From positions 3,377,501-3,441,500 of the forward strand of contig NZ_CP150661.1 in NCBI RefSeq assembly GCF_038024105.1: a stretch of 64,000 bases of DNA, written 5' to 3'. The position numbers and the translations under genes are program-made. Of this stretch, positions 1 through 64,000 are shown piece by piece. This DNA comes from Polaribacter butkevichii. GTDB lineage: Bacteria > Bacteroidota > Bacteroidia > Flavobacteriales > Flavobacteriaceae. How positions within the stretch are numbered: the stretch's first letter is position 1; every line of letters starts with the position of its first letter. A model generated the notes under the pieces. That model was not told the origin of the DNA, searched no databases, and saw nothing but the letters and a program-made list of their open reading frames with translations.

Positions 1-315
1 GTATTTGTTTCCGTCTGTAAAAGTAACTTCTAATAACATACTTTTATGGTGCCAATCTGCAACCTGAAATTCTGTTATTGTTTTTTTATAAGCCTCTAAA
101 TTAGCTTCTTTAGTCTCTGGTGCTATACTAACCAAGAAATGGTACCCATCAATAATTTGCGTACTCATAACATCTGCTTCTTCTTTTTTAGCCTCATCAG
201 TAAACTTATCTGGATGCCATTCCTTTACTAAACCTCTATAAGCCTTTTTTAAATCTTTTAAATCGATAGGGCCTTCTACTTTAAAAAGTTTTTTATATTC
301 TTTAATACGTTTCAT
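1..315 (-). CDS. J-domain protein with KTSC-like tail (partial, C-terminus outside window)
   Basis: The 105 visible residues start at an ATG at 315 and run off the left edge. The N-terminal half reads as a J-domain: helix, then the HPD tripeptide in VKEWHPDKF at about residues 34-42, which in DnaJ-type cochaperones stimulates the ATPase of an Hsp70 partner. The end, around SMLLEVTFTDGNKY, resembles the start of a KTSC domain. The usual DnaJ glycine-rich and zinc domains are not visible, so this is a specialised J-protein, not DnaJ itself. The gene faces away from the next gene with a 234-bp AT-rich spacer. The C-terminus cannot be judged. Confidence 0.75.
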   Translation of the reverse strand, partial: MKRIKEYKKLFKVEGPIDLKDLKKAYRGLVKEWHPDKFTDEAKKEEADVMSTQIIDGYHFLVSIAPETKEANLEAYKKTITEFQVADWHHKSMLLEVTFTDGNKY

Positions 316-549
316 TCGTGTGTTTTCAAATTGCGTGCAAAAGTACTGATATTAAATTGATTATGATGCAGTAATTTTTTATTAATTGTAAATTCATTTT
401 TTTCTACATTTTATTCAGGGTACTACTTTTTTGTTTTTAAACTTAAAATTCATTTCTAAATATTTTTAAAAATCAGCTGTTTGCTGATTATTATCATTTT
501 ACAACTCATTTTTAATTTGCACCTTTAAAGATATCTAAATCATTTTATT

Positions 550-1323
550 ATGAAAACGAGCATTTCTTATTACCAAAACAAAAATGAATTTCGCCTATTT
601 GTAACCAAATCATTTTCTAGTTTAGTAAAACTTAAAGAAGAAGATAATCAGGTTTCTTTTAATGAATTGGTGTTAGAAATTTTACCAGAAATTCGAAAAT
701 ATGTAAACCAAAGATTTATTTCAGCAATTAAAAAAGGTCATTTTTCTAAAATGAAATACAAATCTGATGACATTATAGATCAACTTTTTATTACTATTTA
801 TGATAATATAGAAGAGGTTAAAAGTGAAAATGATTTCTATTTATGGTTGTTTAAAAAAACGAATGAACTATTAGAAGATGTAATTGTTGAAGAAGAATTT
901 AACGAATTGTTTTTTAAAAACATTGATGATTATTCTAAGCCAGAATGGAATGAAATGCAAGAGAAGTTTAGCACAGATGGAGGAGGAGATTTATTAATGA
1001 TTGAAGAATTAGATGATTTGTCATACAACCATAACGATTATAGTTTAGACCATGTTTTTGTAGAAGATAATGAAAAAGTGTTGGCCGATAAGTTAGATAA
1101 AAAAATAGGAGAAGATAAAATTAATGAACATATTGATTTGGTTTTACATAAAATGCCTTCTGGAATGCGTATTGCGTTTTATTTATTTACAAACCAGAAG
1201 TTAAGAGTGGATGAAATTGCAGAAATACAAAAGAAAACAATACCTGAAATTGAAAAACTTTTAAGCGATGCTAAAAAAGTAATTCAAAGAAGTTTATTTA
1301 ATAGATATTCGGTAGATAAATAG
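550..1323 (+). CDS. sigma-70-like protein of unknown function
   Basis: A 257-residue acidic, soluble protein without signal peptide or membrane segment. Residues about 40-110 are helical and resemble a sigma region 2 (a KYKSDDIIDQLF stretch followed by a WLF motif). After an acidic linker, residues about 198-250 look like a region 4 helix-turn-helix: MPSGMRIAFYLF, then a VDEIAEIQKKTIPEIEKLL helix pair. This suggests an ECF-like sigma factor or a regulator derived from one, cytoplasmic and DNA/RNA-polymerase associated. No anti-sigma gene lies next to it. The role is inferred from weak motif similarity only. It ends at a hairpin shared with the convergent phosphatase gene. Confidence 0.5.
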   Translation: MKTSISYYQNKNEFRLFVTKSFSSLVKLKEEDNQVSFNELVLEILPEIRKYVNQRFISAIKKGHFSKMKYKSDDIIDQLFITIYDNIEEVKSENDFYLWLFKKTNELLEDVIVEEEFNELFFKNIDDYSKPEWNEMQEKFSTDGGGDLLMIEELDDLSYNHNDYSLDHVFVEDNEKVLADKLDKKIGEDKINEHIDLVLHKMPSGMRIAFYLFTNQKLRVDEIAEIQKKTIPEIEKLLSDAKKVIQRSLFNRYSVDK

Positions 1324-1377
1324 TGTGTCTCTTATTTTCTATATGATAAAGATTACTATATATCTAATATAATGTAA

Positions 1378-1433
1378 AATCACTTTTTAGATATTTGATA
1401 AAAACATCAAATTAATAAGAAGTGATTTTTTTT
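1378..1433. terminator. nested bidirectional hairpin between convergent genes
   Basis: An outer stem AATCACTT/AAGTGATT encloses an inner stem ATTTGAT-aaaaac-ATCAAAT (1392-1411). A T-run follows on the plus side. The stop codon of the phosphatase gene (1412) lies inside. It probably terminates both converging transcripts. Confidence 0.6.
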
Positions 1434-2227
1434 CTGCGGATAGAATCTTTTTGGGCATTAGACCAATTGTATTTACCTTCAAAAATACCTTTTGTTTCCC
1501 AGTCTCCGTACATTGGGTTTGGTAACACAATAAATTTGGTGCCAAAAGAAGCTTTTAAGTTATCTGCATTGTTATTTCTTTTTATAGTAGAACTGTTTTC
1601 GAATATTGAAGAAAAGTCTGATAAGTTGTCTCCTAAAAGTAATACGATTTCATGTGTTTTTTCAACAATATTTCTTCTGGTTCCTTTTTCGCTACTATTT
1701 GTTTTTAAAAGTACATGCGTCTCATCAGCAAAAGGAAATCCTCTTAATTTTAAATTTTTAATAGTTTCTTTTGTTTGTTTTGCATCCCTATTAGAAATAT
1801 AAAAAACTTGAATATTTTTGCTTTGCGCATAATTAAAAAAAGCTACAGCTCCGGGTATGGACTTTGCATTTTCTTTTTTTACCCATTCTGCCCAACGTAA
1901 AGAGGTGTAATTTTCGTCTAGTTCAATTTGTTTACCACTATACGGACTATTATCTAGCACCGTTTCATCTATATCGGTAACAATAGCCATTGGTTTTTGT
2001 GCATTATTTTCAGCAATAATTTTATCTAATTGCAATTGTGCTAAATTGTATGCTTGATAAGTGAGTGCTTTATATTCAGATGCATTTTGTTGCCATAATA
2101 CGGCTTGAATAGCATGCTCTTGAAGAGTTGTTTTACGTATGTTTTTTTGTTTTATAGTTGTAATTTGAGTTTTACATCCTAAAAAGATAAAAACAGTAAA
2201 AAGAGAAATAATAATTTTATTTTTCAT
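1412..2227 (-). CDS. 5'-nucleotidase, lipoprotein e(P4) family (HAD acid phosphatase)
   Basis: The protein begins with a lipoprotein signal (hydrophobic run ending FIFLGC, Cys at about residue 18), then a class C acid phosphatase fold. HAD motif I is DIDETVLDNSPY, where the first Asp is the nucleophile and the second the acid/base. A later GDNLSDF supplies the metal-binding Asp pair. The family dephosphorylates nucleotides and other phosphomonoesters at the outer or periplasmic membrane face, helping salvage of nucleosides and NAD precursors. I chose the ATG at 2227, which starts directly before the signal peptide; an upstream TTG at 2248 is in frame but adds residues before the signal. Single gene, convergent with the sigma-like gene. 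Confidence 0.88.
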   Translation of the reverse strand: MKNKIIISLFTVFIFLGCKTQITTIKQKNIRKTTLQEHAIQAVLWQQNASEYKALTYQAYNLAQLQLDKIIAENNAQKPMAIVTDIDETVLDNSPYSGKQIELDENYTSLRWAEWVKKENAKSIPGAVAFFNYAQSKNIQVFYISNRDAKQTKETIKNLKLRGFPFADETHVLLKTNSSEKGTRRNIVEKTHEIVLLLGDNLSDFSSIFENSSTIKRNNNADNLKASFGTKFIVLPNPMYGDWETKGIFEGKYNWSNAQKDSIRRKKITSY

Positions 2228-2306
2228 TATGGAATATTTTTTATGCAAGACTAAAGGATATCAAAATTAATCTAATTTAATTATTTTACTAAGAATTTAA
2301 GCATAA

Positions 2307-2335
2307 AAAAACCATCATATTAAATGATGGTTTTA
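2307..2335 (-). terminator. terminator of the fad operon
   Basis: Stem AAAACCATCAT / ATGATGGTTTT with a 5-nt loop, followed on the minus strand by a run of T. It lies about 120 bp past the fadE stop codon. Confidence 0.7.
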
Positions 2336-2457
2336 TAACAAACAACTAATTTTAATCTAAGTAAAAAAGATTAATTTTTTAATATTTATATGATTGTCAG
2401 TTGAGCTTGAAAAAGAATATGAAAACTTTAACAAACTCAATTTGACATCAAGAGGTT

Positions 2458-4266
2458 TTAGAAGCAGTATTTATTTTCTGCTTTTACTTTTTCTGCTATT
2501 TCGTTACGTAAATCTACGATATCTGGATAGTTTTGGTATTTAGTAAAACGTTTTAAGCCCATTAACATCATACGTTGCTCATCACCTTCGGCAAAAGAAA
2601 TAATACTTTCTTTACCTTTTTCTTCAATAATATCTACTGCATGATATAAGTATAGTTTAGACATTGCAATCTGTACAGATTGTGCTGCTTCACTAGTACG
2701 TTTTACATTTTTTTCTGTTCTTAAGATAGCAGATTCTGCCATATAGATTTCAATTAAAATATCTGAGGCAGCAATTAATAACTGTTGATGTTTCTCTATT
2801 TCTGGACCATATTTTTGAAGTGCTGCACCTGCAACCATTAAAAATGTTTTCTTTAATTTAGAAATCATTAATTTTTCTTCAGAAAAAAGTTCAGAAAAAT
2901 CTGGTGTTTCAAAAGAAGGAATACCCATTAAACTGTTTGCAACTTCTGTTGCAGGGCCTAATAAATCTACATGTCCTTTCATTGCTTTTTTAATTAACAT
3001 ACCTACAGAAAGCATTCTGTTAATTTCATTGGTACCTTCATAGATACGAGCAATTCTTGCATCTCTCCAAGCCGATTCCATAGGAGTTTCTTCAGAGAAT
3101 CCCATTCCACCAAAAATCTGAATTCCTTCATCAGCACAGTTTTGTACATCTTCAGAAACTGCTACTTTTAAAATAGAACATTCAATAGCATATTCTTCTA
3201 CACCTTTTAATTCTGCTTCTTGGTGTGTGTTTCCTGCAGCCACTCTTAACGCAATTCTATCTTCGATATCTTTTGCAGATCTATAAGTTGCAGATTCACC
3301 AACATAAGCATTGGTAGCCATTTCAGCTAGTTTTACTTTAATTGCTCCAAAATCTGAAATAGGAGTTTTAAATTGTTTACGTTCGTTTGCATAATTTACG
3401 GCATGAGAAATAATTCTACGTTGAGAATCTAAACATGCACCCGCTAATTTAATACGACCAACATTTAAAGCGTTCATGGCAATTTTAAAACCTTCGCCAC
3501 GACCCGCTAACATATTTTCTACAGGAACAACGGTATCGTTAAAAAATACTTGTCTTGTAGAGGAAGCTCTAATTCCTAATTTATGTTCTTCTTCACCCAA
3601 CGTAATTCCGTTTGGGTTTTCTTTATCAAACTCTACAATAAAACCAGTTATGTTTTTATCACCTTCTATACGGGCAAAAACAATCATTAATTTACAAAAA
3701 CCTGCGTTTGAAATCCACATTTTTTGACCGTTAATTTTGTATGATTTTCCATCAGCAGACAATTCTGCAGTAGTTTTTCCAGAATTTGCATCAGATCCTG
3801 CGCCTGGTTCTGTTAAACAATAAGCACCAAACCATTCTCCAGTAGCCAATTTAGGAACATATTTTTGTTTTTGTTCTTCGGTTCCGTATAATGTAATTGG
3901 CATTGTACCTATTCCGGTATGTGCACCAAATGCCGTACTAAAAGAACCTGTTCCACTAGAGATATAATCACAAGTTAATAATGTAGAAACAAATCCCATT
4001 CCTAAACCTCCATAAGCTTCAGGAACTGCTACTCCTAAAAATCCTAATTCACCTGCTTTACGCATTACTTCTTCTGTAAGTGCATAATCTTTTGCTTCAA
4101 AGCGAGCTTTGTGAGGAATGATCTCTCGATCATTAAATTCCATCACAGCTTCTTTCATCATTTGTTGTTCTTCAGAAAAATCTTCTGGAGTAAATATATC
4201 TTCACAGTTTGTTTCTTTTACAAGAAATTGACCACCACGTAGAAGGTCTTTTTTGGATGTTCCCAT
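2458..4266 (-). CDS. fadE: acyl-CoA dehydrogenase (FadE-type)
   Basis: A 602-residue FAD-dependent acyl-CoA dehydrogenase, the first oxidation step of fatty acid beta-oxidation (acyl-CoA to trans-2-enoyl-CoA). N-terminal helical domain about 28-145, beta domain with the flavin-contact signature YCLTEPGAGSDA at about 150, C-terminal helical domain with IFGGMGFSEETPMESAWRD and RIYEGTNEINR, whose Glu matches the usual catalytic base. About 190 extra C-terminal residues (after about 415) give the long form seen in Bacillus FadE rather than the 380-residue short-chain enzymes. Last gene of the leftward operon with fadN and fadA, matching the fadNAE order of Bacillus. The 142-bp spacer upstream carries an inverted heptad repeat. 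Electron acceptor (ETF) genes are not in the window. Confidence 0.93.
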   Translation of the reverse strand: MGTSKKDLLRGGQFLVKETNCEDIFTPEDFSEEQQMMKEAVMEFNDREIIPHKARFEAKDYALTEEVMRKAGELGFLGVAVPEAYGGLGMGFVSTLLTCDYISSGTGSFSTAFGAHTGIGTMPITLYGTEEQKQKYVPKLATGEWFGAYCLTEPGAGSDANSGKTTAELSADGKSYKINGQKMWISNAGFCKLMIVFARIEGDKNITGFIVEFDKENPNGITLGEEEHKLGIRASSTRQVFFNDTVVPVENMLAGRGEGFKIAMNALNVGRIKLAGACLDSQRRIISHAVNYANERKQFKTPISDFGAIKVKLAEMATNAYVGESATYRSAKDIEDRIALRVAAGNTHQEAELKGVEEYAIECSILKVAVSEDVQNCADEGIQIFGGMGFSEETPMESAWRDARIARIYEGTNEINRMLSVGMLIKKAMKGHVDLLGPATEVANSLMGIPSFETPDFSELFSEEKLMISKLKKTFLMVAGAALQKYGPEIEKHQQLLIAASDILIEIYMAESAILRTEKNVKRTSEAAQSVQIAMSKLYLYHAVDIIEEKGKESIISFAEGDEQRMMLMGLKRFTKYQNYPDIVDLRNEIAEKVKAENKYCF

Positions 4267-4274
4267 ATTTTTTT

Positions 4275-4403
4275 TTGACTTATGACGGTAAGACTTATGA
4301 CTTATAACGATCTTTGAATTACCTTCTTGATTAAATTTTAATTTAGTTTTTATTTTATTAACGGAATTAAGTCATGCGTCTTAAGTCCATTTTGTCTTAT
4401 GTC
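4275..4403. repeat. heptad inverted-repeat element A (fadA-fadE spacer)
   Basis: The left arm (4275-4310) contains three GACTTAT units plus one variant; the right arm (4369-4403) carries the complement type (AAGTCATGCGTCTTAAGTC, GTCTTATGTC). The arms can pair imperfectly around an AT-rich 58-bp loop. The left arm ends 8 bp from the fadE start codon. Related arrays fill the other three spacers of this operon. Confidence 0.75.
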
Positions 4404-4408
4404 TCTAT

Positions 4409-5602
4409 TTAAGACAGAAACTCAAAAACACCTGCAGCACCTTGACCAGTACCTACACACATCGTTACCATTCCGTATTTGTTTTTCATATCGCGCTTGC
4501 GCATTTCATCAAATAATTGCACAGATAATTTTGCTCCTGTACAACCCAATGGATGACCTAATGCAATGGCACCACCATTAACATTTACAATATCTTGGTT
4601 TAAATCTAACTCACGCATTACAGCTAAAGACTGAGAAGCAAAAGCTTCATTCAATTCAATTAACTCAATATCGTTTTGTTGTAAACCTGCTTGTTTTAAA
4701 ACTTTAGGTATTGCAGCAACAGGCCCAATTCCCATAATTCTTGGTTCTACACCAGCAGCAGCGTAATTTACTACTCTTGCAATTGGTTCTAGATTTAATT
4801 CTTTTACCATTTCTTCGCTCATTACCATAACAAAGGCAGCTCCATCACTCATTTGAGATGAATTACCTGCTGTTACACTTCCTCCAGCAGCAAATACTGC
4901 TCTCAGTTTTGTTAAAGCTTCAATGCTAGTTCCTTTTCTAGGACCTTCATCTTTAGTTACAGTATATTTTTTTGTTGCTTTCTTTCCGTTTTCATCTAGA
5001 TAAGTTTGCTCTACTTCAATAGGAACAATTTGATCTTGAAAACGATTTTCTGCTTGTGCTTTTAAAGCTTTCATATGAGATTTAAAGGCAAATTCATCTT
5101 GGTCTTTTCTAGAAACCTTAAACTGATTTGCAACTGCTTCTGCAGTATTTCCCATTCCCCAATAATAATCTGCGTGACCAGATTTTACGGTATCGTAATT
5201 TAATTCTGGTTTAAATCCTGTCATTGGTACAGAGCTCATGCTTTCTGCTCCACCAGCAATAATACAACTTGCCATTCCTGCTTGAATTTTAGCTGCTGCC
5301 ATTGCAATTGTTTCTAGTCCCGAAGAACAGAATCTGTTTACAGTAACACCAGGAACATCCACAGAATTTAATCCTATTAAAGAAATAAAACGTGCCATGT
5401 TTAAACCTTGTGCGCCTTCTGGCATTGCGTTACCAACAATTACGTCATCTATACGTTTTACGTCTAAATTTGGTAATTCTTTCATCATGTGCTGAATGGT
5501 TTCTGCACCTAATTCATCTGCACGTTTAAAGCGAAAAACACCTTTTGGAGCTTTTGCAACTGCGGTTCTATATGCTTTTACTATATATGCTTGTTTGCTC
5601 AT
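4409..5602 (-). CDS. fadA: acetyl-CoA C-acyltransferase (thiolase)
   Basis: A 397-residue type II-like thiolase that cleaves 3-ketoacyl-CoA to acetyl-CoA and a shortened acyl-CoA, the last step of beta-oxidation. The nucleophilic Cys is C92 in [13 protein letters not shown]. The second active-site region has [16 protein letters not shown] (His near 352) and the acid/base Cys is in [11 protein letters not shown] near 382. Length and motifs are complete. It is the partner of FadN; together they replace the FadBA multienzyme of enterobacteria. The gene stands between the four-helix-bundle gene and fadE; its start codon follows a heptad repeat arm by 11 bp. Confidence 0.94.
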
Positions 5603-5613
5603 ATCTTTTATTT

Positions 5614-5650
5614 TTGACTTATGATGATTTGACGTATGACTTAAGACTTA
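5614..5650. repeat. heptad repeat arm B (overlaps the 3' end of the IVP gene)
   Basis: Single arm with GACTTAT, GACGTAT, GACTTAA and GACTTA units. Its outer units supply the last codons and the stop codon (TAA at 5641-5643) of the four-helix-bundle gene, so the ORF end is built from repeat sequence. Confidence 0.75.
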
Positions 5651-6006
5651 CCCAAGTTTTCCATAAAACGTGTTATCATTCCTTGAATTATTTGAATTTT
5701 TCTTTCTAAATGTTTAAAAGTTTCTTCTGAAATATATCCTACTTCAAAAGAAATTATTAATTGTGTTTCCCATTCAAAAGCAGAACCTAATGCTGTTTCT
5801 AAATATTGTGTAAAATGTTTATCTGTTCCTTTACTTGTGCCTTCTGCTATATTTGAAGGGATTGAAACAGCACATCGTTGCATTTGACTTGACAAAGCAT
5901 AAATTTCAGATTTAGGAAACTTTTTGGTTTCAGTATAAGTATCTTTTACAATACTAACCCCGTCTTTCCAAATAGTTAATTTTCTAAAATTATGTCTTGC
6001 TGCCAT
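5641..6006 (-). CDS. four helix bundle protein (S23 / 23S rRNA intervening-sequence protein family)
   Basis: A 121-residue protein with the family core at residues about 38-57 (SSQMQRCAVSIPSNIAEG) and an amphipathic helix pattern throughout, typical of the S23/IVP family, first known from intervening sequences in 23S rRNA genes and structurally related to the Avd accessory protein of diversity-generating retroelements. No enzymatic residues are evident; the basic surface suggests nucleic-acid binding. It is not in an rRNA gene here and has no reverse transcriptase neighbour. It interrupts an otherwise purely catabolic operon between fadN and fadA, with heptad repeats on both sides and even inside its last codons. 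This looks like a later insertion. Molecular role unknown. Confidence 0.9.
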   Translation of the reverse strand: MAARHNFRKLTIWKDGVSIVKDTYTETKKFPKSEIYALSSQMQRCAVSIPSNIAEGTSKGTDKHFTQYLETALGSAFEWETQLIISFEVGYISEETFKHLERKIQIIQGMITRFMENLGKS

Positions 6007-6025
6007 TTTTTACTCGGTTTTTTAT

Positions 6026-6090
6026 TTGACTTATGACGTAATACTTTTCAGGCTGTCTTGCAGTCTTATGTCATCAAGTCTTACGTCTTA
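6026..6090. repeat. heptad inverted-repeat element C1 (fadN-IVP spacer)
   Basis: Left arm GACTTATGACGTAATACTT, right arm with GTCTTGCAGTCTTATGTC and AAGTCTTACGTCTTA, in inverted orientation. The left arm lies 19 bp from the four-helix-bundle start codon and the right arm 5 bp from the fadN stop. Confidence 0.75.
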
Positions 6091-6095
6091 TTCAT

Positions 6096-8498
6096 CTAGT
6101 TACGTAACGGTTTCCCCGTTTTTAACATGTGTTGAATTCTTTCTAATGTTTTACGTTCTGTACAAAGAGATAAAAACGCTTCACGTTCTAAATCTAATAA
6201 ATACTGTTCTGTAACCAATGTTGGTTCAGATAAATCTCCACCAGCCATAACGTATGCTAGTTTATTGGCAATTTTCATATCATGTTCAGAAATGTATTTA
6301 GAATCTTGCATAGAATCTGTACCTACTAAAAACATCCCTAAAGCTTGCTTACCTAAAACTCTAACATCATTACGTTTTACAGGTTGCGTATATCCACTTT
6401 CTGCCATTAGTTTAGCATGTGCTTTTGCAGTTGCTATTTGTCTGTCTTTATTAACAACTACCACATCTTTTCCTTGTTGCAGTAAACCTAAATCGAAAGC
6501 TTCGTAAGCAGAAGTAGATACTTTTGCCATACCAATAGTTAAAAAGTTTTCTTGTAAAATGTTAAGCTCTACATCTCCTTTCTGAAAAGAATCTGATGCT
6601 CTTAAAGCCATTTCTTTAGAACCACCACCACCAGGAATTACACCAACTCCAAATTCTACTAATCCCATATAGGTTTCTGCTGCTGCAACCACTTTATCTG
6701 CGTGTAAAGAAATTTCACAACCACCACCTAAAGCCATTCCATGAGGAGCAGAAATAGTTGGTATAGATGAATAACGCATACGCATCATAGTATCTTGAAA
6801 ATATTTAATAGCATAATTTAATTCATCATATTCTTGCTCTACAGCCATCATAAAAATCATACCAATATTAGCACCTACAGAAAAATTTGCTGCTTGGTTA
6901 CCAATAACCAAACCTTGAAAATCTTTTTGTGCAATATCAATCCCTTTATTGATACCTGCTAAAACATCACCACCAATGGTGTTCATTTTAGATTGAAATT
7001 CTAGATTTAAAATTCCATCTCCAATATCTTCTATTACAACACCAGAATTTTTAAAAACTTCGTTTGATTTTCTAATGTTATCTAAAATGATAAACGATTC
7101 TTGACCCGGTTTTTTAGTCTGAGATTTAGAAGGAATATCATAAAAATAAGTTGCGCCTTCTTTAACAGAGTAAAAAGATTTAGAACCAGCAGCTAACATT
7201 TCTGTAACCCAAGGTGCAGGTTCTTTACCTTCAGCTTTCATTAATTCGATTCCTGCTTCTACACCAACGGCATCCCAAATTTCGAAAGGACCATTCTCCC
7301 AACCAAAACCAGCTTTCATTGCATCATCAATTTTGTAGATTTCATCAGAAATTTCTGGAATTCTATTCTGAACATACGCAAACATTGCCGCAAAGTTCTT
7401 TCTATAAAATTCACCAGCTTTATCTTTACCTCCAACTAATACTTTAAATCTATCAATAGGCTTATCAATCGTTTTCGTAAGTTCTAAAGTTGCAAATTTT
7501 GCTCTTTTAGAAGCACGATATTCTAAAGTATCTAAGTCTAATGTTAAGATTTCTTTCTTACCATCAACAACTGTCTTTTTGTAAAAACCTTGACCTGTTT
7601 TACTTCCTAACCATTTATTTTCCATCATTGTATTGATGAAACCAGGAAGCTTAAATAAATCATGTGCTTCATCATTAGGGCAGTTGTCATAAATTCCATT
7701 AGCAACATGTACTAAAGTATCTAAACCAACAACATCAACAGTTCTAAAAGTTGCAGATTTTGGACGACCAATTACTGGCCCCGTCAACTTATCAACTTCT
7801 TCAACCGTTAAACCTAATTCTTTTACTTGATGAAATAAAGATTGAATTCCGAAAATTCCAATTCTATTTCCTATAAATGCAGGGGTATCCTTCGCTAAAA
7901 CAGATGTTTTTCCTAAGAATTTTTCTCCATACATCATTAAAAAATCTGTAACTTCTTGTTTACAATCTGGACCAGGAACAACTTCAAAAAGTTTTAAATA
8001 TCTAGGAGGATTAAAAAAGTGCGTTACTGCAAAATGTTTTTGAAAGTCTTTACTTCTTCCTTCATTCATAAACTTGATAGGAATACCAGAAGTATTGGAA
8101 GAAATAATAGTTCCGGGAGTTCTGTATTTCTCTAGTTTTTCAAAAACGATTTTTTTAATATCTAATCGCTCAACAACCACCTCCATAATCCAATCTACAT
8201 CAGCAACCTTTGCAATATCATCATCTAAATTACCAGTGGTAATTCTATTTGCAAATTTTTGATTATAAATAGGAGAGGGCTTCGATTTAAGTGAGGCTGT
8301 AAGTGCATCATTTACCAAACGATTTCGTACAACTTTGTCTTCGAGCGTTAATCCTTTGGCTTTTTCTTTGTCGTTTAATTCTCTTGGAACAATGTCCAAT
8401 AATAGAACTTCAACTCCAATGTTTGCAAAATGACACGCAATGCCACTTCCCATAATTCCAGAGCCAACTATTGCTACTTTTTTAATTCTTCTAGTCAT
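6096..8498 (-). CDS. fadN: 3-hydroxyacyl-CoA dehydrogenase / enoyl-CoA hydratase fusion
   Basis: An 800-residue bifunctional enzyme for the two middle steps of beta-oxidation (hydration of enoyl-CoA, then NAD-dependent oxidation of 3-hydroxyacyl-CoA). The dehydrogenase domain is N-terminal: Rossmann GSGIMGSG at about 12-19, HFFNPPRYLKLFEVV near 160 and DTPAFIGNRIG near 205. The hydratase/crotonase domain is C-terminal, with GMALGGGCEISLHAD at about 585-600 and GVGVIPGGGGSKE near 625. This order is the reverse of FadB and matches Bacillus FadN. First structural gene after marR, separated from it by 102 bp with heptad repeats. Confidence 0.93.
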   Translation of the reverse strand: MTRRIKKVAIVGSGIMGSGIACHFANIGVEVLLLDIVPRELNDKEKAKGLTLEDKVVRNRLVNDALTASLKSKPSPIYNQKFANRITTGNLDDDIAKVADVDWIMEVVVERLDIKKIVFEKLEKYRTPGTIISSNTSGIPIKFMNEGRSKDFQKHFAVTHFFNPPRYLKLFEVVPGPDCKQEVTDFLMMYGEKFLGKTSVLAKDTPAFIGNRIGIFGIQSLFHQVKELGLTVEEVDKLTGPVIGRPKSATFRTVDVVGLDTLVHVANGIYDNCPNDEAHDLFKLPGFINTMMENKWLGSKTGQGFYKKTVVDGKKEILTLDLDTLEYRASKRAKFATLELTKTIDKPIDRFKVLVGGKDKAGEFYRKNFAAMFAYVQNRIPEISDEIYKIDDAMKAGFGWENGPFEIWDAVGVEAGIELMKAEGKEPAPWVTEMLAAGSKSFYSVKEGATYFYDIPSKSQTKKPGQESFIILDNIRKSNEVFKNSGVVIEDIGDGILNLEFQSKMNTIGGDVLAGINKGIDIAQKDFQGLVIGNQAANFSVGANIGMIFMMAVEQEYDELNYAIKYFQDTMMRMRYSSIPTISAPHGMALGGGCEISLHADKVVAAAETYMGLVEFGVGVIPGGGGSKEMALRASDSFQKGDVELNILQENFLTIGMAKVSTSAYEAFDLGLLQQGKDVVVVNKDRQIATAKAHAKLMAESGYTQPVKRNDVRVLGKQALGMFLVGTDSMQDSKYISEHDMKIANKLAYVMAGGDLSEPTLVTEQYLLDLEREAFLSLCTERKTLERIQHMLKTGKPLRN

Positions 8499-8513
8499 TT
8501 GTTTTAAAATTAT

Positions 8514-8595
8514 TTGACGTATGATTTAAAAAGACGTAAGACATAAGACTTTTGCATTCAGTCTAATTATCTTATGTCATTTAGTCTTTAGTCAT
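8514..8595. repeat. heptad inverted-repeat element C2 (marR-fadN spacer)
   Basis: Left arm with GACGTAT, GACGTAA, GACATAA units and right arm with GTCTAAT, CTTATGTCATTTAGTC, TTTAGTCAT. Arms are inverted and pair imperfectly around GCATTCA. It occupies most of the spacer between marR and fadN. Confidence 0.72.
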
Positions 8596-8600
8596 TTTTG

Positions 8601-9059
8601 TTATACTGCTTTATTGTTGACGTTTTCATAAATTTCTTTATCTGCAATTAATTTATTAATGGTTGATGTTACCTTAAAAAATCCTGCTAAATCTTCTTCA
8701 GAAACATGGGCTCTTACCGTGTTATTAAATTGAATAACATGACCTCTGGAGACTTTACGCATTTCTCTACCATAATCTGTTAATTTAATAATAACACTTC
8801 TACCATCTTCTGGGTTCTTTTCTCTACAAATAGCACCTTTATCTTCCATCGTTTTTAAAATTCTAGAAAGACTTGTTGGCTCCATACCCATTAAAGGACC
8901 TAAAGCCGTAGATGGGGTTCCGTTTTGTTTATCAATATTTAATAAAACAAAAGCAGTTGCCATTGTGCTATCGTGTTTTACTGCCTGTTCATTATACACT
9001 TTTGCAACGGCTTGCCACGTTGCTCTAAGCTCATGATCTATTGATTTGTGTTTATCCAT
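8601..9059 (-). CDS. MarR family transcriptional regulator
   Basis: A 152-residue winged-helix repressor: recognition helix in TALGPLMGMEPTSLSRILKTM (about residues 55-75), followed by the wing EDKGAICREKNPEDGRSV with the Asp-x-Arg typical of MarR. Such proteins are dimers that release DNA when a ligand (here plausibly an acyl-CoA or phenolic compound) binds. It leads the fad operon and probably represses itself and the beta-oxidation genes. Two copies of a 12-bp palindrome lie directly upstream next to the promoter. The -7 box ends 5 bp before the ATG, so the mRNA may have almost no leader. Confidence 0.9.
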   Translation of the reverse strand: MDKHKSIDHELRATWQAVAKVYNEQAVKHDSTMATAFVLLNIDKQNGTPSTALGPLMGMEPTSLSRILKTMEDKGAICREKNPEDGRSVIIKLTDYGREMRKVSRGHVIQFNNTVRAHVSEEDLAGFFKVTSTINKLIADKEIYENVNNKAV

Positions 9060-9064
9060 TCTGT

Positions 9065-9072
9065 CAAATATA
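9065..9072 (-). promoter_or_regulatory. -7 promoter box of the marR-fad operon
   Basis: TATATTTG on the minus strand fits the Bacteroidota consensus TAnnTTTG. It lies 5 bp upstream of the marR ATG and immediately downstream of the palindromic operators. Confidence 0.65.
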
Positions 9073-9083
9073 TAAAAATTTAT

Positions 9084-9124
9084 TATGCATGCATAGTAAA
9101 TTTGAAAAAAGTTATGCGTGCATA
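9084..9124. promoter_or_regulatory. tandem MarR-type operators
   Basis: Perfect 12-bp palindrome TATGCATGCATA (9084-9095) and a near-copy TATGCGTGCATA (9113-9124), each followed by GTAAA. Centres are 29 bp apart, close to three helical turns. They overlap the region between the -7 and -33 boxes of the marR promoter, so bound repressor would block polymerase. Binding by the adjacent MarR is inferred. Confidence 0.7.
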
Positions 9125-9349
9125 GTAAAATTTAACAAAAAATATAGATGTTTTTTTAAAACGTATTCGTGCTTTATGATCGTTTTTTTTCAATATTTAT
9201 TGGGGTTACAGGAATAATTTAATCTTTAGATTCTTAATTTTTATAAAATGGTTTTTTAAGGCAAGCCTTTAGATAAAAGTAAAAAGAGATTCTTTTAATT
9301 TATATTGTAACGTTTTAGTCTCTATGAATACTAATATTATTAAAATATG
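9125..9349. other. AT-rich intergenic region, nothing recognised
   Basis: Between the marR operators and the promoter of the ABC operon. No ORF of useful size, strong hairpin or repeat seen. Confidence 0.5.
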
Positions 9350-9357
9350 TAAGTTTG
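9350..9357 (+). promoter_or_regulatory. -7 promoter box for the ABC/MscS/NtrC operon
   Basis: TAAGTTTG matches TAnnTTTG and lies 39 bp upstream of the ATPase ATG. No clear -33 TTTG was found at the usual distance. Confidence 0.5.
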
Positions 9358-9396
9358 TAGTACCGAGAACTTTTCTGAAAAAAATAATAATACTGA

Positions 9397-10326
9397 ATGA
9401 AGAATTTATTAGAAGTTAATAATGTTGTAAAAAATTATGGAGATTTTAGAGCATTAAATGATGTTTCCTTGCACATTCCTAAAGGATGTGTTTTTGGTTT
9501 ATTAGGACCAAATGGAGCGGGAAAAACATCTTTAATTCGGATTATCAACCAAATTACAATGCCAGATAGTGGTGCTATCATTTTAGATGGAGAAGAATTG
9601 GCTCCGCATCATACAGCGCAAATTGGGTATTTACCAGAAGAGCGTGGTTTGTATAAATCGATGAAAGTAGGAGAACAAGCATTGTATTTGGCACAATTAA
9701 AAGGATTAAGTAAATCCGAAGCAAAAAAACGGTTAAAATATTGGTTCGATAAATTTGATATTTCTGCTTGGTGGAACAAAAAAATTGAGGAACTGTCTAA
9801 AGGAATGGCGCAAAAAGTACAATTTATTGTTACGGTGATGCACAATCCTAAATTATTAATTTTTGATGAACCTTTTTCTGGGTTCGATCCTATTAATGCG
9901 CAATTAATTGCTAAAGAAATTTTACAACTTCGTGATGAAGGAGCAACCATTATTTTCTCGACACACAGAATGGAATCGGTAGAAGAAATGTGCGATGAAA
10001 TTGCTTTGATTGATAAATCTAATAAAATTTTAGACGGAAAGTTAGATGATATCAAACGCGAGTTTAGAACGCACACTTTTCAAGTGGGATTAAATACAGC
10101 AAATCCTAAGGAGGTAGAAGCAATGTTAAAAGAGAATTTTGAAGTTTCGCCAGCAAACTTTAAATTATTAAATGATAGTTTAACCCTAAATGTAAAATTA
10201 ACAGCAGCAAATTCATCTAACGATTTACTATCTTTTTTAACAAGTAGAGGAGAAGTGCAACATTTTGTAGAGTTGATACCAAGTGCAAACGATATTTTTA
10301 TTCAGGCAATACAAAAAAATAGTTAA
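9397..10326 (+). CDS. ABC transporter ATP-binding protein (NatA-like)
   Basis: A 309-residue cytoplasmic ATPase. Walker A GPNGAGKT at about 37-44, signature ELSKGMAQKVQ near 135 (degenerate LSGGQ, as in NatA/DrrA-type exporters), Walker B LLIFDEPFSGFDP, and switch His in IIFSTHRME. The C-terminal 90 residues are the DUF4162-like extension of export ATPases. It energises the permease encoded 4 bp downstream. The substrate cannot be read; NatAB homologues export sodium or drugs. First gene of a tightly spaced operon with the permease, a MscS channel and an NtrC-like regulator. Confidence 0.92.
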   Translation: MKNLLEVNNVVKNYGDFRALNDVSLHIPKGCVFGLLGPNGAGKTSLIRIINQITMPDSGAIILDGEELAPHHTAQIGYLPEERGLYKSMKVGEQALYLAQLKGLSKSEAKKRLKYWFDKFDISAWWNKKIEELSKGMAQKVQFIVTVMHNPKLLIFDEPFSGFDPINAQLIAKEILQLRDEGATIIFSTHRMESVEEMCDEIALIDKSNKILDGKLDDIKREFRTHTFQVGLNTANPKEVEAMLKENFEVSPANFKLLNDSLTLNVKLTAANSSNDLLSFLTSRGEVQHFVELIPSANDIFIQAIQKNS

Positions 10327-10330
10327 GAAA

Positions 10331-11656
10331 ATGAGCAAGTTAAAACTAATTATACAGCGAGAGTTTATTGCAAAGGTTCGTAACAAATCTTTTATAATGA
10401 TGACTTTTTTAAGTCCGTTATTAATGCTTGGTATGGGAGCCTTAGTTTATTTTCTGATGAAAAAGAATGACGAAAAGGTAAAAGAAATTGTGTATGTAGA
10501 TAATTCTAAATTGTTTTCTAAAGACGATTTTAAAGACACAGAAACTGTTCATTATTTAGATTATACTGCATTAGGAGTAGATGAAACCAAAAAGAAAGTA
10601 GAAGAAGGTAATTATTATGGAGCGTTAATTATACCTAAACAAGATAGTTTAGAGTTGTTGGCACATGCTATAGAGTTTTATTCTAAAGATTCTCCAGGAA
10701 TGTCTGTTATAGGTTCTCTAGAAAATAAAATAGAAACCAAGATTAGAAATGAAAAACTAAATGATTTTGGTATCGATTTAGAAAAAATTAAAGCATCTAA
10801 AATTAATACAGATATAAAAATGTTTAATTTTTCTGGAGAAGAGTCTTCCAAATTAATAAACGGATTAAAAATAGGTATTGGTGCAGTTGCTGGTTACTTA
10901 TTAATGATGTTTGTTATTATTTACGGTAACTCTGTAATGCGAAGTGTTATAGAAGAGAAAACAAGTAGAATTATAGAAATTATTGTATCGTCTGTAAAAC
11001 CTTTTCAGTTAATGTTGGGTAAAATTATAGGGAACGCTTCTGCTGGTTTATTACAGTTCTTTATTTGGGGAATTATATTGCTTGTATTAAAAACGGTTGC
11101 TTCATCTGTTTTTGGAGTAGATGTGGTAGAAATGCAAACTGCAAGAGTACCAGCAGAACAGATGGAAGCAGTAAAAGCGGCAACCGGAGGTGGAGAAATG
11201 CAAATGATAATGCAAGAAGTTTTAAGGCTGCCAATTTTAAAAATGTTTGTCTTATTTATTTTTTACTTTTTAGGAGGGTTTATGCTGTATAGTTCTCTGT
11301 TTGCCGCAGTTGGGGCAGCTGTAGATAATGAAACAGATACACAACAATTTATGTTGCCAATAATGTTGCCTTTAATGTTAGGTATTTACGTTGGTTTTGC
11401 AACGGTTATGAACGATCCTCATGGATCTATAGCAATATTGTTTTCTTACATTCCGTTTACAAGTCCTATTGTGATGCTAATGAGAGTTCCTTTTGGAGTT
11501 TCTTGGTATGAGTTGGCAATTTCTATGGCATTATTATTGGTTACCTTTGTATTTATGGTTTGGTTAGCAGCAAAAATATATAGAGTAGGTATTTTAATGT
11601 ATGGTAAAAAACCAACCTATAAAGACTTGTATAAGTGGTTAAAGTATAAAGGCTAA
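10331..11656 (+). CDS. ABC transporter permease (NatB-like, ABC-2 type)
   Basis: A 441-residue membrane protein. One segment near the N-terminus (FLSPLLMLGMGALVYFLM), a large extracytoplasmic region (about 50-175), then five or more C-terminal segments, the layout of NatB/ABC-2 permeases. The motif MRSVIEEKTSRIIEIIVSS after the second segment is characteristic of that group. I chose ATG at 10331, just past the ATPase stop codon; a longer frame from 10283 overlaps the ATPase gene by 44 bp and adds no domain. It forms the exporter with the preceding ATPase. Confidence 0.9.
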   Translation: MSKLKLIIQREFIAKVRNKSFIMMTFLSPLLMLGMGALVYFLMKKNDEKVKEIVYVDNSKLFSKDDFKDTETVHYLDYTALGVDETKKKVEEGNYYGALIIPKQDSLELLAHAIEFYSKDSPGMSVIGSLENKIETKIRNEKLNDFGIDLEKIKASKINTDIKMFNFSGEESSKLINGLKIGIGAVAGYLLMMFVIIYGNSVMRSVIEEKTSRIIEIIVSSVKPFQLMLGKIIGNASAGLLQFFIWGIILLVLKTVASSVFGVDVVEMQTARVPAEQMEAVKAATGGGEMQMIMQEVLRLPILKMFVLFIFYFLGGFMLYSSLFAAVGAAVDNETDTQQFMLPIMLPLMLGIYVGFATVMNDPHGSIAILFSYIPFTSPIVMLMRVPFGVSWYELAISMALLLVTFVFMVWLAAKIYRVGILMYGKKPTYKDLYKWLKYKG

Positions 11657-11661
11657 TTTTT

Positions 11662-12483
11662 ATGGAAAAGCTAAAAGAATTTCTTAATTATTCGTTTAAT
11701 TTAACAGACGGTATTCATCTTAATGTAAAAACAATTTTGGTGGTAACCATTGTTTTTGTTTTAACAAGTTTATGTATAAATTTGATAAGAAAGTTTGTTA
11801 ACAAAAGTTTAAATGAAGAAGATAAAGGAAAGTTTAAAGCAGTTTTTTCATTTGTAAAATATATAATCTACACCATTGTTTTAGTCATAGCTTTAGAGTC
11901 TTCTGGGATTAAAGTTGGGGTGTTATTAGCTGGTTCTGCTGCATTATTAGTAGGTATTGGTTTAGGGTTACAAACCTTATTTCAAGACATTGTATCTGGT
12001 ATTTTTATCATTTTAGACAAATCTCTACATGTTAATGATATTATAGAAATTGAAGGGAAAGTTGGAAAAGTGGTAGAAATAAGGTTAAGAACAACAAGAG
12101 CAATTACTATAGATGATAAAGTACTTATTGTGCCTAATCATAAATTTTTAACCACTAGTTTATTTAATTGGACACAAAATGGAAGTCAAACAACAGAAAG
12201 TGTTGCCATTGGTGTTGCTTATGGTTCGGACGTAGCGCTAGTTAAAAAACTTTTAATAGAGGTAGCAAAAGCACATCCAAGAGTTTTAACATCAAAAGAA
12301 CCAAGAGTTTTGTTTGATGATTTTGGAGACAGTGCGTTACAATTTAAATTGCTTTTTGTTATCAATAATAGTTACGAACACTTAACCATAAAGAGTGATT
12401 TACGTTTTGCTATTGATCAAAAATTTAGAGAAAATAATATTTCAATTCCATTTCCACAAAGAGATGTACACCTTATAAAATAA
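11662..12483 (+). CDS. MscS family mechanosensitive ion channel
   Basis: A 273-residue inner-membrane channel with three predicted segments: about 22-40, 60-80 and the pore helix GVLLAGSAALLVGIGLGLQTLF (Gly/Ala-rich TM3, about 88-110). The following beta domain contains HVNDIIEIEGKVGKVVEIRLRTT and VPNHKFLTTSLFNWT. MscS proteins open under membrane tension on osmotic downshock and release solutes. It lies 5 bp from the permease and 7 bp from the regulator gene, so all four genes are probably one transcript. The link between exporter, channel and regulator suggests an envelope or ion stress function (inference). Confidence 0.92.
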   Translation: MEKLKEFLNYSFNLTDGIHLNVKTILVVTIVFVLTSLCINLIRKFVNKSLNEEDKGKFKAVFSFVKYIIYTIVLVIALESSGIKVGVLLAGSAALLVGIGLGLQTLFQDIVSGIFIILDKSLHVNDIIEIEGKVGKVVEIRLRTTRAITIDDKVLIVPNHKFLTTSLFNWTQNGSQTTESVAIGVAYGSDVALVKKLLIEVAKAHPRVLTSKEPRVLFDDFGDSALQFKLLFVINNSYEHLTIKSDLRFAIDQKFRENNISIPFPQRDVHLIK

Positions 12484-12490
12484 GAAAAAG

Positions 12491-13654
12491 ATGCCAAAAA
12501 TATTAATAATAGAAGATGAAGCTGCTATTAGAAGAGTTTTAACAAAAATAATTTCAGAAGAAAATGAAACGTATCATGTAGAAGAGGCAGAAGACGGATT
12601 ATTAGGAATTGAAATGATTAAAAATAATGATTACGATTTGGTTTTGTGTGATATTAAAATGCCAAAAATGGATGGCGTTGAGGTGTTAGAAAAGGCAAAA
12701 AAAATAAAACCAGAAATACCAATTGTTATGATTTCTGGTCATGGAGATTTAGATACAGCAGTAAATACTATGCGTTTAGGTGCTTTCGATTATATTTCTA
12801 AACCACCAGATTTAAATAGGCTTTTAAATACAGTAAGAAATGCTTTGGATACAAAAGTGTTGATTGTAGAGAACAAAAGGCTAAAGAAAAAAGTAAGCAA
12901 GAACTATGAAATGATTGGTGAAAGCGACGCAATTTCTCACATAAAAGAGATGATTGAAAAAGTAGCACCAACAGATGCAAGAGTTTTAATTACTGGTCCT
13001 AATGGAACAGGAAAAGAATTGGTAGCGCATTGGTTGCACGAAAAATCGGATAGAGTAAAAGCACCATTAATTGAAGTAAATTGTGCTGCAATTCCATCAG
13101 AATTAATAGAAAGTGAATTATTTGGACATGTAAAAGGTTCTTTTACAGGCGCAAATAAAGATAGAGCAGGTAAGTTTGAAGCAGCAAATGGTGGAACTAT
13201 TTTTTTGGATGAAATAGGAGACATGAGTTTGTCTGCACAAGCAAAAGTTTTGCGTGCTTTGCAAGAAAATAAAATTCAACGTGTAGGTTCTGATAGAGAT
13301 ATCAAAGTAAATGTTAGAATAGTTGCTGCAACCAATAAAAATCTAAAGGAAGAAATTGCAGAAGGTAGGTTTAGAGAAGATTTGTATCATAGATTAGCTG
13401 TTATTTTAATTCAGGTTCCTTCTTTAAATGATCGAAGAGAAGATATTCCTTTATTAGTAGATTTTTTTACGGATAAAATCTCGGTAGAACAAGGAATGCC
13501 TAAAAAAGGATTTTCTTCTGCAGCAATTAAATTGTTACAAGAGTACGATTGGACAGGTAATATACGTGAATTAAGAAATGTGGTAGAACGTTTAATTATT
13601 CTTGGTGAGAAAGAGGTTTCTGCAAAAGACATTAAACTTTTTGCTTCTAAATAG
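12491..13654 (+). CDS. sigma-54-dependent response regulator without C-terminal HTH
   Basis: A 387-residue NtrC-like protein. Receiver domain 1-120 with phospho-acceptor D54 (LVLCDIKMPKMDG) and K104 region. AAA+ domain about 143-375 with Walker A GPNGTGKE, sigma-54 contact loop GSFTGA (canonical GAFTGA), Walker B GGTIFLDEIGD and arginine-rich sensor FREDLYHRLAV. The protein ends at EVSAKDIKLFASK, just after the AAA+ lid, so the Fis-type DNA-binding domain of NtrC is missing. It may activate RpoN-holoenzyme from solution or through a partner. No histidine kinase gene is adjacent. Fourth gene of the ABC/MscS operon. Confidence 0.92.
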   Translation: MPKILIIEDEAAIRRVLTKIISEENETYHVEEAEDGLLGIEMIKNNDYDLVLCDIKMPKMDGVEVLEKAKKIKPEIPIVMISGHGDLDTAVNTMRLGAFDYISKPPDLNRLLNTVRNALDTKVLIVENKRLKKKVSKNYEMIGESDAISHIKEMIEKVAPTDARVLITGPNGTGKELVAHWLHEKSDRVKAPLIEVNCAAIPSELIESELFGHVKGSFTGANKDRAGKFEAANGGTIFLDEIGDMSLSAQAKVLRALQENKIQRVGSDRDIKVNVRIVAATNKNLKEEIAEGRFREDLYHRLAVILIQVPSLNDRREDIPLLVDFFTDKISVEQGMPKKGFSSAAIKLLQEYDWTGNIRELRNVVERLIILGEKEVSAKDIKLFASK

Positions 13655-13750
13655 TGTAAAACTATTGTTAAATCAAGTAACTATAAATAAAGTTGATGGA
13701 AATATAAAAAGTTACCATTGACTTTTTTTCTTTTTTAAGGTATTGAATTT

Positions 13751-13758
13751 TATCTTTG
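13751..13758 (+). promoter_or_regulatory. -7 promoter box for the peroxiredoxin gene
   Basis: TATCTTTG fits TAnnTTTG; 44 bp upstream of the ATG. No convincing -33 box seen at the right distance. Confidence 0.55.
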
Positions 13759-13802
13759 TGGTGTTAAAAAAATAGAATATTAATAATAAAAAAATAAAAA
13801 AA

Positions 13803-14444
13803 ATGGCAACAGCAGTAGGGAAAAAATTTCCAGATTTAAATGTAGACGCAATGAATGAAATGGGAGATACATTTAAATTAAATGTATTGGAAGAAGCAAT
13901 TAATAACAAAAAGAAAGTGTTATTATTTTGGTACCCAAAAGACTTTACATTTGTTTGTCCTACAGAATTACATGCTTTTCAGGCAGCTTTGGGAGAATTT
14001 GAAAAAAGAAATACAATTGTAATTGGTGCTTCTTGTGATACTCCAGAGGTGCACTTTGCATGGTTAAGTACTTCTAAAGACAATGGTGGAATTGAAGGTG
14101 TTACTTACCCAATTTTAGCAGATTCTAACAGAAACTTATCATCAATTTTAGGTATTTTAGATATTACCAATGAAACTTTTGATGAAGCTTCACAAACAAT
14201 TCAAGTAGAAGGAGATAACGTAACTTATAGAGCTACTTATTTAATTGATGAAGAAGGAACTGTTTTTCATGAAGGAATTAACCACATGCCAGTTGGTAGA
14301 AATGTAAATGAATTTTTACGTTTAATTGATGCTTATGCACACGTTCAATCTCACGGAGAAGTTTGTCCTGCAAACTGGGAAGAAGGTAAAGACGCAATGT
14401 CTCCTGATGCAAAAGGAACTGCAGCTTATTTAGCTTCTCACTAA
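13803..14444 (+). CDS. 2-Cys peroxiredoxin (AhpC/Prx1 type)
   Basis: A 213-residue cytoplasmic peroxidase reducing hydrogen peroxide and organic peroxides. The peroxidatic Cys is in DFTFVCPTELHAF near residue 49; the resolving Cys is in HGEVCPANWEEGKDAM near 197. Both are present, so a typical 2-Cys mechanism is expected. The thioredoxin-like gene 78 bp downstream is a plausible reductant, and AhpF is not nearby. The spacer to that gene holds a structured hairpin. Confidence 0.93.
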   Translation: MATAVGKKFPDLNVDAMNEMGDTFKLNVLEEAINNKKKVLLFWYPKDFTFVCPTELHAFQAALGEFEKRNTIVIGASCDTPEVHFAWLSTSKDNGGIEGVTYPILADSNRNLSSILGILDITNETFDEASQTIQVEGDNVTYRATYLIDEEGTVFHEGINHMPVGRNVNEFLRLIDAYAHVQSHGEVCPANWEEGKDAMSPDAKGTAAYLASH

Positions 14445-14455
14445 TAAAAATTAAG

Positions 14456-14506
14456 AATAAAGAGTTCGTGTGTGTATCGGGGGATTAATGCGCGGACTAC
14501 TTTATT
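14456..14506 (+). other. two-tier hairpin between peroxiredoxin and thioredoxin genes
   Basis: Lower stem AATAAAG/CTTTATT (7 bp), small internal bulge, upper stem GTTCGTG/CGCGGAC (7 bp with G-U pairs), and a 20-nt GC-richer loop (14471-14490). Its base composition is clearly above the surrounding AT-rich DNA. It may be a leaky terminator, a processing site or a structured leader for the thioredoxin gene. Confidence 0.5.
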
Positions 14507-14522
14507 TTAAATATTTAATATT

Positions 14523-14831
14523 ATGGTACAAGAATTAAGTGTAGATAATTTAGCAGAAATAGTTTCTGATAATAAAAAGGTAGTTGTACAATATGCAGCA
14601 ACTTGGTGTGGAAACTGTAGAATTATGAAACCAAAGTTTAAAAAATTATCTTCAGAAAATGAAGATATGGTTTTTGTAATTGCAGATGCAGAAAAATTTC
14701 CTGAAAGTAGAAAATTAGCAGACGTTAGTAATTTGCCAACATTTGCTACTTTTGTAGATGGAAAAATAGTGAATCAAACACAAACAAATAAGTTTGAAGT
14801 TTTAAAGGATCTAGTAAACGAAGTTGTTTAA
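14523..14831 (+). CDS. thioredoxin family protein
   Basis: A 102-residue thioredoxin fold with active site WCGNC at about residues 27-31 (WCGPC in classical thioredoxin; Asn replaces Pro, which usually changes redox potential). The cis-Pro is present in VSNLPTFATF. No signal peptide, so cytoplasmic. Placed directly after a 2-Cys peroxiredoxin, it is a likely electron donor for it. The next small gene starts 2 bp after its stop. Confidence 0.9.
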   Translation: MVQELSVDNLAEIVSDNKKVVVQYAATWCGNCRIMKPKFKKLSSENEDMVFVIADAEKFPESRKLADVSNLPTFATFVDGKIVNQTQTNKFEVLKDLVNEVV

Positions 14832-14833
14832 TT

Positions 14834-15091
14834 ATGAAATTACCTGTAATAAAACACTTAACTAATTTTATCGAAGAAAACGATCAAGATTATGTGCTAG
14901 AAACCATAGAAACTTTAGAAGCTTTAACAGAAGTTCCATCTTTAAAAGATGAAGAATTAGACGTTATTGGAGAGTTAATTTCTAATATGTACGGAGCTGT
15001 TGAGGTAGATAAAATGATAAAAGAAGGAACACCTAAAAAAGAAGCATTAAATGCTTTTATGAAACGTGTTCTAGGTTCTATTGATAAATAA
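14834..15091 (+). CDS. conserved small hypothetical protein
   Basis: An 85-residue, acidic, helical protein without signal peptide, membrane segment or Cys. I do not recognise a functional domain (possibly DUF6952, from memory). It starts 2 bp after the thioredoxin stop, so is translationally coupled to it, and probably acts in the same peroxide-defence unit. A strong terminator follows. Confidence 0.75.
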   Translation: MKLPVIKHLTNFIEENDQDYVLETIETLEALTEVPSLKDEELDVIGELISNMYGAVEVDKMIKEGTPKKEALNAFMKRVLGSIDK

Positions 15092-15114
15092 ATAGCGACC
15101 TTTATAATGTATAA

Positions 15115-15146
15115 AAATCTCAAGTGAAAGCTTGAGATTTTTTTTT
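15115..15146 (+). terminator. terminator of the peroxiredoxin-thioredoxin unit
   Basis: Stem AAATCTCAAG / CTTGAGATTT, loop TGAAAG, followed by a run of nine T. Classical rho-independent form. Confidence 0.88.
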
Positions 15147-15189
15147 GATAGCAATGAACCTTTTATTGCTCTTAAGTTTTTTATTAGAT

Positions 15190-15224
15190 AAACCTCATTA
15201 ACATTTCAATGTTGATGAGGTTTA
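15190..15224. terminator. second hairpin between convergent genes
   Basis: Long stem AACCTCATTAACATT / AATGTTGATGAGGTT with one G-T pair. It lies between the peroxiredoxin unit and the leftward gene ending at 15255 and probably serves that leftward transcript or both. Confidence 0.6.
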
Positions 15225-15254
15225 TTTTATCTGTTTTTATTTATAATACAGTTC

Positions 15255-15449
15255 TTAGTGGTTTTTTATTTCCTCTAATTCCTTTTCTAAAGCCTCTGCT
15301 TTTTCTTTAAATTTTTGCATAGCATTTTTAAGCTGACTGACTTTTTTAATGAGCTCATCATTTTGTAAAGCTTCGTAAGTTGTTGCGCCGTTTGTTTCTT
15401 TTATTTTTGATTTGCCTCCGCAAGTTGGGCAATTTACTACTGTACTCAT
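15255..15449 (-). CDS. small zinc-ribbon-start, coiled-coil protein
   Basis: About 64 residues. The N-terminus has one CPTCG knuckle (residues 7-11), half of a zinc ribbon, which may bind metal on dimerisation. The C-terminal half (about 35-60) is a charged coiled coil with Leu/Lys/Glu heptads. Function unknown. I prefer the ATG at 15449, one base after the stop of the preceding gene; an ATG at 15458 would overlap that stop by 8 bp. Confidence 0.7.
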   Translation of the reverse strand: MSTVVNCPTCGGKSKIKETNGATTYEALQNDELIKKVSQLKNAMQKFKEKAEALEKELEEIKNH

Positions 15450-15450
15450 T

Positions 15451-15900
15451 TTATTCATTTTTTTTTAAATGATCTATAATTCCACTTTTAAACACGGTTT
15501 TTAAAGGTCTTTCAGCTTTGTTTACATAACCAATGATAATAGAAGTGTGTACTATCATTTTTTCAAAATCTAAAACCACGGTTAAATAATCTTTTTTACC
15601 TGTTTCGTGCCAGTTAACGATATAAAGATCATTGCCAATTTTTTTTGAACGATATGGAATGTCTTTATTTCCATTTCCTTTTGCTGGTCCTGCCACCCAT
15701 TTATATTTGGCTTTACCTTTGTAAAAATCAAAGTGAATGGCAGTACCATTTTGATATTGAAAATTAAAAGAATAGCCGTCTAAATAATGTTCTGGCTCTC
15801 CAAATTGAAAGTTGTTTTTTTCTTGTGTTTTGTTTTGTGCTAAACCAAGTCCAACACTAAATAATACTAGATAAATAGATGTGATTAATTTTGTTTTCAT
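15451..15900 (-). CDS. secreted MoaF-like / lipocalin-like protein
   Basis: 149 residues with a Sec signal peptide (MKTKLITSIYLVLFSVGLGLAQ). The mature part is all-beta and resembles the MoaF or phenolic-acid-decarboxylase barrel: KYKWVAGP, then DLYIVNWHETGKKDYLTVVLDFEK with the typical Trp-x-Glu. Its ligand and activity are not evident. Periplasmic location expected. The small coiled-coil gene follows with a one-base gap and is likely co-transcribed. Confidence 0.6.
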   Translation of the reverse strand: MKTKLITSIYLVLFSVGLGLAQNKTQEKNNFQFGEPEHYLDGYSFNFQYQNGTAIHFDFYKGKAKYKWVAGPAKGNGNKDIPYRSKKIGNDLYIVNWHETGKKDYLTVVLDFEKMIVHTSIIIGYVNKAERPLKTVFKSGIIDHLKKNE

Positions 15901-16150
15901 AATTTTTGGTTTTAAATAGATTCAATTGCTTTTTTGTTTTCAGTGTTGCTTGTAGTCATAAAAACAACAGTATAACAAGTTGTAAACATTTGTTTTATTG
16001 TTGTACAAAGATGAAGCAATTGCAACTTATACAAAAGATAAAAAAGTGACTTAAAATGGTAAAAGTTGGACCAATAGTCTTCTTATATTGATTTTATAAA
16101 TGATTTTGGGGAAATTATACTTTTTTTTCTCTTTCTAATAAAAACGATCC

Positions 16151-16927
16151 TTACTTCTTTAATTTTGATTTAATGAAAAGAGCCATTTCTTTTCCCCAAA
16201 TCTTATAAGTCAGTTCTGAAGGATGAACACCATCACTAAAATATATTTTAGAATTATTATTAGGTAATGCATGTTTTTTACTCCATTGCTCCAAGGTAAT
16301 TACTTCATTATAGTAAAAAACGTTCTTTTTGTTTTTAGTTAAGAGATCTAACCTTTTGCCAAAAATTTCTACCAAATTACCAATTACAAATTTTATAGCC
16401 CTTGTAAAAGCAGGAAACTCTTTTATTGGAGGCATATTTGTAAAGAAAATAGGTGTTCTTGGGAATTTATTTTGAAGTAAATTAATGAGTTCTTCAATGG
16501 ATTTATGCCAATTTTTAGGAGAATTTAAAGTAAAAGCATCGTTACCACCCATACCAATAATAATGATGTCGGTACTGGTTTCTTCAATTTTCGGAATAAT
16601 TTTTTTACAAACTCTTTCTGCCGTATAACCACTTCTTGCGTATACTCGCCAATTTATATTTTTTTGTAATTCTGCAGAAAGTGTATCTGCTAAAGCTCCT
16701 GTAAAACCGTTTTTATGATAGTCTACGCCAACTCCTGCAATGGTACTTTCTCCGATAGAAAGTATATGTAGTGTTTTGTTAAAATTTCCATTTACCAAAC
16801 CTTTTGGTTCTTTGGCTTCAGGAAGTGAGGGAACTTTTTTACGAATGTTTTTTCCTTGAAAATATAAAATAGGTAGTAAAGGAATAGAAACAATACTGCC
16901 TAGAAAGTATTTTAATTTACTGTTCAT
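16151..16927 (-). CDS. SGNH/GDSL hydrolase family protein
   Basis: 258 residues, N-terminal hydrophobic anchor (YFLGSIVSIPLLPILYF). SGNH blocks: block I LSIGESTIAG (GES in place of GDS, Ser nucleophile retained), block III IIGMGGNDAF (Asn oxyanion), block V FSDGVHPSE (catalytic Asp and His). Such enzymes are esterases or deacylases acting on lipids or acylated sugars; the substrate is not evident. The start codon overlaps the end of the small Lys-rich gene by 11 bp. Confidence 0.88.
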   Translation of the reverse strand: MNSKLKYFLGSIVSIPLLPILYFQGKNIRKKVPSLPEAKEPKGLVNGNFNKTLHILSIGESTIAGVGVDYHKNGFTGALADTLSAELQKNINWRVYARSGYTAERVCKKIIPKIEETSTDIIIIGMGGNDAFTLNSPKNWHKSIEELINLLQNKFPRTPIFFTNMPPIKEFPAFTRAIKFVIGNLVEIFGKRLDLLTKNKKNVFYYNEVITLEQWSKKHALPNNNSKIYFSDGVHPSELTYKIWGKEMALFIKSKLKK

Positions 16928-17084
16928 CTTTTTTTTCCTCGTTCGCTTTTTTTATAATAGCTTTTAAACGTTCTTTATTAAGTTGTTTTTCTAATTTTAC
17001 CTTATTGATTTTTTGATTCATCAATTTAGTGTGTTTTGCTTTATTAACGGAATTTTTTGCTTTTCCTTTTCCCTTTTTTGGCAT
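16917..17084 (-). CDS. 55-residue lysine-rich protein
   Basis: ATG at 17084, stop at 16917, overlapping the SGNH hydrolase start by 11 bp in another frame. Translation begins MPKKGKGKAKNSVNKAKH and ends KKANEEKKDEQ: about one third Lys, no Cys, no hydrophobic segment, so probably a basic helical, possibly nucleic-acid-binding peptide. The overlapping stop/start arrangement suggests translational coupling. Function unknown, and coding status rests on the intact frame and overlap. Confidence 0.5.
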   Translation of the reverse strand: MPKKGKGKAKNSVNKAKHTKLMNQKINKVKLEKQLNKERLKAIIKKANEEKKDEQ

Positions 17085-17105
17085 TGTAATAAAATTAAGG
17101 GTTAG

Positions 17106-17792
17106 TTATTTTCTATGAAATAACCACCAATTCATATCTCTTGTTAATTTATATCCTAGTTTTTCATAAAGAGGAATTGCAGGGTTTCCTTTATTAGTAT
17201 GTAACATTGGTAGTTTATTCTCTTTTAAAATTTGTTTGGTTACATAAGAAACCAATTGTTTGGCAAACCCTTTTCTTGTATAATCAGGATGTGTAACAAC
17301 GCTACTAAGTTCAATAAAATCATCAGTTTGCATTCTTTGTCCTGTAAGAGCAACTAGTTTATTGTTTTTAAAAATACCATAATAATTACCCATTTTAAAC
17401 CCTCCTCTTTGATAAAAACCAGGCATTACCAACCAAATTAAATCATAAACTTCATCAATGTATTCTTCACCTAATAAAACAATATCTTCTGTTATTTCTA
17501 GTTCTACATGTCTTTCTAAAACCATTTGACAACCATTAATTTTTTTATCAAGAATAACATGCTTTGTATCTATTGTAGGTGTTTTTTCTTCTACAACTAA
17601 AAAGAATCTTTCAGCTATTTTAGAGTGTGCAGTTAATGCTTTTGCTGTTTTTGAAGCATCCTCAAAGGCTCCAAAAGAACAAATTTCTGGTTGGTAGAAC
17701 TCTACACCATCATATTGTATTAAAAATTGATGATGTGTGTCCTTTAACGAATACCAAACTGGGTTTTTTAGTTTTTCTTCTAAAGTTTTCAT
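17106..17792 (-). CDS. GNAT family N-acetyltransferase
   Basis: About 228 residues. The C-terminal half is an FR47-like GNAT domain: ELSSVVTHPDYTRKGFAKQLVSYV is motif A with the acetyl-CoA pyrophosphate loop (here RKGFAK), followed by PMLHTNKGNPAIPLYEKLGYKL (motif B). The N-terminal half is divergent. Acceptor unknown. I chose ATG at 17792 because the longer frame from 17822 would begin inside the terminator hairpin of the upstream gene. Confidence 0.88.
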   Translation of the reverse strand: MKTLEEKLKNPVWYSLKDTHHQFLIQYDGVEFYQPEICSFGAFEDASKTAKALTAHSKIAERFFLVVEEKTPTIDTKHVILDKKINGCQMVLERHVELEITEDIVLLGEEYIDEVYDLIWLVMPGFYQRGGFKMGNYYGIFKNNKLVALTGQRMQTDDFIELSSVVTHPDYTRKGFAKQLVSYVTKQILKENKLPMLHTNKGNPAIPLYEKLGYKLTRDMNWWLFHRK

Positions 17793-17807
17793 AGAGAATA
17801 AATATAT

Positions 17808-17836
17808 AAAAAAAGCTCGCAAATTGCGAGCTTTTT
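17808..17836 (-). terminator. terminator after the DUF2807 gene
   Basis: Stem AAAAAGCTCGC / GCGAGCTTTTT with a 5-nt loop and a T-run on the minus strand. Confidence 0.85.
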
Positions 17837-17857
17837 ACAGGTTGATTTCTTACAACT

Positions 17858-18706
17858 TTATAATTCCTTTTTAGATAAAACAGAAGATCCCGTAAAGTTT
17901 GTTATAATTATTTTAGGGGTTCCATATACTTCTGTTTTACTTTTGTCTGATGCGTCTATTGTTATTTTTTCTGATGTTTGAATTGTAAAATTGGCACTTT
18001 CTTTAACGGTAGTGTTGCAATTAGTAACAATCAATTCTTCTCCTTTAAAAGTAGAATCTTCAAGAGTTAATGCGTTTAAAGAAATAGCAGAACCTTTAAT
18101 ATTTACAATAGCATTTCTCATCATTCTTGTACTTAAGCTATCTGTTTTAATAGTTATTTCTGTGTTACTAGATTCGCTTAAATCTAAATTAACCTCTTTA
18201 CTAGTAATGTCTATTTTAGATTTAGAACGTAATTGAAACCTAGATTTATTATTATTAATAAGATTAAACTTGTTAGATTCTACAGATAAGTTTGCAATTG
18301 TATAGTCATTTATCTGAAGCAACATAGAAGGAGTTTCTATTGCGTTTAACGATTCTATTTCTGCATCATTATTTAATACGATTTCTTGTAGAGGGTTGTT
18401 ATAGTATACAGTAATATTTAGACGTTTTGCTCTTAATTTGGCTGTAGTAGAAATGGTTAGTATAGAATCTAGAACGCTTATTTCGATAGCATCATGTAAA
18501 TTTTCATCAGTTTCCACTTCTACGAATGAGTTTGCTGATTTATATAAAACAACTTTAAAATCATTATTAACAGATATCTTGTTAAACGAATTTAAATCTG
18601 TTTTAACTCTTGTAACAACTTTATTTCCTTTTATTTTTTCTTGGCTAAAGCTTGTAGTTGAGACTGTTATCGATAGTAGTAACAGTAATAAAATTTTATT
18701 TTTCAT
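17858..18706 (-). CDS. secreted DUF2807 (GIN domain) beta-helix protein
   Basis: About 282 residues. Signal peptide MKNKILLLLLLSITVSTTSFSQ, then repeated short beta strands of the head-GIN/DUF2807 type: FNKISVNNDFKVVLYKS and many ladder-like repeats rich in Asn, Ser and Thr. Members are surface or periplasmic solenoid proteins without known enzyme activity. I chose ATG at 18706 at the signal peptide; the frame is open to 18787 but that part lies across the terminator of the upstream pdhC gene. Confidence 0.82.
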   Translation of the reverse strand: MKNKILLLLLLSITVSTTSFSQEKIKGNKVVTRVKTDLNSFNKISVNNDFKVVLYKSANSFVEVETDENLHDAIEISVLDSILTISTTAKLRAKRLNITVYYNNPLQEIVLNNDAEIESLNAIETPSMLLQINDYTIANLSVESNKFNLINNNKSRFQLRSKSKIDITSKEVNLDLSESSNTEITIKTDSLSTRMMRNAIVNIKGSAISLNALTLEDSTFKGEELIVTNCNTTVKESANFTIQTSEKITIDASDKSKTEVYGTPKIIITNFTGSSVLSKKEL

Positions 18707-18732
18707 GATTTTTTGTTCTTTTTTTTTAGCAG

Positions 18733-18766
18733 AAAAAAACCATTCCAAAGTTTGAAATGGTTTTTT
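18733..18766 (-). terminator. terminator after pdhC
   Basis: Stem AAAAAACCATT / AATGGTTTTTT extended by CAAA/TTTG with one mismatch; T-run on the minus strand. Confidence 0.85.
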
Positions 18767-18787
18767 ATTATAAAATAAAGAAAACAA

Positions 18788-20413
18788 TTACGCTAACATG
18801 GTAACTGGATTTTCTATAAATGTTTTTAATGTTTGTAAAAACTGAGCTCCAACAGCGCCATCAACAGTTCTATGATCGCAAGTTAAAGTTAAGTTCATTG
18901 TGTTACCAACAACTATTTGTCCGTCTTTAACAACAGGTTTTTGTACAATTGCACCAACAGATAAAATTGCTGAGTTAGGCTGATTGATAATAGAAGTAAA
19001 GTTTTCTATACCAAACATACCTAAATTAGAAACAGTAAAAGTACTTCCTTGCATTTCTGTAGGAGCTAGTTTTTTGTTTCTTGCTTTACCTGCTAAATCT
19101 CTAACACCTGCACCAATTTGAGTTAAACTTAACTCATCTGTGTGTTTAATAACGGGTACTAATAAACCATCATCTACAGCTACAGCAACACCTACGTGTA
19201 TATGACTGTGGTAAATAGTATTTGTATCTGTCCAAGAAGTGTTTACTTGTGGATGTTTTTTCAAAGCCATTGCACATGCTTTTACTACCATATCATTAAA
19301 TGATACTTTAACATCTGGAATTGCATTTATGGTTTTTCTAGAAGCCATTGCATTGTCCATATCAACTTCAATATTTAAACTGAAATCTGGAGCAGTAAAT
19401 TTAGAGTTACCTAAAGATTTTGCAATTGCTTTACGCATTTGAGAATTCTTAACTTCTTCTGAGTTTTCTACACCAGTAGCTGGTGCATTTGCAACTGCAG
19501 GAGCAGCTGCAACTTTAGCAGCAGGAGTATAGTTTTCTACATCTTTTTTAATGATTCTTCCGTTTTCACCAGAACCATTAACATCTGCTAAATTAATTCC
19601 TTTATCAGAAGCAATTTTCTTAGCTAAAGGAGATGCAAATACGCGTCCGTTAGAAGTATTGTTTGATACAGCAACAGGTTTTGCTTCTTCTACTTTAGCA
19701 GCTGGTTTTGCTGTAGTTTTTTCTGGAGCTTTAGCGGCAGGAGCGTCAGTTTTTTCAGCAGGAGCTGATGCAGCTGCGCCACCGTTAGCAACTAATGCAG
19801 AGACATCAGTTCCGGCAGGACCAATAATGGTTAATAAACTATCTACAGGAGCAGTTTCTCCTTCTTGTACACCTATGTATAAGATGGTTCCTTCATAGAA
19901 ACACTCAAATTCCATAGTTGCTTTATCTGTTTCAATTTCTGCAAGCATATCTCCTTCAGAAACACTATCACCAACTTTTTTTAACCATGTAGCCACAGTT
20001 CCGTCAGTCATTGTATCACTTAAACGAGGCATTGTAATTACCTGAACTCCTTCAGGAATAGCAACACTATCAGTTGTATCTGCTTTTGCAGTTGTTTCTT
20101 CTTTAACTTCTTCTGTAGCAGCTTCTTCTTTAGCAGGTGCTGCACTTCCGTTAATAATAGCAGAAATATCTTCACCTTCTTCACCAATAACGGCTAATAA
20201 AACATCTACAGGAGAAGTTTCTCCTTCTTGAATACCGATGTATAATAGAGTTCCTTCGTAGAAAGATTCAAACTCCATTGTAGCTTTGTCTGTTTCAATT
20301 TCAGCTAAAATGTCACCTTCTTCAATTTTATCTCCAACATTTTTTAACCATTTTGCCACAACACCTTCTTCCATGGTGTCACTTAATCTGGGCATATTTA
20401 TAATTGTAGCCAT
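18788..20413 (-). CDS. pdhC: pyruvate dehydrogenase E2, dihydrolipoamide acetyltransferase
   Basis: 541 residues. Two N-terminal lipoyl domains, each with the lipoylated Lys in ETDKATMEFE (near 43 and 165), joined by Ala/Pro/Glu-rich linkers; a peripheral-subunit-binding domain (ASPLAKKIASDKG near 262-300); and a C-terminal acyltransferase with DHRTVDGAVGAQFL, whose His and Asp are catalytic. It transfers the acetyl group from E1 to CoA and forms the core of the complex. It starts 3 bp after pdhA. The E1 beta and E3 genes are not here, as often in flavobacteria. Confidence 0.94.
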   Translation of the reverse strand: MATIINMPRLSDTMEEGVVAKWLKNVGDKIEEGDILAEIETDKATMEFESFYEGTLLYIGIQEGETSPVDVLLAVIGEEGEDISAIINGSAAPAKEEAATEEVKEETTAKADTTDSVAIPEGVQVITMPRLSDTMTDGTVATWLKKVGDSVSEGDMLAEIETDKATMEFECFYEGTILYIGVQEGETAPVDSLLTIIGPAGTDVSALVANGGAAASAPAEKTDAPAAKAPEKTTAKPAAKVEEAKPVAVSNNTSNGRVFASPLAKKIASDKGINLADVNGSGENGRIIKKDVENYTPAAKVAAAPAVANAPATGVENSEEVKNSQMRKAIAKSLGNSKFTAPDFSLNIEVDMDNAMASRKTINAIPDVKVSFNDMVVKACAMALKKHPQVNTSWTDTNTIYHSHIHVGVAVAVDDGLLVPVIKHTDELSLTQIGAGVRDLAGKARNKKLAPTEMQGSTFTVSNLGMFGIENFTSIINQPNSAILSVGAIVQKPVVKDGQIVVGNTMNLTLTCDHRTVDGAVGAQFLQTLKTFIENPVTMLA

Positions 20414-20416
20414 ATC

Positions 20417-21406
20417 TTAACTTATAAAAGGGTAATCTTCTTGTTCATAAACCATATCGTACATTTGCTGAGGTTCTGGATACGGAGAGTCTTCTGCGAA
20501 TTTCTCACATTCTTTTACCTTTGCTTTTACTTCTTTATCTATAGCAGCTAATTCTTCTGCAGTAGCATATTCTTTTTCTAAAATAATATCTTTTACTTGC
20601 GTAATAGGATCTATTTTTTTGTATTCTTCTACTTCATCCTTAGTTCTGTAGTGTTGTGCATCAGACATTGAGTGACCTCTATATCTATATGTTTTCATTT
20701 CTAAGAAAGTTGGTCCATCACCACGTCTTGCTCTATCTAAAGCTTCATCAATAGCTTCAGCAACCTTTATAGGATTCATAGCATCTACTGGTCCACAAGG
20801 CATTTCATACCCTAAACCAAGTTTCCATATATCTGTATGGTTTGCTGTTCTTTCTACAGAAGTTCCCATTGCGTAACCATTGTTTTCACAAATAAAGATT
20901 ACAGGTAATTTCCATAACATTGCTAGGTTAAATGCTTCGTGTAAAGAACCTTGTCTTGCAGCACCATCTCCAAAACATGTTAAGGTAACACCACCTGTGT
21001 TGTTATATTTATCACCAAAAGCAAGTCCTGCACCTAAAGGAATTTGACCTCCAACAATACCGTGACCACCATAAAAACGAAATTCTTTAGAAAAAATATG
21101 CATAGAACCACCCATTCCATGAGATGTTCCTGTAACTTTTCCATACAATTCTGCCATTACACGCTTAGGATCTTCTCCCATACCAATAGGCTGTACGTGG
21201 TTTCTATAAGCAGTAATCATTTTGTCTTTAGATAAATCCATTGCATGCAATGCACCTGCTAAAATTGCTTCTTGACCATTATATAAATGTAAGAAACCTC
21301 TAACTTTTTGTTGAATGTAAACAGAAGCAAGTTTGTCTTCGAACTTACGCCAAAAAAGCATGTTTTGATACCAATCTAGATAGGTTTGTTTGGTGATTTT
21401 TTTCAT
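20417..21406 (-). CDS. pdhA: pyruvate dehydrogenase E1 component, alpha subunit
   Basis: 329 residues. The thiamine diphosphate motif runs from GDGAARQGSLHEAFN to CENNGYAMGT (about 160-195), and the phosphorylation-loop-like segment YRYRGHSMSDAQHYR lies near 245-260. It decarboxylates pyruvate together with the beta subunit, which must be encoded elsewhere. Co-transcribed with pdhC (3 bp gap). A good -7 box lies about 60 bp upstream. Confidence 0.94.
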   Translation of the reverse strand: MKKITKQTYLDWYQNMLFWRKFEDKLASVYIQQKVRGFLHLYNGQEAILAGALHAMDLSKDKMITAYRNHVQPIGMGEDPKRVMAELYGKVTGTSHGMGGSMHIFSKEFRFYGGHGIVGGQIPLGAGLAFGDKYNNTGGVTLTCFGDGAARQGSLHEAFNLAMLWKLPVIFICENNGYAMGTSVERTANHTDIWKLGLGYEMPCGPVDAMNPIKVAEAIDEALDRARRGDGPTFLEMKTYRYRGHSMSDAQHYRTKDEVEEYKKIDPITQVKDIILEKEYATAEELAAIDKEVKAKVKECEKFAEDSPYPEPQQMYDMVYEQEDYPFIS

Positions 21407-21464
21407 TTTAGTGATATTGTTTATTTTTTAAGACCATCAAAGTATTCTTTTGAATAATCAATGA

Positions 21465-21472
21465 CAAAAATA
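21465..21472 (-). promoter_or_regulatory. -7 promoter box for pdhA-pdhC
   Basis: TATTTTTG on the minus strand fits TAnnTTTG; 58 bp upstream of the pdhA start. Confidence 0.5.
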
Positions 21473-21535
21473 ACTGTTTTAGATAGAATAAAAAAACAAG
21501 ATGACTTTAAAATAAAACAAAATATTTTAAGGGTG

Positions 21536-22204
21536 TTATTTGTCTTTAGCTATGACTATAGTAGCCTTAGCGCCTGTTGCTAAGTTCCATTCATTAGAAG
21601 AGAGTAGTGCGCCTTCATTATTATAGACCTTAAAAGCGGCTGTATTAGGTCCAGAAGTGCCTTGGTTAAGTGCTTTAAATGCAATTTTATTTAGACCAAC
21701 TTCTAAAGGTATATTAAATTTCTGATAACTTTGTTTAAGGGTAATGTTAATTATAACAGGAATATCATTAACTAAGATGGTAACCATATCTCCATCTGGG
21801 TATTGAAAATCTCTACAAATTATGTTTACACTTTTAGAATTTGTTCTAAAACTTCCTAAATCTTGATCGATTTTAGGGTAAATATATTGACCATTTATTT
21901 TTTTAAAGGCTTTTAAAAAACGTTCTTCACGCTGTTTTTCTTTTGTTAAAATACCTTTATTATTAAGATCGTTATCTGCTTGTTGTTTTTTTAATTTTTT
22001 ATTTTCTTTATCAAAAGCACTTTTAAAGCCATCGTTTCCTTTTAATTCTAAAGCATTGGGTTTTGTAACCTCTTTAGAATTGTTTAAAACAAGTCCTTTA
22101 ATGTTCCCTTTTTCTTTGTTACCAGAATTATTATCTAATTGTGCAAATAATTGAATTACAGTTAATAATAAAATTGGTAAAAGAAGTTTATTTTTTAATT
22201 TCAT
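21536..22204 (-). CDS. secreted protein of unknown function
   Basis: About 222 residues with signal peptide (MKLKNKLLLPILLLTVIQLFAQ). A charged Lys/Asn-rich middle (about 25-90) is followed by a beta-rich C-terminal part (GSFRTNSKSVNIICRDFQYPDGD onwards) that resembles an immunoglobulin-like or beta-sandwich fold. No catalytic residues recognised. Periplasmic or surface location expected. Start at 22204 chosen; an ATG three codons earlier is possible. Confidence 0.7.
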   Translation of the reverse strand: MKLKNKLLLPILLLTVIQLFAQLDNNSGNKEKGNIKGLVLNNSKEVTKPNALELKGNDGFKSAFDKENKKLKKQQADNDLNNKGILTKEKQREERFLKAFKKINGQYIYPKIDQDLGSFRTNSKSVNIICRDFQYPDGDMVTILVNDIPVIINITLKQSYQKFNIPLEVGLNKIAFKALNQGTSGPNTAAFKVYNNEGALLSSNEWNLATGAKATIVIAKDK

Positions 22205-22282
22205 AGGTATCATACTTTCTGATAATATTACAAATATAATGCCGATTTTTAAGTGAAGTTGTTTCTATTTTGTTAAAAGGTA

Positions 22283-22951
22283 TTATTCAATAGGAAAATT
22301 AAAGTAAGTTTTAGGAAACGGTTCGAATCTTAAAGTAAAATGCCACCACTCGTTTTTATAAGGTCTAAAATTATTTTGCACCATGGCAGTGCGTAGCAAC
22401 ATTCTGTTTTTTTGTTGCTTAGCAGTAATTTTTTTAGATAATGCATGAGATGTTATTCCAAAAAAATCGAAAGGACTTCCCATATCTAATTCTTTTCCTG
22501 TTTTTGTGTTTACAATTGTTAAATCTAAAGTGCTACCTCTTGAGTGCCCTGATTTAGAAGCGATATAACCTCGTTTAAATAACTGAGATTTTGGTACAGT
22601 TGGGTAAAACTGCTTTTTCATTAAAGTGTCTTCTAAAACCTTTGCCCAACGAACAAAATGATTTACCGCTTGTTGTGGTCTGTAGGCGTCAAATATTTTA
22701 AGGCTTAGGTCTTTTTTTTGTAAAAAACGTTGTACTTTTTGTAAAGCAGCTGCTGTTTCTTTGGTAACTATAATACAGTTTTTGTGATATCCATCAATTG
22801 GTTTTCCTATAAAATTATTGTTGCCTAAATAGCGTAATTCAGATTGTATCGTTTTATCTAAGTCAGATAAATATACAAATCCATCAGGAAGACTTTGTCC
22901 GAAAGAGAAAAAAGTAATAAAGAGTGTAAAAAAGAGAATTGTGTTTTTCAT
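22283..22951 (-). CDS. D-Ala-D-Ala dipeptidase (M15D, VanX-like)
   Basis: 222 residues with signal peptide (ends FFSFGQS). Zinc ligands sit in SGHSRGSTLDLT (His and Asp, near 135-146) and NEWWHFTL (Glu catalytic, His ligand, near 200). DAYRPQQAV supplies the transition-state Arg. Exported VanX-type enzymes outside vancomycin clusters recycle peptidoglycan D-Ala-D-Ala. No vanH/vanA genes nearby, so a resistance role is not supported. The enzyme is periplasmic. Confidence 0.9.
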   Translation of the reverse strand: MKNTILFFTLFITFFSFGQSLPDGFVYLSDLDKTIQSELRYLGNNNFIGKPIDGYHKNCIIVTKETAAALQKVQRFLQKKDLSLKIFDAYRPQQAVNHFVRWAKVLEDTLMKKQFYPTVPKSQLFKRGYIASKSGHSRGSTLDLTIVNTKTGKELDMGSPFDFFGITSHALSKKITAKQQKNRMLLRTAMVQNNFRPYKNEWWHFTLRFEPFPKTYFNFPIE

Positions 22952-22971
22952 TACTTCAAAAATAAGAAAAA

Positions 22972-23003
22972 AAATACCTGTAAAATTAATTTTACAGGTA
23001 TTT
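22972..23003 (-). terminator. terminator after the fasciclin gene
   Basis: Perfect 16-bp inverted repeat (AAATACCTGTAAAATT and its complement) without spacer, followed by a T-run on the minus strand. Confidence 0.88.
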
Positions 23004-23027
23004 GTATTATTTGTAAAGGCTTATTAA

Positions 23028-23981
23028 TTAATTTGGTAATAAAACTTTATCAATAGCATGTATTACACCATTATTAGCTTGAACATTGGTTGCAATAATA
23101 TTACTAACTCTATTTCCTTCATCAGTTAATGAGGCACTAGCTGTTAAATCAACGGTTAATATTTCCGAAGAAAGTGTTATTAAATTTAAACCAGTACTTA
23201 AATCTGTATCTAAAGCATTTGTTCCTGATAATACATGTGTTTTTAAAGTTAAGTCTAATGTGTTTTTTTGAATGTCTGATAAAGCAGTTAAATTTAGCTC
23301 TTCTAAAACGTTAATAAAAGCACTGTTTATAGGTGCAAACACTGTGTATGGTGCTGTGTTACTTGATGCTGGTAATGATAAAATACTTACAAAATCTGTG
23401 TCTAAATCACTTCTTGTGAGTGCTTCTACTAGTACAGAAAAGTTAGAGTCTGCGGTAGCAAAAGTTACTACTGTTGGTAGTGCAATTACTTTATCTATTA
23501 CATGAACAATTCCATTATCAGCATCAATATTTGCGGTTGTAACTGTAGAAATTCCATTAAATTTAACTCCTCCATCTGTGTTAATATAAATAGACATTAG
23601 TGTGTTAGAGGCATTGCTTGTTGCTTTTGTATTTGCATAACCTGTTGATAAATCTGTAGATTTTAAACTACCATCTATTACATGGTTTAAAAGTATTTGA
23701 GTTAATAATTCTTTTGGTACGTCGTCAACAGAATTAAAATTATTTTCACTTAAAAACTCAGCAAATGCTTCATTTGTTGGTGCCAACACGGTAAATGGTC
23801 CAGGACCGTTAAGAGTATTAACTAATTCGGCTTTAGTTACAGCTGCAACTAAACTACTTAAATTAGAGTTTACTGCCACATCAACAATTGTATTTGTTTT
23901 TATAGAAGTTTCTTCACTACTACAAGAAGTAAATAATGATAGCAATAATACAAAAGTGACTAATTTTGATAATGTTTTCAT
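23028..23981 (-). CDS. fasciclin (FAS1) domain lipoprotein
   Basis: 317 residues. Lipoprotein signal with FTSCSS (Cys near 20), then two FAS1 domains of about 130 residues each. Each shows the H1 box (GPFTVLAPTNEAFAEFL near 60; APYTVFAPINSAFINVL near 205) and the H2 box (NGIVHVIDKVIALP; NGVIHAIDKVLLPN). FAS1 proteins are surface adhesion modules. Anchored by lipid, likely facing outward in Bacteroidota. The second domain ends exactly at the C-terminus. Confidence 0.92.
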   Translation of the reverse strand: MKTLSKLVTFVLLLSLFTSCSSEETSIKTNTIVDVAVNSNLSSLVAAVTKAELVNTLNGPGPFTVLAPTNEAFAEFLSENNFNSVDDVPKELLTQILLNHVIDGSLKSTDLSTGYANTKATSNASNTLMSIYINTDGGVKFNGISTVTTANIDADNGIVHVIDKVIALPTVVTFATADSNFSVLVEALTRSDLDTDFVSILSLPASSNTAPYTVFAPINSAFINVLEELNLTALSDIQKNTLDLTLKTHVLSGTNALDTDLSTGLNLITLSSEILTVDLTASASLTDEGNRVSNIIATNVQANNGVIHAIDKVLLPN

Positions 23982-24114
23982 TGGATAAATTTTTTGAGTT
24001 AAATTATTTGTTTAGCAATAATACAAATAAGTTAAACAAAATAAATTAAAAAAATGTTAAATTTTTTTTCAATAAGGTTAAACAAAACTAATTTTAAATA
24101 CTCAATTTTACTTA

Positions 24115-24144
24115 TTTGTACTTCCATAAAAAAGTCTAATTTTG
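24115..24144 (+). promoter_or_regulatory. consensus promoter for ctlX-prsW
   Basis: -33 TTTG (24115-24118) and -7 TAATTTTG (24137-24144) with 18 bp between them, a full match to the Bacteroidota promoter. The ATG lies 20 bp downstream. Confidence 0.75.
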
Positions 24145-24164
24145 TATTAAATATAATGAGCTAA

Positions 24165-25100
24165 ATGAATCAAACTACAAATACAATATTAATGATTCGT
24201 CCTATCAATTTTAGGATGAATGAGCAAACTGCTGTGAATAACTATTATCAAAAAGAAATTGATAATGCACTTCCATCAACAATTAATGCTAAAGCCCAAG
24301 TTGAGTTTGATACTTTTGTAGAAAAATTACGCAGTTTTGGAATTCATGTAATTGTAGTTTCTGATACAAATGATTCTGATACTCCAGATTCTATTTTTCC
24401 AAATAATTGGATTTCTTTTCATGCAGACGGTACGGTTGCAATGTACCCAATGTTTGCAGAAAACAGACGTTTAGAAAGACGTGAAGATGTTTTAGAAGAA
24501 TTAGAAAAGGAAGGTTTTTTAATAGAAAATATAGTAGATTACACTTCTGCAGAAGAAGATGATGTCTTTTTAGAAGGTACCGGAAGCATTTGTTTGGATA
24601 GAGAAAATAATAAAGCATATTGCGCACTTTCTCCTAGAGCAGATGAAGAGTTGTTTATAGAGTTTTGTGAAGATTTTGAATACACTCCGGTTGTTTTTAC
24701 GGCAAATCAAACCGTAAACGGTAAAAGAGAAGCTATTTATCACACGAATGTTATGATGTGTGTTGCAGAAACGTTGGCTATAATTTGTCTGGCATCAATA
24801 GATGATAAAGCAGAACGTAAAAATGTGTTGAAGCATTTAAAAGAAGATGGTAAAAAAGTAATAGATATTACAGAAGAGCAGGTAAATAATTTTGCTGGTA
24901 ATATGTTACAAGTTCGTGGTAAAGATGATGAACGATTTTTAATAATGAGTCAAGCAGCATTTAACTGTTTAACACAATCTCAAAAAGCACAAATAAACAA
25001 TCATTGTAAAATTATTTCTAGTTCTTTAGATACCATTGAGTATTGTGGAGGAGGAAGTGCACGTTGTATGATGGCAGAAATTTTCTTGCCAAAAAAATAA
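24165..25100 (+). CDS. ctlX: citrulline utilization hydrolase CtlX-type / amidinotransferase fold
   Basis: 311 residues of the guanidino-group-modifying superfamily. N-terminal IRPINFRMN, substrate-binding FPNNWISFH near 85, TGSICLDR, catalytic His in IYHTNVMM and catalytic Cys in YCGGGSARCMMAE near the C-terminus. CtlX enzymes are reported to hydrolyse citrulline to ornithine; dimethylarginine or arginine hydrolase activity is the alternative. Cytoplasmic. Possibly feeds nitrogen metabolism. The PrsW gene follows after 4 bp. Confidence 0.85.
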   Translation: MNQTTNTILMIRPINFRMNEQTAVNNYYQKEIDNALPSTINAKAQVEFDTFVEKLRSFGIHVIVVSDTNDSDTPDSIFPNNWISFHADGTVAMYPMFAENRRLERREDVLEELEKEGFLIENIVDYTSAEEDDVFLEGTGSICLDRENNKAYCALSPRADEELFIEFCEDFEYTPVVFTANQTVNGKREAIYHTNVMMCVAETLAIICLASIDDKAERKNVLKHLKEDGKKVIDITEEQVNNFAGNMLQVRGKDDERFLIMSQAAFNCLTQSQKAQINNHCKIISSSLDTIEYCGGGSARCMMAEIFLPKK

Positions 25101-25104
25101 AAAA

Positions 25105-25779
25105 ATGCATTTACTTTTTCTTGCTATTGCTCCTGCAACAATAATTATACTCTATATTTATTTTAAAGATAAATTTGAAAAAGAACCTATTGGTTTTTTG
25201 TTTAAAAACTTTCTTTTAGGCGCAACTGCTAGTGTTTTGTTAACGGTAATTTTGGGAGGATTTGCAAGTAATTTTATTCCTTTATTAGATAATACAAGTG
25301 TTTTACAACAGTTTTTGAAAGCATTTGTAGTAGTTGCGTTGGTAGAGGAGTTTTCTAAATATGTAATTGTTAGGTATTATGCGCAAAGAAATAAAGAGTA
25401 TAACGAGTCTTTTGATGGAATCGTTTATGCTGTTATGGTTTCTATGGGGTTTGCTACTTTAGAAAACGTATTGTATGTTTTTCAGCATGGGGTTTCTACC
25501 GGAATAATTAGAGCTTTTACAGCAGTACCTGCGCATGCAACTTTTGCTATTTTAATGGGGTACTTTATGGGGAGAGCTAAGTTTTCTAAAAATAGAATTG
25601 TTTTAAATTTAACAGGCTTGTTCTTTGCAACGTTGTTTCATGGCGCCTATGACTTTTTCCTTTTTATTAACTTTATTCCAGGAATTTCTATTGGGGCATT
25701 TGTTTCTTTAGCAATTGGAATTATCCTTTCTAGAAAGGCGATAAAAAAACATCAAAATAGTTCGGTTTTTAAAGTTTGA
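25105..25779 (+). CDS. PrsW family intramembrane metalloprotease
   Basis: 224 residues, about seven membrane segments. Conserved motifs of the PrsW/CPBP-like group: VALVEEFSKY (EE pair, about 91-100), a central HATFAILMGY and HGAYDFFLF, all in membrane helices. Bacillus PrsW cuts the anti-sigma factor RsiW; here the substrate is unknown. Co-transcribed with ctlX, a pairing with no clear biochemical logic. Its last bases overlap the antisense T9SS tail remnant. Confidence 0.88.
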   Translation: MHLLFLAIAPATIIILYIYFKDKFEKEPIGFLFKNFLLGATASVLLTVILGGFASNFIPLLDNTSVLQQFLKAFVVVALVEEFSKYVIVRYYAQRNKEYNESFDGIVYAVMVSMGFATLENVLYVFQHGVSTGIIRAFTAVPAHATFAILMGYFMGRAKFSKNRIVLNLTGLFFATLFHGAYDFFLFINFIPGISIGAFVSLAIGIILSRKAIKKHQNSSVFKV

Positions 25780-25963
25780 TAAATTTCTTTACAATTGCCT
25801 TTTTACTATCACACTGAATTTTTATGATAAATATTTCTTCGTTAAAATCAGAAATATCAATTTCTTTTTGAGGGTTAAATAAAGATATCTGTATTTTCTT
25901 ATCTAAAGAATTATAAAATTCTAGTTTAAGAAAATACAGATTTATATGAGGATTAAAACTTAA
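25769..25963 (-). pseudogene. orphan type IX secretion (Por) C-terminal sorting domain remnant
   Basis: An open frame of 64 codons with no ATG and a stop (TAG) directly upstream. Its translation fits a type A T9SS sorting tail: FNPHINLYFLKLEFYNSLDK, then EIDISDFNEEIFIIKIQ, ending IVKKFIKL. The order Asn-Pro, YNSLGK-like, IDIS, GIY-like and KKxxKL is typical. No cargo domain precedes it; the pafA gene ends 33 bp upstream in a different frame. Most likely the remains of a decayed secreted-protein gene or a displaced cassette. Its end overlaps prsW by 11 bp. Confidence 0.6.
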
Positions 25964-25995
25964 CTATTAAAAATTATTAATAGAATTCTACATTT

Positions 25996-27636
25996 TTATT
26001 TTTCTAAAACTTCATCAATTACAACTCCATTTGTACCGTTAGGAGATTCAATATTTAATAGGTTGGCAATTGTTGGTGCAATATCTGTAATATTGTATCT
26101 TTTTGATGACGAACCTTGTTTAATACCATTTCCATAGAAAATAATTGGTACATGTGTATCATAAGAATAACCAGAACCATGGCTTGTACCTGTTCTTGCG
26201 CTAATTAAAGTGGCTGGATTTGGAATCATAAAGACGTCTCCAGATAATTTTTGATTGTATCCGTTTTGAAGCGAATTTAATATGCCAGAAGAAAAATGTG
26301 TGGTTTGTAAAGTTCTTGCTGTTACTACTTTGTAAATGCCATCAAAATTAATAATTTCATCAGCTAATTTTTGAGCCACTGTGTTTGCATCTAAATTTAA
26401 AGACGCTATTTTTTCTTTATTTAAAAATATTTGATAGTTAGAAACGTTTTCTATCAATTCATCAGAATTAAAATACTTTTTAGTAGTTTCTATAACAAAT
26501 TCGTTAAACTTTTTTATGTTTAAATAATGAGCAGGAATTTTTAAAGATTGTAAATAGGCAGGTACGTGTACAGCTGCGTGATCTGCTGTTAAAAATAAAG
26601 TGTAGTTACCTTTTCCAACTTGTTGGTCTAGAAATTTAAAAAAGTCAGCTAAATCTTTGTCTAAACGTAAATAAGTATCTTCTGTTTCTACAGCAGAAAC
26701 GCCATATTTATGACCCACGTAATCTGTTGGAGAAAAACTAACAGCTAAAAAATCTGTATACTCCCCTTTACCAAGATTTTCACCTATAATTGCCGCTTTT
26801 GCAAAATCGGCAGTAAAAGTGTTCCCAGAAGGAACCGTTTTTATTAAGTCGAAATTTCCGTTTTTTGTACGTAAATCTTTTAAGTCTTTAGGAAAAGTAG
26901 GTGTTTTTTGCCCTTTTAATTTTCCTTCAAAAATATTATTGTCCGCTCTACTGTTTGTGTAGGTGTCAATGTTGTAAAGTGTTTTCCAAGGAGTATTTAA
27001 ATAATCATCGGCTTTATTATTAGTGTTAAAATCTTTTACCCATTGTGGCAGTTCATTCATGTAAAAAGTACTGGTAACCCAAGTGTTAAAATTACGGCCA
27101 TCATACCAAAAAGCTCCATTTGCAGTATGACCTGCAGGCAAAATAGCAGAACGATCTTTTATAGAAACCCCAATTGTTTTTCCATGCATGTTTTGCGCTA
27201 AATGTAATTGGTCTGTTATGGTTGATGTAAAAAGTCTCTTTGGAGATTTTTGACCATAATTACCATCATTACCAACGGTTTTAAAAGTAGCATCATCTAC
27301 ACAATAAATAGATTTTTTAAGGTATTTATCATACCAATTATTAGAAATAATACCATGTTCACTTGGTGTGGTTCCTGTATAAATAGAGGTGTGACCAACA
27401 GCCGTATATGTTGGTATATAGTTGTAATGTGCATTTTCTAATGAAAATCCATCTTTTAAAATTCTATTAAATCCGTCTTTCCCATATCTATCAGCAAACC
27501 TAGTTAAATAATCATATCTCATTTGGTCGATAACAATACCAACTACCAATTTTGGTTTTTTATTTTGTGATGTTAGTTTTGTGTTTCCTGAAAAAATAAA
27601 TAAACAGATTAAACTAAAAATAAATTTGAATTTCAT
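25996..27636 (-). CDS. pafA: alkaline phosphatase PafA
   Basis: 546 residues with signal peptide (ends IFSGNTKLTSQ). Alkaline phosphatase superfamily: metal site I VVGIVIDQMRYDY near 33-45, Thr nucleophile region TYTAVGHTSIYTG near 93-106, SFSPTDYVGHKYG near 305, TADHAAVHVPA near 352, and a late His in SGYSYDTHVPIIFYG near 490. PafA is the calcium-dependent, phosphate-insensitive periplasmic phosphatase of flavobacteria, releasing phosphate from organic esters. Monocistronic, diverging from the Mla operon. Confidence 0.92.
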   Translation of the reverse strand: MKFKFIFSLICLFIFSGNTKLTSQNKKPKLVVGIVIDQMRYDYLTRFADRYGKDGFNRILKDGFSLENAHYNYIPTYTAVGHTSIYTGTTPSEHGIISNNWYDKYLKKSIYCVDDATFKTVGNDGNYGQKSPKRLFTSTITDQLHLAQNMHGKTIGVSIKDRSAILPAGHTANGAFWYDGRNFNTWVTSTFYMNELPQWVKDFNTNNKADDYLNTPWKTLYNIDTYTNSRADNNIFEGKLKGQKTPTFPKDLKDLRTKNGNFDLIKTVPSGNTFTADFAKAAIIGENLGKGEYTDFLAVSFSPTDYVGHKYGVSAVETEDTYLRLDKDLADFFKFLDQQVGKGNYTLFLTADHAAVHVPAYLQSLKIPAHYLNIKKFNEFVIETTKKYFNSDELIENVSNYQIFLNKEKIASLNLDANTVAQKLADEIINFDGIYKVVTARTLQTTHFSSGILNSLQNGYNQKLSGDVFMIPNPATLISARTGTSHGSGYSYDTHVPIIFYGNGIKQGSSSKRYNITDIAPTIANLLNIESPNGTNGVVIDEVLEK

Positions 27637-27744
27637 AAGGGTATAATTAAATTATTGATCAAAAGTAATTATTTTTTGTTTTGATATGGTCAATTTAACT
27701 TTCTATTAATGATATTTTAATACTTTAGCACAAAATTAAAATGA

Positions 27745-28485
27745 ATGAATTACCTAGAACATATTGGTAAATATTTTATGATGTTAGGTAGAGTTTTTAA
27801 AAAACCGCAAAAAGGAAAGGTTTTTTATGAGGCTTTACTAAAAGAAATTGATGATTTAGGCTTAAAGTCTTTAGGTATAATAATGTTTATTTCCTTTTTT
27901 ATAGGAGGTGTAATTGCATTGCAAACGGCTTTAAACTTAGACAATCCATTTATTCCGAAATCTTTAATAGGTTTTGCTGCAAAACGTTCTATTATTTTAG
28001 AGTTTGCACCTACTTTTTGTTCTATTATTTTAGCGGGTAAAGTAGGGTCTTATATAACATCTAGTATTGGTACAATGCGTGTTACAGAACAAATTGATGC
28101 GTTAGAAGTTATGGGTATAAATGCACTAAGTCATTTGGTGTTACCTAAAGTTTTAGCAACCGTTTTCTTTTATCCTTTCTTAATATCATTAGGTATGTTT
28201 TTAGGTATTTTAGGAGGCTGGGTTACAGGTGTTTTATCTGGTCTTTTTTCTGGAGCAGACTATATAGAAGGTATACAAACCGATTTTGATCCATTTTTAT
28301 TAACATATGCTATTATTAAAACTTTAATTTTTGCGTTTTTAATAGCTACTGTGCCATCTTATCATGGTTATTATGTAAAAGGAGGTTCTATAGCTGTTGG
28401 TAAAGCAAGTACACAAGCGGTGGTTTGGACAACTATTTTAATTGTAATTGCAAATTATTTTTTAACTCAAATGCTTTTAACCTAA
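27745..28485 (+). CDS. MlaE family lipid transport permease
   Basis: 246 residues, five to six membrane segments. The MlaE/YrbE signature lies around FIGGVIALQTALNL and GTMRVTEQIDALEVMGI (about 105-125). With the ATPase encoded 3 bp downstream it forms an inner-membrane ABC system that moves phospholipids between the membranes and keeps the outer membrane asymmetric. The MlaD substrate-binding gene is not adjacent, unlike in enterobacteria. Confidence 0.92.
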   Translation: MNYLEHIGKYFMMLGRVFKKPQKGKVFYEALLKEIDDLGLKSLGIIMFISFFIGGVIALQTALNLDNPFIPKSLIGFAAKRSIILEFAPTFCSIILAGKVGSYITSSIGTMRVTEQIDALEVMGINALSHLVLPKVLATVFFYPFLISLGMFLGILGGWVTGVLSGLFSGADYIEGIQTDFDPFLLTYAIIKTLIFAFLIATVPSYHGYYVKGGSIAVGKASTQAVVWTTILIVIANYFLTQMLLT

Positions 28486-28488
28486 AAA

Positions 28489-29262
28489 ATGATAGAAGTA
28501 AATAATTTACATAAAGGTTTTGGAGACGTAAAAGTATTAAAAGGTATTACAGCTACTTTTCTACCTGGAGAAACAAGTTTAATCATTGGTGAAAGTGGTT
28601 CTGGTAAAACAGTATTTATAAAGTCACTAATTGGTTTACACATGCCAGAAGAAGGGACTATTGCTTTTGATGGAAGAATTAATACGCAATTTACAGAAAA
28701 CGAAAAACAACAATGGAGGCAAGAAATTGGGATGGTTTTTCAGGGGAGTGCATTGTTTGATTCTCAAACCGTAGAAGAAAATGTGATGTTTCCATTAAAA
28801 ATGTTTACAAATAAACCTTTCGAGGAAATGTTAGAGCGTGTAAACTTTGTTTTAAAAAGAGTCAACTTAGAAAATTCAAATAAAAAATTACCTGCAGAAT
28901 TATCTGGTGGAATGCAAAAAAGAGTTGCCATTGCAAGAGCCATTGTTATGAATCCTAAATACTTGTTTTGTGATGAACCTAACTCGGGCTTAGATCCTCG
29001 TACTGCCATTGTAATAGATAAATTGATTCAAGAAATTACAGATGAATATAAAATTACAACTGTAATTAATACCCATGATATGAATTCTGTGATGGAAATT
29101 GGAGAAAAAATAATTTTTTTAAAGGATGGTAAAAAAGCTTGGGAAGGAACTAGTGAAGATATATTTAAAACTGATAATGAGGCTGTTGTAAGTTTTGTGT
29201 ATTCGTCTAATTTATTTAAGAAAGTTAGAGAGGCGTATTTAAATGAAAAAAGATATAAATAG
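28489..29262 (+). CDS. MlaF-like ABC transporter ATP-binding protein
   Basis: 257 residues. Walker A GESGSGKT (about 34-41), Q-loop VFQGSALFDSQTVEENV, signature LSGGMQKRV, Walker B LFCDEPNSGLDP and switch His in INTHDMNSV. The LSGGMQ signature and the short Q-loop are usual in MlaF/Mkl. It powers the preceding MlaE permease. The tRNA promoter begins 2 bp after the stop codon. Confidence 0.93.
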   Translation: MIEVNNLHKGFGDVKVLKGITATFLPGETSLIIGESGSGKTVFIKSLIGLHMPEEGTIAFDGRINTQFTENEKQQWRQEIGMVFQGSALFDSQTVEENVMFPLKMFTNKPFEEMLERVNFVLKRVNLENSNKKLPAELSGGMQKRVAIARAIVMNPKYLFCDEPNSGLDPRTAIVIDKLIQEITDEYKITTVINTHDMNSVMEIGEKIIFLKDGKKAWEGTSEDIFKTDNEAVVSFVYSSNLFKKVREAYLNEKRYK

Positions 29263-29263
29263 A

Positions 29264-29294
29264 TTTGGTTTATTTAAAATAAAGCATATCTTTG
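29264..29294 (+). promoter_or_regulatory. promoter of the first tRNA-Lys
   Basis: -33 TTTG (29264-29267) and -7 TATCTTTG (29287-29294), 19 bp apart. The bases after the -7 box (CAGCCGCTAAAA) recur after the tRNA-Asp promoter, so this transcript start region is shared. Confidence 0.75.
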
Positions 29295-29318
29295 CAGCCG
29301 CTAAAAAGGAAATAAATT

Positions 29319-29391
29319 GACCTGGTAGCTCAGTTGGTAGAGCATCTCCCTTTTAAGGAGAGGGTCCTGGGTTCGAGCCCCAGCCCGGTCA
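29319..29391 (+). tRNA. tRNA-Lys (UUU), copy 1
   Basis: 73 nt. D-arm GCTC/GAGC, anticodon stem TCTCC/GGAGA with loop CTTTTAA (anticodon TTT), T-arm CTGGG/CCCAG with TTCGAGC. Acceptor GACCTGG pairs with CCCGGTC except for a T-C at the fifth position. CCA is not encoded. Confidence 0.95.
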
Positions 29392-29402
29392 CAATAAGTT
29401 AA

Positions 29403-29433
29403 GAACTTCATAGAAATGTGAAGTTTTTTTTAT
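29403..29433 (+). terminator. terminator after tRNA-Lys 1
   Basis: Stem AACTTCA / TGAAGTT, then eight T. Confidence 0.75.
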
Positions 29434-29509
29434 AAGATAATCACTTTAAAAAAATGATTATCTTGATTAAAAAAAAATATCTTTTCAGGCAATAAGATAA
29501 AAAACTAAA

Positions 29510-29582
29510 GACCTGGTAGCTCAGTTGGTAGAGCATCTCCCTTTTAAGGAGAGGGTCCTGGGTTCGAGCCCCAGCCCGGTCA
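29510..29582 (+). tRNA. tRNA-Lys (UUU), copy 2
   Basis: Identical over all 73 nt to the copy at 29319, including the acceptor mismatch. Upstream is a near-consensus TATCTTTT box (29478-29485), so it may have its own promoter. Confidence 0.95.
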
Positions 29583-29585
29583 CTT

Positions 29586-29617
29586 AAAAAGCTTCACATT
29601 TTTTGTGAAGCTTTTTT
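29586..29617 (+). terminator. terminator after tRNA-Lys 2
   Basis: Stem AAAAAGCTTCACA / TGTGAAGCTTTTT with a short T loop, then T-run. Confidence 0.85.
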
Positions 29618-29760
29618 TATTTATAAATATTTAGAATAGGTTGTACTTTAAAATACATTCCTTTTTTTTTAAAAAGTGTTAATTTTTTATTGTCTAGTAA
29701 TTATAGATAAAAAAAATAACAGAAAAAGAGAAGAAAGTTTTTTTTATACAAAAAAGATGT

Positions 29761-29768
29761 TATATTTG
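29761..29768 (+). promoter_or_regulatory. -7 box of tRNA-Asp promoter
   Basis: TATATTTG followed by CAGCCGCTAAAA, the same initial transcribed bases as for the first tRNA-Lys. Confidence 0.65.
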
Positions 29769-29785
29769 CAGCCGCTAAAAGCAAC

Positions 29786-29859
29786 GGTCTGGTAGTTCAG
29801 CTGGTTAGAATACCTGCCTGTCACGCAGGGGGTCGCGGGTTCGAGTCCCGTCCAGACCG
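29786..29859 (+). tRNA. tRNA-Asp (GUC)
   Basis: 74 nt. Acceptor GGTCTGG/CCAGACC, anticodon stem CCTGC/GCAGG with loop CTGTCAC (anticodon GTC), T-arm GCGGG/CCCGT region with TTCGAGT, discriminator G as usual for tRNA-Asp. CCA not encoded. Confidence 0.95.
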
Positions 29860-29860
29860 C

Positions 29861-29892
29861 AAAAAGCACTTCATTTATGAAGTGCTTTTTTT
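29861..29892 (+). terminator. terminator after tRNA-Asp
   Basis: Stem AAAAAGCACTTCAT / ATGAAGTGCTTTTT with a two-base loop and T-run. Confidence 0.85.
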
Positions 29893-30001
29893 GTATAATA
29901 ACTTTTTTTAAATGGTAATCTGTATTTTTTTTGAGTAAAATTATAAAAATTATTTTCAGACAACTTTTTTTGTATCTTTCACTCCTTAGAAATTAGTAAT
30001 T

Positions 30002-31483
30002 ATGGAAGAAAAGAATTTAATTGATGAAACAGCAGATCAATCTAAGCAAGATGTAAAAGATGGTGCTATAGGATTACTTTCTAGTATCAAAAAATATTTA
30101 AAAGAACTTTTAGATTTTAGACATGATACAGATCATGAAGCAACTATAGAAGCTATTAAGGCAGATATTCCTTTTAAAGGAGCTACAGCTTGGATTCTTA
30201 TTTTTGCTGTATTTGTGGCCTCTATTGGGTTGAATGCAGATTCTACTGCAGTTGTAATTGGTGCCATGTTAATATCGCCATTAATGGGGCCTATTCTTGG
30301 TATTGGTAGTGCTTTTGCAATAAATGATATTGATGTTTTTAAAAAATCGTTAGTAAGTCTTGCTACAATGATTGTTTTAAGTTTATTAGCGTCATTTGTC
30401 TTTTTCTATTTTTTTCCATTAAGCGAAGACACCTCAGAGTTGTTAGGTAGAACAAAACCGGATATTAGAGATGTATTAATTGCCTTTTTTGGTGGTTTGG
30501 CATTAATGGTTGCAAGAACAAAAAAGGGGACCGTTGCCTCGGTAATTTTTGGAGTAGCAATTGCTACCGCTTTAATGCCGCCTTTATGTACTGCTGGTTA
30601 TGGATTGGCAAAAGGGTTTTCTGGAGATTCAGTAGGGTTTACGTATGCTTTTGGAGCAATGTATTTATTTACTATTAATACTATCTTTATTGCTTTGGCA
30701 ACATTTTTAGTGTTAAAACTGTTGAGTTTTCCAATGCATAAATATGCAAATGCAGCCAGAAGAAAACGATATGCAACTGTTGCAACAGTTGTGGGTATTG
30801 CAGTAATGATACCTGCTTTTTATACATTTATACATGCTTTAAATGAAAGCAGAATGACTTCTGAACTAAAGAAGTTTGTAAATTCTGAAATTAAAACAAT
30901 TACCGAATTACAATTAATAGAGCAAGAGCCTTTAATATCTGATAAAGTACTAAAGCTTAACTTTTTTAATGAAGTGCCAGAAAGTACAGTAAACGTATTG
31001 TACAATCAGCTAAGAAATAATGATCAGTATAAAAATATAAAAGATTTTAAGTTAGATATTAAAGGAAGTGATACCAAGAGTTTCGATTTAATTACAACGG
31101 CATATAATGATAAAAGGCAAGAGTTAGCGGAAAGTAAAAATATAATTGCCGGACTTCAAAAAGAAATTGAAGATTTAAGAGGAACCGTATCTAATTTAAA
31201 CTATAGATTAGAGCAAGGTGTGTTGGGTGAGAGTAACAAAGCAATCGCTTTTAGTACTGTTGTAAAGGATGCTAAAATTAGATATCAAGATATTAGAGAA
31301 ATTGGTTTTGCAAGAGTATTGTCTTCTAAAGATTTTATAGAAATAGATACCATACCAATGGCAATTATAAAATGGAATACAAGTATACCAGATAGTATTA
31401 TTCAGTTTAAAGAAAAAGAATTAAGAACCTGGTTGCAAAAAGAAATGAGTTTAGATACACTGTTTATTAAAAGAGAATATTAA
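30002..31483 (+). CDS. DUF389 family membrane protein
   Basis: 493 residues. A short hydrophilic N-terminus is followed by the DUF389 core of about six membrane segments (about 60-280), with the family motif LNADSTAVVIGAMLISPLMGP near 75-95. The C-terminal 200 residues are soluble and include a coiled coil (ESKNIIAGLQKEIEDLRGTV, about 370-400). Members are proposed transporters without assigned substrate. Monocistronic, with a strong terminator. Confidence 0.85.
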   Translation: MEEKNLIDETADQSKQDVKDGAIGLLSSIKKYLKELLDFRHDTDHEATIEAIKADIPFKGATAWILIFAVFVASIGLNADSTAVVIGAMLISPLMGPILGIGSAFAINDIDVFKKSLVSLATMIVLSLLASFVFFYFFPLSEDTSELLGRTKPDIRDVLIAFFGGLALMVARTKKGTVASVIFGVAIATALMPPLCTAGYGLAKGFSGDSVGFTYAFGAMYLFTINTIFIALATFLVLKLLSFPMHKYANAARRKRYATVATVVGIAVMIPAFYTFIHALNESRMTSELKKFVNSEIKTITELQLIEQEPLISDKVLKLNFFNEVPESTVNVLYNQLRNNDQYKNIKDFKLDIKGSDTKSFDLITTAYNDKRQELAESKNIIAGLQKEIEDLRGTVSNLNYRLEQGVLGESNKAIAFSTVVKDAKIRYQDIREIGFARVLSSKDFIEIDTIPMAIIKWNTSIPDSIIQFKEKELRTWLQKEMSLDTLFIKREY

Positions 31484-31517
31484 ATAAAAAAAGCTTCCTA
31501 TTTGGAAGCTTTTTTTA
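31484..31517 (+). terminator. terminator after the DUF389 gene
   Basis: Stem AAAAAAGCTTCC / GGAAGCTTTTTT with loop TATTT, followed by T. A-rich on the far side, so it may also serve the convergent SprT gene. Confidence 0.85.
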
Positions 31518-31557
31518 TTGAGTTTCTTATAAAATAAATTCAGAAACCGTAATACTT

Positions 31558-32154
31558 TTAGTCGTTTTTATAGAATTCTATTTCTACATTCTGATTGAAT
31601 AAATACACCTTATTATTACTCATATTTAAACATTCAAAACGTGTTCTGCGTTTATTACCTCTTTTGTAAATAGTATTTTTAAAGACAAACAAACTTCCAA
31701 AAGGTATTTCGAAAATAAAATTCTTACCAGTTTCGGCTACATTTCCTCTTAAAGCTAAAGATAAATCTACATCAGCATCTGTACTTGCTTTTGGATTTTT
31801 AAAATACTTGGCTAAATAAGGAAGCATTTCCATTGGGTAAATTTCTGGACGTAAAAATGGCAACATTAAATGCTGAAAGATCATTTTCCATTCTTTACCA
31901 TGTGGTTGTACTCTTCCAAATTTTTGATGTGTTACGTGATGCGCAATTTCATGCACTAAGGTTAACAAAAATTGATATTTGTTTAGGTTGTTGTTAACGG
32001 TTATTTGAAATTGTCCGTTTGGTAGTTTTCTAAAATCGCCATGTTTTGTTTCTCTCTGATTTACAATTTTTAAGGTAAAATTATGATCATTGATCAGGAA
32101 TTCTATAAAAGGAATTGCTTTTGGCGGAACGAAATTTTGATAATTAGAACTCAA
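31558..32154 (-). CDS. SprT-like zinc metallopeptidase domain protein
   Basis: 198 residues. Zinc site HEIAHH in TLVHEIAHHVTHQKFG near 78-92, then PHGKEWK with the third ligand region. The C-terminal part has no Cys4 zinc ribbon, unlike E. coli SprT. SprT/Spartan domains degrade DNA-bound proteins in eukaryotes; the bacterial role is unknown. It lies 12 bp after the SDR gene and is likely co-transcribed with it. Confidence 0.88.
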   Translation of the reverse strand: MSSNYQNFVPPKAIPFIEFLINDHNFTLKIVNQRETKHGDFRKLPNGQFQITVNNNLNKYQFLLTLVHEIAHHVTHQKFGRVQPHGKEWKMIFQHLMLPFLRPEIYPMEMLPYLAKYFKNPKASTDADVDLSLALRGNVAETGKNFIFEIPFGSLFVFKNTIYKRGNKRRTRFECLNMSNNKVYLFNQNVEIEFYKND

Positions 32155-32166
32155 TTGATACGCTTT

Positions 32167-32847
32167 TTACGGATTTGTAGATGAAACTTGTAATACTTTT
32201 CCGTTATAATACTTATTACCTGTTAAAGAAAAATCAAAGATATAGTTTGCCATTTCTGTAGCTGATATTGGTGCAACGTATCCAGGAAAAGCTTCTTCTA
32301 ACATTTCTGTTTGTACAGCACCTAAAGCCAAAACATTAAAAGCTATTTGTTGTTCTTTGTATTCTTCTGCTAGTAATTCTGATAAAGTAATTACAGCGCC
32401 TTTGGCGGATGAATAAGCAGCTAAACCAGGAAATTTTAAACTTCCTTGAATTCCGCCCATAGAACTAATTGTTACCACATGACTTCCTTTCTGTAGAAAT
32501 GGAATCATTAACTTGGTAATTTCCGCAACAGCAAAAACATTTACTTTATAGACTTCTAAAAAATCATCCGAAGATAATTCGGTAAAAGGTTTATTGATTA
32601 AACTTCCAGCGTTATTGATTAAGATATCAACTTGCTTCCAGCTTTTTTTGATGAAATGAGTTACCTTTTCTAAATCTGAATTTATTGATAAATCAACAGA
32701 AATTATCGTAATATTTTTATGATTAAAGTCTAAAAGTGGTTTTGTATTTCTAGATAAGGCTAAAACTTGATGCCCTTTTTCTGCAAATTGTTTGGCAAGT
32801 TCAAAACCAATTCCTCGGCTTGTTCCTGTAATAACTACATTTTTCAT
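32167..32847 (-). CDS. SDR family oxidoreductase
   Basis: 226-residue short-chain dehydrogenase. Cofactor motif TGTSRGIGFELA (TGxxxGIG, residues 7-18), NNAG near 78-81, and catalytic Ser, Tyr and Lys in ISSMGGIQ and YSSAKGAV (Tyr-x-x-x-Lys near 147-151). The Arg in the glycine-rich motif suggests NADPH preference. Substrate unknown. Cytoplasmic. Confidence 0.92.
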   Translation of the reverse strand: MKNVVITGTSRGIGFELAKQFAEKGHQVLALSRNTKPLLDFNHKNITIISVDLSINSDLEKVTHFIKKSWKQVDILINNAGSLINKPFTELSSDDFLEVYKVNVFAVAEITKLMIPFLQKGSHVVTISSMGGIQGSLKFPGLAAYSSAKGAVITLSELLAEEYKEQQIAFNVLALGAVQTEMLEEAFPGYVAPISATEMANYIFDFSLTGNKYYNGKVLQVSSTNP

Positions 32848-32909
32848 TTGTAAAAATTTAAAGAAGCAATTTACTTAAAATAATTAGGATACAATTAAAA
32901 GAATAGAAG

Positions 32910-34427
32910 TTACTCTTCTTTCTCAAAAACAATATGTTGGTATGCACCAATATCTGCATTTGTAGTTCTGTCTACACCTAAAATATCCGTAGTAATACCA
33001 GTTGATTTTGCCTTGTTAATAGCGTCAGATTTTTCGCCAATAATAAAATCATTTTTTTGAGTATTTCTAAAATCAGCGTTTCCATTTAAAATGATGTCTT
33101 GGTAAGAAGTACTGGTAAAATCTAAGGCTTCATTGTCTATAAAAGAGTCATTAGTATCATTAAATTTAATCATAGAGTTGCTAACATTATAATTAAATAT
33201 TCCGCCACCATCTACTTTGTCTAAAACAAACTCTATGTTATTATTTCCATCAAAAATACAATTGGTAAAGTTGGCAGCCTGTAAATTTCTGGTTTCAATT
33301 ATCTCTTGTCCAGAAGCATCTGTATAGGTAAAAAAGTTATTTACCAAAACAGCAGGTAATTGACGTAAGCCATTGTTCCAATAGTTGGCAAATGTAGCAT
33401 GCGTAAAATTATAAGTACCGCCAACAGTTGCCGCTAAAGAAACCTGACCTGCAGAACCAACAACCACGTTGTTTGCTTCTATATTGGTTTCTCTACCTAG
33501 AATTCCGTAGCTAGAATGATTGTAAATTTCTGTGTTTTGTAGTTTTAGAGTTGGGGTAGAAGGTGTGCCAATACTATCAACCAAAACACCAATAATTCCA
33601 TTTTTAATAATAGCGTGGTTTATTTCATTGTTTTTGCTTCCTGCACGCATCCAAATAGTTCCCCATTGTCCTGCAGTTTCACTAAAAGAATGCTCTAACC
33701 TGTCACCTTCAAAAATTACTTTATCAGAAAGTGTTCCGTTTACCTTTAGGGTTCCTTTATCATCTACAATTAAACCAGAATTATCATGAAAATAAACTTT
33801 TGCTCCGGCTTCTATGGTTAATGTTTTGTTAGCTGGTACTGCGGCAAAACCATAAATAACGGTTGGTTTTACATTTGTAAAAGTTAATTCGGTGTTGGTT
33901 AAAAAACGACCTTTTAAAGTTGTAGGCTCTCCGTTTAAAGTTAAACTATCTATTTTCATAGAGATTGCATCTTTACCAGGATAGATAAAGTTTGCATCTT
34001 GTACTAAAGTAACTAAATCTACCTTTTGTTGGTTGGTACCGTTATCAAACAAAATCTTGTCTGTGTATAATGGATTTACAACATTGTTAGCATCAATAGT
34101 GGTTTCTACAAAAATAAAAATACTGTCTTTAGCAAGAATATCAATGTTTTTAAAATCTTTACCTGGTATTCCGTCTACATTTAATCTGTAGTTAGAATTT
34201 GTGCCGTTTTCTAATTTAATTTCTGGAATTGTAATAGCATTGCTTCCACGATTATAAACCTTTAAATTGTATGTTGATGAACCAATATTTGTAAATACTG
34301 TGTCTAAAAAAACGGTGTCTTTAGAGAATTCTAATGCACCAAAACTTGGCGTTGTATTAAAATCTTTTCTACAAGAACTTACAGAGATAAAGGCAATACA
34401 AATAATAAAAGAAATAAAGTAACGCAT
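32910..34427 (-). CDS. parallel beta-helix lipoprotein
   Basis: 505 residues. Lipoprotein signal ending VSSCRKD (Cys near 19). Residues about 25-130 look like an immunoglobulin-type domain (FSKDTVFLDTVFTNIGS, VYNRGSNAITI). Residues about 190-480 are a right-handed beta-helix of the right-handed parallel repeat class, with AGAKVYFHDNSGLIVDDKGT and many NN/GI turns, ending in ILGVDRTTNADIGAYQ, the usual end of such 'choice-of-anchor' proteins. Surface adhesin or carbohydrate-active role is possible; no catalytic residues assigned. Confidence 0.8.
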   Translation of the reverse strand: MRYFISFIICIAFISVSSCRKDFNTTPSFGALEFSKDTVFLDTVFTNIGSSTYNLKVYNRGSNAITIPEIKLENGTNSNYRLNVDGIPGKDFKNIDILAKDSIFIFVETTIDANNVVNPLYTDKILFDNGTNQQKVDLVTLVQDANFIYPGKDAISMKIDSLTLNGEPTTLKGRFLTNTELTFTNVKPTVIYGFAAVPANKTLTIEAGAKVYFHDNSGLIVDDKGTLKVNGTLSDKVIFEGDRLEHSFSETAGQWGTIWMRAGSKNNEINHAIIKNGIIGVLVDSIGTPSTPTLKLQNTEIYNHSSYGILGRETNIEANNVVVGSAGQVSLAATVGGTYNFTHATFANYWNNGLRQLPAVLVNNFFTYTDASGQEIIETRNLQAANFTNCIFDGNNNIEFVLDKVDGGGIFNYNVSNSMIKFNDTNDSFIDNEALDFTSTSYQDIILNGNADFRNTQKNDFIIGEKSDAINKAKSTGITTDILGVDRTTNADIGAYQHIVFEKEE

Positions 34428-34445
34428 ATATTTAGTTTCTGTTTG

Positions 34446-34496
34446 CTCGAGTGCAGTTAAGAGATTGTATTAAGGTCTCAATTACGCTCAATCTAA
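34446..34496. repeat. decayed copy of the TCGAGCGCAGTCGAGA hairpin repeat
   Basis: Left arm CTCGAGTGCAGTTAAGAG, spacer ATTGTATTAAG, right arm TCTCAATTACGCTCAATCT. It aligns along its length with the intact copy at 53437-53489 but both arms carry substitutions and no longer pair well. It lies between the beta-helix lipoprotein and the glutaminyl cyclase genes, without an ORF. Confidence 0.6.
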
Positions 34497-34542
34497 TGTT
34501 ATTATGTAATGATCTAAACAATAGAACTTTTAATTAATTCAA

Positions 34543-35586
34543 TTATTGTTTTTTAATTAATTCAATTTCAAATAATTTACCCCAATGTTTACCAGTTACA
34601 AAAAGGCGGTTGTTTTCTTCATCAAAAGCAATTCCGTTTAAAACTTCGTCTTGCGGAACTAACTTCTGTGTTTTTTCCATTTCTGTTTTTAAAGATTTTA
34701 AATTTGCAATACCTTCTACAACACCCGTTTTTGGGTCTATAATAACAATAGCGTTTTGCTGATATTTGTTGGCGTAAATTTTTCCGTTAATCAATTCTAA
34801 CTCATTTAAGTTATCTACCGCGTATTTATTAGTGTAAACCTGAATCGATTTTTGTTCTTTTAAAGTCTCAGGATCTAAAAACCAAATTTTAGACGTACCG
34901 TCAGATTTAATTAGTTCTTTTCCATTATGTGTTAATCCCCAACCTTCTGCACTATTATTATAGGTAAACTCTTTTTCTTGTTTAAAGGTTTCTAAATTAT
35001 ATACAAATCCTTTTTTAGCCTGCCATGTTAACCAATATATTTTGTTATTAAAAATGGTCATTCCTTCTCCAAAATATTTTTTATCTAAATCTACGGATTG
35101 TACAACTTTACCTGTTTTAATTTCAACCTTTCTTAAAGTAGATTGTCCTCTACGACCTGTAGTTTCATATAAAAAACCATCATGATATTCTAAACCTTGT
35201 GTATACGCAGTTTTATCATGCGGATATTCATTTACAATATTGTATCCATATACTACAGGCGCTTTATCAGCTAAAACCTCAAAAAAGCTATTTTCTTTTT
35301 TTGTTTTTTCAGGATAAAAAACCAATGCAGAAATTTGATGCTTACCAACACCTAAATCTGTTGTGTTAATAGAAACTGTATTTCCTTCAGAAGAAATTTC
35401 TTTACCATTCACAAAAAACTGAACACTATTTATCGGTTTGTCTTCTTGTTCTTTAAGAGTTACATCAATATTAGAATTTAAAGCAACTTGTTTTTTATGA
35501 TTTAGGCTGAATTTATACACATCAGAACAAGATGTAATTAGCAGAAAACACGCTAAAAAAGCAACAAATAAAGTACTATTTTTCAT
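34543..35586 (-). CDS. glutaminyl-peptide cyclotransferase
   Basis: 347 residues. Lipoprotein-type signal with LLITSCSD (Cys near 20), a short Ig-like N-terminal region, then a five-bladed beta-propeller of the plant/bacterial glutaminyl cyclase type: EYPHDKTAYTQGLEYHDGFLYETTG near 120-145, KYFGEGMTIFNNKIYWLTWQ, YNNSAEGWGLTHNGKEL. The enzyme forms N-terminal pyroglutamate. In Bacteroidota, many exported proteins with N-terminal Gln after signal cleavage are its likely substrates. Periplasmic. Confidence 0.88.
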   Translation of the reverse strand: MKNSTLFVAFLACFLLITSCSDVYKFSLNHKKQVALNSNIDVTLKEQEDKPINSVQFFVNGKEISSEGNTVSINTTDLGVGKHQISALVFYPEKTKKENSFFEVLADKAPVVYGYNIVNEYPHDKTAYTQGLEYHDGFLYETTGRRGQSTLRKVEIKTGKVVQSVDLDKKYFGEGMTIFNNKIYWLTWQAKKGFVYNLETFKQEKEFTYNNSAEGWGLTHNGKELIKSDGTSKIWFLDPETLKEQKSIQVYTNKYAVDNLNELELINGKIYANKYQQNAIVIIDPKTGVVEGIANLKSLKTEMEKTQKLVPQDEVLNGIAFDEENNRLFVTGKHWGKLFEIELIKKQ

Positions 35587-35720
35587 TTTTAAATTTTTTA
35601 TATTTAATTTTTAGTCTTTTTACGAATTAAGTAAAGTGATGAAAAACCACTATTTATAGGTAAAAACAAGTGTAAAAGTAACTATTGTGATGGTTAGACC
35701 AAATAAAAACAAAATATTTA

Positions 35721-35750
35721 TTTGTTAATTAAAAAATATAGTTAAATTTG
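35721..35750 (+). promoter_or_regulatory. consensus promoter for rpmE2
   Basis: -33 TTTG (35721-35724) and -7 TAAATTTG (35743-35750), 18 bp apart. The transcript would have a leader of about 90 nt before the ATG at 35850, long enough for feedback control by L31 (inferred). Confidence 0.72.
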
Positions 35751-35849
35751 CATCCTCAAAATAGTAAAAAACAACTATTTAGAGAACAGAGTGAGCTTTA
35801 CCAACTTTACTCATGCAAACATAACATTAAAGTATTAAAATATAATAAA

Positions 35850-36101
35850 ATGAGAAAAGGAATTCATCCAGAAAATTATAGAATGGTAGCATTTAAAGAC
35901 ATGTCTAACGAAGATGTATTTTTAACACGTTCTACTGTAGACACTAAAGAAACATTAGAAGTTGATGGTGTTGAGTATCCTTTAGTAAAATTAGAGATTT
36001 CAAGAACATCTCACCCATTTTACACTGGTAAATCTAAACTTATTGATGCTGCAGGACGTATCGATAAATTTAAAACGAAATACGCAAAATTCAAAAAATA
36101 A
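35850..36101 (+). CDS. rpmE2: 50S ribosomal protein L31, type B
   Basis: 83 residues starting [19 protein letters not shown] and ending KTKYAKFKK. It has no Cys, so it is the zinc-independent (C-) form of L31. The motif [23 protein letters not shown] is characteristic. I chose ATG at 35850; the frame is open back to a TTG at 35748 but that lies inside the promoter. Component of the large subunit near the central protuberance. Confidence 0.95.
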
Positions 36102-36127
36102 TCTTTTTAGAATTTTCAACATATTTA

Positions 36128-36160
36128 AAACTCCAACATTTATTTGTTGGAGTTTTTTTT
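36128..36160 (+). terminator. terminator after rpmE2
   Basis: Stem AAACTCCAACA / TTGTTGGAGTTT followed by a T-run. Confidence 0.88.
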
Positions 36161-36215
36161 GCCATGTACTTAATGCTGTATTTCATTAATTTAAGAACTC
36201 AGTTTGTCTGTATAT

Positions 36216-36296
36216 GGGCGTTCCCTAAAGGTCAGGCTTTTCGCTATATCTTTTTGCAGAAAAAGCAAAAAGGATGCCGCTGCAATCCTTAACGCA
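36216..36296. repeat. flavobacterial palindromic repeat, GGGCGTTCCC family, copy 1
   Basis: Begins GGGCGTTCCCTAAAGGTC, continues GGCTTTTCGCTATATC, has a central hairpin TTTTTGC/GCAAAAA, then GGATGCCGCTGCAATCC and TTAACGCA. An almost identical inverted copy lies at 57462-57541. It is placed between a terminator and the start region of the next gene. Confidence 0.8.
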
Positions 36297-36372
36297 AACT
36301 ATTTGTAAGGCTAGTGCAAAATATCGTACTAAATGACTATTTTTAAAGTCTTTTTTAAATAACCATTATATA

Positions 36373-37884
36373 ATGAGAAATACCATACTTTCTGTTTTTA
36401 TAGGAATCACTATTTTATGCGGAGTTTTAGTTTACTTTATACCCCAAACAGGAACCATCATTTTAGTCTCCATTTCTGGATTACTTACCTTACTTGCAAT
36501 TTACGATAGTTTACAAACTACGCACTCATTATTAAGAGCGTTTCCAGTAATTGCAAGATTACGTTGGTTTTTTGAAGATGAAAGAGATAAAATTCAACAA
36601 TATTTTATAGAAGATAATTTAAACGGTACACCCATTAATAGAGAAAAAAGGAGTATTGTGTATCAGCGATCTAAATTATCTAAAGAAACCGTTCCTTTTG
36701 GTACACAGCATAATGTATATGCAAAAGGCTATGAGTTTGTAAAACATTCTTTATTTCCTAAAGATCATCATCATATAGCAGGAGAAAGAATTGTTTTTGG
36801 TTCTGATAAATGTACTCAAAAGTATGAAGGTTCAATTATCAATATTTCTGCTATGTCTTTTGGCTCTTTGAGTAAAAATGCAATTATGGCATTAAACCAA
36901 GGAGCAAAAATGGGTGGTTTTGCTCATAATACAGGAGAGGGAGGAATATCTCCTTACCATTTGCAAGGTGGAGACGTTATTTTTCAAGTTGGTACAGGGT
37001 ATTTTGGTGCAGGAAAATCAGTAGATGGAAAACGTGTTTTTGATGACGAAGTTTTTAAATCGAATGCAACTCGTACAGAAGTAAAAATGATAGAAATTAA
37101 GTTTTCTCAAGGAGCAAAACCAGGTCATGGAGGAATTTTACCTGCCGTAAAAAACACAGAAGAAATTGCGAAAATTCGTTCTGTAGAGCCTGGGACACAA
37201 GTAGATTCGCCTCCAGGTCATTCTGCATTTTCTAATTATCAAGAAATGATTGTTTTTATACAGAAAGTACGAGATTTATCTGGCGGTAAACCCGTAGGAA
37301 TTAAATTTTGTGTGGGTAATAATGAAGAAATAGAAACCATGATGCAAGCATTTGCAGATGCCAATAATTACCCAGATTTTATTTCTGTAGATGGAGGAGA
37401 AGGTGGTACTGGTGCTGCGCCAATGGAATTTACAAATTATATTGGTACGCCACTTGTAGAAGGATTGGTTTTTGTAAATAAACTTTTAATAAAGCATCAA
37501 TTAAAAGATCAAATTAAAATTATTGCTTCTGGTAAAGCTATAGATGCTTTCGATATTATAAAATACTTGTCTTTAGGAGCAGATGCAGTGGGTATGGCAA
37601 GAAGTTTTATGTTAAGTTTAGGCTGTATACAGGCAAGAGAATGTAATTTAGATACTTGCCCTGTTGGTGTTGCTACGCAAGATGATGATTTGGTAAAAGC
37701 ATTGGTGGTAGAAAAGAAAAATGTACGTGTTAAAAATTACCACCATAAAACTATTGAAGCTGTAAAAGAAGTTGTTGCAGCTATGGGAGTGGCTTCTATT
37801 GCAGACATAAAAGCAAACCAAGTTTTTAGACGTAGAAAAGACGAAGAAGTGGTAAGTTTAGAAGATATTTTTTATAAAAATTAA
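36373..37884 (+). CDS. FMN-binding glutamate synthase family protein
   Basis: 503 residues. Two N-terminal membrane segments (about 5-50) anchor a GltS-like FMN barrel: SAMSFGSLSKNAIMALNQGAK near 155, GEGGISPYHLQGGD near 190, FISVDGGEGGTGAAP near 338, and a Cys cluster CIQARECNLDTCPVGVATQ near 415-433 matching the 3Fe-4S site of glutamate synthase. The glutaminase and central domains of true GltB are missing, so it is probably not a complete glutamate synthase but a membrane-bound FMN/Fe-S oxidoreductase of unknown substrate. Followed after 16 bp by the YpdA reductase gene. Confidence 0.88.
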   Translation: MRNTILSVFIGITILCGVLVYFIPQTGTIILVSISGLLTLLAIYDSLQTTHSLLRAFPVIARLRWFFEDERDKIQQYFIEDNLNGTPINREKRSIVYQRSKLSKETVPFGTQHNVYAKGYEFVKHSLFPKDHHHIAGERIVFGSDKCTQKYEGSIINISAMSFGSLSKNAIMALNQGAKMGGFAHNTGEGGISPYHLQGGDVIFQVGTGYFGAGKSVDGKRVFDDEVFKSNATRTEVKMIEIKFSQGAKPGHGGILPAVKNTEEIAKIRSVEPGTQVDSPPGHSAFSNYQEMIVFIQKVRDLSGGKPVGIKFCVGNNEEIETMMQAFADANNYPDFISVDGGEGGTGAAPMEFTNYIGTPLVEGLVFVNKLLIKHQLKDQIKIIASGKAIDAFDIIKYLSLGADAVGMARSFMLSLGCIQARECNLDTCPVGVATQDDDLVKALVVEKKNVRVKNYHHKTIEAVKEVVAAMGVASIADIKANQVFRRRKDEEVVSLEDIFYKN

Positions 37885-37900
37885 GAGAGTATTTATTCCT

Positions 37901-38869
37901 ATGAGATATTTTGATATTGTTATTATTGGTGGTGGACCCATTGGCATTGCTTGTGGTTTAGAGGCTCAAAAAAAAGGATTGTCTTATGTAATTATAGAAA
38001 AAGGACCTATTGTTAATTCGGTATATAATTATCCTGTAAACATGCAGTTTTTTTCTTCTTCAGAAAAATTAGAAATAGATGAAATTCCGTTTATTAGTAA
38101 AGAAGCAAAACCCAGAAGGAGCGAAGCTTTAGAGTATTATAGGCGAATTGCTACATCAAATAAATTGAATATTCATTTATTTGAAAAAGTAACTTCAGTT
38201 TCTAAGACAGCAAATGAGTTTACTGTTGTTTCTGATAAAAATTCATACAAGTCTGCAAATTTAATTATCGCTACGGGCTTTTACGATATTCCGAATACAT
38301 TAAATGTGCCGGGAGAAAATTTATCAAAAGTGTCTCATTATTATAATGATCCACATTTTTATGCAGGACAAAAATTAGCGGTTATTGGAGCAAGTAATTC
38401 GTCTGTAGATGCGGCTTTAGAATGCTATAGAAAAGGAGCAGAGGTTACTATGGTTATTAGAGGTGCAGAAGTAGGGCAACGTGTAAAATATTGGGTGAGA
38501 CCAGATATCATCAACAGAATAGAAGAAGGTAGTATTAAGGTTTATTATAATACTACAGTTAAAGAAATAACTAAAGATACTATTGTTATAAATAAAAAAG
38601 AAGGTGTAGAAACTTTGCAAAACGACTTTGTTTTGGCGTTAACTGGTTACAAGCCAAATTTTACACTTTTAGATGAAATAGGAGTTTCTTTTTCTAAGGA
38701 TGAAAAGAAAATTCCTACGTATAATGATAAGACTATGGAAACCAACGTGAAAGGTGTTTATTTAGCGGGAGTTATTTGTGGAGGAATGGAAACTCACAAA
38801 TGGTTTATAGAAAATTCTCGCATTCATGCAAAAATGATTATTGCAAATGTTTTAAAGCAGAGCGTATAA
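37901..38869 (+). CDS. YpdA family (putative bacillithiol disulfide reductase)
   Basis: 322 residues. FAD-binding IIGGGPIGIACGLEA (about 8-22), a second nucleotide site VIGASNSSVDAALE near 163-176, and YLAGVICGGMETHKWFIENSR near the C-terminus, a segment typical of YpdA/Bdr. No CxxC active site, as in Bdr. It may reduce bacillithiol disulfide with NADPH. Probably co-transcribed with the GltS-like gene, which suggests a joint electron-transfer function (inference). Confidence 0.88.
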   Translation: MRYFDIVIIGGGPIGIACGLEAQKKGLSYVIIEKGPIVNSVYNYPVNMQFFSSSEKLEIDEIPFISKEAKPRRSEALEYYRRIATSNKLNIHLFEKVTSVSKTANEFTVVSDKNSYKSANLIIATGFYDIPNTLNVPGENLSKVSHYYNDPHFYAGQKLAVIGASNSSVDAALECYRKGAEVTMVIRGAEVGQRVKYWVRPDIINRIEEGSIKVYYNTTVKEITKDTIVINKKEGVETLQNDFVLALTGYKPNFTLLDEIGVSFSKDEKKIPTYNDKTMETNVKGVYLAGVICGGMETHKWFIENSRIHAKMIIANVLKQSV

Positions 38870-38886
38870 GTAAAGTGATATAAATT

Positions 38887-38924
38887 AAAAAAAGCCCAAA
38901 CAGTTAATTGTTTGGGCTTTTTTT
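38887..38924. terminator. bidirectional terminator
   Basis: Stem AAAAAAGCCCAAACA / TGTTTGGGCTTTTTT with loop GTTAAT, A-rich on one side and T-rich on the other, between convergent genes. Confidence 0.88.
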
Positions 38925-38956
38925 AATTAATCTTTGTCGACTTAAGTTTAGTTTTT

Positions 38957-40597
38957 CTAAAATAATTTTTTATAATAATCATCAGCCATTCTTTGGGTTG
39001 TAAACTCAGGGATAACATCATCCATGGCTTTAAAAACTATTTTTTGCCAAGTTTTAGGAGCGTCGTAATACGTAGGTAAAACTTTGTTTTCTAAAATATT
39101 GTATAAATTATCGGTGTCTATTTTATCTTGCTCGTATGTTGGTAAAAGATGATCTAGTGCAGGCAATACAAAACAATTTTCTTCATCTTTTTTAAATTCA
39201 GGAATCCAACCATCATCCGTAGATACGTTTACAGAACCATTCATGGCTGCTGTCATTCCACTTGTACCAGAAGCTTCACGTGTAATTCTTGGCGTGTTTA
39301 ACCAAACATCAGAACCGCATTTTAATTTTCTAGACAAGCCTATTTCATACCCTATTAGCACTGCTAAATTAGGTTCTTGTTTAGATTGATATACTAAATG
39401 GTTAAAGGTGTCTATGGCACCATAATCAAACGGATAAGGTTTTCCTGCCCAAATAATTTGTACAGGGTATTTTTCATTATGAATTAACCTTTTAAAACGA
39501 TCGTAATCATGTAAAAGTAAATCAGCTCTTTTATACCCTGCAAAACGTCTAGCCCAAACTATGGTTAACACATTAGGATCTAGTTTTTTTCCAGTTTGTT
39601 TGTAAACTTCTTCAAAAAGTTCGCTTTTTAACTGCGATTTTTTATTTTTATAGGCAGTAGCATTTCCTTTTTTCCAAGACTTTTTAATGGTTTCATCTTG
39701 CCAAAATTTTTGATTTTGAGCATTTGTAATCGGAATGATTTCACAAATACCTTCGTAATCTTTCCACATATCGTTGGCAACGATGGCGTGAAGTTTAGAT
39801 ACTCCATTTGCTTTTCTAGCCATTCGTAATGCAGCAATGGTATAATTAATCATACCGCCGTTAACCATTTCTTTGTGTAATTCTTCTTCAGAAAGTGTTC
39901 TTCCAAAGAAGCCACATCTGTTTAAATGACGTGCATCTCGTTCTTCGTTTCCTGCTTTTTCTGGCGTATGTGTTGTAAATACCATTTGTTCTTTGGTAAC
40001 GCCTTTGTCTCTTAAATAATAAAAAGCAGGCAAGGCATGTCCTTCGTTTAAATGATAGGTATCTGCGCCTCCTAAAATTTCTACTACCTTGGCACCAGCA
40101 ATTCCTAAAACAATACTTTGAGAGATTCTTGTTACTTGGTTTTGGTCATACAAATGGTTGGTTATGGTTCTAGACAAGTGGTCATTTCCATCTACATCTG
40201 TACTTAAAAAATACATAGGGACCGTGCCAAAAACCTCTGGTTTTAAAACATAAGCTCTTACTTTTACATTTGGGTTGTCGTGTAGTTTTATTTCTACTTC
40301 AATCCCTGTATATTCTAAAAAGTCGAAATGTTTTTCATTAAACTCTGTTTTTAAAGTTTGGTCTTCGTTTCTTGCTTGGTCGTAATAGCCATATTTCCAT
40401 AGCATACCAATACCAATCATATTTTGTTTTAATTCTAATCCAGAACGCATATGTGAACCTGCTAAAAAACCCAGTCCTCCAGAGTAAATATTAAAAGCTT
40501 GGTCAATTCCAAATTCCATGCTAAAATAAGCTACTTTCTTTTTATATTTTGTAGCAGGTTTGTATGGATGATACCATTTACTATATATATGTTCCAT
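38957..40597 (-). CDS. alpha-glucan phosphorylase family protein, PLP-lysine position altered
   Basis: 546 residues of the short alpha-glucan phosphorylase group. N-terminal AYFSMEFGIDQAFNIYSGGLGFLAGSH region, HLNEGHALPAF near 180, IVWARRFAGYKRADLLL near 345, RITREASGTSGMTAAMNGS near 440-456. The family cleaves alpha-1,4-glucans with phosphate using PLP bound to a Lys. In the usual GTSGMK or GTGNMK motif the Lys is replaced by Thr449 here (codon ACA). The protein may lack phosphorolysis or act as a glycosyltransferase-like protein. No other glycogen genes are adjacent. Monocistronic. Confidence 0.85.
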   Translation of the reverse strand: MEHIYSKWYHPYKPATKYKKKVAYFSMEFGIDQAFNIYSGGLGFLAGSHMRSGLELKQNMIGIGMLWKYGYYDQARNEDQTLKTEFNEKHFDFLEYTGIEVEIKLHDNPNVKVRAYVLKPEVFGTVPMYFLSTDVDGNDHLSRTITNHLYDQNQVTRISQSIVLGIAGAKVVEILGGADTYHLNEGHALPAFYYLRDKGVTKEQMVFTTHTPEKAGNEERDARHLNRCGFFGRTLSEEELHKEMVNGGMINYTIAALRMARKANGVSKLHAIVANDMWKDYEGICEIIPITNAQNQKFWQDETIKKSWKKGNATAYKNKKSQLKSELFEEVYKQTGKKLDPNVLTIVWARRFAGYKRADLLLHDYDRFKRLIHNEKYPVQIIWAGKPYPFDYGAIDTFNHLVYQSKQEPNLAVLIGYEIGLSRKLKCGSDVWLNTPRITREASGTSGMTAAMNGSVNVSTDDGWIPEFKKDEENCFVLPALDHLLPTYEQDKIDTDNLYNILENKVLPTYYDAPKTWQKIVFKAMDDVIPEFTTQRMADDYYKKLF

Positions 40598-40821
40598 AAA
40601 ATGTGTTTTAATTTTAAAGACTAAATGTAAATAAAATGCACAACTAATTATATGACGATAACAATAATTTTATGTGAAATTTTTAATTTATAATGTTTAT
40701 AAATTTAAGGTAGTTTGTTTACTTTTAGCTTTTTATGATAAAAATCATTTCTAGTTGAAAAGTTGTTGTTAATTAGAGTTTAAAAAAATATGAAAAAATA
40801 AAAATACAAGATAAATAAAAA
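40598..40821. other. AT-rich intergenic region
   Basis: Upstream of the leftward phosphorylase gene and downstream of gcvP. Contains long A/T runs; I see no gene, and no clear promoter box apart from AT-rich sequence. Confidence 0.5.
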
Positions 40822-40872
40822 AAAACCGTTTCCTAACCCTGAAAAAAAATCAGTTTAAGGAAACGGTTTTAA
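40822..40872 (-). terminator. terminator after gcvP
   Basis: Stem AAAACCGTTTCCTTAA-type paired with GGAAACGGTTTT around a loop containing CTGA/TCAG, then a T-run on the minus strand. Confidence 0.85.
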
Positions 40873-40904
40873 CTATTAAAAACTATTAGTTTAATAAATG
40901 TTAT

Positions 40905-43790
40905 TTAAATATAATCTTCAATTGGGATACAAGAACAAATTAAATTTCTATCTCCAAAAGCATCATCAACTCTTCTTACAGTAGGCCAAAATTTATTTTC
41001 AGCAATATAGTCTAACGGAAAAGCTGCCTGTTTTCTAGTGTATGGTAAGTGCCATTCATCGGCAGTTAACATTTCTTGTGTATGTGGCGCATTTTTTAAA
41101 GGATTGTTATCATCACCTTTGGTGGCATTTTTAATCTCTTCACGTATAGAAATCATGGCATCGCAAAAACGATCTAATTCAGCAAGACTTTCAGATTCTG
41201 TAGGTTCAATCATCATAGTTCCTGCAACAGGGAAAGAAACAGTTGGAGCATGAAAACCATAATCCATTAAACGTTTTGCAATATCTACCACTTCAATTCC
41301 GTTTTGTTTAAAATCACGACAATCAATAATCATTTCGTGAGCTGCTCTATTCATTTCGCCAGAATACAACGTGTTGTAGTTTCCGTGCAAACGCTCTTTA
41401 ATATAGTTGGCATTTAAAATAGCGTTTTTAGTAGAATCTGTTAATCCTTTTGCGCCTAACATTGTAATATATCCGTAAGAAATTAAACACACTAAGGCAG
41501 AACCCCAAGGAGCTGCAGAAACGGCAGTAATCGCATTTTCTCCTCCAGTAGCAACTACTGGGTTTGTTGGTAAAAACGGCACTAATTGTGGCGCAACACA
41601 GATTGGTCCTACACCAGGTCCACCACCACCATGTGGAATTGCAAATGTTTTATGTAAGTTTAAGTGACAAACATCTGCACCAATAGTTGCCGGATTTGTT
41701 AATCCAACTTGTGCATTCATATTTGCACCATCCATATAAACTTGTCCGCCGTTATTATGAATAATTTGTGTGATTTCTTTAATAGCTCTTTCGTACACTC
41801 CATGAGTAGAAGGGTAGGTAACCATTAAAGCAGCCAAATTATCTTTATGTAAAATTGCTTTAGCTCGTAAATCTTCTACATCAATATTACCTTTTTCATC
41901 GGTTTTGGTAACGACTACTTTCATACCAGCCATTACTGCAGAAGCAGGATTTGTACCGTGTGCAGAAGCAGGAATTAAACAGATGTTTCTGTGAGAATCT
42001 CCATTTGCTTGATGAAAAGCTCTAATTGTCATTAAGCCTGTAAATTCTCCTTGTGCACCCGAGTTTGGTTGTAAAGAAGTGCCAGCAAAACCCGTAATAA
42101 CATTTAATTGATGTTCTAATCTTTTTAAAACTTGTTGATATCCTTCAGCTTGATTTAATGGCACAAAAGGATGAATATTTCCCCATTGAGGGTTGCTTAA
42201 AGGCAGCATTTCTGAAGCTGCATTTAGCTTCATAGTACAAGATCCTAAAGAAATCATAGAATGATTTAATGATAAATCTTTACGCTCTAATTTTTTAATA
42301 TAACGCATCATATCTGTTTCAGATTGATACGTGTTAAATACATCGTTTTCTAAAAACGGTGTGTTTCTAATTAAGCTTTCTGGTATAACTTCAAAATCTG
42401 CATTAAAAGATTCTTGAGTTAAAATTTGATGAAAGTCGCCTACACTTTCTGCTTCCGAAGAAACAGGTTTCTTTTTAAGTTGTCCAAAAATAGTAAACAA
42501 CGTCATTAAGTCTTTTTGTGTAGTTGCTTCATTTATAGAGATAGAAATGTGTTTTTCATCTACATAATTAAAGTTTACTTTAAAAGATTCTGCAATCGAT
42601 TTTAATTTAATACAATCGATTTCTACTAATAAGGTGTCAAAATAAGAGGTGTTTAATTGGTTAAAACCTGCTTTTTCTAAATAATCTGCAACTAATTTTG
42701 TTTTGTTGTGTACAGAATCCGCAATAAATTGCAATCCTTTTTGACCATGATATACAGCATACATACCAGCCATAACAGCCAATAAAACCTGGGCAGTACA
42801 AATATTAGAAGTCGCTTTTTCTCTTTTAATATGTTGCTCTCTTGTTTGCAATGCCATACGCAAAGCACGCTCTCCGTTTTTGTCTTTAGAAACCCCTATA
42901 ATACGTCCAGGAATACTTCTTTTATAACAGTCTTTTGTAGCAAAATAACCAGCATGAGGACCTCCGTAACCTAACGGAATACCAAAACGTTGTGTAGTTC
43001 CTACTACAACATCAACACCAAATGCTGCAGGCGCTTTTAATTTTACAAGTGATAAAATATCAGCAGCAACCGCTACTTTAATATTGTTTTCATTTGCTTT
43101 AGCAACAAACTGTTCATAATCATAAACCTGACCATGTTTTCCTGGGTATTGTAAGATTGCTCCAAAAAATTCATCAGAAAAATCAAACTCTTCATGGTTA
43201 CCAATTACTAATTCAATACCAATAGGAGTAGAACGAGTTTGTAAAACAGAGATGGTTTGTGGTAAAATTTCTTCAGAAACAAAAAATTTGTTTACACCCG
43301 CTTTCTTTTGTGCTCTTTCTCTAATATCATACAATAAAGCCATTGCTTCTGCAGCAGCCGTACTTTCATCTAATAAAGATGCGTTTGCCAATTCCATTCC
43401 GGTTAAATCACAAACCATTGTTTGAAAATTTAACAATGCTTCTAATCTACCTTGTGCAATTTCTGCTTGGTAAGGAGTATAAGCAGTGTACCAACCTGGG
43501 TTTTCTAAAATATTACGCTGAATTACACTTGGCACAATAGCTTCATGATATCCTAAACCAATATAACTTTTAAATACTTTATTCTTTTCAGATAATTCTT
43601 TAATATGTGCTAAATATTCATATTCGCTCTTTGCAGGCGCTAAATCTAACTCATTTTCTAAACGAATATCATCCGGAACGGTTTCGTAAATTAACCGTTC
43701 TAAACTTTCCGCTTTTATCGTTGATAACATTTTTTCTTGTTCCTTTTTATTAGGTCCAATATGTCTGTTTTGAAACAAATTTGTATTCAT
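40905..43790 (-). CDS. gcvP: glycine dehydrogenase (decarboxylating), glycine cleavage P-protein
   Basis: 961 residues, the long homodimeric form in which both P1-like and P2-like halves are fused. N-terminal RHIGPNKKEQ, GYHEAIVPSVIQRNILENPGWYTAYTPYQ near 80-105, and the PLP Lys in HLNLHKTFAIPHGGGGPG near 713. It decarboxylates glycine and passes the aminomethyl group to H-protein. gcvT and gcvH are not in the window. Mixed cytoplasmic complex of one-carbon metabolism. No glycine riboswitch-like structure was seen in the 188-bp upstream region. Confidence 0.96.
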   Translation of the reverse strand: MNTNLFQNRHIGPNKKEQEKMLSTIKAESLERLIYETVPDDIRLENELDLAPAKSEYEYLAHIKELSEKNKVFKSYIGLGYHEAIVPSVIQRNILENPGWYTAYTPYQAEIAQGRLEALLNFQTMVCDLTGMELANASLLDESTAAAEAMALLYDIRERAQKKAGVNKFFVSEEILPQTISVLQTRSTPIGIELVIGNHEEFDFSDEFFGAILQYPGKHGQVYDYEQFVAKANENNIKVAVAADILSLVKLKAPAAFGVDVVVGTTQRFGIPLGYGGPHAGYFATKDCYKRSIPGRIIGVSKDKNGERALRMALQTREQHIKREKATSNICTAQVLLAVMAGMYAVYHGQKGLQFIADSVHNKTKLVADYLEKAGFNQLNTSYFDTLLVEIDCIKLKSIAESFKVNFNYVDEKHISISINEATTQKDLMTLFTIFGQLKKKPVSSEAESVGDFHQILTQESFNADFEVIPESLIRNTPFLENDVFNTYQSETDMMRYIKKLERKDLSLNHSMISLGSCTMKLNAASEMLPLSNPQWGNIHPFVPLNQAEGYQQVLKRLEHQLNVITGFAGTSLQPNSGAQGEFTGLMTIRAFHQANGDSHRNICLIPASAHGTNPASAVMAGMKVVVTKTDEKGNIDVEDLRAKAILHKDNLAALMVTYPSTHGVYERAIKEITQIIHNNGGQVYMDGANMNAQVGLTNPATIGADVCHLNLHKTFAIPHGGGGPGVGPICVAPQLVPFLPTNPVVATGGENAITAVSAAPWGSALVCLISYGYITMLGAKGLTDSTKNAILNANYIKERLHGNYNTLYSGEMNRAAHEMIIDCRDFKQNGIEVVDIAKRLMDYGFHAPTVSFPVAGTMMIEPTESESLAELDRFCDAMISIREEIKNATKGDDNNPLKNAPHTQEMLTADEWHLPYTRKQAAFPLDYIAENKFWPTVRRVDDAFGDRNLICSCIPIEDYI

Positions 43791-43872
43791 TAACTAAAGT
43801 TTTATTTATGCATATTTCAATCGTTTTAGATGTTTGTTGTAAATACATAAAAAAGATTGATTTTTTCTGCAA

Positions 43873-43880
43873 CAAAAATA
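43873..43880 (-). promoter_or_regulatory. candidate -7 box for gcvP
   Basis: TATTTTTG on the minus strand, 82 bp upstream of the gcvP start. No clear -33 box. Confidence 0.4.
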
Positions 43881-43966
43881 AGAATTTTACAAGGTTCTAA
43901 GTTTGTTTAAAATTGATAAAAGTTAGTTAATTATCAACCAAATTTAAATGTTATGAACATAAAAGC

Positions 43967-43974
43967 TATTTTTG
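43967..43974 (+). promoter_or_regulatory. candidate -7 box for the UbiA-like gene
   Basis: TATTTTTG four bases before the ATG at 43979. If used, the mRNA would be nearly leaderless. Confidence 0.4.
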
Positions 43975-43978
43975 TCAA

Positions 43979-44800
43979 ATGAAATTCTTAAAAACGCTGT
44001 TCAATTTTTATTTAAATGCAAGTATACATGTTGCATTGTCGGTTTATGCGTTTCTAAGGATTACCGAAATTTATTTAGATCTTCCTTATAATAGTAATCT
44101 TAATTATTTTATCTTTTTTGGTACCATAACAGGGTATAATTTTGTAAAATATGCAGGAGTTGCAAAACTGCATCATAGAAGTTTGGCAAAAGGCTTACAG
44201 AATATTCAAGTTTTTTCGTTTGTCTGTTTTATAGCACTGTGTTATTTTACCTATCAAGTGCCTTTACCTACGTTATATTACGCGATTCCTTTTTGTTTGC
44301 TAACCGTATTATATGCGGTACCTTTTTTAAGTGGGTTTGATAAAAATCTAAGAGAAATCAGTTATTTAAAAATTATTGTTGTGGCTTTAGTTTGGGCAGG
44401 ATTTACAGTGTTAATTCCTGTAGTTGATGCAGAAAAAGAAATTTCTTTAAATGTACTTTTATTAATGTTACAACGATTTTTAATTGTGGTAGTTTTAATA
44501 TTGCCTTTTGATATTAGAGACGTTATGTACGATGCAATTTCTTTACAAACAATTCCTAAAAAAGTTGGAGTTGAAAAGACCAGAAAATTGGGCCTTATGT
44601 TGCTTGTTTTTGCTTTAGTGTTAGAGTATCTAGTTGCTACGGTTGCAGAGGTAAAAACCCCTTTTATGCTTTTCTTTTTTCTGTTGGTTATTTTCTTAAT
44701 GAGAGCTAAAACTACACAGTCTAAGTACTATAGTTCTTTTTGGGTAGAATTGTTACCTGTTGTTTGGTGGGTGTTTCTTTTAGGATATGATAATTTTTAA
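43979..44800 (+). CDS. UbiA superfamily-like membrane protein
   Basis: 273 residues with about eight hydrophobic segments. The second Asp-rich region of UbiA prenyltransferases is recognisable at 178-185 (DIRDVMYDA), followed by IPKKVGVEKTRKLG. The first Asp-rich motif (NDxxD type) is not present at the expected place near residue 54 (GYNFVKYAG). It may be a divergent or inactive prenyltransferase. Function unknown. Diverges from gcvP. Confidence 0.6.
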   Translation: MKFLKTLFNFYLNASIHVALSVYAFLRITEIYLDLPYNSNLNYFIFFGTITGYNFVKYAGVAKLHHRSLAKGLQNIQVFSFVCFIALCYFTYQVPLPTLYYAIPFCLLTVLYAVPFLSGFDKNLREISYLKIIVVALVWAGFTVLIPVVDAEKEISLNVLLLMLQRFLIVVVLILPFDIRDVMYDAISLQTIPKKVGVEKTRKLGLMLLVFALVLEYLVATVAEVKTPFMLFFFLLVIFLMRAKTTQSKYYSSFWVELLPVVWWVFLLGYDNF

Positions 44801-44894
44801 GGATGAAAAGGTCTTATTATACAAAAATTTTAAAATTATCAGAATAAATAAAATAGATATCATAAAACTTTAAAATAGCTTCTTATTTCCCTAC

Positions 44895-44902
44895 TATATT
44901 TG
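44895..44902 (+). promoter_or_regulatory. -7 promoter box for the serB-serA fusion
   Basis: TATATTTG, 39 bp upstream of the ATG at 44942. Confidence 0.6.
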
Positions 44903-44941
44903 TAGATTTACTCACTTAAATTCAACCAAGATTCTTAAGTA

Positions 44942-46834
44942 ATGATTAGTACAAAAAGAAATTATATTTTCGATTTTGACAGTACCTTAACTAAGGTAGA
45001 AGCATTAGATGTTTTAGCAGAAATAACATTAGAAAACAATCCTAAAAAAGAGGCTATTATTCAAGAAATAATAGACATTACCAATTTAGGAATTGATGGT
45101 GAAATATCCTTTACAGAATCTTTAGAAAGAAGAATAAAGTTATTAAAAGCAAATAAAGCAGATTTATCTAATTTAATTGCAGCTTTAAAAAAACAAGTAT
45201 CAAAATCTATAGAAAGCAATAAAGAGTTTTTTGAAAACTATGCAGATGATATTTATGTGATTTCTTGTGGTTTTAAAGAATTTATAGATCCTATTGTAGC
45301 AGAATACAATATACCTTCAGAAAGAGTGTATGCAAATACTTTTGAGTTTGCAAAAGATGGTGAAATTATTGGTTTCGATGCCAACAATCCATTGTCTCAA
45401 CACAACGGAAAAATAAAGTGTTTAAAAGACATGAATCTCGAAGGAGAAATACAAGTTATTGGTGATGGGTATAGTGATTATGTTACTAGAGAAGCTGGTG
45501 TAGCAGATAAGTTTTTTGCTTACACAGAAAATGTTTCTAGAATTAAAACAACAGAAAACGCAGACCACATTGCCCCAAGTTTAGATGAATTTTTATACGT
45601 TAACAAGTTGCCAAGAAAAATATCGTACCCAAAGAATAGAATTAAAATATTATTATTAGAAAATGTACATCCAGATGCTTTTAAAAAGTTATCTACAGAT
45701 GGATTTTCTGTAGAAACAGTTTCTAAAAGTTTGTCAGAAGATGAGTTGATAGAAAAAATAAAAGACGTACACGTTTTAGGTATTCGTTCTAAAACAAACG
45801 TTACGCAAAAAGTAGTAGACGCTGCAGATAAATTAATGGTAGTTAGTGCATTTTGTATTGGTACCAAACAAATAGATTTAGAAGCGTGTAAAGAAAAAGG
45901 AATCGTTGTTTTTAACGCTCCTTACAGTAATACACGTTCTGTTGTAGAATTAGCTATCGGAGAAATTATTATGTTAATGCGTAGTGTTTTTCAAAGAAGT
46001 ACAGAAATTCACAATGGTCAATGGAATAAAACGGCAGAAGGTTCTAGAGAAGTTCGTGGTAAAAAATTAGGGATTGTTGGTTATGGTAATATTGGTAAGC
46101 AATTATCAATTTTAGCAGAAGCTTTAGGTATGGATGTCTACTATTATGATGTAGAAGATACATTAGGCTTAGGTAATGCCACTAAAGTAGATAAATTATC
46201 AGATTTATTAGCACTTTCCGATGTGGTTACTCTACACATAGATGACAATGCTGCAAACAAAAACTTTATAGGAGAAACAGAAATTTCTCAAATGAAAGAT
46301 GGCGCAATTTTAGTCAACTTAGCAAGAGGTTTTGTGGTAGATATTCCTGCTTTGGTTGCTGCTTTAAAAAGCGGAAAATTAGCGGGTGCAGCAGTAGATG
46401 TGTATCCTTCTGAGCCAAGAAAAAATGGTGAGTTTTTTACAGAGTTACAAGGATTGCCAAATGTAATTTTAACACCACACGTTGGTGGAAGTACAGAAGA
46501 AGCGCAAAGAGATATAGCAGATTTTGTACCAAGTAAAATTATGGCGTATATTAATTCTGGTAATACTGTAGACGCAGTAAACTTTCCAAATATTCGTTTA
46601 CCTAGACAAACAAATGCACACCGTTTTTTACATATTCATAAAAATGTGCCAGGTGTTATGGCTAAAATCAATAAAGTTTTAGCAGAATACGAGCTAAACA
46701 TCAATGGTCAGTATTTATCTACAGATCCAAAAGTTGGGTATGTAATTACAGATTTAGATAAAGAATACAACAAAGAAGTTTTAGAGGCCTTAAGAGAAAT
46801 TGAAGGAACCATAAAATTTAGAGTTTTGTATTAA
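44942..46834 (+). CDS. serA: phosphoserine phosphatase / phosphoglycerate dehydrogenase fusion
   Basis: 630 residues. The N-terminal about 225 residues are a HAD phosphatase like SerB: DFDSTLTKVEALD (nucleophile Asp11, acid Asp13), a Ser/Gly motif ISCGF and GDGYSDY near 174-180. Residues about 230-550 are a D-3-phosphoglycerate dehydrogenase with NAD motif GIVGYGNIGKQ near 378 and catalytic RGFVVD, DVYPSEP and TPHVGGST. The last 75 residues are an ACT domain (VPGVMAKINKVLAEYELN), usual for serine feedback. One polypeptide thus carries the first and last enzymes of serine biosynthesis; the aminotransferase SerC is elsewhere. Confidence 0.92.
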   Translation: MISTKRNYIFDFDSTLTKVEALDVLAEITLENNPKKEAIIQEIIDITNLGIDGEISFTESLERRIKLLKANKADLSNLIAALKKQVSKSIESNKEFFENYADDIYVISCGFKEFIDPIVAEYNIPSERVYANTFEFAKDGEIIGFDANNPLSQHNGKIKCLKDMNLEGEIQVIGDGYSDYVTREAGVADKFFAYTENVSRIKTTENADHIAPSLDEFLYVNKLPRKISYPKNRIKILLLENVHPDAFKKLSTDGFSVETVSKSLSEDELIEKIKDVHVLGIRSKTNVTQKVVDAADKLMVVSAFCIGTKQIDLEACKEKGIVVFNAPYSNTRSVVELAIGEIIMLMRSVFQRSTEIHNGQWNKTAEGSREVRGKKLGIVGYGNIGKQLSILAEALGMDVYYYDVEDTLGLGNATKVDKLSDLLALSDVVTLHIDDNAANKNFIGETEISQMKDGAILVNLARGFVVDIPALVAALKSGKLAGAAVDVYPSEPRKNGEFFTELQGLPNVILTPHVGGSTEEAQRDIADFVPSKIMAYINSGNTVDAVNFPNIRLPRQTNAHRFLHIHKNVPGVMAKINKVLAEYELNINGQYLSTDPKVGYVITDLDKEYNKEVLEALREIEGTIKFRVLY

Positions 46835-46842
46835 TGTAACAA

Positions 46843-47661
46843 ATGAATAAATATTTATATATTTTTATTTTATTGATTTCTTGTAATTCCTTTTCTCAAA
46901 TAGATTTTAAAACCTATTTTAAAAAAGCAGAAAATGGGTTCGAGTTTCTAGCAGATAATAATGAGTTTTGTCCGGTTTCGGTAGAAGTAGAATTAGAGTT
47001 GGTAAACTTATCTACATCAAACGGAAACTTTAAAACTTATGTAATTCCTGCAAGAACAAAAGGCTTTGTAATTACTACGTTAAAAGCAATAAAAGCAGGT
47101 AGATATAAATATAATTCAAAAACCAGATATAATTACGGAGACCTTGTTGCAAAAGATACCGTTGCAGCAGCAGAGTACATTTACAATCTTCCTTTTAAAA
47201 AAGGAAAAAAGTTTAAAGTGTCTCAAGGCTATAATGGTATAGAAACGCATCAGAAAGTAAATGCAATAGATTTTACCATGCCAATTGGTACAGAAATTTA
47301 TGCAGCAAGAGAAGGCGTTGTTATTAAAGTTGTAGATACTAACACAAAAACATGCGTTACAAAAGGATGTTTAGAGTATAATAACGTAATTTTAATCTAT
47401 CATAACGATGGTACAATTGCAGATTATTCTCACATTAACACCAATACAGCAGTCGTTAAAAAAGGCGATAAAGTAACAAAAGGTCAGTTAATAGCAAAAA
47501 GTGGAAATATTGGTTGGTCATCTGGCCCACATTTACATTTTGAAGTTTTTAAGCAAGAAATTCTCAAGCGAGAAACGCTTAAAACCAAGTTTAAAATTAA
47601 CGACGGAACGGAAGCGCCTATTTACTTAGAAGAAAAAGTAAAATACCTTAGAAAGTATTAA
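46843..47661 (+). CDS. M23 family metallopeptidase
   Basis: 272 residues with signal peptide (ends SCNSFSQ). LytM/M23 zinc site: the first His and Asp in ETHQKVNAIDFTMP near 143-157 and HLHFEVF near 230. The N-terminal about 120 residues are a separate beta domain. Cuts peptidoglycan cross-links or acts as an amidase activator in the periplasm. Starts 8 bp after the serine gene. A terminator follows. Confidence 0.92.
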   Translation: MNKYLYIFILLISCNSFSQIDFKTYFKKAENGFEFLADNNEFCPVSVEVELELVNLSTSNGNFKTYVIPARTKGFVITTLKAIKAGRYKYNSKTRYNYGDLVAKDTVAAAEYIYNLPFKKGKKFKVSQGYNGIETHQKVNAIDFTMPIGTEIYAAREGVVIKVVDTNTKTCVTKGCLEYNNVILIYHNDGTIADYSHINTNTAVVKKGDKVTKGQLIAKSGNIGWSSGPHLHFEVFKQEILKRETLKTKFKINDGTEAPIYLEEKVKYLRKY

Positions 47662-47680
47662 TTCACTTTATAAAATAACA

Positions 47681-47720
47681 ACACCCTTCAGGTTTTTAAA
47701 TTTGAAGGGTGTTTTTTTTT
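47681..47720 (+). terminator. terminator after the M23 gene
   Basis: Stem ACACCCTTCA / TGAAGGGTGT, then ten T. Confidence 0.88.
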
Positions 47721-47809
47721 GAAGCTATTTCCTGCTTTCACTACTCGCTTTTTTTATCCTAAAAAGGAATAAAAAAGAGCTCAAACAAACCGCTCAATCA
47801 GGGCTAGAC
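47721..47809. repeat. GAAGCTATTTCCTGC palindromic repeat, copy 1
   Basis: Starts GAAGCTATTTCCTGCTTTC, ends CAATCAGGGCTAGAC. Same ends occur at 54917-54997 and, inverted, at 60670-60836. It begins immediately after the T-run of the M23 terminator. Confidence 0.75.
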
Positions 47810-47825
47810 TAGTTTGATAAATGTT

Positions 47826-47855
47826 GTCATCTCGAGGAACGAAGCAATCTGTCTA
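47826..47855. repeat. fragment of the GTCATTGCGAGGAACGAAGC repeat
   Basis: GTCATCTCGAGGAACGAAGC followed by AATCTGT. It matches the left end of the element at 60720-60797; the right half is missing. Confidence 0.65.
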
Positions 47856-47976
47856 TAAAAGAACAAATCTTTTTTCACTTAAATTGGGTAAGAAACACAA
47901 AATGTAAAAAAGAAGATTAAGTGATTATTTTGTGCGTTATTGGCAACAGTAATTGACAACAAACAACTTTTATACT

Positions 47977-48654
47977 TTATTCATTCTCATAATCATGCAC
48001 AAATTTAATACGAGGGCTGCTAGCCATCAAATTAGGATTTGTACCTTCAATACCTTCCGGAATTGGTTGGTTACGTGTTTTGTAATAAGTTTTCCAACTA
48101 GGCATTGGGGTTCCTGTACTGTCGTTAAACGTCATTGGGTGCGTAAGAAAAGGAATAGCATCTGTTGGTAAATCTTGAGAAGAAAACATTTTATAAACTA
48201 ATTCTGAGCAATAATAAGAGTTGTCATCCCATAAAAAAATCTCATCATAAGGCGTATTTATTCTTTTTACTCCATACGCTATTGCATTATCTATGTAAGG
48301 TTGATAATAGTTATCTAGTCTTGCAACCGTTGTGGCAGATTTGTTAAACTTATTTTTATTTCTGTTCAGAAACTTTACTAAAGGAGTTTGAGAAACTCCC
48401 TCTTCAGGAATCGCCTCTATTACAAACCATTTTCCATCTTTTTTCATTGCCATACCAACATGCGAATAGTTTTTAGCTAATGAAGTTGCAGTTACATCTT
48501 TAATGGCATTATCAATATCGCCAGTTCCTGTATTTTGAAACAGTAAATCACCTTGTTTTAATTCAAAATTATTTTTGTTTTTATTGTTCTGACAACTGAA
48601 CAAAACAATAGAGAGTAAAATAGGGATGCAAGTTTGCTTTAATGTTTTATGCAT
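47977..48654 (-). CDS. YiiX/YebB-like NlpC/P60 family cysteine hydrolase
   Basis: 225 residues with a lipoprotein signal (LFSCQN, Cys near 21). QGDLLFQNTGTGDID begins the permuted NlpC/P60 (papain-like) fold, with catalytic His in NYSHVGMAMK and Cys in SYYCSELVYKMF near 150. Such proteins are putative peptidoglycan or lipid amidases. Periplasm-facing or surface lipoprotein. Monocistronic. Confidence 0.88.
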   Translation of the reverse strand: MHKTLKQTCIPILLSIVLFSCQNNKNKNNFELKQGDLLFQNTGTGDIDNAIKDVTATSLAKNYSHVGMAMKKDGKWFVIEAIPEEGVSQTPLVKFLNRNKNKFNKSATTVARLDNYYQPYIDNAIAYGVKRINTPYDEIFLWDDNSYYCSELVYKMFSSQDLPTDAIPFLTHPMTFNDSTGTPMPSWKTYYKTRNQPIPEGIEGTNPNLMASSPRIKFVHDYENE

Positions 48655-48804
48655 GGTTATTTTGTAATTTATTTTTTAGAATGTTTTTAAATTGTAGTAA
48701 ACGTTTTTACGCACAAAAATCAGTAAGTAAAAACTAGATTTAAAATTTAAAAAAAAAATACACCATAAGGTAGTTGTTAAGGTGTATTGTTGCGAGTATT
48801 TTTT

Positions 48805-50112
48805 TTACAATTTTAATTTTTTTATGATTTTATCAAAATTTTCGGATTTAATAAAATTTTGTTTTTTCTTATTTACTTGTATTATATCAAGAAACCCTAG
48901 TTTTACTAGTGTTTTTAAATCTGATCTAGCAGTAAAATTAGAAACATTAAACCTTGTTTCTATTTCTTTATTACTTAATACTCTATCGGGGTCACCATTT
49001 AATAATTTGATTATTTGAGCTGTCCTCTCATTTATTTCAGGTATTTTCATGAATTTAGCTGCCTGAAAAACTTCTTTTTGTTTTCTGTTAATGTATTCTT
49101 TTAAAGCTTCATAGGATTTCTCCATTGTTTTAATGTGGTATGTAATAAAGTAGCTTAAATCATTGTCGTCTAATTCGGTATATAAATATGATTTTTCATA
49201 CTGATTTTTTGTGTCTTGAATTATCTTCGAAATAGACAAATATTCTGTTAACCAATAGCCTTTTTTTAACATATACCAATAAAATAAAGCTCTAGCAGTT
49301 CTTCCGTTTCCGTCTGTGAATGGATGGATCCAACCAATCATAAAATGAATAATACAAGCTTTTATAATGGGATGTATAAAATCTGTTGTATCGTTGTTAA
49401 AAAAGGCACATAACTCATCAATTAGTTTTTCTAAATCCTTTTTTAAAGGAGGAGTATGAACAATTTCTCCTTTTGTATAATCAACAACATGAACATCATC
49501 ATTCTTTCTAAAAGCACCTTCTTCATTAGAACTATCTAACGTTCCATTAGAAATTAGTTTATGTATGTATAGAATATTTTCTGTGGTTATATCTTTCTCT
49601 TTATTTTGAACAATATATTTCATTGTTATATAATTGTTCATGATCATCAGTTCAGATTTACTTTTAGGTTTTTTTTCAAGCTGAATCATTTCTTTAGCCT
49701 TTTTTCTTGTAGTATTTGCTCCCTCAATTTGGCTACTAGAAATAGATTCTTCTATTAATGAACTAATTATATACTTTGTTTTGTCAGTTTCTGCTATTCC
49801 TATATTACTACCAAGCGTTCCGCCTATATGCATATCAAATTTATGTAAAGCTCTTTGCATAAAATCTGTAACAATAAAAGAAAAGGAATAGTTTCCGAAT
49901 TTAACGCTATTGGCTTTTAATATTCTATCTAGTTTAACTGCGTTCCATAGTTTATTTGCCGAATATTTTTTTGATTTGTATTTAACTTTATCCCAATAAA
50001 GGTATTCATCTTGAATACTTTTTAGAATTCCATTCGATCGTAATTCTACCATTAAAGAAATGGTATCGTTGTCTTCTTTGTATTTTGGAGCTTTTTCTAT
50101 CATACAATACAA
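48805..50112 (-). CDS. Fic family protein (putative AMP transferase)
   Basis: 435 residues. The Fic core motif HPFTDGNGRTARAL (HPFxxGNGR, near residue 265) holds the catalytic His. An N-terminal inhibitory motif in SSSQIEGANTT ([S/T]xxxE[G/N], near 130) makes it a self-inhibited class. The C-terminal 60 residues form a winged helix (ERTAQIIKLLNGDPDRVLSNKEIE, ARSDLKTLVKLG), suggesting DNA binding. Fic proteins attach AMP or other nucleotides to target proteins. No antitoxin gene is adjacent; inhibition is internal. A toxin role is not supported by context. Confidence 0.92.
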   Translation of the reverse strand: MYCMIEKAPKYKEDNDTISLMVELRSNGILKSIQDEYLYWDKVKYKSKKYSANKLWNAVKLDRILKANSVKFGNYSFSFIVTDFMQRALHKFDMHIGGTLGSNIGIAETDKTKYIISSLIEESISSSQIEGANTTRKKAKEMIQLEKKPKSKSELMIMNNYITMKYIVQNKEKDITTENILYIHKLISNGTLDSSNEEGAFRKNDDVHVVDYTKGEIVHTPPLKKDLEKLIDELCAFFNNDTTDFIHPIIKACIIHFMIGWIHPFTDGNGRTARALFYWYMLKKGYWLTEYLSISKIIQDTKNQYEKSYLYTELDDNDLSYFITYHIKTMEKSYEALKEYINRKQKEVFQAAKFMKIPEINERTAQIIKLLNGDPDRVLSNKEIETRFNVSNFTARSDLKTLVKLGFLDIIQVNKKKQNFIKSENFDKIIKKLKL

Positions 50113-50123
50113 ATATATAGATA

Positions 50124-50156
50124 AAATAGCGAGAATATTCGATAACCTCGCTATTT
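50124..50156 (-). terminator. hairpin terminator after the small membrane protein gene
   Basis: Stem AAATAGCGAG / CTCGCTATTT with a 13-nt loop; only a short T-run on the minus strand, so a moderate terminator. Confidence 0.55.
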
Positions 50157-50257
50157 ATTTTAATTACGCCTAACGTATTTGTTTATTGAAAAGTTGCTTT
50201 TTGGGTAAAGTAAAACATTAATTTATCAATTTTTATAAATGGTGTTCGCTTTCGTGT

Positions 50258-50839
50258 TTACTTGATTAGTCTATTTATTTTGTATTCATTTTTCTTTTCA
50301 TTGTAAAAATTGATATCAATTAAATTATTATTCAATAACCAATTTATTTGTTCGATAAAAGTTTCTTCAGGAATATCAAAATCTACTCTAGCATATTTTT
50401 CAACTAAACTCTTTTTTGATTTTTCAATTAAAACTGAAGCAAATTTTTCAACCTCACTTCTTGAAGGGGAATCTAAGTAAAAAATTAGATTTCCATGAGT
50501 TGTGCTAATAGTTAAAGTATTATTCATAGGTGCTTTTAAAGCAATAATTCCTAAAAAGAGCATGAAAATTCCTCCCCAAATAATTACGTCTTTTTCTCCA
50601 TTAGGATTTCCCTCAATAAATACTCCAACCCAAGATAAAGTTGCAATTAAAATAAATGCAATTCCAATAATATTGACTCCTTTTTTTGAATGTGTTTCAA
50701 TTGTTTTGTGATGAGCAATATTCTCAATATCAACAGACCATTCTTTTGCACTTAAAAAACTTTTTTCTTTGATAAATAATTCATTACCAATTAATTCAAA
50801 TTCTTTAGTCTTTTCTCCTCGTTTTTGTATTAATTTCAT
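50258..50839 (-). CDS. small membrane protein, unknown function
   Basis: 193 residues. N-terminal beta-rich part (1-45, GEKTKEFELIGNELFIKE), two membrane helices (about 53-70 and 83-102), then a beta region and a helical tail. The pattern resembles bacterial PH-domain membrane proteins, but similarity is weak. I do not recognise it. It stands alone between two genes on the same strand and its downstream flank has a short integron-like GTTAGGC motif. Confidence 0.6.
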   Translation of the reverse strand: MKLIQKRGEKTKEFELIGNELFIKEKSFLSAKEWSVDIENIAHHKTIETHSKKGVNIIGIAFILIATLSWVGVFIEGNPNGEKDVIIWGGIFMLFLGIIALKAPMNNTLTISTTHGNLIFYLDSPSRSEVEKFASVLIEKSKKSLVEKYARVDFDIPEETFIEQINWLLNNNLIDINFYNEKKNEYKINRLIK

Positions 50840-50870
50840 TGTTAAACATATTTAAACTAACGTATAGCTC

Positions 50871-52058
50871 TTAACGTTTTATCGCATCTTTCAAGTCAAC
50901 AATCATTTTGTCATCAACATTAAGATAACGCTTACTACCTAAATACCTGTTTTTATTAAATGCATCATAATTAGGTTCTTTAGAATCCATAGAGCTTACA
51001 TGTACATTTCCAGAAGAATGGATAAATTCCATTTTGTCGTTTCCTAACCAAATACCAACATGCACAACACGTTGTTTTTTAGTTGCTGTAGCTTTGGTAC
51101 CAAAGAACAATAAATCACCTTTTTCTAAACCTTTAAAATTTAAATCAGTGTCAACAATTTTACCAGCGTTAATTTGTTGAGAAGCATCTCTAGGAATGAT
51201 AAAACCATTCATTAAATACACCATTTTAGTAAAACCACTACAATCCACTCCTTTGCTAGAAGTTCCACCCCACAAATAAGGCAAGCCCATCATTGTTTTT
51301 GCAGTAGTCTCAATATTTTCTTGAGAAACTGTTAAGTTTTTAATCCAAGAATTATAAAGAATAGCTTCGTCTTTTTTAATAAACCCAATTCTATTATCAG
51401 GATATTTTACTTCATAAAAATGATCATCTTCAGAAATATATTGTAACAATCCGCCTAGGGTAATATCAGAAACAATTTCGGAGTTAATTGATTTATCAGC
51501 ATACACAAATCCAAAATTTTTGGTAAAAATTACTTTTTTAGAAGCGTTCCAAGTATCAAAATCTTTTTTATTCATTCTTGTAATTCCGCCTTTATCTACC
51601 CAAGAAATATAATTATCCGGAGTTTGAACTCTGTAAAAATCACCTTTTTTATCCAACACTTTTAAAGACATGCCTAACAAACCTTGCGTACCTAATTCAG
51701 CAGAATGTTTTGGATTAGAACGAATGTTAATGACCGAATTTCTAGCAACTGCAAATTGTAGGTTTCCTACAGCAGTATCAGGTAAAACACGCACATTATT
51801 TGTAAAAGTTAACTGTCTGTTTTTTAAACTATCTAAAAGTATAGAAAAAGCTTTTTTAGATGTAGTTTCTCCTTCTAAAATAAGTTGATCATCTGCTATT
51901 TCAAAATTAATATCAAACAGTTCCACTCTTTTGTCCGGAGCAAATTCTGTCTTTAAATGGGTGTGCATATTTTGAATTTCGGTAATTGATTTTGCTTCAT
52001 TTTTACAAGAGATAAAAAGAATTAAAATTAGTAGCGTAAAAGGTTTTATAATTTTCAT
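50871..52058 (-). CDS. NlpC/P60 peptidase with SH3 domains, lipoprotein
   Basis: About 395 residues. Lipoprotein signal (LILILFISCKNE). Residues about 105-260 hold two bacterial SH3-like domains (VRTPDNYISWVDKGG; EVKYPDNRIGFIKKD), and the C-terminal 130 residues are a C40 peptidase with catalytic Cys in GVDCSGFTKM, His in VHVGIWLGND and EFIHSSG. This matches the gamma-D-glutamyl-L-diamino acid endopeptidase architecture of peptidoglycan recycling. ATG at 52058 chosen because it starts the signal peptide. Confidence 0.9.
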   Translation of the reverse strand: MKIIKPFTLLILILFISCKNEAKSITEIQNMHTHLKTEFAPDKRVELFDINFEIADDQLILEGETTSKKAFSILLDSLKNRQLTFTNNVRVLPDTAVGNLQFAVARNSVINIRSNPKHSAELGTQGLLGMSLKVLDKKGDFYRVQTPDNYISWVDKGGITRMNKKDFDTWNASKKVIFTKNFGFVYADKSINSEIVSDITLGGLLQYISEDDHFYEVKYPDNRIGFIKKDEAILYNSWIKNLTVSQENIETTAKTMMGLPYLWGGTSSKGVDCSGFTKMVYLMNGFIIPRDASQQINAGKIVDTDLNFKGLEKGDLLFFGTKATATKKQRVVHVGIWLGNDKMEFIHSSGNVHVSSMDSKEPNYDAFNKNRYLGSKRYLNVDDKMIVDLKDAIKR

Positions 52059-52128
52059 TAATAAAATATTTTCAGCTAAAGTACAAAAAATCAAAACTCA
52101 AAAAATTGAATTCTCAATAGGATTGTTT

Positions 52129-52136
52129 TATATTTG
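52129..52136 (+). promoter_or_regulatory. -7 promoter box for kynU
   Basis: TATATTTG, with a TTG at 52106-52108 as a possible -33 (20 bp away). The kynU ATG at 52158 lies 21 bp downstream; a TTG at 52134 falls within the box and cannot be the start. Confidence 0.6.
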
Positions 52137-52157
52137 GAGACACTCATTTATAAGCTG

Positions 52158-53420
52158 ATGAAATATCAAAATAATTTAGAATTTGCCAAACAGCAAGATA
52201 AAGAAGATCCACTTGCTCCTTTAAGAAATCAATTTCACATTCCTAAAGATAAAAACGGAAACGATTGGTTGTATTTTACAGGAAACTCTTTAGGATTACA
52301 ACCCAAAGCTACCAAAGAATATATCAATCAAGAGTTAGAAGATTGGGCAAATTTAGGAGTAGAAGGTCATTTTGAAGCAAAAAATCCATGGTTAAATTAC
52401 CATGAATTATTAACTGATAAGATGGCAAAAGTAGTGGGCGCAAAACCTGTTGAGGTTGTTGTAATGAATACATTAACAACCAACCTTCATTTGCTAATGG
52501 TTTCATTTTACAGACCTACCAAAACAAAATATAAAATTATAATAGAATCGGATGCTTTTCCTTCGGATAGATATGCAGTACAATCTCAATTAAAATTTCA
52601 TGGTTTTGATGATGAAACCGATTTAATAGAATGGAAACCAAGAGAAGGAGAAACCTTATTAAACATAGAAGATTTAGAAACCATTTTAGAGTTTGAAGGA
52701 GATGAAGTTGCGTTGCTTTTAATTGGTGGCGTAAATTATTATACAGGTCAGTTTTTAGATTTAGAGCGAATCGCTCAGATGGGGCATGCTAAAGACTGCA
52801 TAGTAGGTATAGATTTAGCACATGGAGCGGGAAATATTCAGCCAAATTTACACGATTCTGGAGTAGATTTTGCAGCTTGGTGTACCTACAAATATTTAAA
52901 TGCAGGACCAGGAAGTTTAGCAGGATTGTTTGTACATGAAAAACATGCCAAGAATAAAAAATTACCGCGTTTTGCAGGTTGGTGGAATCATAACAAAGAA
53001 ACACGTTTTAATATGCGAAAACCTTTTGATGTGATGGAAGGGGCAGAAGGTTGGCAGTTATCTAACCCACCAATATTATCTATGGCAGCAATTTTAGCGT
53101 CACTAGATATTTTTGATAAAGTGGGTATGGACGCTTTGCGTCAGAAATCAGAAAAACTTACAGGTTATTTCGAGTTTTTAATTAATGAAATTGGCTCTGA
53201 TGATATAAAAATTATTACCCCTTCAAACCCAAAAGAAAGAGGTTGTCAATTATCTATTCAAGTTAAAAAGGCCGATAAAAGTTTGCATAAAAAACTAACA
53301 GAAAACCATATTATTACAGATTGGCGAGAGCCAGACGTTATCCGTTGTGCACCAACTCCTTTATATAATACTTTTGAAGATGTGTACAGAATGGTTTCAA
53401 TTTTAAAAGGATTGTTATAA
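52158..53420 (+). CDS. kynU: kynureninase
   Basis: 420 residues, PLP-dependent. It hydrolyses kynurenine or 3-hydroxykynurenine to (3-hydroxy)anthranilate and alanine. Substrate-binding NDWLYFTGNSLGLQP near 35-50, IGIDLAHGAGN near 222, PLP Lys in AAWCTYKYLNAGPG near 248, and WREPDVIRCAPTPLYNT near 390. First gene of the kynurenine cluster. The ATG at 52158 fits the family N-terminus. Confidence 0.94.
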   Translation: MKYQNNLEFAKQQDKEDPLAPLRNQFHIPKDKNGNDWLYFTGNSLGLQPKATKEYINQELEDWANLGVEGHFEAKNPWLNYHELLTDKMAKVVGAKPVEVVVMNTLTTNLHLLMVSFYRPTKTKYKIIIESDAFPSDRYAVQSQLKFHGFDDETDLIEWKPREGETLLNIEDLETILEFEGDEVALLLIGGVNYYTGQFLDLERIAQMGHAKDCIVGIDLAHGAGNIQPNLHDSGVDFAAWCTYKYLNAGPGSLAGLFVHEKHAKNKKLPRFAGWWNHNKETRFNMRKPFDVMEGAEGWQLSNPPILSMAAILASLDIFDKVGMDALRQKSEKLTGYFEFLINEIGSDDIKIITPSNPKERGCQLSIQVKKADKSLHKKLTENHIITDWREPDVIRCAPTPLYNTFEDVYRMVSILKGLL

Positions 53421-53489
53421 TAATTAAAAATGTCTTCTCGAGCGCAGTCGAGAGATTATTATTAGTTCTCGACTGCGCTCGAACTGACA
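53421..53489. repeat. solo TCGAGCGCAGTCGAGA hairpin repeat (kynU-kmo spacer)
   Basis: Perfect 16-bp arms TCGAGCGCAGTCGAGA (53438-53453) and complement (53467-53482), 13-nt loop. The right arm is followed by ACTGACA and ends 9 bp before the kmo ATG. It is the ORF-less version of the element around the GIY-YIG gene. On RNA it would form a strong stem inside the kyn transcript. Confidence 0.88.
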
Positions 53490-53498
53490 ATTGAAAAA

Positions 53499-54908
53499 AT
53501 GAACAGAAAAGATAAAATAGTAATCATCGGAGCAGGTTTATGTGGTTCTTTACTAGCATTAAGACTTGCCCAAAGAGGATTTAAAGTTGAGGTTTATGAA
53601 AGTAGACCAGATTTAAGAACCGTAGATATTTCTGCAGGCAGATCTATCAATTTAGCTTTGTCAGATAGAGGTTTTAAAGCGTTGCGTTTGTGTGGAGTAG
53701 AAGAGCAAGCAAGAGAAATTTGCATACCCATGTACGGACGTTTAATGCATGACAGAGCAGGAAATACGTTTGCGTCTAATTATTCGGGAAGAGAAAATGA
53801 ATACATCAATTCTATTTCTCGTGGCGATTTAAATGCACTGTTATTAACAGAAGCAGAAAAGCATACAAACGTTACTATTCATTTTAATAAAAAATGTAAA
53901 AATGTCGATTTAGAAAACAACATAGCACATTTTAAAGATTATAAAACCAAAGAAGAATTTAAGGTAAATGCAACTGTTATTTTCGGAGCAGATGGCGCAG
54001 GTTCTTCACTTAGAAAAAGCTATTATTTAGAACGTAAATTCTTATTTAGTTATTCTCAAAACTACTTAAATCACGGGTATAAAGAGTTAGAAATTCCTGC
54101 GGATAAAAGCGGAAATCATCAAATAAGTAACCAGCATTTACATATTTGGCCTCGTGGCGATTTTATGTTAATTGCCTTACCAAATTTAGACGGTAGTTTT
54201 ACCGTTACACTCTTTTTAAGTTATAATGAAGGCGAGTTTAATTTCGCAAACTTAACATCCGAAGAAAAAATAACGGCCTTTTTCGAAAAAGAATTTCCAG
54301 ATGCTTTGGCAATCATTCCAAATATAAAAGAGGAATTTTTAAATAACCCAACTGGTGCTTTAGGAACCATAAAATGTTCGCCTTGGAGTTATCAAAACAA
54401 AACGGTGTTAATGGGCGATGCAGCACACGCAATTGTGCCTTTTTACGGACAAGGAATGAACGCTTCTTTTGAAGATGTTACCGTGTTTGATGCTGTTTTA
54501 AATGAAAATTTAGAAGATTGGGAAGCTGTTTTTAAAGCCTATCAAAAAGCAAGAAAACAAGACACAGATGCTATTGCAGATCTAGCAATCGATAATTTTC
54601 ATGAAATGAGAGATCATGTGGCAAATCCTATTTTTAAAGAAAAAAGAAAGATAGAAATGGATTTAGAAAAGACGTTTCCAACCAAATATTTTTCTAAATA
54701 TTCTTTGGTTACCTTCAATGAAAATATAGGTTATGACAACGCCATGAAAAAGGGGAGAGCACAAGACAAAGCCTTGTTAAATTTAATTGCGGGCAATGAA
54801 GTACACACGCATTTAAACATGACAAAAAACGAGTTGAAAGTCATTTTACAGAAAGTAATTATAGAAACAAATGCCATTTTAGAGGAAGATAAAATTGCAG
54901 GGTTGTAA
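53499..54908 (+). CDS. kmo: kynurenine 3-monooxygenase
   Basis: 469-residue flavoprotein that hydroxylates L-kynurenine with NADPH and oxygen. FAD motif IIGAGLCGSLLALRLAQRG at residues 9-27, DISAGRSINLALSDRG (substrate region, about 44-59), GADGAGSSLRKS near 162, and GDAAHAIVPFYGQGMNASFED near 305-325. The family's C-terminal membrane-binding helix is weak here, so it may be soluble. Second step of the cluster, downstream of the hairpin repeat. Confidence 0.94.
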   Translation: MNRKDKIVIIGAGLCGSLLALRLAQRGFKVEVYESRPDLRTVDISAGRSINLALSDRGFKALRLCGVEEQAREICIPMYGRLMHDRAGNTFASNYSGRENEYINSISRGDLNALLLTEAEKHTNVTIHFNKKCKNVDLENNIAHFKDYKTKEEFKVNATVIFGADGAGSSLRKSYYLERKFLFSYSQNYLNHGYKELEIPADKSGNHQISNQHLHIWPRGDFMLIALPNLDGSFTVTLFLSYNEGEFNFANLTSEEKITAFFEKEFPDALAIIPNIKEEFLNNPTGALGTIKCSPWSYQNKTVLMGDAAHAIVPFYGQGMNASFEDVTVFDAVLNENLEDWEAVFKAYQKARKQDTDAIADLAIDNFHEMRDHVANPIFKEKRKIEMDLEKTFPTKYFSKYSLVTFNENIGYDNAMKKGRAQDKALLNLIAGNEVHTHLNMTKNELKVILQKVIIETNAILEEDKIAGL

Positions 54909-54916
54909 TTTTTTTT

Positions 54917-54997
54917 GAAGCTATTTCCTGCTTTACGCACTCGCTTTTTTGTGAAAAACAAAAAGAGCTCAAACAAATGCTTCAATCAGGGCTAAAC
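54917..54997. repeat. GAAGCTATTTCCTGC palindromic repeat, copy 2
   Basis: Starts GAAGCTATTTCCTGCTTTAC, ends CAATCAGGGCTAAAC. It starts 8 bp after the kmo stop codon. Confidence 0.75.
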
Positions 54998-55056
54998 ATT
55001 TTAATAAAAGTAAGTGCTTAACGTAAAATAATAGCAAGTTTAGAAAAGAGAAGGTT

Positions 55057-55182
55057 ATTAAATCAGTTAAAAATGTCTCCTCGAGCATTGCTGAAATCAA
55101 AATATATTTTTGATTGAAAGTAGCGAACTTAGTTCTCTAGAGGATGAAAAGTATTAAATCAATTAAAAATGTCTCCTCGAGC
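55057..55182. repeat. tandem 30-bp direct repeat ahead of the GIY-YIG gene
   Basis: Two copies of a 30-bp unit (55057-55086 and 55153-55182; one mismatch), ending CTCCTCGAGC. The first is followed by a different stem (CCTCGAG ... CTCTAGAGG, about 55076-55143), the second by the canonical arm of the GIY-YIG element. Confidence 0.75.
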
Positions 55183-55192
55183 GCAGTCGAGA
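55177..55192. repeat. left arm of the GIY-YIG element
   Basis: TCGAGCGCAGTCGAGA, identical to the arm at 53438-53453. The nuclease ATG follows 8 bp later. Confidence 0.9.
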
Positions 55193-55199
55193 GGTAATT

Positions 55200-55520
55200 A
55201 TGAAAGCCTATTTTGTATACATATTAAAATGCTCGGATAATTTACTTTATGTAGGTGTCACAAATAATATTGAGCGACGTTTTAAAGAACATCAAAAAGG
55301 ATTGAACAAAGGTTGCTTTACATTTAAAAGAAGACCTTTAGAATTAATTTTTTATCAAGTTTTTAATGATGTTGAACAAGCTATTTATTTTGAAAAGAAA
55401 ATAAAAAAATGGAGTTCAAAGAAAAAGTTAGCTTTAGCAAATGATAATTTTGATATGTTACAAATTCTGTCTGAATGCAGAAATGCTACACATCATAAAT
55501 ATAAACCAGATAATAAATAG
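55200..55520 (+). CDS. GIY-YIG nuclease (UPF0213 type) nested in a hairpin repeat
   Basis: 106 residues. GIY-YIG core: YFVYILKCSDNLLYVGVTN with VYI...YVG, catalytic Arg in ERRFKEH, and Glu in QAIYFEKKIKKWSSKKK, as in small GIY-YIG domains of the UPF0213 type. A tail SECRNATHHKYKP follows the domain. There is no DNA-binding domain. The coding frame fills the space between two inverted 16-bp arms: start 8 bp after the left arm, stop TAG one base before the right. Family members cut DNA single or double strands; nicking at the flanking repeat is a natural hypothesis. Confidence 0.92.
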   Translation: MKAYFVYILKCSDNLLYVGVTNNIERRFKEHQKGLNKGCFTFKRRPLELIFYQVFNDVEQAIYFEKKIKKWSSKKKLALANDNFDMLQILSECRNATHHKYKPDNK

Positions 55521-55545
55521 TTCTCGACTGCGCTCGAACTGACAA
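55520..55545. repeat. right arm of the GIY-YIG element
   Basis: GTTCTCGACTGCGCTCGAAC then TGACAA. Identical to 53465-53490. Its first base is the last base of the nuclease stop codon; the next gene's ATG comes 7 bp later. Confidence 0.9.
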
Positions 55546-55552
55546 GAAAATA

Positions 55553-56077
55553 ATGAAAAAATATATAGTTTTATTAAGAGGAATTAATGTGTCGGGAAAA
55601 AATAAACTCCCAATGGCAGAACTACGTGATTTATTAAACGATTTAGGTTTTAAAAACGTACAAACCTACATTCAGAGTGGAAACATTATTTTAGAATCAG
55701 ATGAAGGTAAATCTGTAATTTGTAATAAAATTAATGAAGGAATTCAAACCAAATTTGGTTATGATGTTCCTGTAATTGCAAGAACAATTCCTCAATTTAA
55801 AAAAGCAATTGCTAGTTATCCTTTTCCAACAGACAATACCAAAATAGTTGCATTTGTTTTCTTAAACAAAAAAGTATATGAATCAAAAATTAATGTAAAA
55901 GATATAGATAAAGATCAATATTTAATAGATAATGATATGGTATACATTTATTGCGAAACAGGTTTTGCAAAAACAAAACTTACTAATAATTTATTTGAAA
56001 GAAAGTTGATTGTGAGTGCAACAACTAGAAATTACAATACCACGTTAAAGTTGTTAGAGTTGGCAGAAAGCAATTAA
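55553..56077 (+). CDS. DUF1697 family protein
   Basis: 174 residues. The DUF1697 start is clear: LLRGINVSGKNKLPMAELR (near 6-24) and NVQTYIQSGNIILES (near 36-50). The domain is structurally alpha/beta, function unknown. No signal peptide. It lies 32 bp after the GIY-YIG gene and 6 bp before the FAD monooxygenase, so likely part of the kyn transcript. Confidence 0.85.
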   Translation: MKKYIVLLRGINVSGKNKLPMAELRDLLNDLGFKNVQTYIQSGNIILESDEGKSVICNKINEGIQTKFGYDVPVIARTIPQFKKAIASYPFPTDNTKIVAFVFLNKKVYESKINVKDIDKDQYLIDNDMVYIYCETGFAKTKLTNNLFERKLIVSATTRNYNTTLKLLELAESN

Positions 56078-56083
56078 TTTGAT

Positions 56084-57220
56084 ATGAAATATACAATTAT
56101 TGGTGCAGGAATTGGAGGATTGACAACAGCATTAGCTTTTGAAAAAGCAGGAATTGAATATAAAATTTTTGAAAAAGCACCCTCATTAAATGAGGTAGGA
56201 GCAGGAATTTGGTTAGCACCAAATGCCTTACAAGTATTAGATAGTTTAGGTGTGTTAGAAGAAGTAATAGCTAACGGTAATGCTATAGACAGAATAACGA
56301 TTGGTAAGCAAGATTTATCGCCAATTTCTGATAGCTTACAAGGTTTTATAAAAGATAAATTTGGTTTTACAACCATTGCAATTCACAGAGCGGCACTTCA
56401 AAAAATATTGTTTAGTAAGATTCCGAAAGAGAAAGTGTTTTTAAATAAAGGTTTTCAGTCTTTTAAAGAATTAGAAACAGGGATTGTAGAAGTTTTTTTT
56501 AATGATAATTCTAAAATTAAAACCAACTTTTTAATTGCTGCAGATGGAATAAATTCTAAAGTTAGAAACCAGCTTTTTCCAGAAAGTACTAAGCGATATT
56601 CTGGGCAAACTTGTTGGCGTGGAATAACAGATTTAACTTTAAAAGAAAATTTTTTACACAGAGGTTTCGAGCTTTGGGGAGACAAAATTAGATTCGGTAT
56701 TTCTAAAGTATCAAAAGACAAAGTGTACTGGTTTGCAGTTGCTTTATCTGAAGAAAATGGTAAGGATGATGTTGATTTGGTAAAAGAAAAACTCTTAAAA
56801 ATGTTTGCAGATTTTAATCCATTAATAACAGATTTAATCGAAGCAACAAATGTTAATCAGATTATTAGAAATGATATTCACGATTTAAAACCGCTTAAAA
56901 AGTGGCACAAAAATAATATTTGTTTAATTGGTGATGCTGGTCATGCTACAACACCAAATATGGGACAAGGAGGCGCACAGGCAATAGAAGATGCTTTTTA
57001 TTTAAGCAAATTAATTGCAACCTATAAAGATGAAAACGTGTTTGAATTGTTTCAACAAAAAAGACAAAAAAAAGTCAGTTTAGTTGTAAACCAATCTTGG
57101 ACAACAGGAAAAATGGCACATTTGAAATATGGTCAAACTTTTAGAAACTTCATCTTAAAAAGTGTTCCTAAAAAAATAATAGATAAGAAAATGATTGCAT
57201 TGTATCAAATAGAAAAATAA
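56084..57220 (+). CDS. FAD-dependent monooxygenase (aromatic hydroxylase type)
   Basis: 378 residues. N-terminal FAD motif IIGAGIGGLTTALAFEKAG (residues 4-22), GAGIWLAPNALQVLD near 38-52, DG motif AADGINSKVR near 145, and GDAGHATTPNMGQGGAQAIED near 287-307. Resembles salicylate or FAD epoxidase-type hydroxylases. Substrate unknown; its place in the cluster suggests an aromatic related to tryptophan degradation. Cytoplasmic. Confidence 0.88.
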   Translation: MKYTIIGAGIGGLTTALAFEKAGIEYKIFEKAPSLNEVGAGIWLAPNALQVLDSLGVLEEVIANGNAIDRITIGKQDLSPISDSLQGFIKDKFGFTTIAIHRAALQKILFSKIPKEKVFLNKGFQSFKELETGIVEVFFNDNSKIKTNFLIAADGINSKVRNQLFPESTKRYSGQTCWRGITDLTLKENFLHRGFELWGDKIRFGISKVSKDKVYWFAVALSEENGKDDVDLVKEKLLKMFADFNPLITDLIEATNVNQIIRNDIHDLKPLKKWHKNNICLIGDAGHATTPNMGQGGAQAIEDAFYLSKLIATYKDENVFELFQQKRQKKVSLVVNQSWTTGKMAHLKYGQTFRNFILKSVPKKIIDKKMIALYQIEK

Positions 57221-57223
57221 CAA

Positions 57224-57445
57224 ATGAATACAGAGATAAAAGAGAAAATTATTTCAGTTTGTGATGAGAAAATTGCTAAAAAAGGAACCAATGTTGGTTT
57301 GTCTTTCTATGCATTTTTTAAGAATAAAAATGACAATCCGAAATTGTTAATGGAAGTGGCAAAATGGTGGATAGAAACTCACAAATTAGATCACTTTGAA
57401 AAAGCAGTTAAGATTAAACAAATGATTTTAGAAGAAATTAATTAA
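57224..57445 (+). CDS. conserved small hypothetical protein
   Basis: 73 residues, highly helical and charged (IISVCDEKIAKKGTNVGLSF, WWIETHKLDHFEKAVKIK). No signal peptide or domain recognised (possibly DUF6500, from memory). It begins 3 bp after the monooxygenase stop, so co-translated with it. Confidence 0.7.
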   Translation: MNTEIKEKIISVCDEKIAKKGTNVGLSFYAFFKNKNDNPKLLMEVAKWWIETHKLDHFEKAVKIKQMILEEIN

Positions 57446-57461
57446 TTTAAGAATAAAATTG

Positions 57462-57541
57462 TGCGTTAGGGATTGCAACGGCATCCTTTTTGCTTTTTTG
57501 CAAAAAGATATAGTGAAAAGCCCGACCTTTAGGGAACGCCC
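57462..57541. repeat. GGGCGTTCCC palindromic repeat, copy 2 (inverted)
   Basis: Inverse orientation of the element at 36216-36296: TGCGTTAGGGATTGCAACGG, then GCATCCTTTTTGC ... GCAAAAAGATATAG, ending CTTTAGGGAACGCCC. Few substitutions from copy 1. It lies between the small gene and haaO. Confidence 0.8.
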
Positions 57542-57642
57542 AAAAAAATAATAAAGAAAGTAAAGAGGTAAGATGGTTCTAATTAAAATTTTGACTTTTA
57601 ATTCTAAGACCTTAATTGCCCATTAATCTAAAAATTTTTGAT

Positions 57643-58173
57643 ATGAATTTAGTACAACCTTTAAATTTAAAAAATTGGATAGAAGAACATCGTCATTTAT
57701 TAAAACCACCTGTTGGTAACAAGCAAATTTGGGATAATGGAGACTATATTGTGATGGTTGTTGGTGGGCCAAATAACAGAAAAGATTATCATTATAATGA
57801 AACTCCAGAGCTTTTTTATCAAGTAGAAGGTGATATTATTTTAAAAATTATTGATGCTAAGGGAGCACCAATTGATGTAGAAATTAAAGAAGGAGATATT
57901 TATTTGTTGCCAGCAAAAGTGCCACATTCGCCACAAAGAAAAGCAAATACGGTTGGTTTGGTGATAGAATATCCTCGTTCTGAAGGCATGTTAGATGCAT
58001 TAGAATGGTATTGCGAAAACTGTGGAAACCAGTTGTATAGAGAAGAGTTTGCGTTGGGGAATATAGAAACAGATATGCCCGTGATTTTTGATAGGTATTA
58101 TTCTGATAAACAAAAATGTACTTGTGATAATTGCGGTACAGTGATGGATGCTCCTAAAAAAATTGGCAATTAA
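57643..58173 (+). CDS. haaO: 3-hydroxyanthranilate 3,4-dioxygenase
   Basis: 176 residues, cupin. Fe ligands in KDYHYNETPELFYQVEGD (His and Glu near 47-55) and VPHSPQR (His near 94). The bacterial C-terminal rubredoxin-like Fe site is present: CENCG near 126 and CTCDNCG near 164. It opens 3-hydroxyanthranilate to 2-amino-3-carboxymuconate semialdehyde. I chose ATG at 57643 over an upstream TTG. Confidence 0.93.
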   Translation: MNLVQPLNLKNWIEEHRHLLKPPVGNKQIWDNGDYIVMVVGGPNNRKDYHYNETPELFYQVEGDIILKIIDAKGAPIDVEIKEGDIYLLPAKVPHSPQRKANTVGLVIEYPRSEGMLDALEWYCENCGNQLYREEFALGNIETDMPVIFDRYYSDKQKCTCDNCGTVMDAPKKIGN

Positions 58174-58203
58174 TTATTTGCAGAAAGTAGTAAAAAACAA
58201 ATA

Positions 58204-58226
58204 GTTCGTTATTACTAATAACGAAC
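58204..58226. repeat. perfect 10-bp hairpin ahead of the ACMSD gene
   Basis: GTTCGTTATT-act-AATAACGAAC. No T-run. It could be a protein-binding palindrome or an RNA stem. Confidence 0.55.
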
Positions 58227-58230
58227 AAAT

Positions 58231-58280
58231 GAAGTAATCTGTTATTTAAGAAAGAGGTTGCTTTGTAAAATTGCAATGAC
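58231..58280. repeat. decayed GTCATTGCGAGG repeat before the ACMSD gene
   Basis: Contains GAAGTAATCTGTTATTTAAG and GCAATGAC, aligned to the second part of the element at 60720-60797; its left end is lost. It ends 6 bp before the ACMSD ATG. Confidence 0.55.
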
Positions 58281-58286
58281 AAAAGC

Positions 58287-59372
58287 ATGGAAAAAAGAAA
58301 ACTTCGCATAAACGGACATTCACATTTATTACCTTATCCAGAAGAAATTCCGGATTTTATGAAGGAAAAAGAGATTTTTTGGGTAGATGATGAGCGCAAA
58401 CACATGTTGCAAAAAGGGTGGAAAAGGCCTGTAACCCATTCTAGTTTTTTCTTAGATGAAAAATTGCTTTGGATGGAAAAAAACAAGCTAGATCATGCAG
58501 TTGTGCTGAATCTTTCTCAGTTATATGGAAATGGTTTGCGTTTAGAAGAAATGAAAAAAGCGTTGCGTTTTCAGAATGATTTTAATGCAAAAGTACAAAG
58601 AGAACATCCAAGTAAATTTACCTGTGGTTTTGTGGTGCATCCTGGTTTTATTTATGGTGCTTTAGATGAAATAAAACGTTGTGTAGAGGAATTAGGTTTA
58701 AAAGTGTTGTGTTTGCCAACGCATTTTATGGATTCTATTGGGCAATGGCGTTGTGTTTTTGATGAAGAAAATGATCGAATTTTTGAATTGGCAGATCATT
58801 ACAAGTTGGCCATTGAAATTCATCCGTATGATGGCGATAAAATGATAAAATTAGAGAATACCAATTGGCGTTTTCATTTAATTTGGATGTTGGCACAGTG
58901 TGGTGATGCGTATCATTTTTATACGTTAAACGGCATGCAAGAGCGTTTTAAAAACATTAGAACTTGTTTTGCACACGGAGGTCAATTGGCACAAATGAAT
59001 TTAGGGAGAAGGATTCAGGGGTTTGATGGAAGACCCGATTTATTTGAGGGCAAAACACATCCTAGAAGAGCCGTCGGTCATAAAAACATCTTTTTTGATA
59101 CGCTCGTTCACGATACAGATTCTTTAAAATTAATGTTTAAAAGACAAGGTGTAAGTCAGGTTTTAATGGGCTTAGACGATCCGTATCCGTTAGGAGAAAT
59201 GGAAAGTGATAAACAATCTTCTTATCCTGGAAAAATTTTAGATTTAGCCATTGATCAAAAAATTATTACAGAGTTAGAAAAAGGACAAATTTGGGAAGAT
59301 AATGTGTTGCAATGGTTGTTTGGTGATGATGAGGTTGCTAAACAAGAGTTGATTATTAAAATACTTTCTTAA
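58287..59372 (+). CDS. 2-amino-3-carboxymuconate-6-semialdehyde decarboxylase (ACMSD, amidohydrolase family)
   Basis: 361 residues. Zinc site: HxH in NGHSHLLP (near 10), IEIHPYDGDK near 190, CFAHGGQ near 232, and Asp in GLDDPYPLGE near 297. Family members decarboxylate ACMS to 2-aminomuconate semialdehyde, after the haaO step. It is longer than the 330-residue Pseudomonas enzyme. End of the cluster; the following 3' region is a heptad-like repeat. Confidence 0.92.
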   Translation: MEKRKLRINGHSHLLPYPEEIPDFMKEKEIFWVDDERKHMLQKGWKRPVTHSSFFLDEKLLWMEKNKLDHAVVLNLSQLYGNGLRLEEMKKALRFQNDFNAKVQREHPSKFTCGFVVHPGFIYGALDEIKRCVEELGLKVLCLPTHFMDSIGQWRCVFDEENDRIFELADHYKLAIEIHPYDGDKMIKLENTNWRFHLIWMLAQCGDAYHFYTLNGMQERFKNIRTCFAHGGQLAQMNLGRRIQGFDGRPDLFEGKTHPRRAVGHKNIFFDTLVHDTDSLKLMFKRQGVSQVLMGLDDPYPLGEMESDKQSSYPGKILDLAIDQKIITELEKGQIWEDNVLQWLFGDDEVAKQELIIKILS

Positions 59373-59379
59373 AATTTTT

Positions 59380-59462
59380 CAGTATAGAGTCTCAGTATTC
59401 AGTTGCAGTTTCCAATAAGATGATTGCTGGGAACTGCTACTGAAAACTGGAAACTGAAAACT
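59380..59462. repeat. heptad-like inverted repeat (CAGTTTN/AAACTGN units)
   Basis: Left arm CAGTATT, CAGTTG, CAGTTTC; right arm GGAACTG, CTACTGA, AAACTGG, AAACTGA. Same 7-nt period and inverted layout as the fad-operon arrays but a different word. The first bases of the TPR gene stop codon (59461-59463) fall on the repeat end. Confidence 0.6.
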
Positions 59463-60084
59463 ATTTTTCACATTGTTTTAAAACTTCCTCAGCTCTTTTT
59501 ATCATAAATTTCGGATAAAACTCGATATCAATTTTTTCTTCTTTACTAAGTGCAATAGCACGTTTAATTTCTGCACAATAAGGTTTTGTAGACTTTCCGA
59601 AGAATTTAGCAGCACCCATGTTCCATTCTGCTTGTGCTAATACTACCCTTGGGTTTTTGGGAGCAATTTGTAATGCTTTAGCATAAAGTTGATTGTTTTC
59701 TCCGGATAATGTCATTCCGTATTTTTGTCCGTCAAAGGCAATATATCCTAGATTTAAAAATGCTTGTGCAACTAAAATTTCTGGGTTATTTTCTGAATTT
59801 GATTTTGCAGTATCTAAAAATCCTTGTGCTTTTGTTAGTTTTGCTTTTAAGATAGCTTCGTCTTTTAAACCAAAACTTTCAATAATTTCTATTGTTGCTA
59901 CGTAGTAAGAAGGCAACCATTTTGTAGGTGCTGCTTTTGAGATTCTTTCAAAGAGTTGAGATGCTTCTGTTAGTTTCCCTTTTTCCCATAAATCAAATGC
60001 TTTTTGCATTCCTTTTTGATATTTTGTTTGCGCAGAAATCCCTGTCGCAATAAAAATTGCGATGATTAATAATAATTTTTTCAT
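59461..60084 (-). CDS. secreted tetratricopeptide-like protein
   Basis: 207 residues with signal peptide (ends ATGISAQ). Helical repeats of TPR type: FDLWEKGKLTEASQLFERISKAAPTKW, AQAFLNLGYIAFDGQ, YAKALQIAPKNPRVVLAQAEWN. Likely periplasmic scaffold. No enzyme motif. It follows the DUF2141 gene by 38 bp on the same strand. Confidence 0.8.
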   Translation of the reverse strand: MKKLLLIIAIFIATGISAQTKYQKGMQKAFDLWEKGKLTEASQLFERISKAAPTKWLPSYYVATIEIIESFGLKDEAILKAKLTKAQGFLDTAKSNSENNPEILVAQAFLNLGYIAFDGQKYGMTLSGENNQLYAKALQIAPKNPRVVLAQAEWNMGAAKFFGKSTKPYCAEIKRAIALSKEEKIDIEFYPKFMIKRAEEVLKQCEK

Positions 60085-60122
60085 GATGTTGGTTTTTAAA
60101 TTAAGTAAGTATAAAGAAGGGG

Positions 60123-60545
60123 TTAATTTACTTTAATAGAAATTGTTTTATTAGATTCTAAATTAAATTTAGAATCTTTATATTTTGGAGGTCCCATAAA
60201 CCCTTTAGCATTGTTAGACATGCCTATTGGTTCTTTTGGAATTCCTATAAAGTTAGTATCCATTTTTTTGTTATCATTTATATCATGGAAAGAGGAAATA
60301 GCATACACTCCTTTTGGTAAATTTTTAAAAATAACTACTGTTTTTTTATTTTTTATTTCAGCCATTTCTCCCTTGTAAGCTTTTTTTAAAAAGTTTGCTT
60401 CTGTATTGTACAATGCTACAAAAAGGTTTCCTTTATCAGATTTCATTCCAGAAAATGCTACTGTTAAATTCGCTGTATTTTCTTGAGCGTTTAAAGTGTT
60501 TGTAAAACAGAAAATTAAGGTTGCTATTAAAAATAATTTTTTCAT
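60123..60545 (-). CDS. DUF2141 secreted protein
   Basis: About 140 residues with signal peptide (ATLIFCFTNTLNAQ). The DUF2141 pattern shows in NLTVAFSGMKSDKGNLFVALYN and the C-terminal DINDNKKMDTNFIGIPKEPIGMSNNAKGF, an all-beta fold with an Asp/Asn loop. Function unknown. ATG at 60545 chosen at the signal peptide. Confidence 0.85.
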   Translation of the reverse strand: MKKLFLIATLIFCFTNTLNAQENTANLTVAFSGMKSDKGNLFVALYNTEANFLKKAYKGEMAEIKNKKTVVIFKNLPKGVYAISSFHDINDNKKMDTNFIGIPKEPIGMSNNAKGFMGPPKYKDSKFNLESNKTISIKVN

Positions 60546-60669
60546 GGTTGTTGTTTTAAGATGTTTCAAATATCTGATGTTTTTACGTAAATTATACAAG
60601 AATAATACCGAATTGTTGTTTTTTGATTCTGAGTTGTGCTTTTAGTTTGTGCTAGTTGTCTTTAAATTG

Positions 60670-60836
60670 GTTTAGCCCTGATTGAAGAGGCATCCTTTTT
60701 ATAATTCTAATAAATAAGCGTCATTGCGAGGAACGAAGCAATCTGTTATTTAATATGAGATTGCCACAGTTTACAAAAAAGTAAACTTCGCAATGACAAT
60801 TATAAAAAGATATAACGGAAAGCAGGAAATAGCTTC
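60670..60836. repeat. GAAGCTATTTCCTGC repeat, copy 3, split by an inserted repeat
   Basis: Inverted copy: ends AGCCCTGATTGAAG (60673-60686) and GGAAAGCAGGAAATAGCTTC (60817-60836). CTTTTTATAATT (60695-60706) and AATTATAAAAAG (60798-60809) face each other across the insert at 60720-60797. Confidence 0.75.
60720..60797. repeat. GTCATTGCGAGGAACGAAGC palindromic repeat, full copy
   Basis: Starts GTCATTGCGAGGAACGAAGC, ends CTTCGCAATGAC. Nested in the loop of the repeat at 60670-60836. Partial copies at 47826 and 58231. Confidence 0.8.
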
Positions 60837-60844
60837 AAAAAAGG

Positions 60845-63001
60845 CTACAAATTATCTAACTGATTTGTTTTTTTATTATCGCTAATTGTCCAGAAGAAAC
60901 CTACAAAAAAGAATCTGTCTGCATTGGGTATAATGGCTTGTCTATTAAAATTTCCATTAGGTTCTGCCGTGTTTTTGTAGTTGTAGCCAAATACATTTTG
61001 AGTAGCTAAAACGTTGTTTACAGAAAAATATAGTATTTTTTGTTGATCTATTAAATACGCCCAATTGGCACTTAAAGAATTGTAGTTTTTTGTTTGATTA
61101 TTTAAAAATCCTGCTTCATTTGGGTTGGTGTAATTTCTTCCAGAAGCAAAGTTGTAACTAAAACCAATTTGACTTTTCCAGTCTGCTACCCAATGTTTAG
61201 CAACTAGAGATACGTTGTGTTTAGATGCAAAATTAGGTCTTGCAGCGGTTGGGTAATTTTTGTAATTTCTTTTGGTATCTAAGTAAGAATACGAAACCCA
61301 ATAATCGGTGTTTTTAATTTTACCATTTTGTCTCCAAAAAACATCAAATCCTTTTGCGTAAGCAGTTCCGTTGTTATTAAAATTAGTTGTAATTATTGGT
61401 AGATTGTCATCATATTTAACCAAACTATTATAGTCTTTATAATATCCTTCAACTCTAAAAATTTGACCTTGTTTTGTAGCTTGATAATTGGCAATAAAGT
61501 GAGATGTGTTTTCTGCTTTAAAATCTTGACTAAATTTTAAATATTCGTTTTTAGGGTTCTGATAAAACTGTCCGTAAGCCAAAGAAAACTGAGAATTTTT
61601 ATTTATTTTGTAAGCTAAAGAAACTCTCGGAGAAATGGTAAACTCGTTTAACAATTCTGAATGTTCTGCACGAATTCCGATTTTAGTGGCTAAATTTTTA
61701 GAGAAGAAAATATCAGTTTCTGCAAAGGAAGCAAAAATGTTATTGTTAAAACCATATTTTAGTTTGTTGCTATTATAAGCGGTGTAATCTTCATCAAAAT
61801 CGGTCATAAAATATTCTGAACCAAAACTAATTTTAAATCGATTAGAAATTTGTTTTTTTAACTTTACTTTAAAGTGCATTGAGTTTTCATTGTCGGTCAC
61901 TAAATCATCAATGATTTTAATGTTAGCATGGTCGTTTGTAAAACTAAAACCAGTTTCTAGTCTCCAATTATCACCAAACTTATTTTTGTAAGACGTATTA
62001 AAATAAAGGTTTCTGTTTTTTAACCCGAAGCGTAAACCATCTTCGTAATTAATATCATCTTGTATAACATCAAAATCTGTGTAACTAAAAGCGCCATATA
62101 ATTTTAGTAAAGATTCATTTTTAAATTGATGTCTGTACACCATTTCTCCGCTTAAAGACTGTACAGGTTTTTGCCAAGTATTTCTATCAGGAAAAGCTTC
62201 TTGGTAAGGAGCTAAATTAATGTAAGACGTATTTATACTAAAAGAATTGTTGCCCCAAATTTGGGTGTTTCCTAGGCCCAAACCTAAAGTCATAAAAGAT
62301 AAATCTGTTTTTTCTTCAAGAGGTTTATCAATAGTGTTTAACTGTAAAACGCTGGATAATGCTTGTCCGTATTCGGCAGAATAACCACCTGTAGAAAAAG
62401 AAATTCCTTTAAATAAAAAAGGAGAAAAACGACCACGACTTGGAATATTTCTAGCGGATGGAGTATAAGGCGTAAAAACTCGAATTCCGTCTACAAAAAT
62501 CTGTGTTTCTTCCGCTTCACCACCACGTACAAAAAGGCGTCCATCTTCATCTACTGTGGCAGTTCCTGGTAATGTTTGTAAAGCGCCCATAACATCGCCC
62601 AAAGCACTTGCCGTTGTAACAATGTCTAAAGGTTTTAAAACAGTTACTTTTGTCTTTTCTCCTGCTTCAAAAGTTCCTGCATTTATCACTACGGCGTCTA
62701 AAGAATTTACATCGTCTTTTAATTTTATTTTTAAATTTTTAAGTGATGAAACTTCAGCTGTTTTAAAATACGTTTCAAAAGAAACAAAAGAAATTACTAA
62801 CGTTAAAGTTCCTGTTTCTGATGTAGTAAAAGAAAATTCACCTTGGTCGTTGGTCGATGTTCCATCGTACGTGCCATCTAAATAAACATTTGCTGCCTCA
62901 ATAGGATTGTTTTTAGTATCTGTAACTTTACCAGAAATAGTGGTTTGTGCAATTAAAGAGAATTGACAAATTGTAAATAGAATAAAAAATATACGTGTCA
63001 T
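60845..63001 (-). CDS. TonB-dependent outer-membrane receptor
   Basis: 718 residues. Signal peptide (ends QFSLIAQ), carboxypeptidase-like regulatory domain (TISGKVTDTKNNPIEAANVYL, about 20-95), plug domain with DVMGALQTLPGTATVDEDGRLFVRGGEAEETQIFVDG (about 135-172) and a beta-barrel to the C-terminus. No SusD gene adjacent, so it is probably not a classical polysaccharide locus. Ligand unknown. The AraC-type regulator gene lies just upstream and may control it. Confidence 0.93.
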   Translation of the reverse strand: MTRIFFILFTICQFSLIAQTTISGKVTDTKNNPIEAANVYLDGTYDGTSTNDQGEFSFTTSETGTLTLVISFVSFETYFKTAEVSSLKNLKIKLKDDVNSLDAVVINAGTFEAGEKTKVTVLKPLDIVTTASALGDVMGALQTLPGTATVDEDGRLFVRGGEAEETQIFVDGIRVFTPYTPSARNIPSRGRFSPFLFKGISFSTGGYSAEYGQALSSVLQLNTIDKPLEEKTDLSFMTLGLGLGNTQIWGNNSFSINTSYINLAPYQEAFPDRNTWQKPVQSLSGEMVYRHQFKNESLLKLYGAFSYTDFDVIQDDINYEDGLRFGLKNRNLYFNTSYKNKFGDNWRLETGFSFTNDHANIKIIDDLVTDNENSMHFKVKLKKQISNRFKISFGSEYFMTDFDEDYTAYNSNKLKYGFNNNIFASFAETDIFFSKNLATKIGIRAEHSELLNEFTISPRVSLAYKINKNSQFSLAYGQFYQNPKNEYLKFSQDFKAENTSHFIANYQATKQGQIFRVEGYYKDYNSLVKYDDNLPIITTNFNNNGTAYAKGFDVFWRQNGKIKNTDYWVSYSYLDTKRNYKNYPTAARPNFASKHNVSLVAKHWVADWKSQIGFSYNFASGRNYTNPNEAGFLNNQTKNYNSLSANWAYLIDQQKILYFSVNNVLATQNVFGYNYKNTAEPNGNFNRQAIIPNADRFFFVGFFWTISDNKKTNQLDNL

Positions 63002-63097
63002 CAGTTTTGGTTTTTTGATGATACAAATATGTGGCGTTATCAGCCTTTAAAATAAAAACAAATACCGAGTTGTAATTTTTGAATGATGAATTGTAAT

Positions 63098-64000
63098 TTA
63101 CAAAACAGGAATACACAAATCAACAATAAATTTGTTCTCTGGATGTTCTGCAGCGTTGTTATAATAGATTTCAAAAGGGTCAATTTCTGATTTTTTGTAA
63201 CCATTTTCTACCATAAAAGCAAACGAAGATTCCCAAGCTTGTTGAAATTGAAAAGGAGTAATTTCTAATCGAGAAACAATACATTTTGTAGAACTTAGAA
63301 CTCTTAAATTTATTTCTCCATCAATTTCAATAGGATCATTTAGAACAATACAAGCACTCATTCTTAAATTATTTGGGTCTGTAATTTTGGGGCTATCATG
63401 ATAAATGGTTACCATTCTAGTTTGCGCGTTAATTAAACCTTTTGGTGCAGCCCATTTAACTAATTTATTATAGACACTACCAATTGCTTCTATTTTTCCT
63501 TTATGAGAAATGGTTGCTAAATCTAGTCTCGGAATTTTTTTAATCTCTGTTTTTGCATTCATTTTGAACCAGTTTAAAGCATTATTGATGTTACAAAGAT
63601 ATTGCTCAAAAGAAACAGTTACTTTGCCTATCTTGCTTTCTGTTTTGCTAATCTTGCTAAAATGATTGGGGCTTGCCTCTTTAAATTGATTAGGAGACAT
63701 TCCGTAATATTTTTTAAAGGTTTTAGAAAAAGAAGATAAATTGCTAAAACCTATTTTTTCTGATATTTCTGTTATGCTTTTTTCTTTCTGATGTAATAAA
63801 TAAGAAGCTGCTTTTTCAATTTTTTTTCTGTTGATGAAATTATGAACCGTTTCACCAACAACAATTTTAAATAAACGATGAAAATGATAAGGAGAAAAAT
63901 GCGCTTTTTCTGCAACAATTTCTAAGGATAATTTATCTGACAAATGATTTTCTATGTAGGTAATTGCAGTGTTTAAACGAACAATATTTTCTTTTGCAAT
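63098..64000 (-). CDS. AraC family regulator with GyrI-like domain (5' end outside window)
   Basis: 301 residues visible. The reading frame stays open to the window edge (IAKENIVRLN... before HLSDKLSLEIV), so the true start is beyond 64000. Two helix-turn-helices are present: AEKAHFSPYHFHRLFKIV and SEKIGFSNLSSFSKTFKKYYGMSPNQFK. The C-terminal about 160 residues are a GyrI-like small-molecule-binding domain (LDLATISHKGKIEAIGS). One-component regulator responding to a small ligand. A TTG at 63943 is not the likely start because conserved HTH sequence precedes it. Confidence 0.88.
   Translation of the reverse strand: MAKENIVRLNTAITYIENHLSDKLSLEIVAEKAHFSPYHFHRLFKIVVGETVHNFINRKKIEKAASYLLHQKEKSITEISEKIGFSNLSSFSKTFKKYYGMSPNQFKEASPNHFSKISKTESKIGKVTVSFEQYLCNINNALNWFKMNAKTEIKKIPRLDLATISHKGKIEAIGSVYNKLVKWAAPKGLINAQTRMVTIYHDSPKITDPNNLRMSACIVLNDPIEIDGEINLRVLSSTKCIVSRLEITPFQFQQAWESSFAFMVENGYKKSEIDPFEIYYNNAAEHPENKFIVDLCIPVL

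Follow-up and report, generated by a model that had tools for sequence, protein, structure and literature searches.

The Polaribacter butkevichii genome contains a small GIY-YIG nuclease gene that fills the space between two inverted repeat arms, and the same arms also occur as pairs without a gene. REPs are widespread short bacterial repeats, and those with a GTAG tag have RAYT as their enzyme. The locus raises the question whether the nuclease acts on, and spreads, the palindrome around it, as RAYT transposases do with REPs, which an earlier note on this DNA had proposed. In the following, the window is the whole stretch of 64,000 nucleotides that was analyzed.

The nuclease element and its copies in the window

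Exact copies of the 16-nt arm TCGAGCGCAGTCGAGA were found at 55177-55192 (plus strand) and 55522-55537 (minus strand), on both sides of the nuclease gene (55200..55520, plus strand, 106 aa), and the ATG at 55200 is the eighth base after the left arm. The flanking 16-bp arms and the start 8 bp past the left one, as described in the earlier note, were thus confirmed. Two of its details need correction at the level of the full, REP-like units. The left unit (55170..55195, plus strand) consists of a TGTC tag (55170-55173), an outer stem TCC/GGT and the core; the inverted right unit (55519..55544, minus strand) has an outer stem AGT/ACT, the core and the tag at 55541-55544 (GACA on the plus strand). 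The stop codon TAG (55518-55520) had been said to share its G with the right arm, but it stops 1 nt short of the 16-nt core; it does reach into the full unit, whose outer stem (AGT) occupies 55519-55521. The common sequence 3' of the right arms is present, but because the full right unit extends to its tag, this ACTGACA is outer stem plus tag and thus belongs to the unit; it is not an unrelated flank.

The solo inverted pair (53431..53489) with its 13-nt loop was recovered with exact arms at 53438-53453 (plus) and 53467-53482 (minus). It lies between two genes that we take, by resemblance, to be kynU-like and kmo-like (the latter at 53499..54908, plus strand); the two spacers of the kmo-like gene were used for the empty-site comparison below. 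The decayed copy reported near 34446-34496 was also found, as an inverted pair at 34447..34491 with 3 mismatches in the left arm (34447-34462) and, by eye, 4 in the right arm (about 34476-34491). Just 5' of the nuclease element lies a long-loop unit, either a variant or decayed (55074..55146, plus strand, read by eye, limits approximate), and by eye similar long-loop left arms also flank the nuclease in three other loci (L025, L040, L056). Altogether, five sites with at most 3 mismatches were present in the window versus 0.03 expected, and the 4.08-Mb genome contained 58 sites with at most 1 mismatch versus none for the reversed pattern, which excludes chance.

Between window positions 52900 and 56300 no Rfam family passed its gathering score. 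The sole match of the solo pair was to mir-3129 with 26.5 bits versus a gathering score of 90. A separate match to the Flavo-1 RNA (RF01705) in the downstream spacer of kmo (54920-54997, minus strand) scored 41.4 versus a gathering score of 42, and by eye a similar sequence sits at the equivalent place in the congener G005.

The enzyme

The window protein matched only GIY-YIG (E 2.1e-21) and T5orf172 in Pfam, and a Y1/HUH transposase domain was absent. The catalytic residues Y4, Y17, R27 and E65 were conserved at 90% or more in 29 sequences. The nearest solved relatives by sequence were the UPF0213 proteins 1zg2 and 1ywl, and the AlphaFold model (mean pLDDT 90.7) also had its best structural matches in UPF0213 (E 7.5e-6 and 1.5e-4). 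These proteins, alike in sequence and fold, were deposited as hypothetical proteins; at the 79-aa relatives L092 and L093 no palindromes were seen by eye. The next structural matches were Slx1-Slx4 entries, from E 0.003, and Slx1, a structure-selective nuclease for branched DNA, is the nearest functionally studied fold. Unlike Slx1, the window protein has just 106 aa, with no sign of the other domain of Slx1 or of Slx4. The gene is under purifying selection, with a median omega of 0.21 (276 pairs with 0.1<dS<1.5, 52 sequences). A role in anti-phage defence was also considered and rejected; PADLOC gave one match, and this was to a homing-endonuclease model.

Each arm is a tagged, bulged hairpin

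The alignment of the units used only the exact core and left the flanks out. The TGTC tag was present at positions -7 to -4 in 40 of 46 units of the own genome and in 180 of 195 units of the named relatives. In the latter, the two bases 5' of the core pair with the two bases 3' of it: Watson-Crick pairs were seen in 190 and 181 of 195 units, versus 57 and 74 expected under independence, and both positions showed all four pair types. The third outer position was unpaired (67 Watson-Crick pairs observed, 91 expected in the 195 units). The covariation score of the proposed structure, calculated with 104 of the 115 distinct units, was 0.362 versus 0.075 in shuffles; none of 500 shuffles scored as high, and each control with a slid structure stayed at or below 0.085. 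Two of the five covariation measures were not above the shuffles, namely double-change pairs (3 vs 3.0) and further pair types (11 vs 13.0). Tag, outer-stem pairing and covariation make each arm a hairpin of its own with a GA bulge, i.e., a REP-like unit by itself, which carries the RAYT/REP analogy of the earlier note further. In other lineages the stem seems, by eye, to be changed on both sides (TC/GA, CT/AG, CC/GG) with the bulge kept.

The predicted stability differed between units. A single TCGAGCG unit was weakly stable as single-stranded DNA (-3.0 kcal/mol, z -0.41; 59 of 200 shuffles were equally good), and for the L179-type unit (CT/AG) a hairpin other than the proposed one was predicted. 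The solo inverted pair was very stable (-22.3 kcal/mol, z -7.9), and the L010-type unit folded into a perfect 8-bp hairpin (-7.7 kcal/mol, z -5.6).

Solo units in the genome, empty sites and synteny

In 37 of 40 stretches around arm sites of the host genome, 22 inverted pairs were found by script, and the remainder were single arms. The spacing was 11-33 nt in 20 of the pairs, 329 nt in the nuclease copy and 344 nt in one further pair. The latter (L118, G000:C1:2836730-2838730) consists of inverted tagged arms with 3 and 1 mismatches at about the spacing of the nuclease element. Five single arms belong to a tandem array (L101, G000:C1:912700-915700) with steps of 195 bp, and every step contains one REP-like unit together with a repeat of the GTCATTGCGAGG type. 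Of 59 arm matches, 19 fall in stop-to-stop frames of more than 150 codons, several only at the frame edge; menD-, leuS- and trpF-like frames are among those with an internal match (named by resemblance, with a Pfam check for leuS alone). The leucyl-tRNA synthetase frame (L120, G000:C1:2990200-2992200) carries a DUF559 domain (residues 222-317), which is directly followed by a single TGTC REP-like unit. Solo units are scattered over many unrelated sites.

The two spacers of kmo could be compared between congeners. The kynU-kmo spacer is 0 bp long in G001 and G016, and in the host (G000) and G020 a solo pair occupies it. Between kmo and DUF1697 there are likewise 0 bp in G021 and G001, and G000, G020 and G094 have the nuclease element there. 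Orthologous spacers lacking the element, which the earlier note had suggested to look for, therefore exist on both sides of kmo. In two further genomes (G012, G018) a Y1 transposase lies downstream of kmo together with a palindrome of its own (GACCTCACAGG...CCTGTGAGGTC); both kinds of partner, GIY-YIG and Y1, occur within one genus. In the menD-like frame a single unit replaces target sequence with a net gain of 6 nt and the frame kept, compared with six of the 11 congeners found. A target-site duplication was not evident by eye in the kmo spacers.

The 79 named loci described in the next section fall into 29 two-sided synteny groups. The largest holds 25 of them, which indicates that the nuclease gene rarely moves. 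The gene appears to be mostly resident, and the repeats seem to be more mobile than the gene. PMC8266576 likewise states that evidence for mobility of the tnpA-REP gene is lacking.

Arms flank the relatives of the nuclease

Relatives were searched with the window protein, and the best 80 of 82 were kept, representing 79 distinct loci in named genomes. Arms were called with at most 2 mismatches in a 14-nt core and at most 250 bp from the gene, and 75 loci had at least 260 bp on each side. In these 75 loci an arm was present upstream in 64, downstream in 69, on both sides in 62 and on at least one side in 71. For 548 control positions in these loci, each 1 kb or more away, the numbers were 15, 8 and, for both sides, 0. 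Nuclease genes of this clade are thus usually flanked by the arms, as the earlier note implied. In 46/75 loci the nearest upstream arm was in forward and the nearest downstream arm in reverse orientation, and the median distances of these units from start and stop were 18.5 and 12 nt. Four of the 75 loci were armless. Two of them (L076, L090) have variant palindromes by eye, and in the other two (L092, L093; Parcubacteria and Kaiserbacteria, with 79-aa proteins) no palindromes were seen by eye.

A wider set comprised 263 GIY-YIG frames in 246 loci, including some pieces of broken genes, of which 251 remained after 7 duplicates and 5 frames with short flanks had been dropped. Self-complementary flanks (score at least 28) were found for 172/251 frames, compared with 26/1004 swapped flank pairs (partners below 45% protein identity) and 7/790 control positions; 79/251 frames were below the threshold. 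The 250-nt flanks of this test partly overlap the gene, because arms can overlap the stop. In another test with 150-nt flanks from the exact gene ends the numbers were 136/251 versus 105/1246 swapped pairs (partners of any type) and 5/639 control positions. A [CT]GTC tag was present in 139 of the 172 self-complementary flanks, 80.7 after shuffling; the difference is weaker than in the unit-level count, and local alignments can clip the tag.

Nuclease and palindrome occur together

In an order-level sample of 196 genomes (nuclease at E<=1e-15, exact arm), 41 had the nuclease, 25 the arm and 21 both. The nuclease was present in 21/25 arm-bearing versus 20/171 arm-free genomes (Fisher 2e-13), and the palindrome is thus more common with this nuclease clade than without it, in agreement with the earlier note. 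The family gave the same picture, with the nuclease in 18/21 arm-bearing versus 1/9 arm-free genomes (table 18/1/3/8; p 2e-4). Twelve of the 20 nuclease-only genomes were examined, and each had a variant palindrome on at least one side. Arms without the nuclease were found in G024 (4 arms), G041 (1), G180 (1) and G208 (3), and G024 has a broken nuclease relative at E 9e-13.

Within the genus, 17-108 arms were present in the four genomes with a close nuclease versus a median of 1 in the 21 others (p 0.001). Arms without a close nuclease reached 28 exact copies in G009, 11 in G005, 8 in G015 and 7 in G001, and in G013 the close nuclease contains an internal stop. Loss of the nuclease would leave such orphan arms behind, but they also set a limit to the claimed partnership.

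Each nuclease lineage has its own palindrome

The host genome contained seven GIY-YIG matches. Three intact short relatives, L010, L011 and L012, have palindromes of other types around them (TGTCATTCCTGCG..., TGTCATTACGAGG..., TGTCAGTTCGAGTG...); the L010-type pattern had 18 exact sites in the genome, nine of which fall inside a region of about 1.8 kb that surrounds the L010 gene. At L015 (G000:C1:611265-614393) a relic of a GIY-YIG gene is interrupted by GTCATTGCGAAG-type repeats.

For pairs of genes from different genomes, the fraction that shared a palindrome (score at least 28) rose with protein identity, from 2-3% below 40% identity to 10% (40-50%), 36% (50-60%), 80% (60-70%) and 98% (above 70%). 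The Mantel r was 0.64 (0/999 permutations). Pairs below 60% identity within the same genome shared a palindrome in 10 of 69 cases, two of which are pieces of one broken gene. A stricter test on triplets compared the median for genes of one type found elsewhere with the highest value for genes of other types from the same genome. Of these comparisons 29 were won, 1 was tied and 13 were lost; four of the lost ones came from fragments of two broken genes (L042, L090), which ought to have been excluded. The palindrome type follows the nuclease better than the host genome, and a given nuclease lineage comes with its own palindrome type when genomes are compared and, for the most part, inside single genomes too. 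Common descent of gene and flank accounts for part of the high-identity end, but not for the contrast within genomes.

The same layout in other phyla, and known REPs

A tblastn search with the L010 protein gave 33 plasmid-collection records, and 15 of these, from Proteobacteria, Cyanobacteria and Bacteroidota, were examined. Self-complementary flanks (score at least 28) were found in 12/15. In 11/15 the score exceeded those of all 20 control positions taken from the stretch itself; in S. meliloti one control did better. All 12 positive records had, by eye, a CGTC, TGTC or CCTC tag at the palindrome. They derive from Azospirillum lipoferum, Novosphingobium aromaticivorans, two Shinella, Sphingobium, Neorhizobium, Rhizobium CIAT894, Sinorhizobium meliloti, Neisseria gonorrhoeae, Aeromonas caviae, Planktothrix and Spirosoma. 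Flanks were not self-complementary in Rhizobium tumorigenes and Photobacterium, and Sinorhizobium C101 had one unit on one side only. The layout of a nuclease between palindromes thus recurs in other phyla. In A. lipoferum (L355) nuclease and palindromes lie between sufB and sufC, and in Planktothrix (L360) the neighbours of the nuclease are a type IIL restriction enzyme on one side and DISARM drmA on the other. The palindrome at the N. gonorrhoeae nuclease we take to be dRS3.

The tags lead to a known class of repeats. According to the available text of the 2013 survey by Di Nocera et al. (PMC3733652), REPs form two superfamilies, GTAG and CGTC, the CGTC tag is often TGTC or CCTC, and dRS3, RPE-6 and RPE-4 are CGTC elements; A. 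lipoferum, S. meliloti and N. aromaticivorans are also named. The CGTC REPs "apparently lack a dedicated transposase" and are described there as unassociated with transposase genes; the survey, as far as available, gives no associated enzyme. In its main text the terms GIY and COG2827 are absent, 'endonuclease' occurs once (for IS elements) and 'nuclease' once (in a reference). The units described here and the CGTC superfamily have in common the CGTC/TGTC/CCTC tag, the short hairpin, inverted dimers and copies inside genes. However, the TCGAGCG unit of the window has a GA bulge and a 6-nt loop, whereas the survey families have stems of 8-9 bp and loops of 4-5 nt in the text seen, and therefore the window type is not filed as a member of this superfamily. 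The L010 type (8-bp stem, 4-nt loop, tail CCA) and several units of the plasmid collection have the stem, loop and CCA-like tail of CGTC REPs, and by eye the L010-type and most plasmid-collection units match the description in the parts of the survey at hand. Among the titles and abstracts listed by full-text searches, with bioRxiv preprints outside and subscription papers thinly covered, none linked GIY-YIG nucleases to REPs. In Moraxella, RayT and a GIY-YIG endonuclease are listed as separate clade-specific genes, and no link is drawn in the available part of PMC9465073.

Discussion

We propose that the nuclease and its REP-like units are a replicator pair like RAYT and REP, with unrelated chemistry, and give this reading a probability of about 0.72. 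The partnership postulated in the earlier note is partly supported, by flanking and co-occurrence; it is limited by the 28 arms of G009 without a close nuclease and by a gene that is mostly resident. The nuclease would recognise its cognate tagged hairpin, extruded as single strand or cruciform, and would make a nick close to the tag, after which the hairpin would be copied to another place by the repair or replication machinery of the host. The gene would play the part of RAYT (TnpA-REP), with hydrolytic GIY-YIG instead of HUH/tyrosine chemistry, and with this chemistry host functions must do the joining. To our knowledge, neither strand transfer nor joining is known or expected for GIY-YIG enzymes. 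The fold offers no covalent intermediate, which makes a RAYT-like cycle of cutting and joining unlikely. Copying similar to gene conversion is more likely, and the replacement in the menD-like frame hints at copying.

The REPtrons, i.e., RAYT/TnpA-REP with GTAG REPs, resemble this pair in the accessible text of PMC8266576. TnpA-REP acts on single-stranded hairpins preceded by GTAG, and one group requires a bulge. In both systems a dedicated gene is flanked by cognate tagged hairpins that recur in the genome, the gene is resident, the repeats are dispersed, and both coevolve. The difference lies in the enzyme, which is GIY-YIG and not HUH/Y1, and for which a covalent tyrosine intermediate is not expected.

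The main rival is a domesticated hairpin nuclease that serves the host, for example by cutting replication-stalling hairpins, or regulates itself via the units without spreading them, so that the pairing would be protective or regulatory. The purifying selection, the single synteny group with 25 of the 79 loci, the units close to start and stop and, weakly, the Slx1-like fold would all fit. We nevertheless regard it as rather unlikely, because the units number in the tens, vary in count among congeners and are absent from orthologous spacers, and because a general hairpin nuclease does not need one repeat type per lineage.

Less probable still is that the gene is a passenger, which merely sits in repeat-rich spacers or was captured between repeats that spread otherwise. 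By eye, L011 and L012 are dense repeat arrays, and a joining activity is not expected of GIY-YIG enzymes. Arms on both sides of most relatives and at none of the control positions, differing palindromes at differing nuclease lineages inside one genome and the recurrence of the layout in Proteobacteria and Cyanobacteria argue against it.

Mobilisation of the units in trans, by a RAYT or some other transposase, is very improbable. Y1_Tnp matches were indeed present in 6/7 genomes searched, but TCGAGCG arms were found at the gene ends in none of the 15 inspected Y1 loci of the genus (18 matches; L345 was without gene limits), arm matches occurred only at L340 and L348, at least 1.3 kb from the gene start, and G020, which has more arms than any other genome (108 exact ones), had no Y1 match. 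The armless ends of 15 of the 18 Y1 matches and the absence of Y1 from G020 led us to discard this candidate. In addition, at least four of the Y1 genes have palindromes of their own, and PMC3733652, in the text available, finds the CGTC repeats unassociated with transposase genes. The palindromes of these four genes (L342, L347, L349, L350) are of the types GACCTCACAGG... and GCACGAGCGAGACGCTCGCGC... and offer a ready comparison system.

A group I intron or a GIY-YIG homing endonuclease with a fixed target, a similarly remote reading suggested by weak matches to homing-endonuclease models and by the nuclease in the same kmo spacer of three congeners, was rejected because the gene lies between genes, with none seen in an intron or intein, in 29 two-sided contexts among 79 loci, and solo units occupy many unrelated sites.

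We present the window nuclease as a candidate for the so far overlooked enzyme of CGTC/TGTC-tagged REPs, and the results suggest that nucleases of this kind are the partner enzymes that a widespread class of repeats has seemed to lack. A broader version, for which we see about even chances, is that small UPF0213-like GIY-YIG nucleases are dedicated mobilisers of CGTC/TGTC-tagged REPs across phyla, including dRS3 of Neisseria and the RPE type of Rickettsia, and thus a second, chemically independent class of REP replicators that would work by hairpin-directed hydrolytic cleavage and host repair. Taken together, the CGTC REPs, which were without an enzyme in the available text of the 2013 survey (PMC3733652), now have a testable candidate, a nuclease flanked by cognate tagged hairpins in several phyla. 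If the proposed pairing is true, REP-enzyme partnerships have at least two origins that are unrelated in chemistry, and a mechanism would become available for a large class of such repeats.
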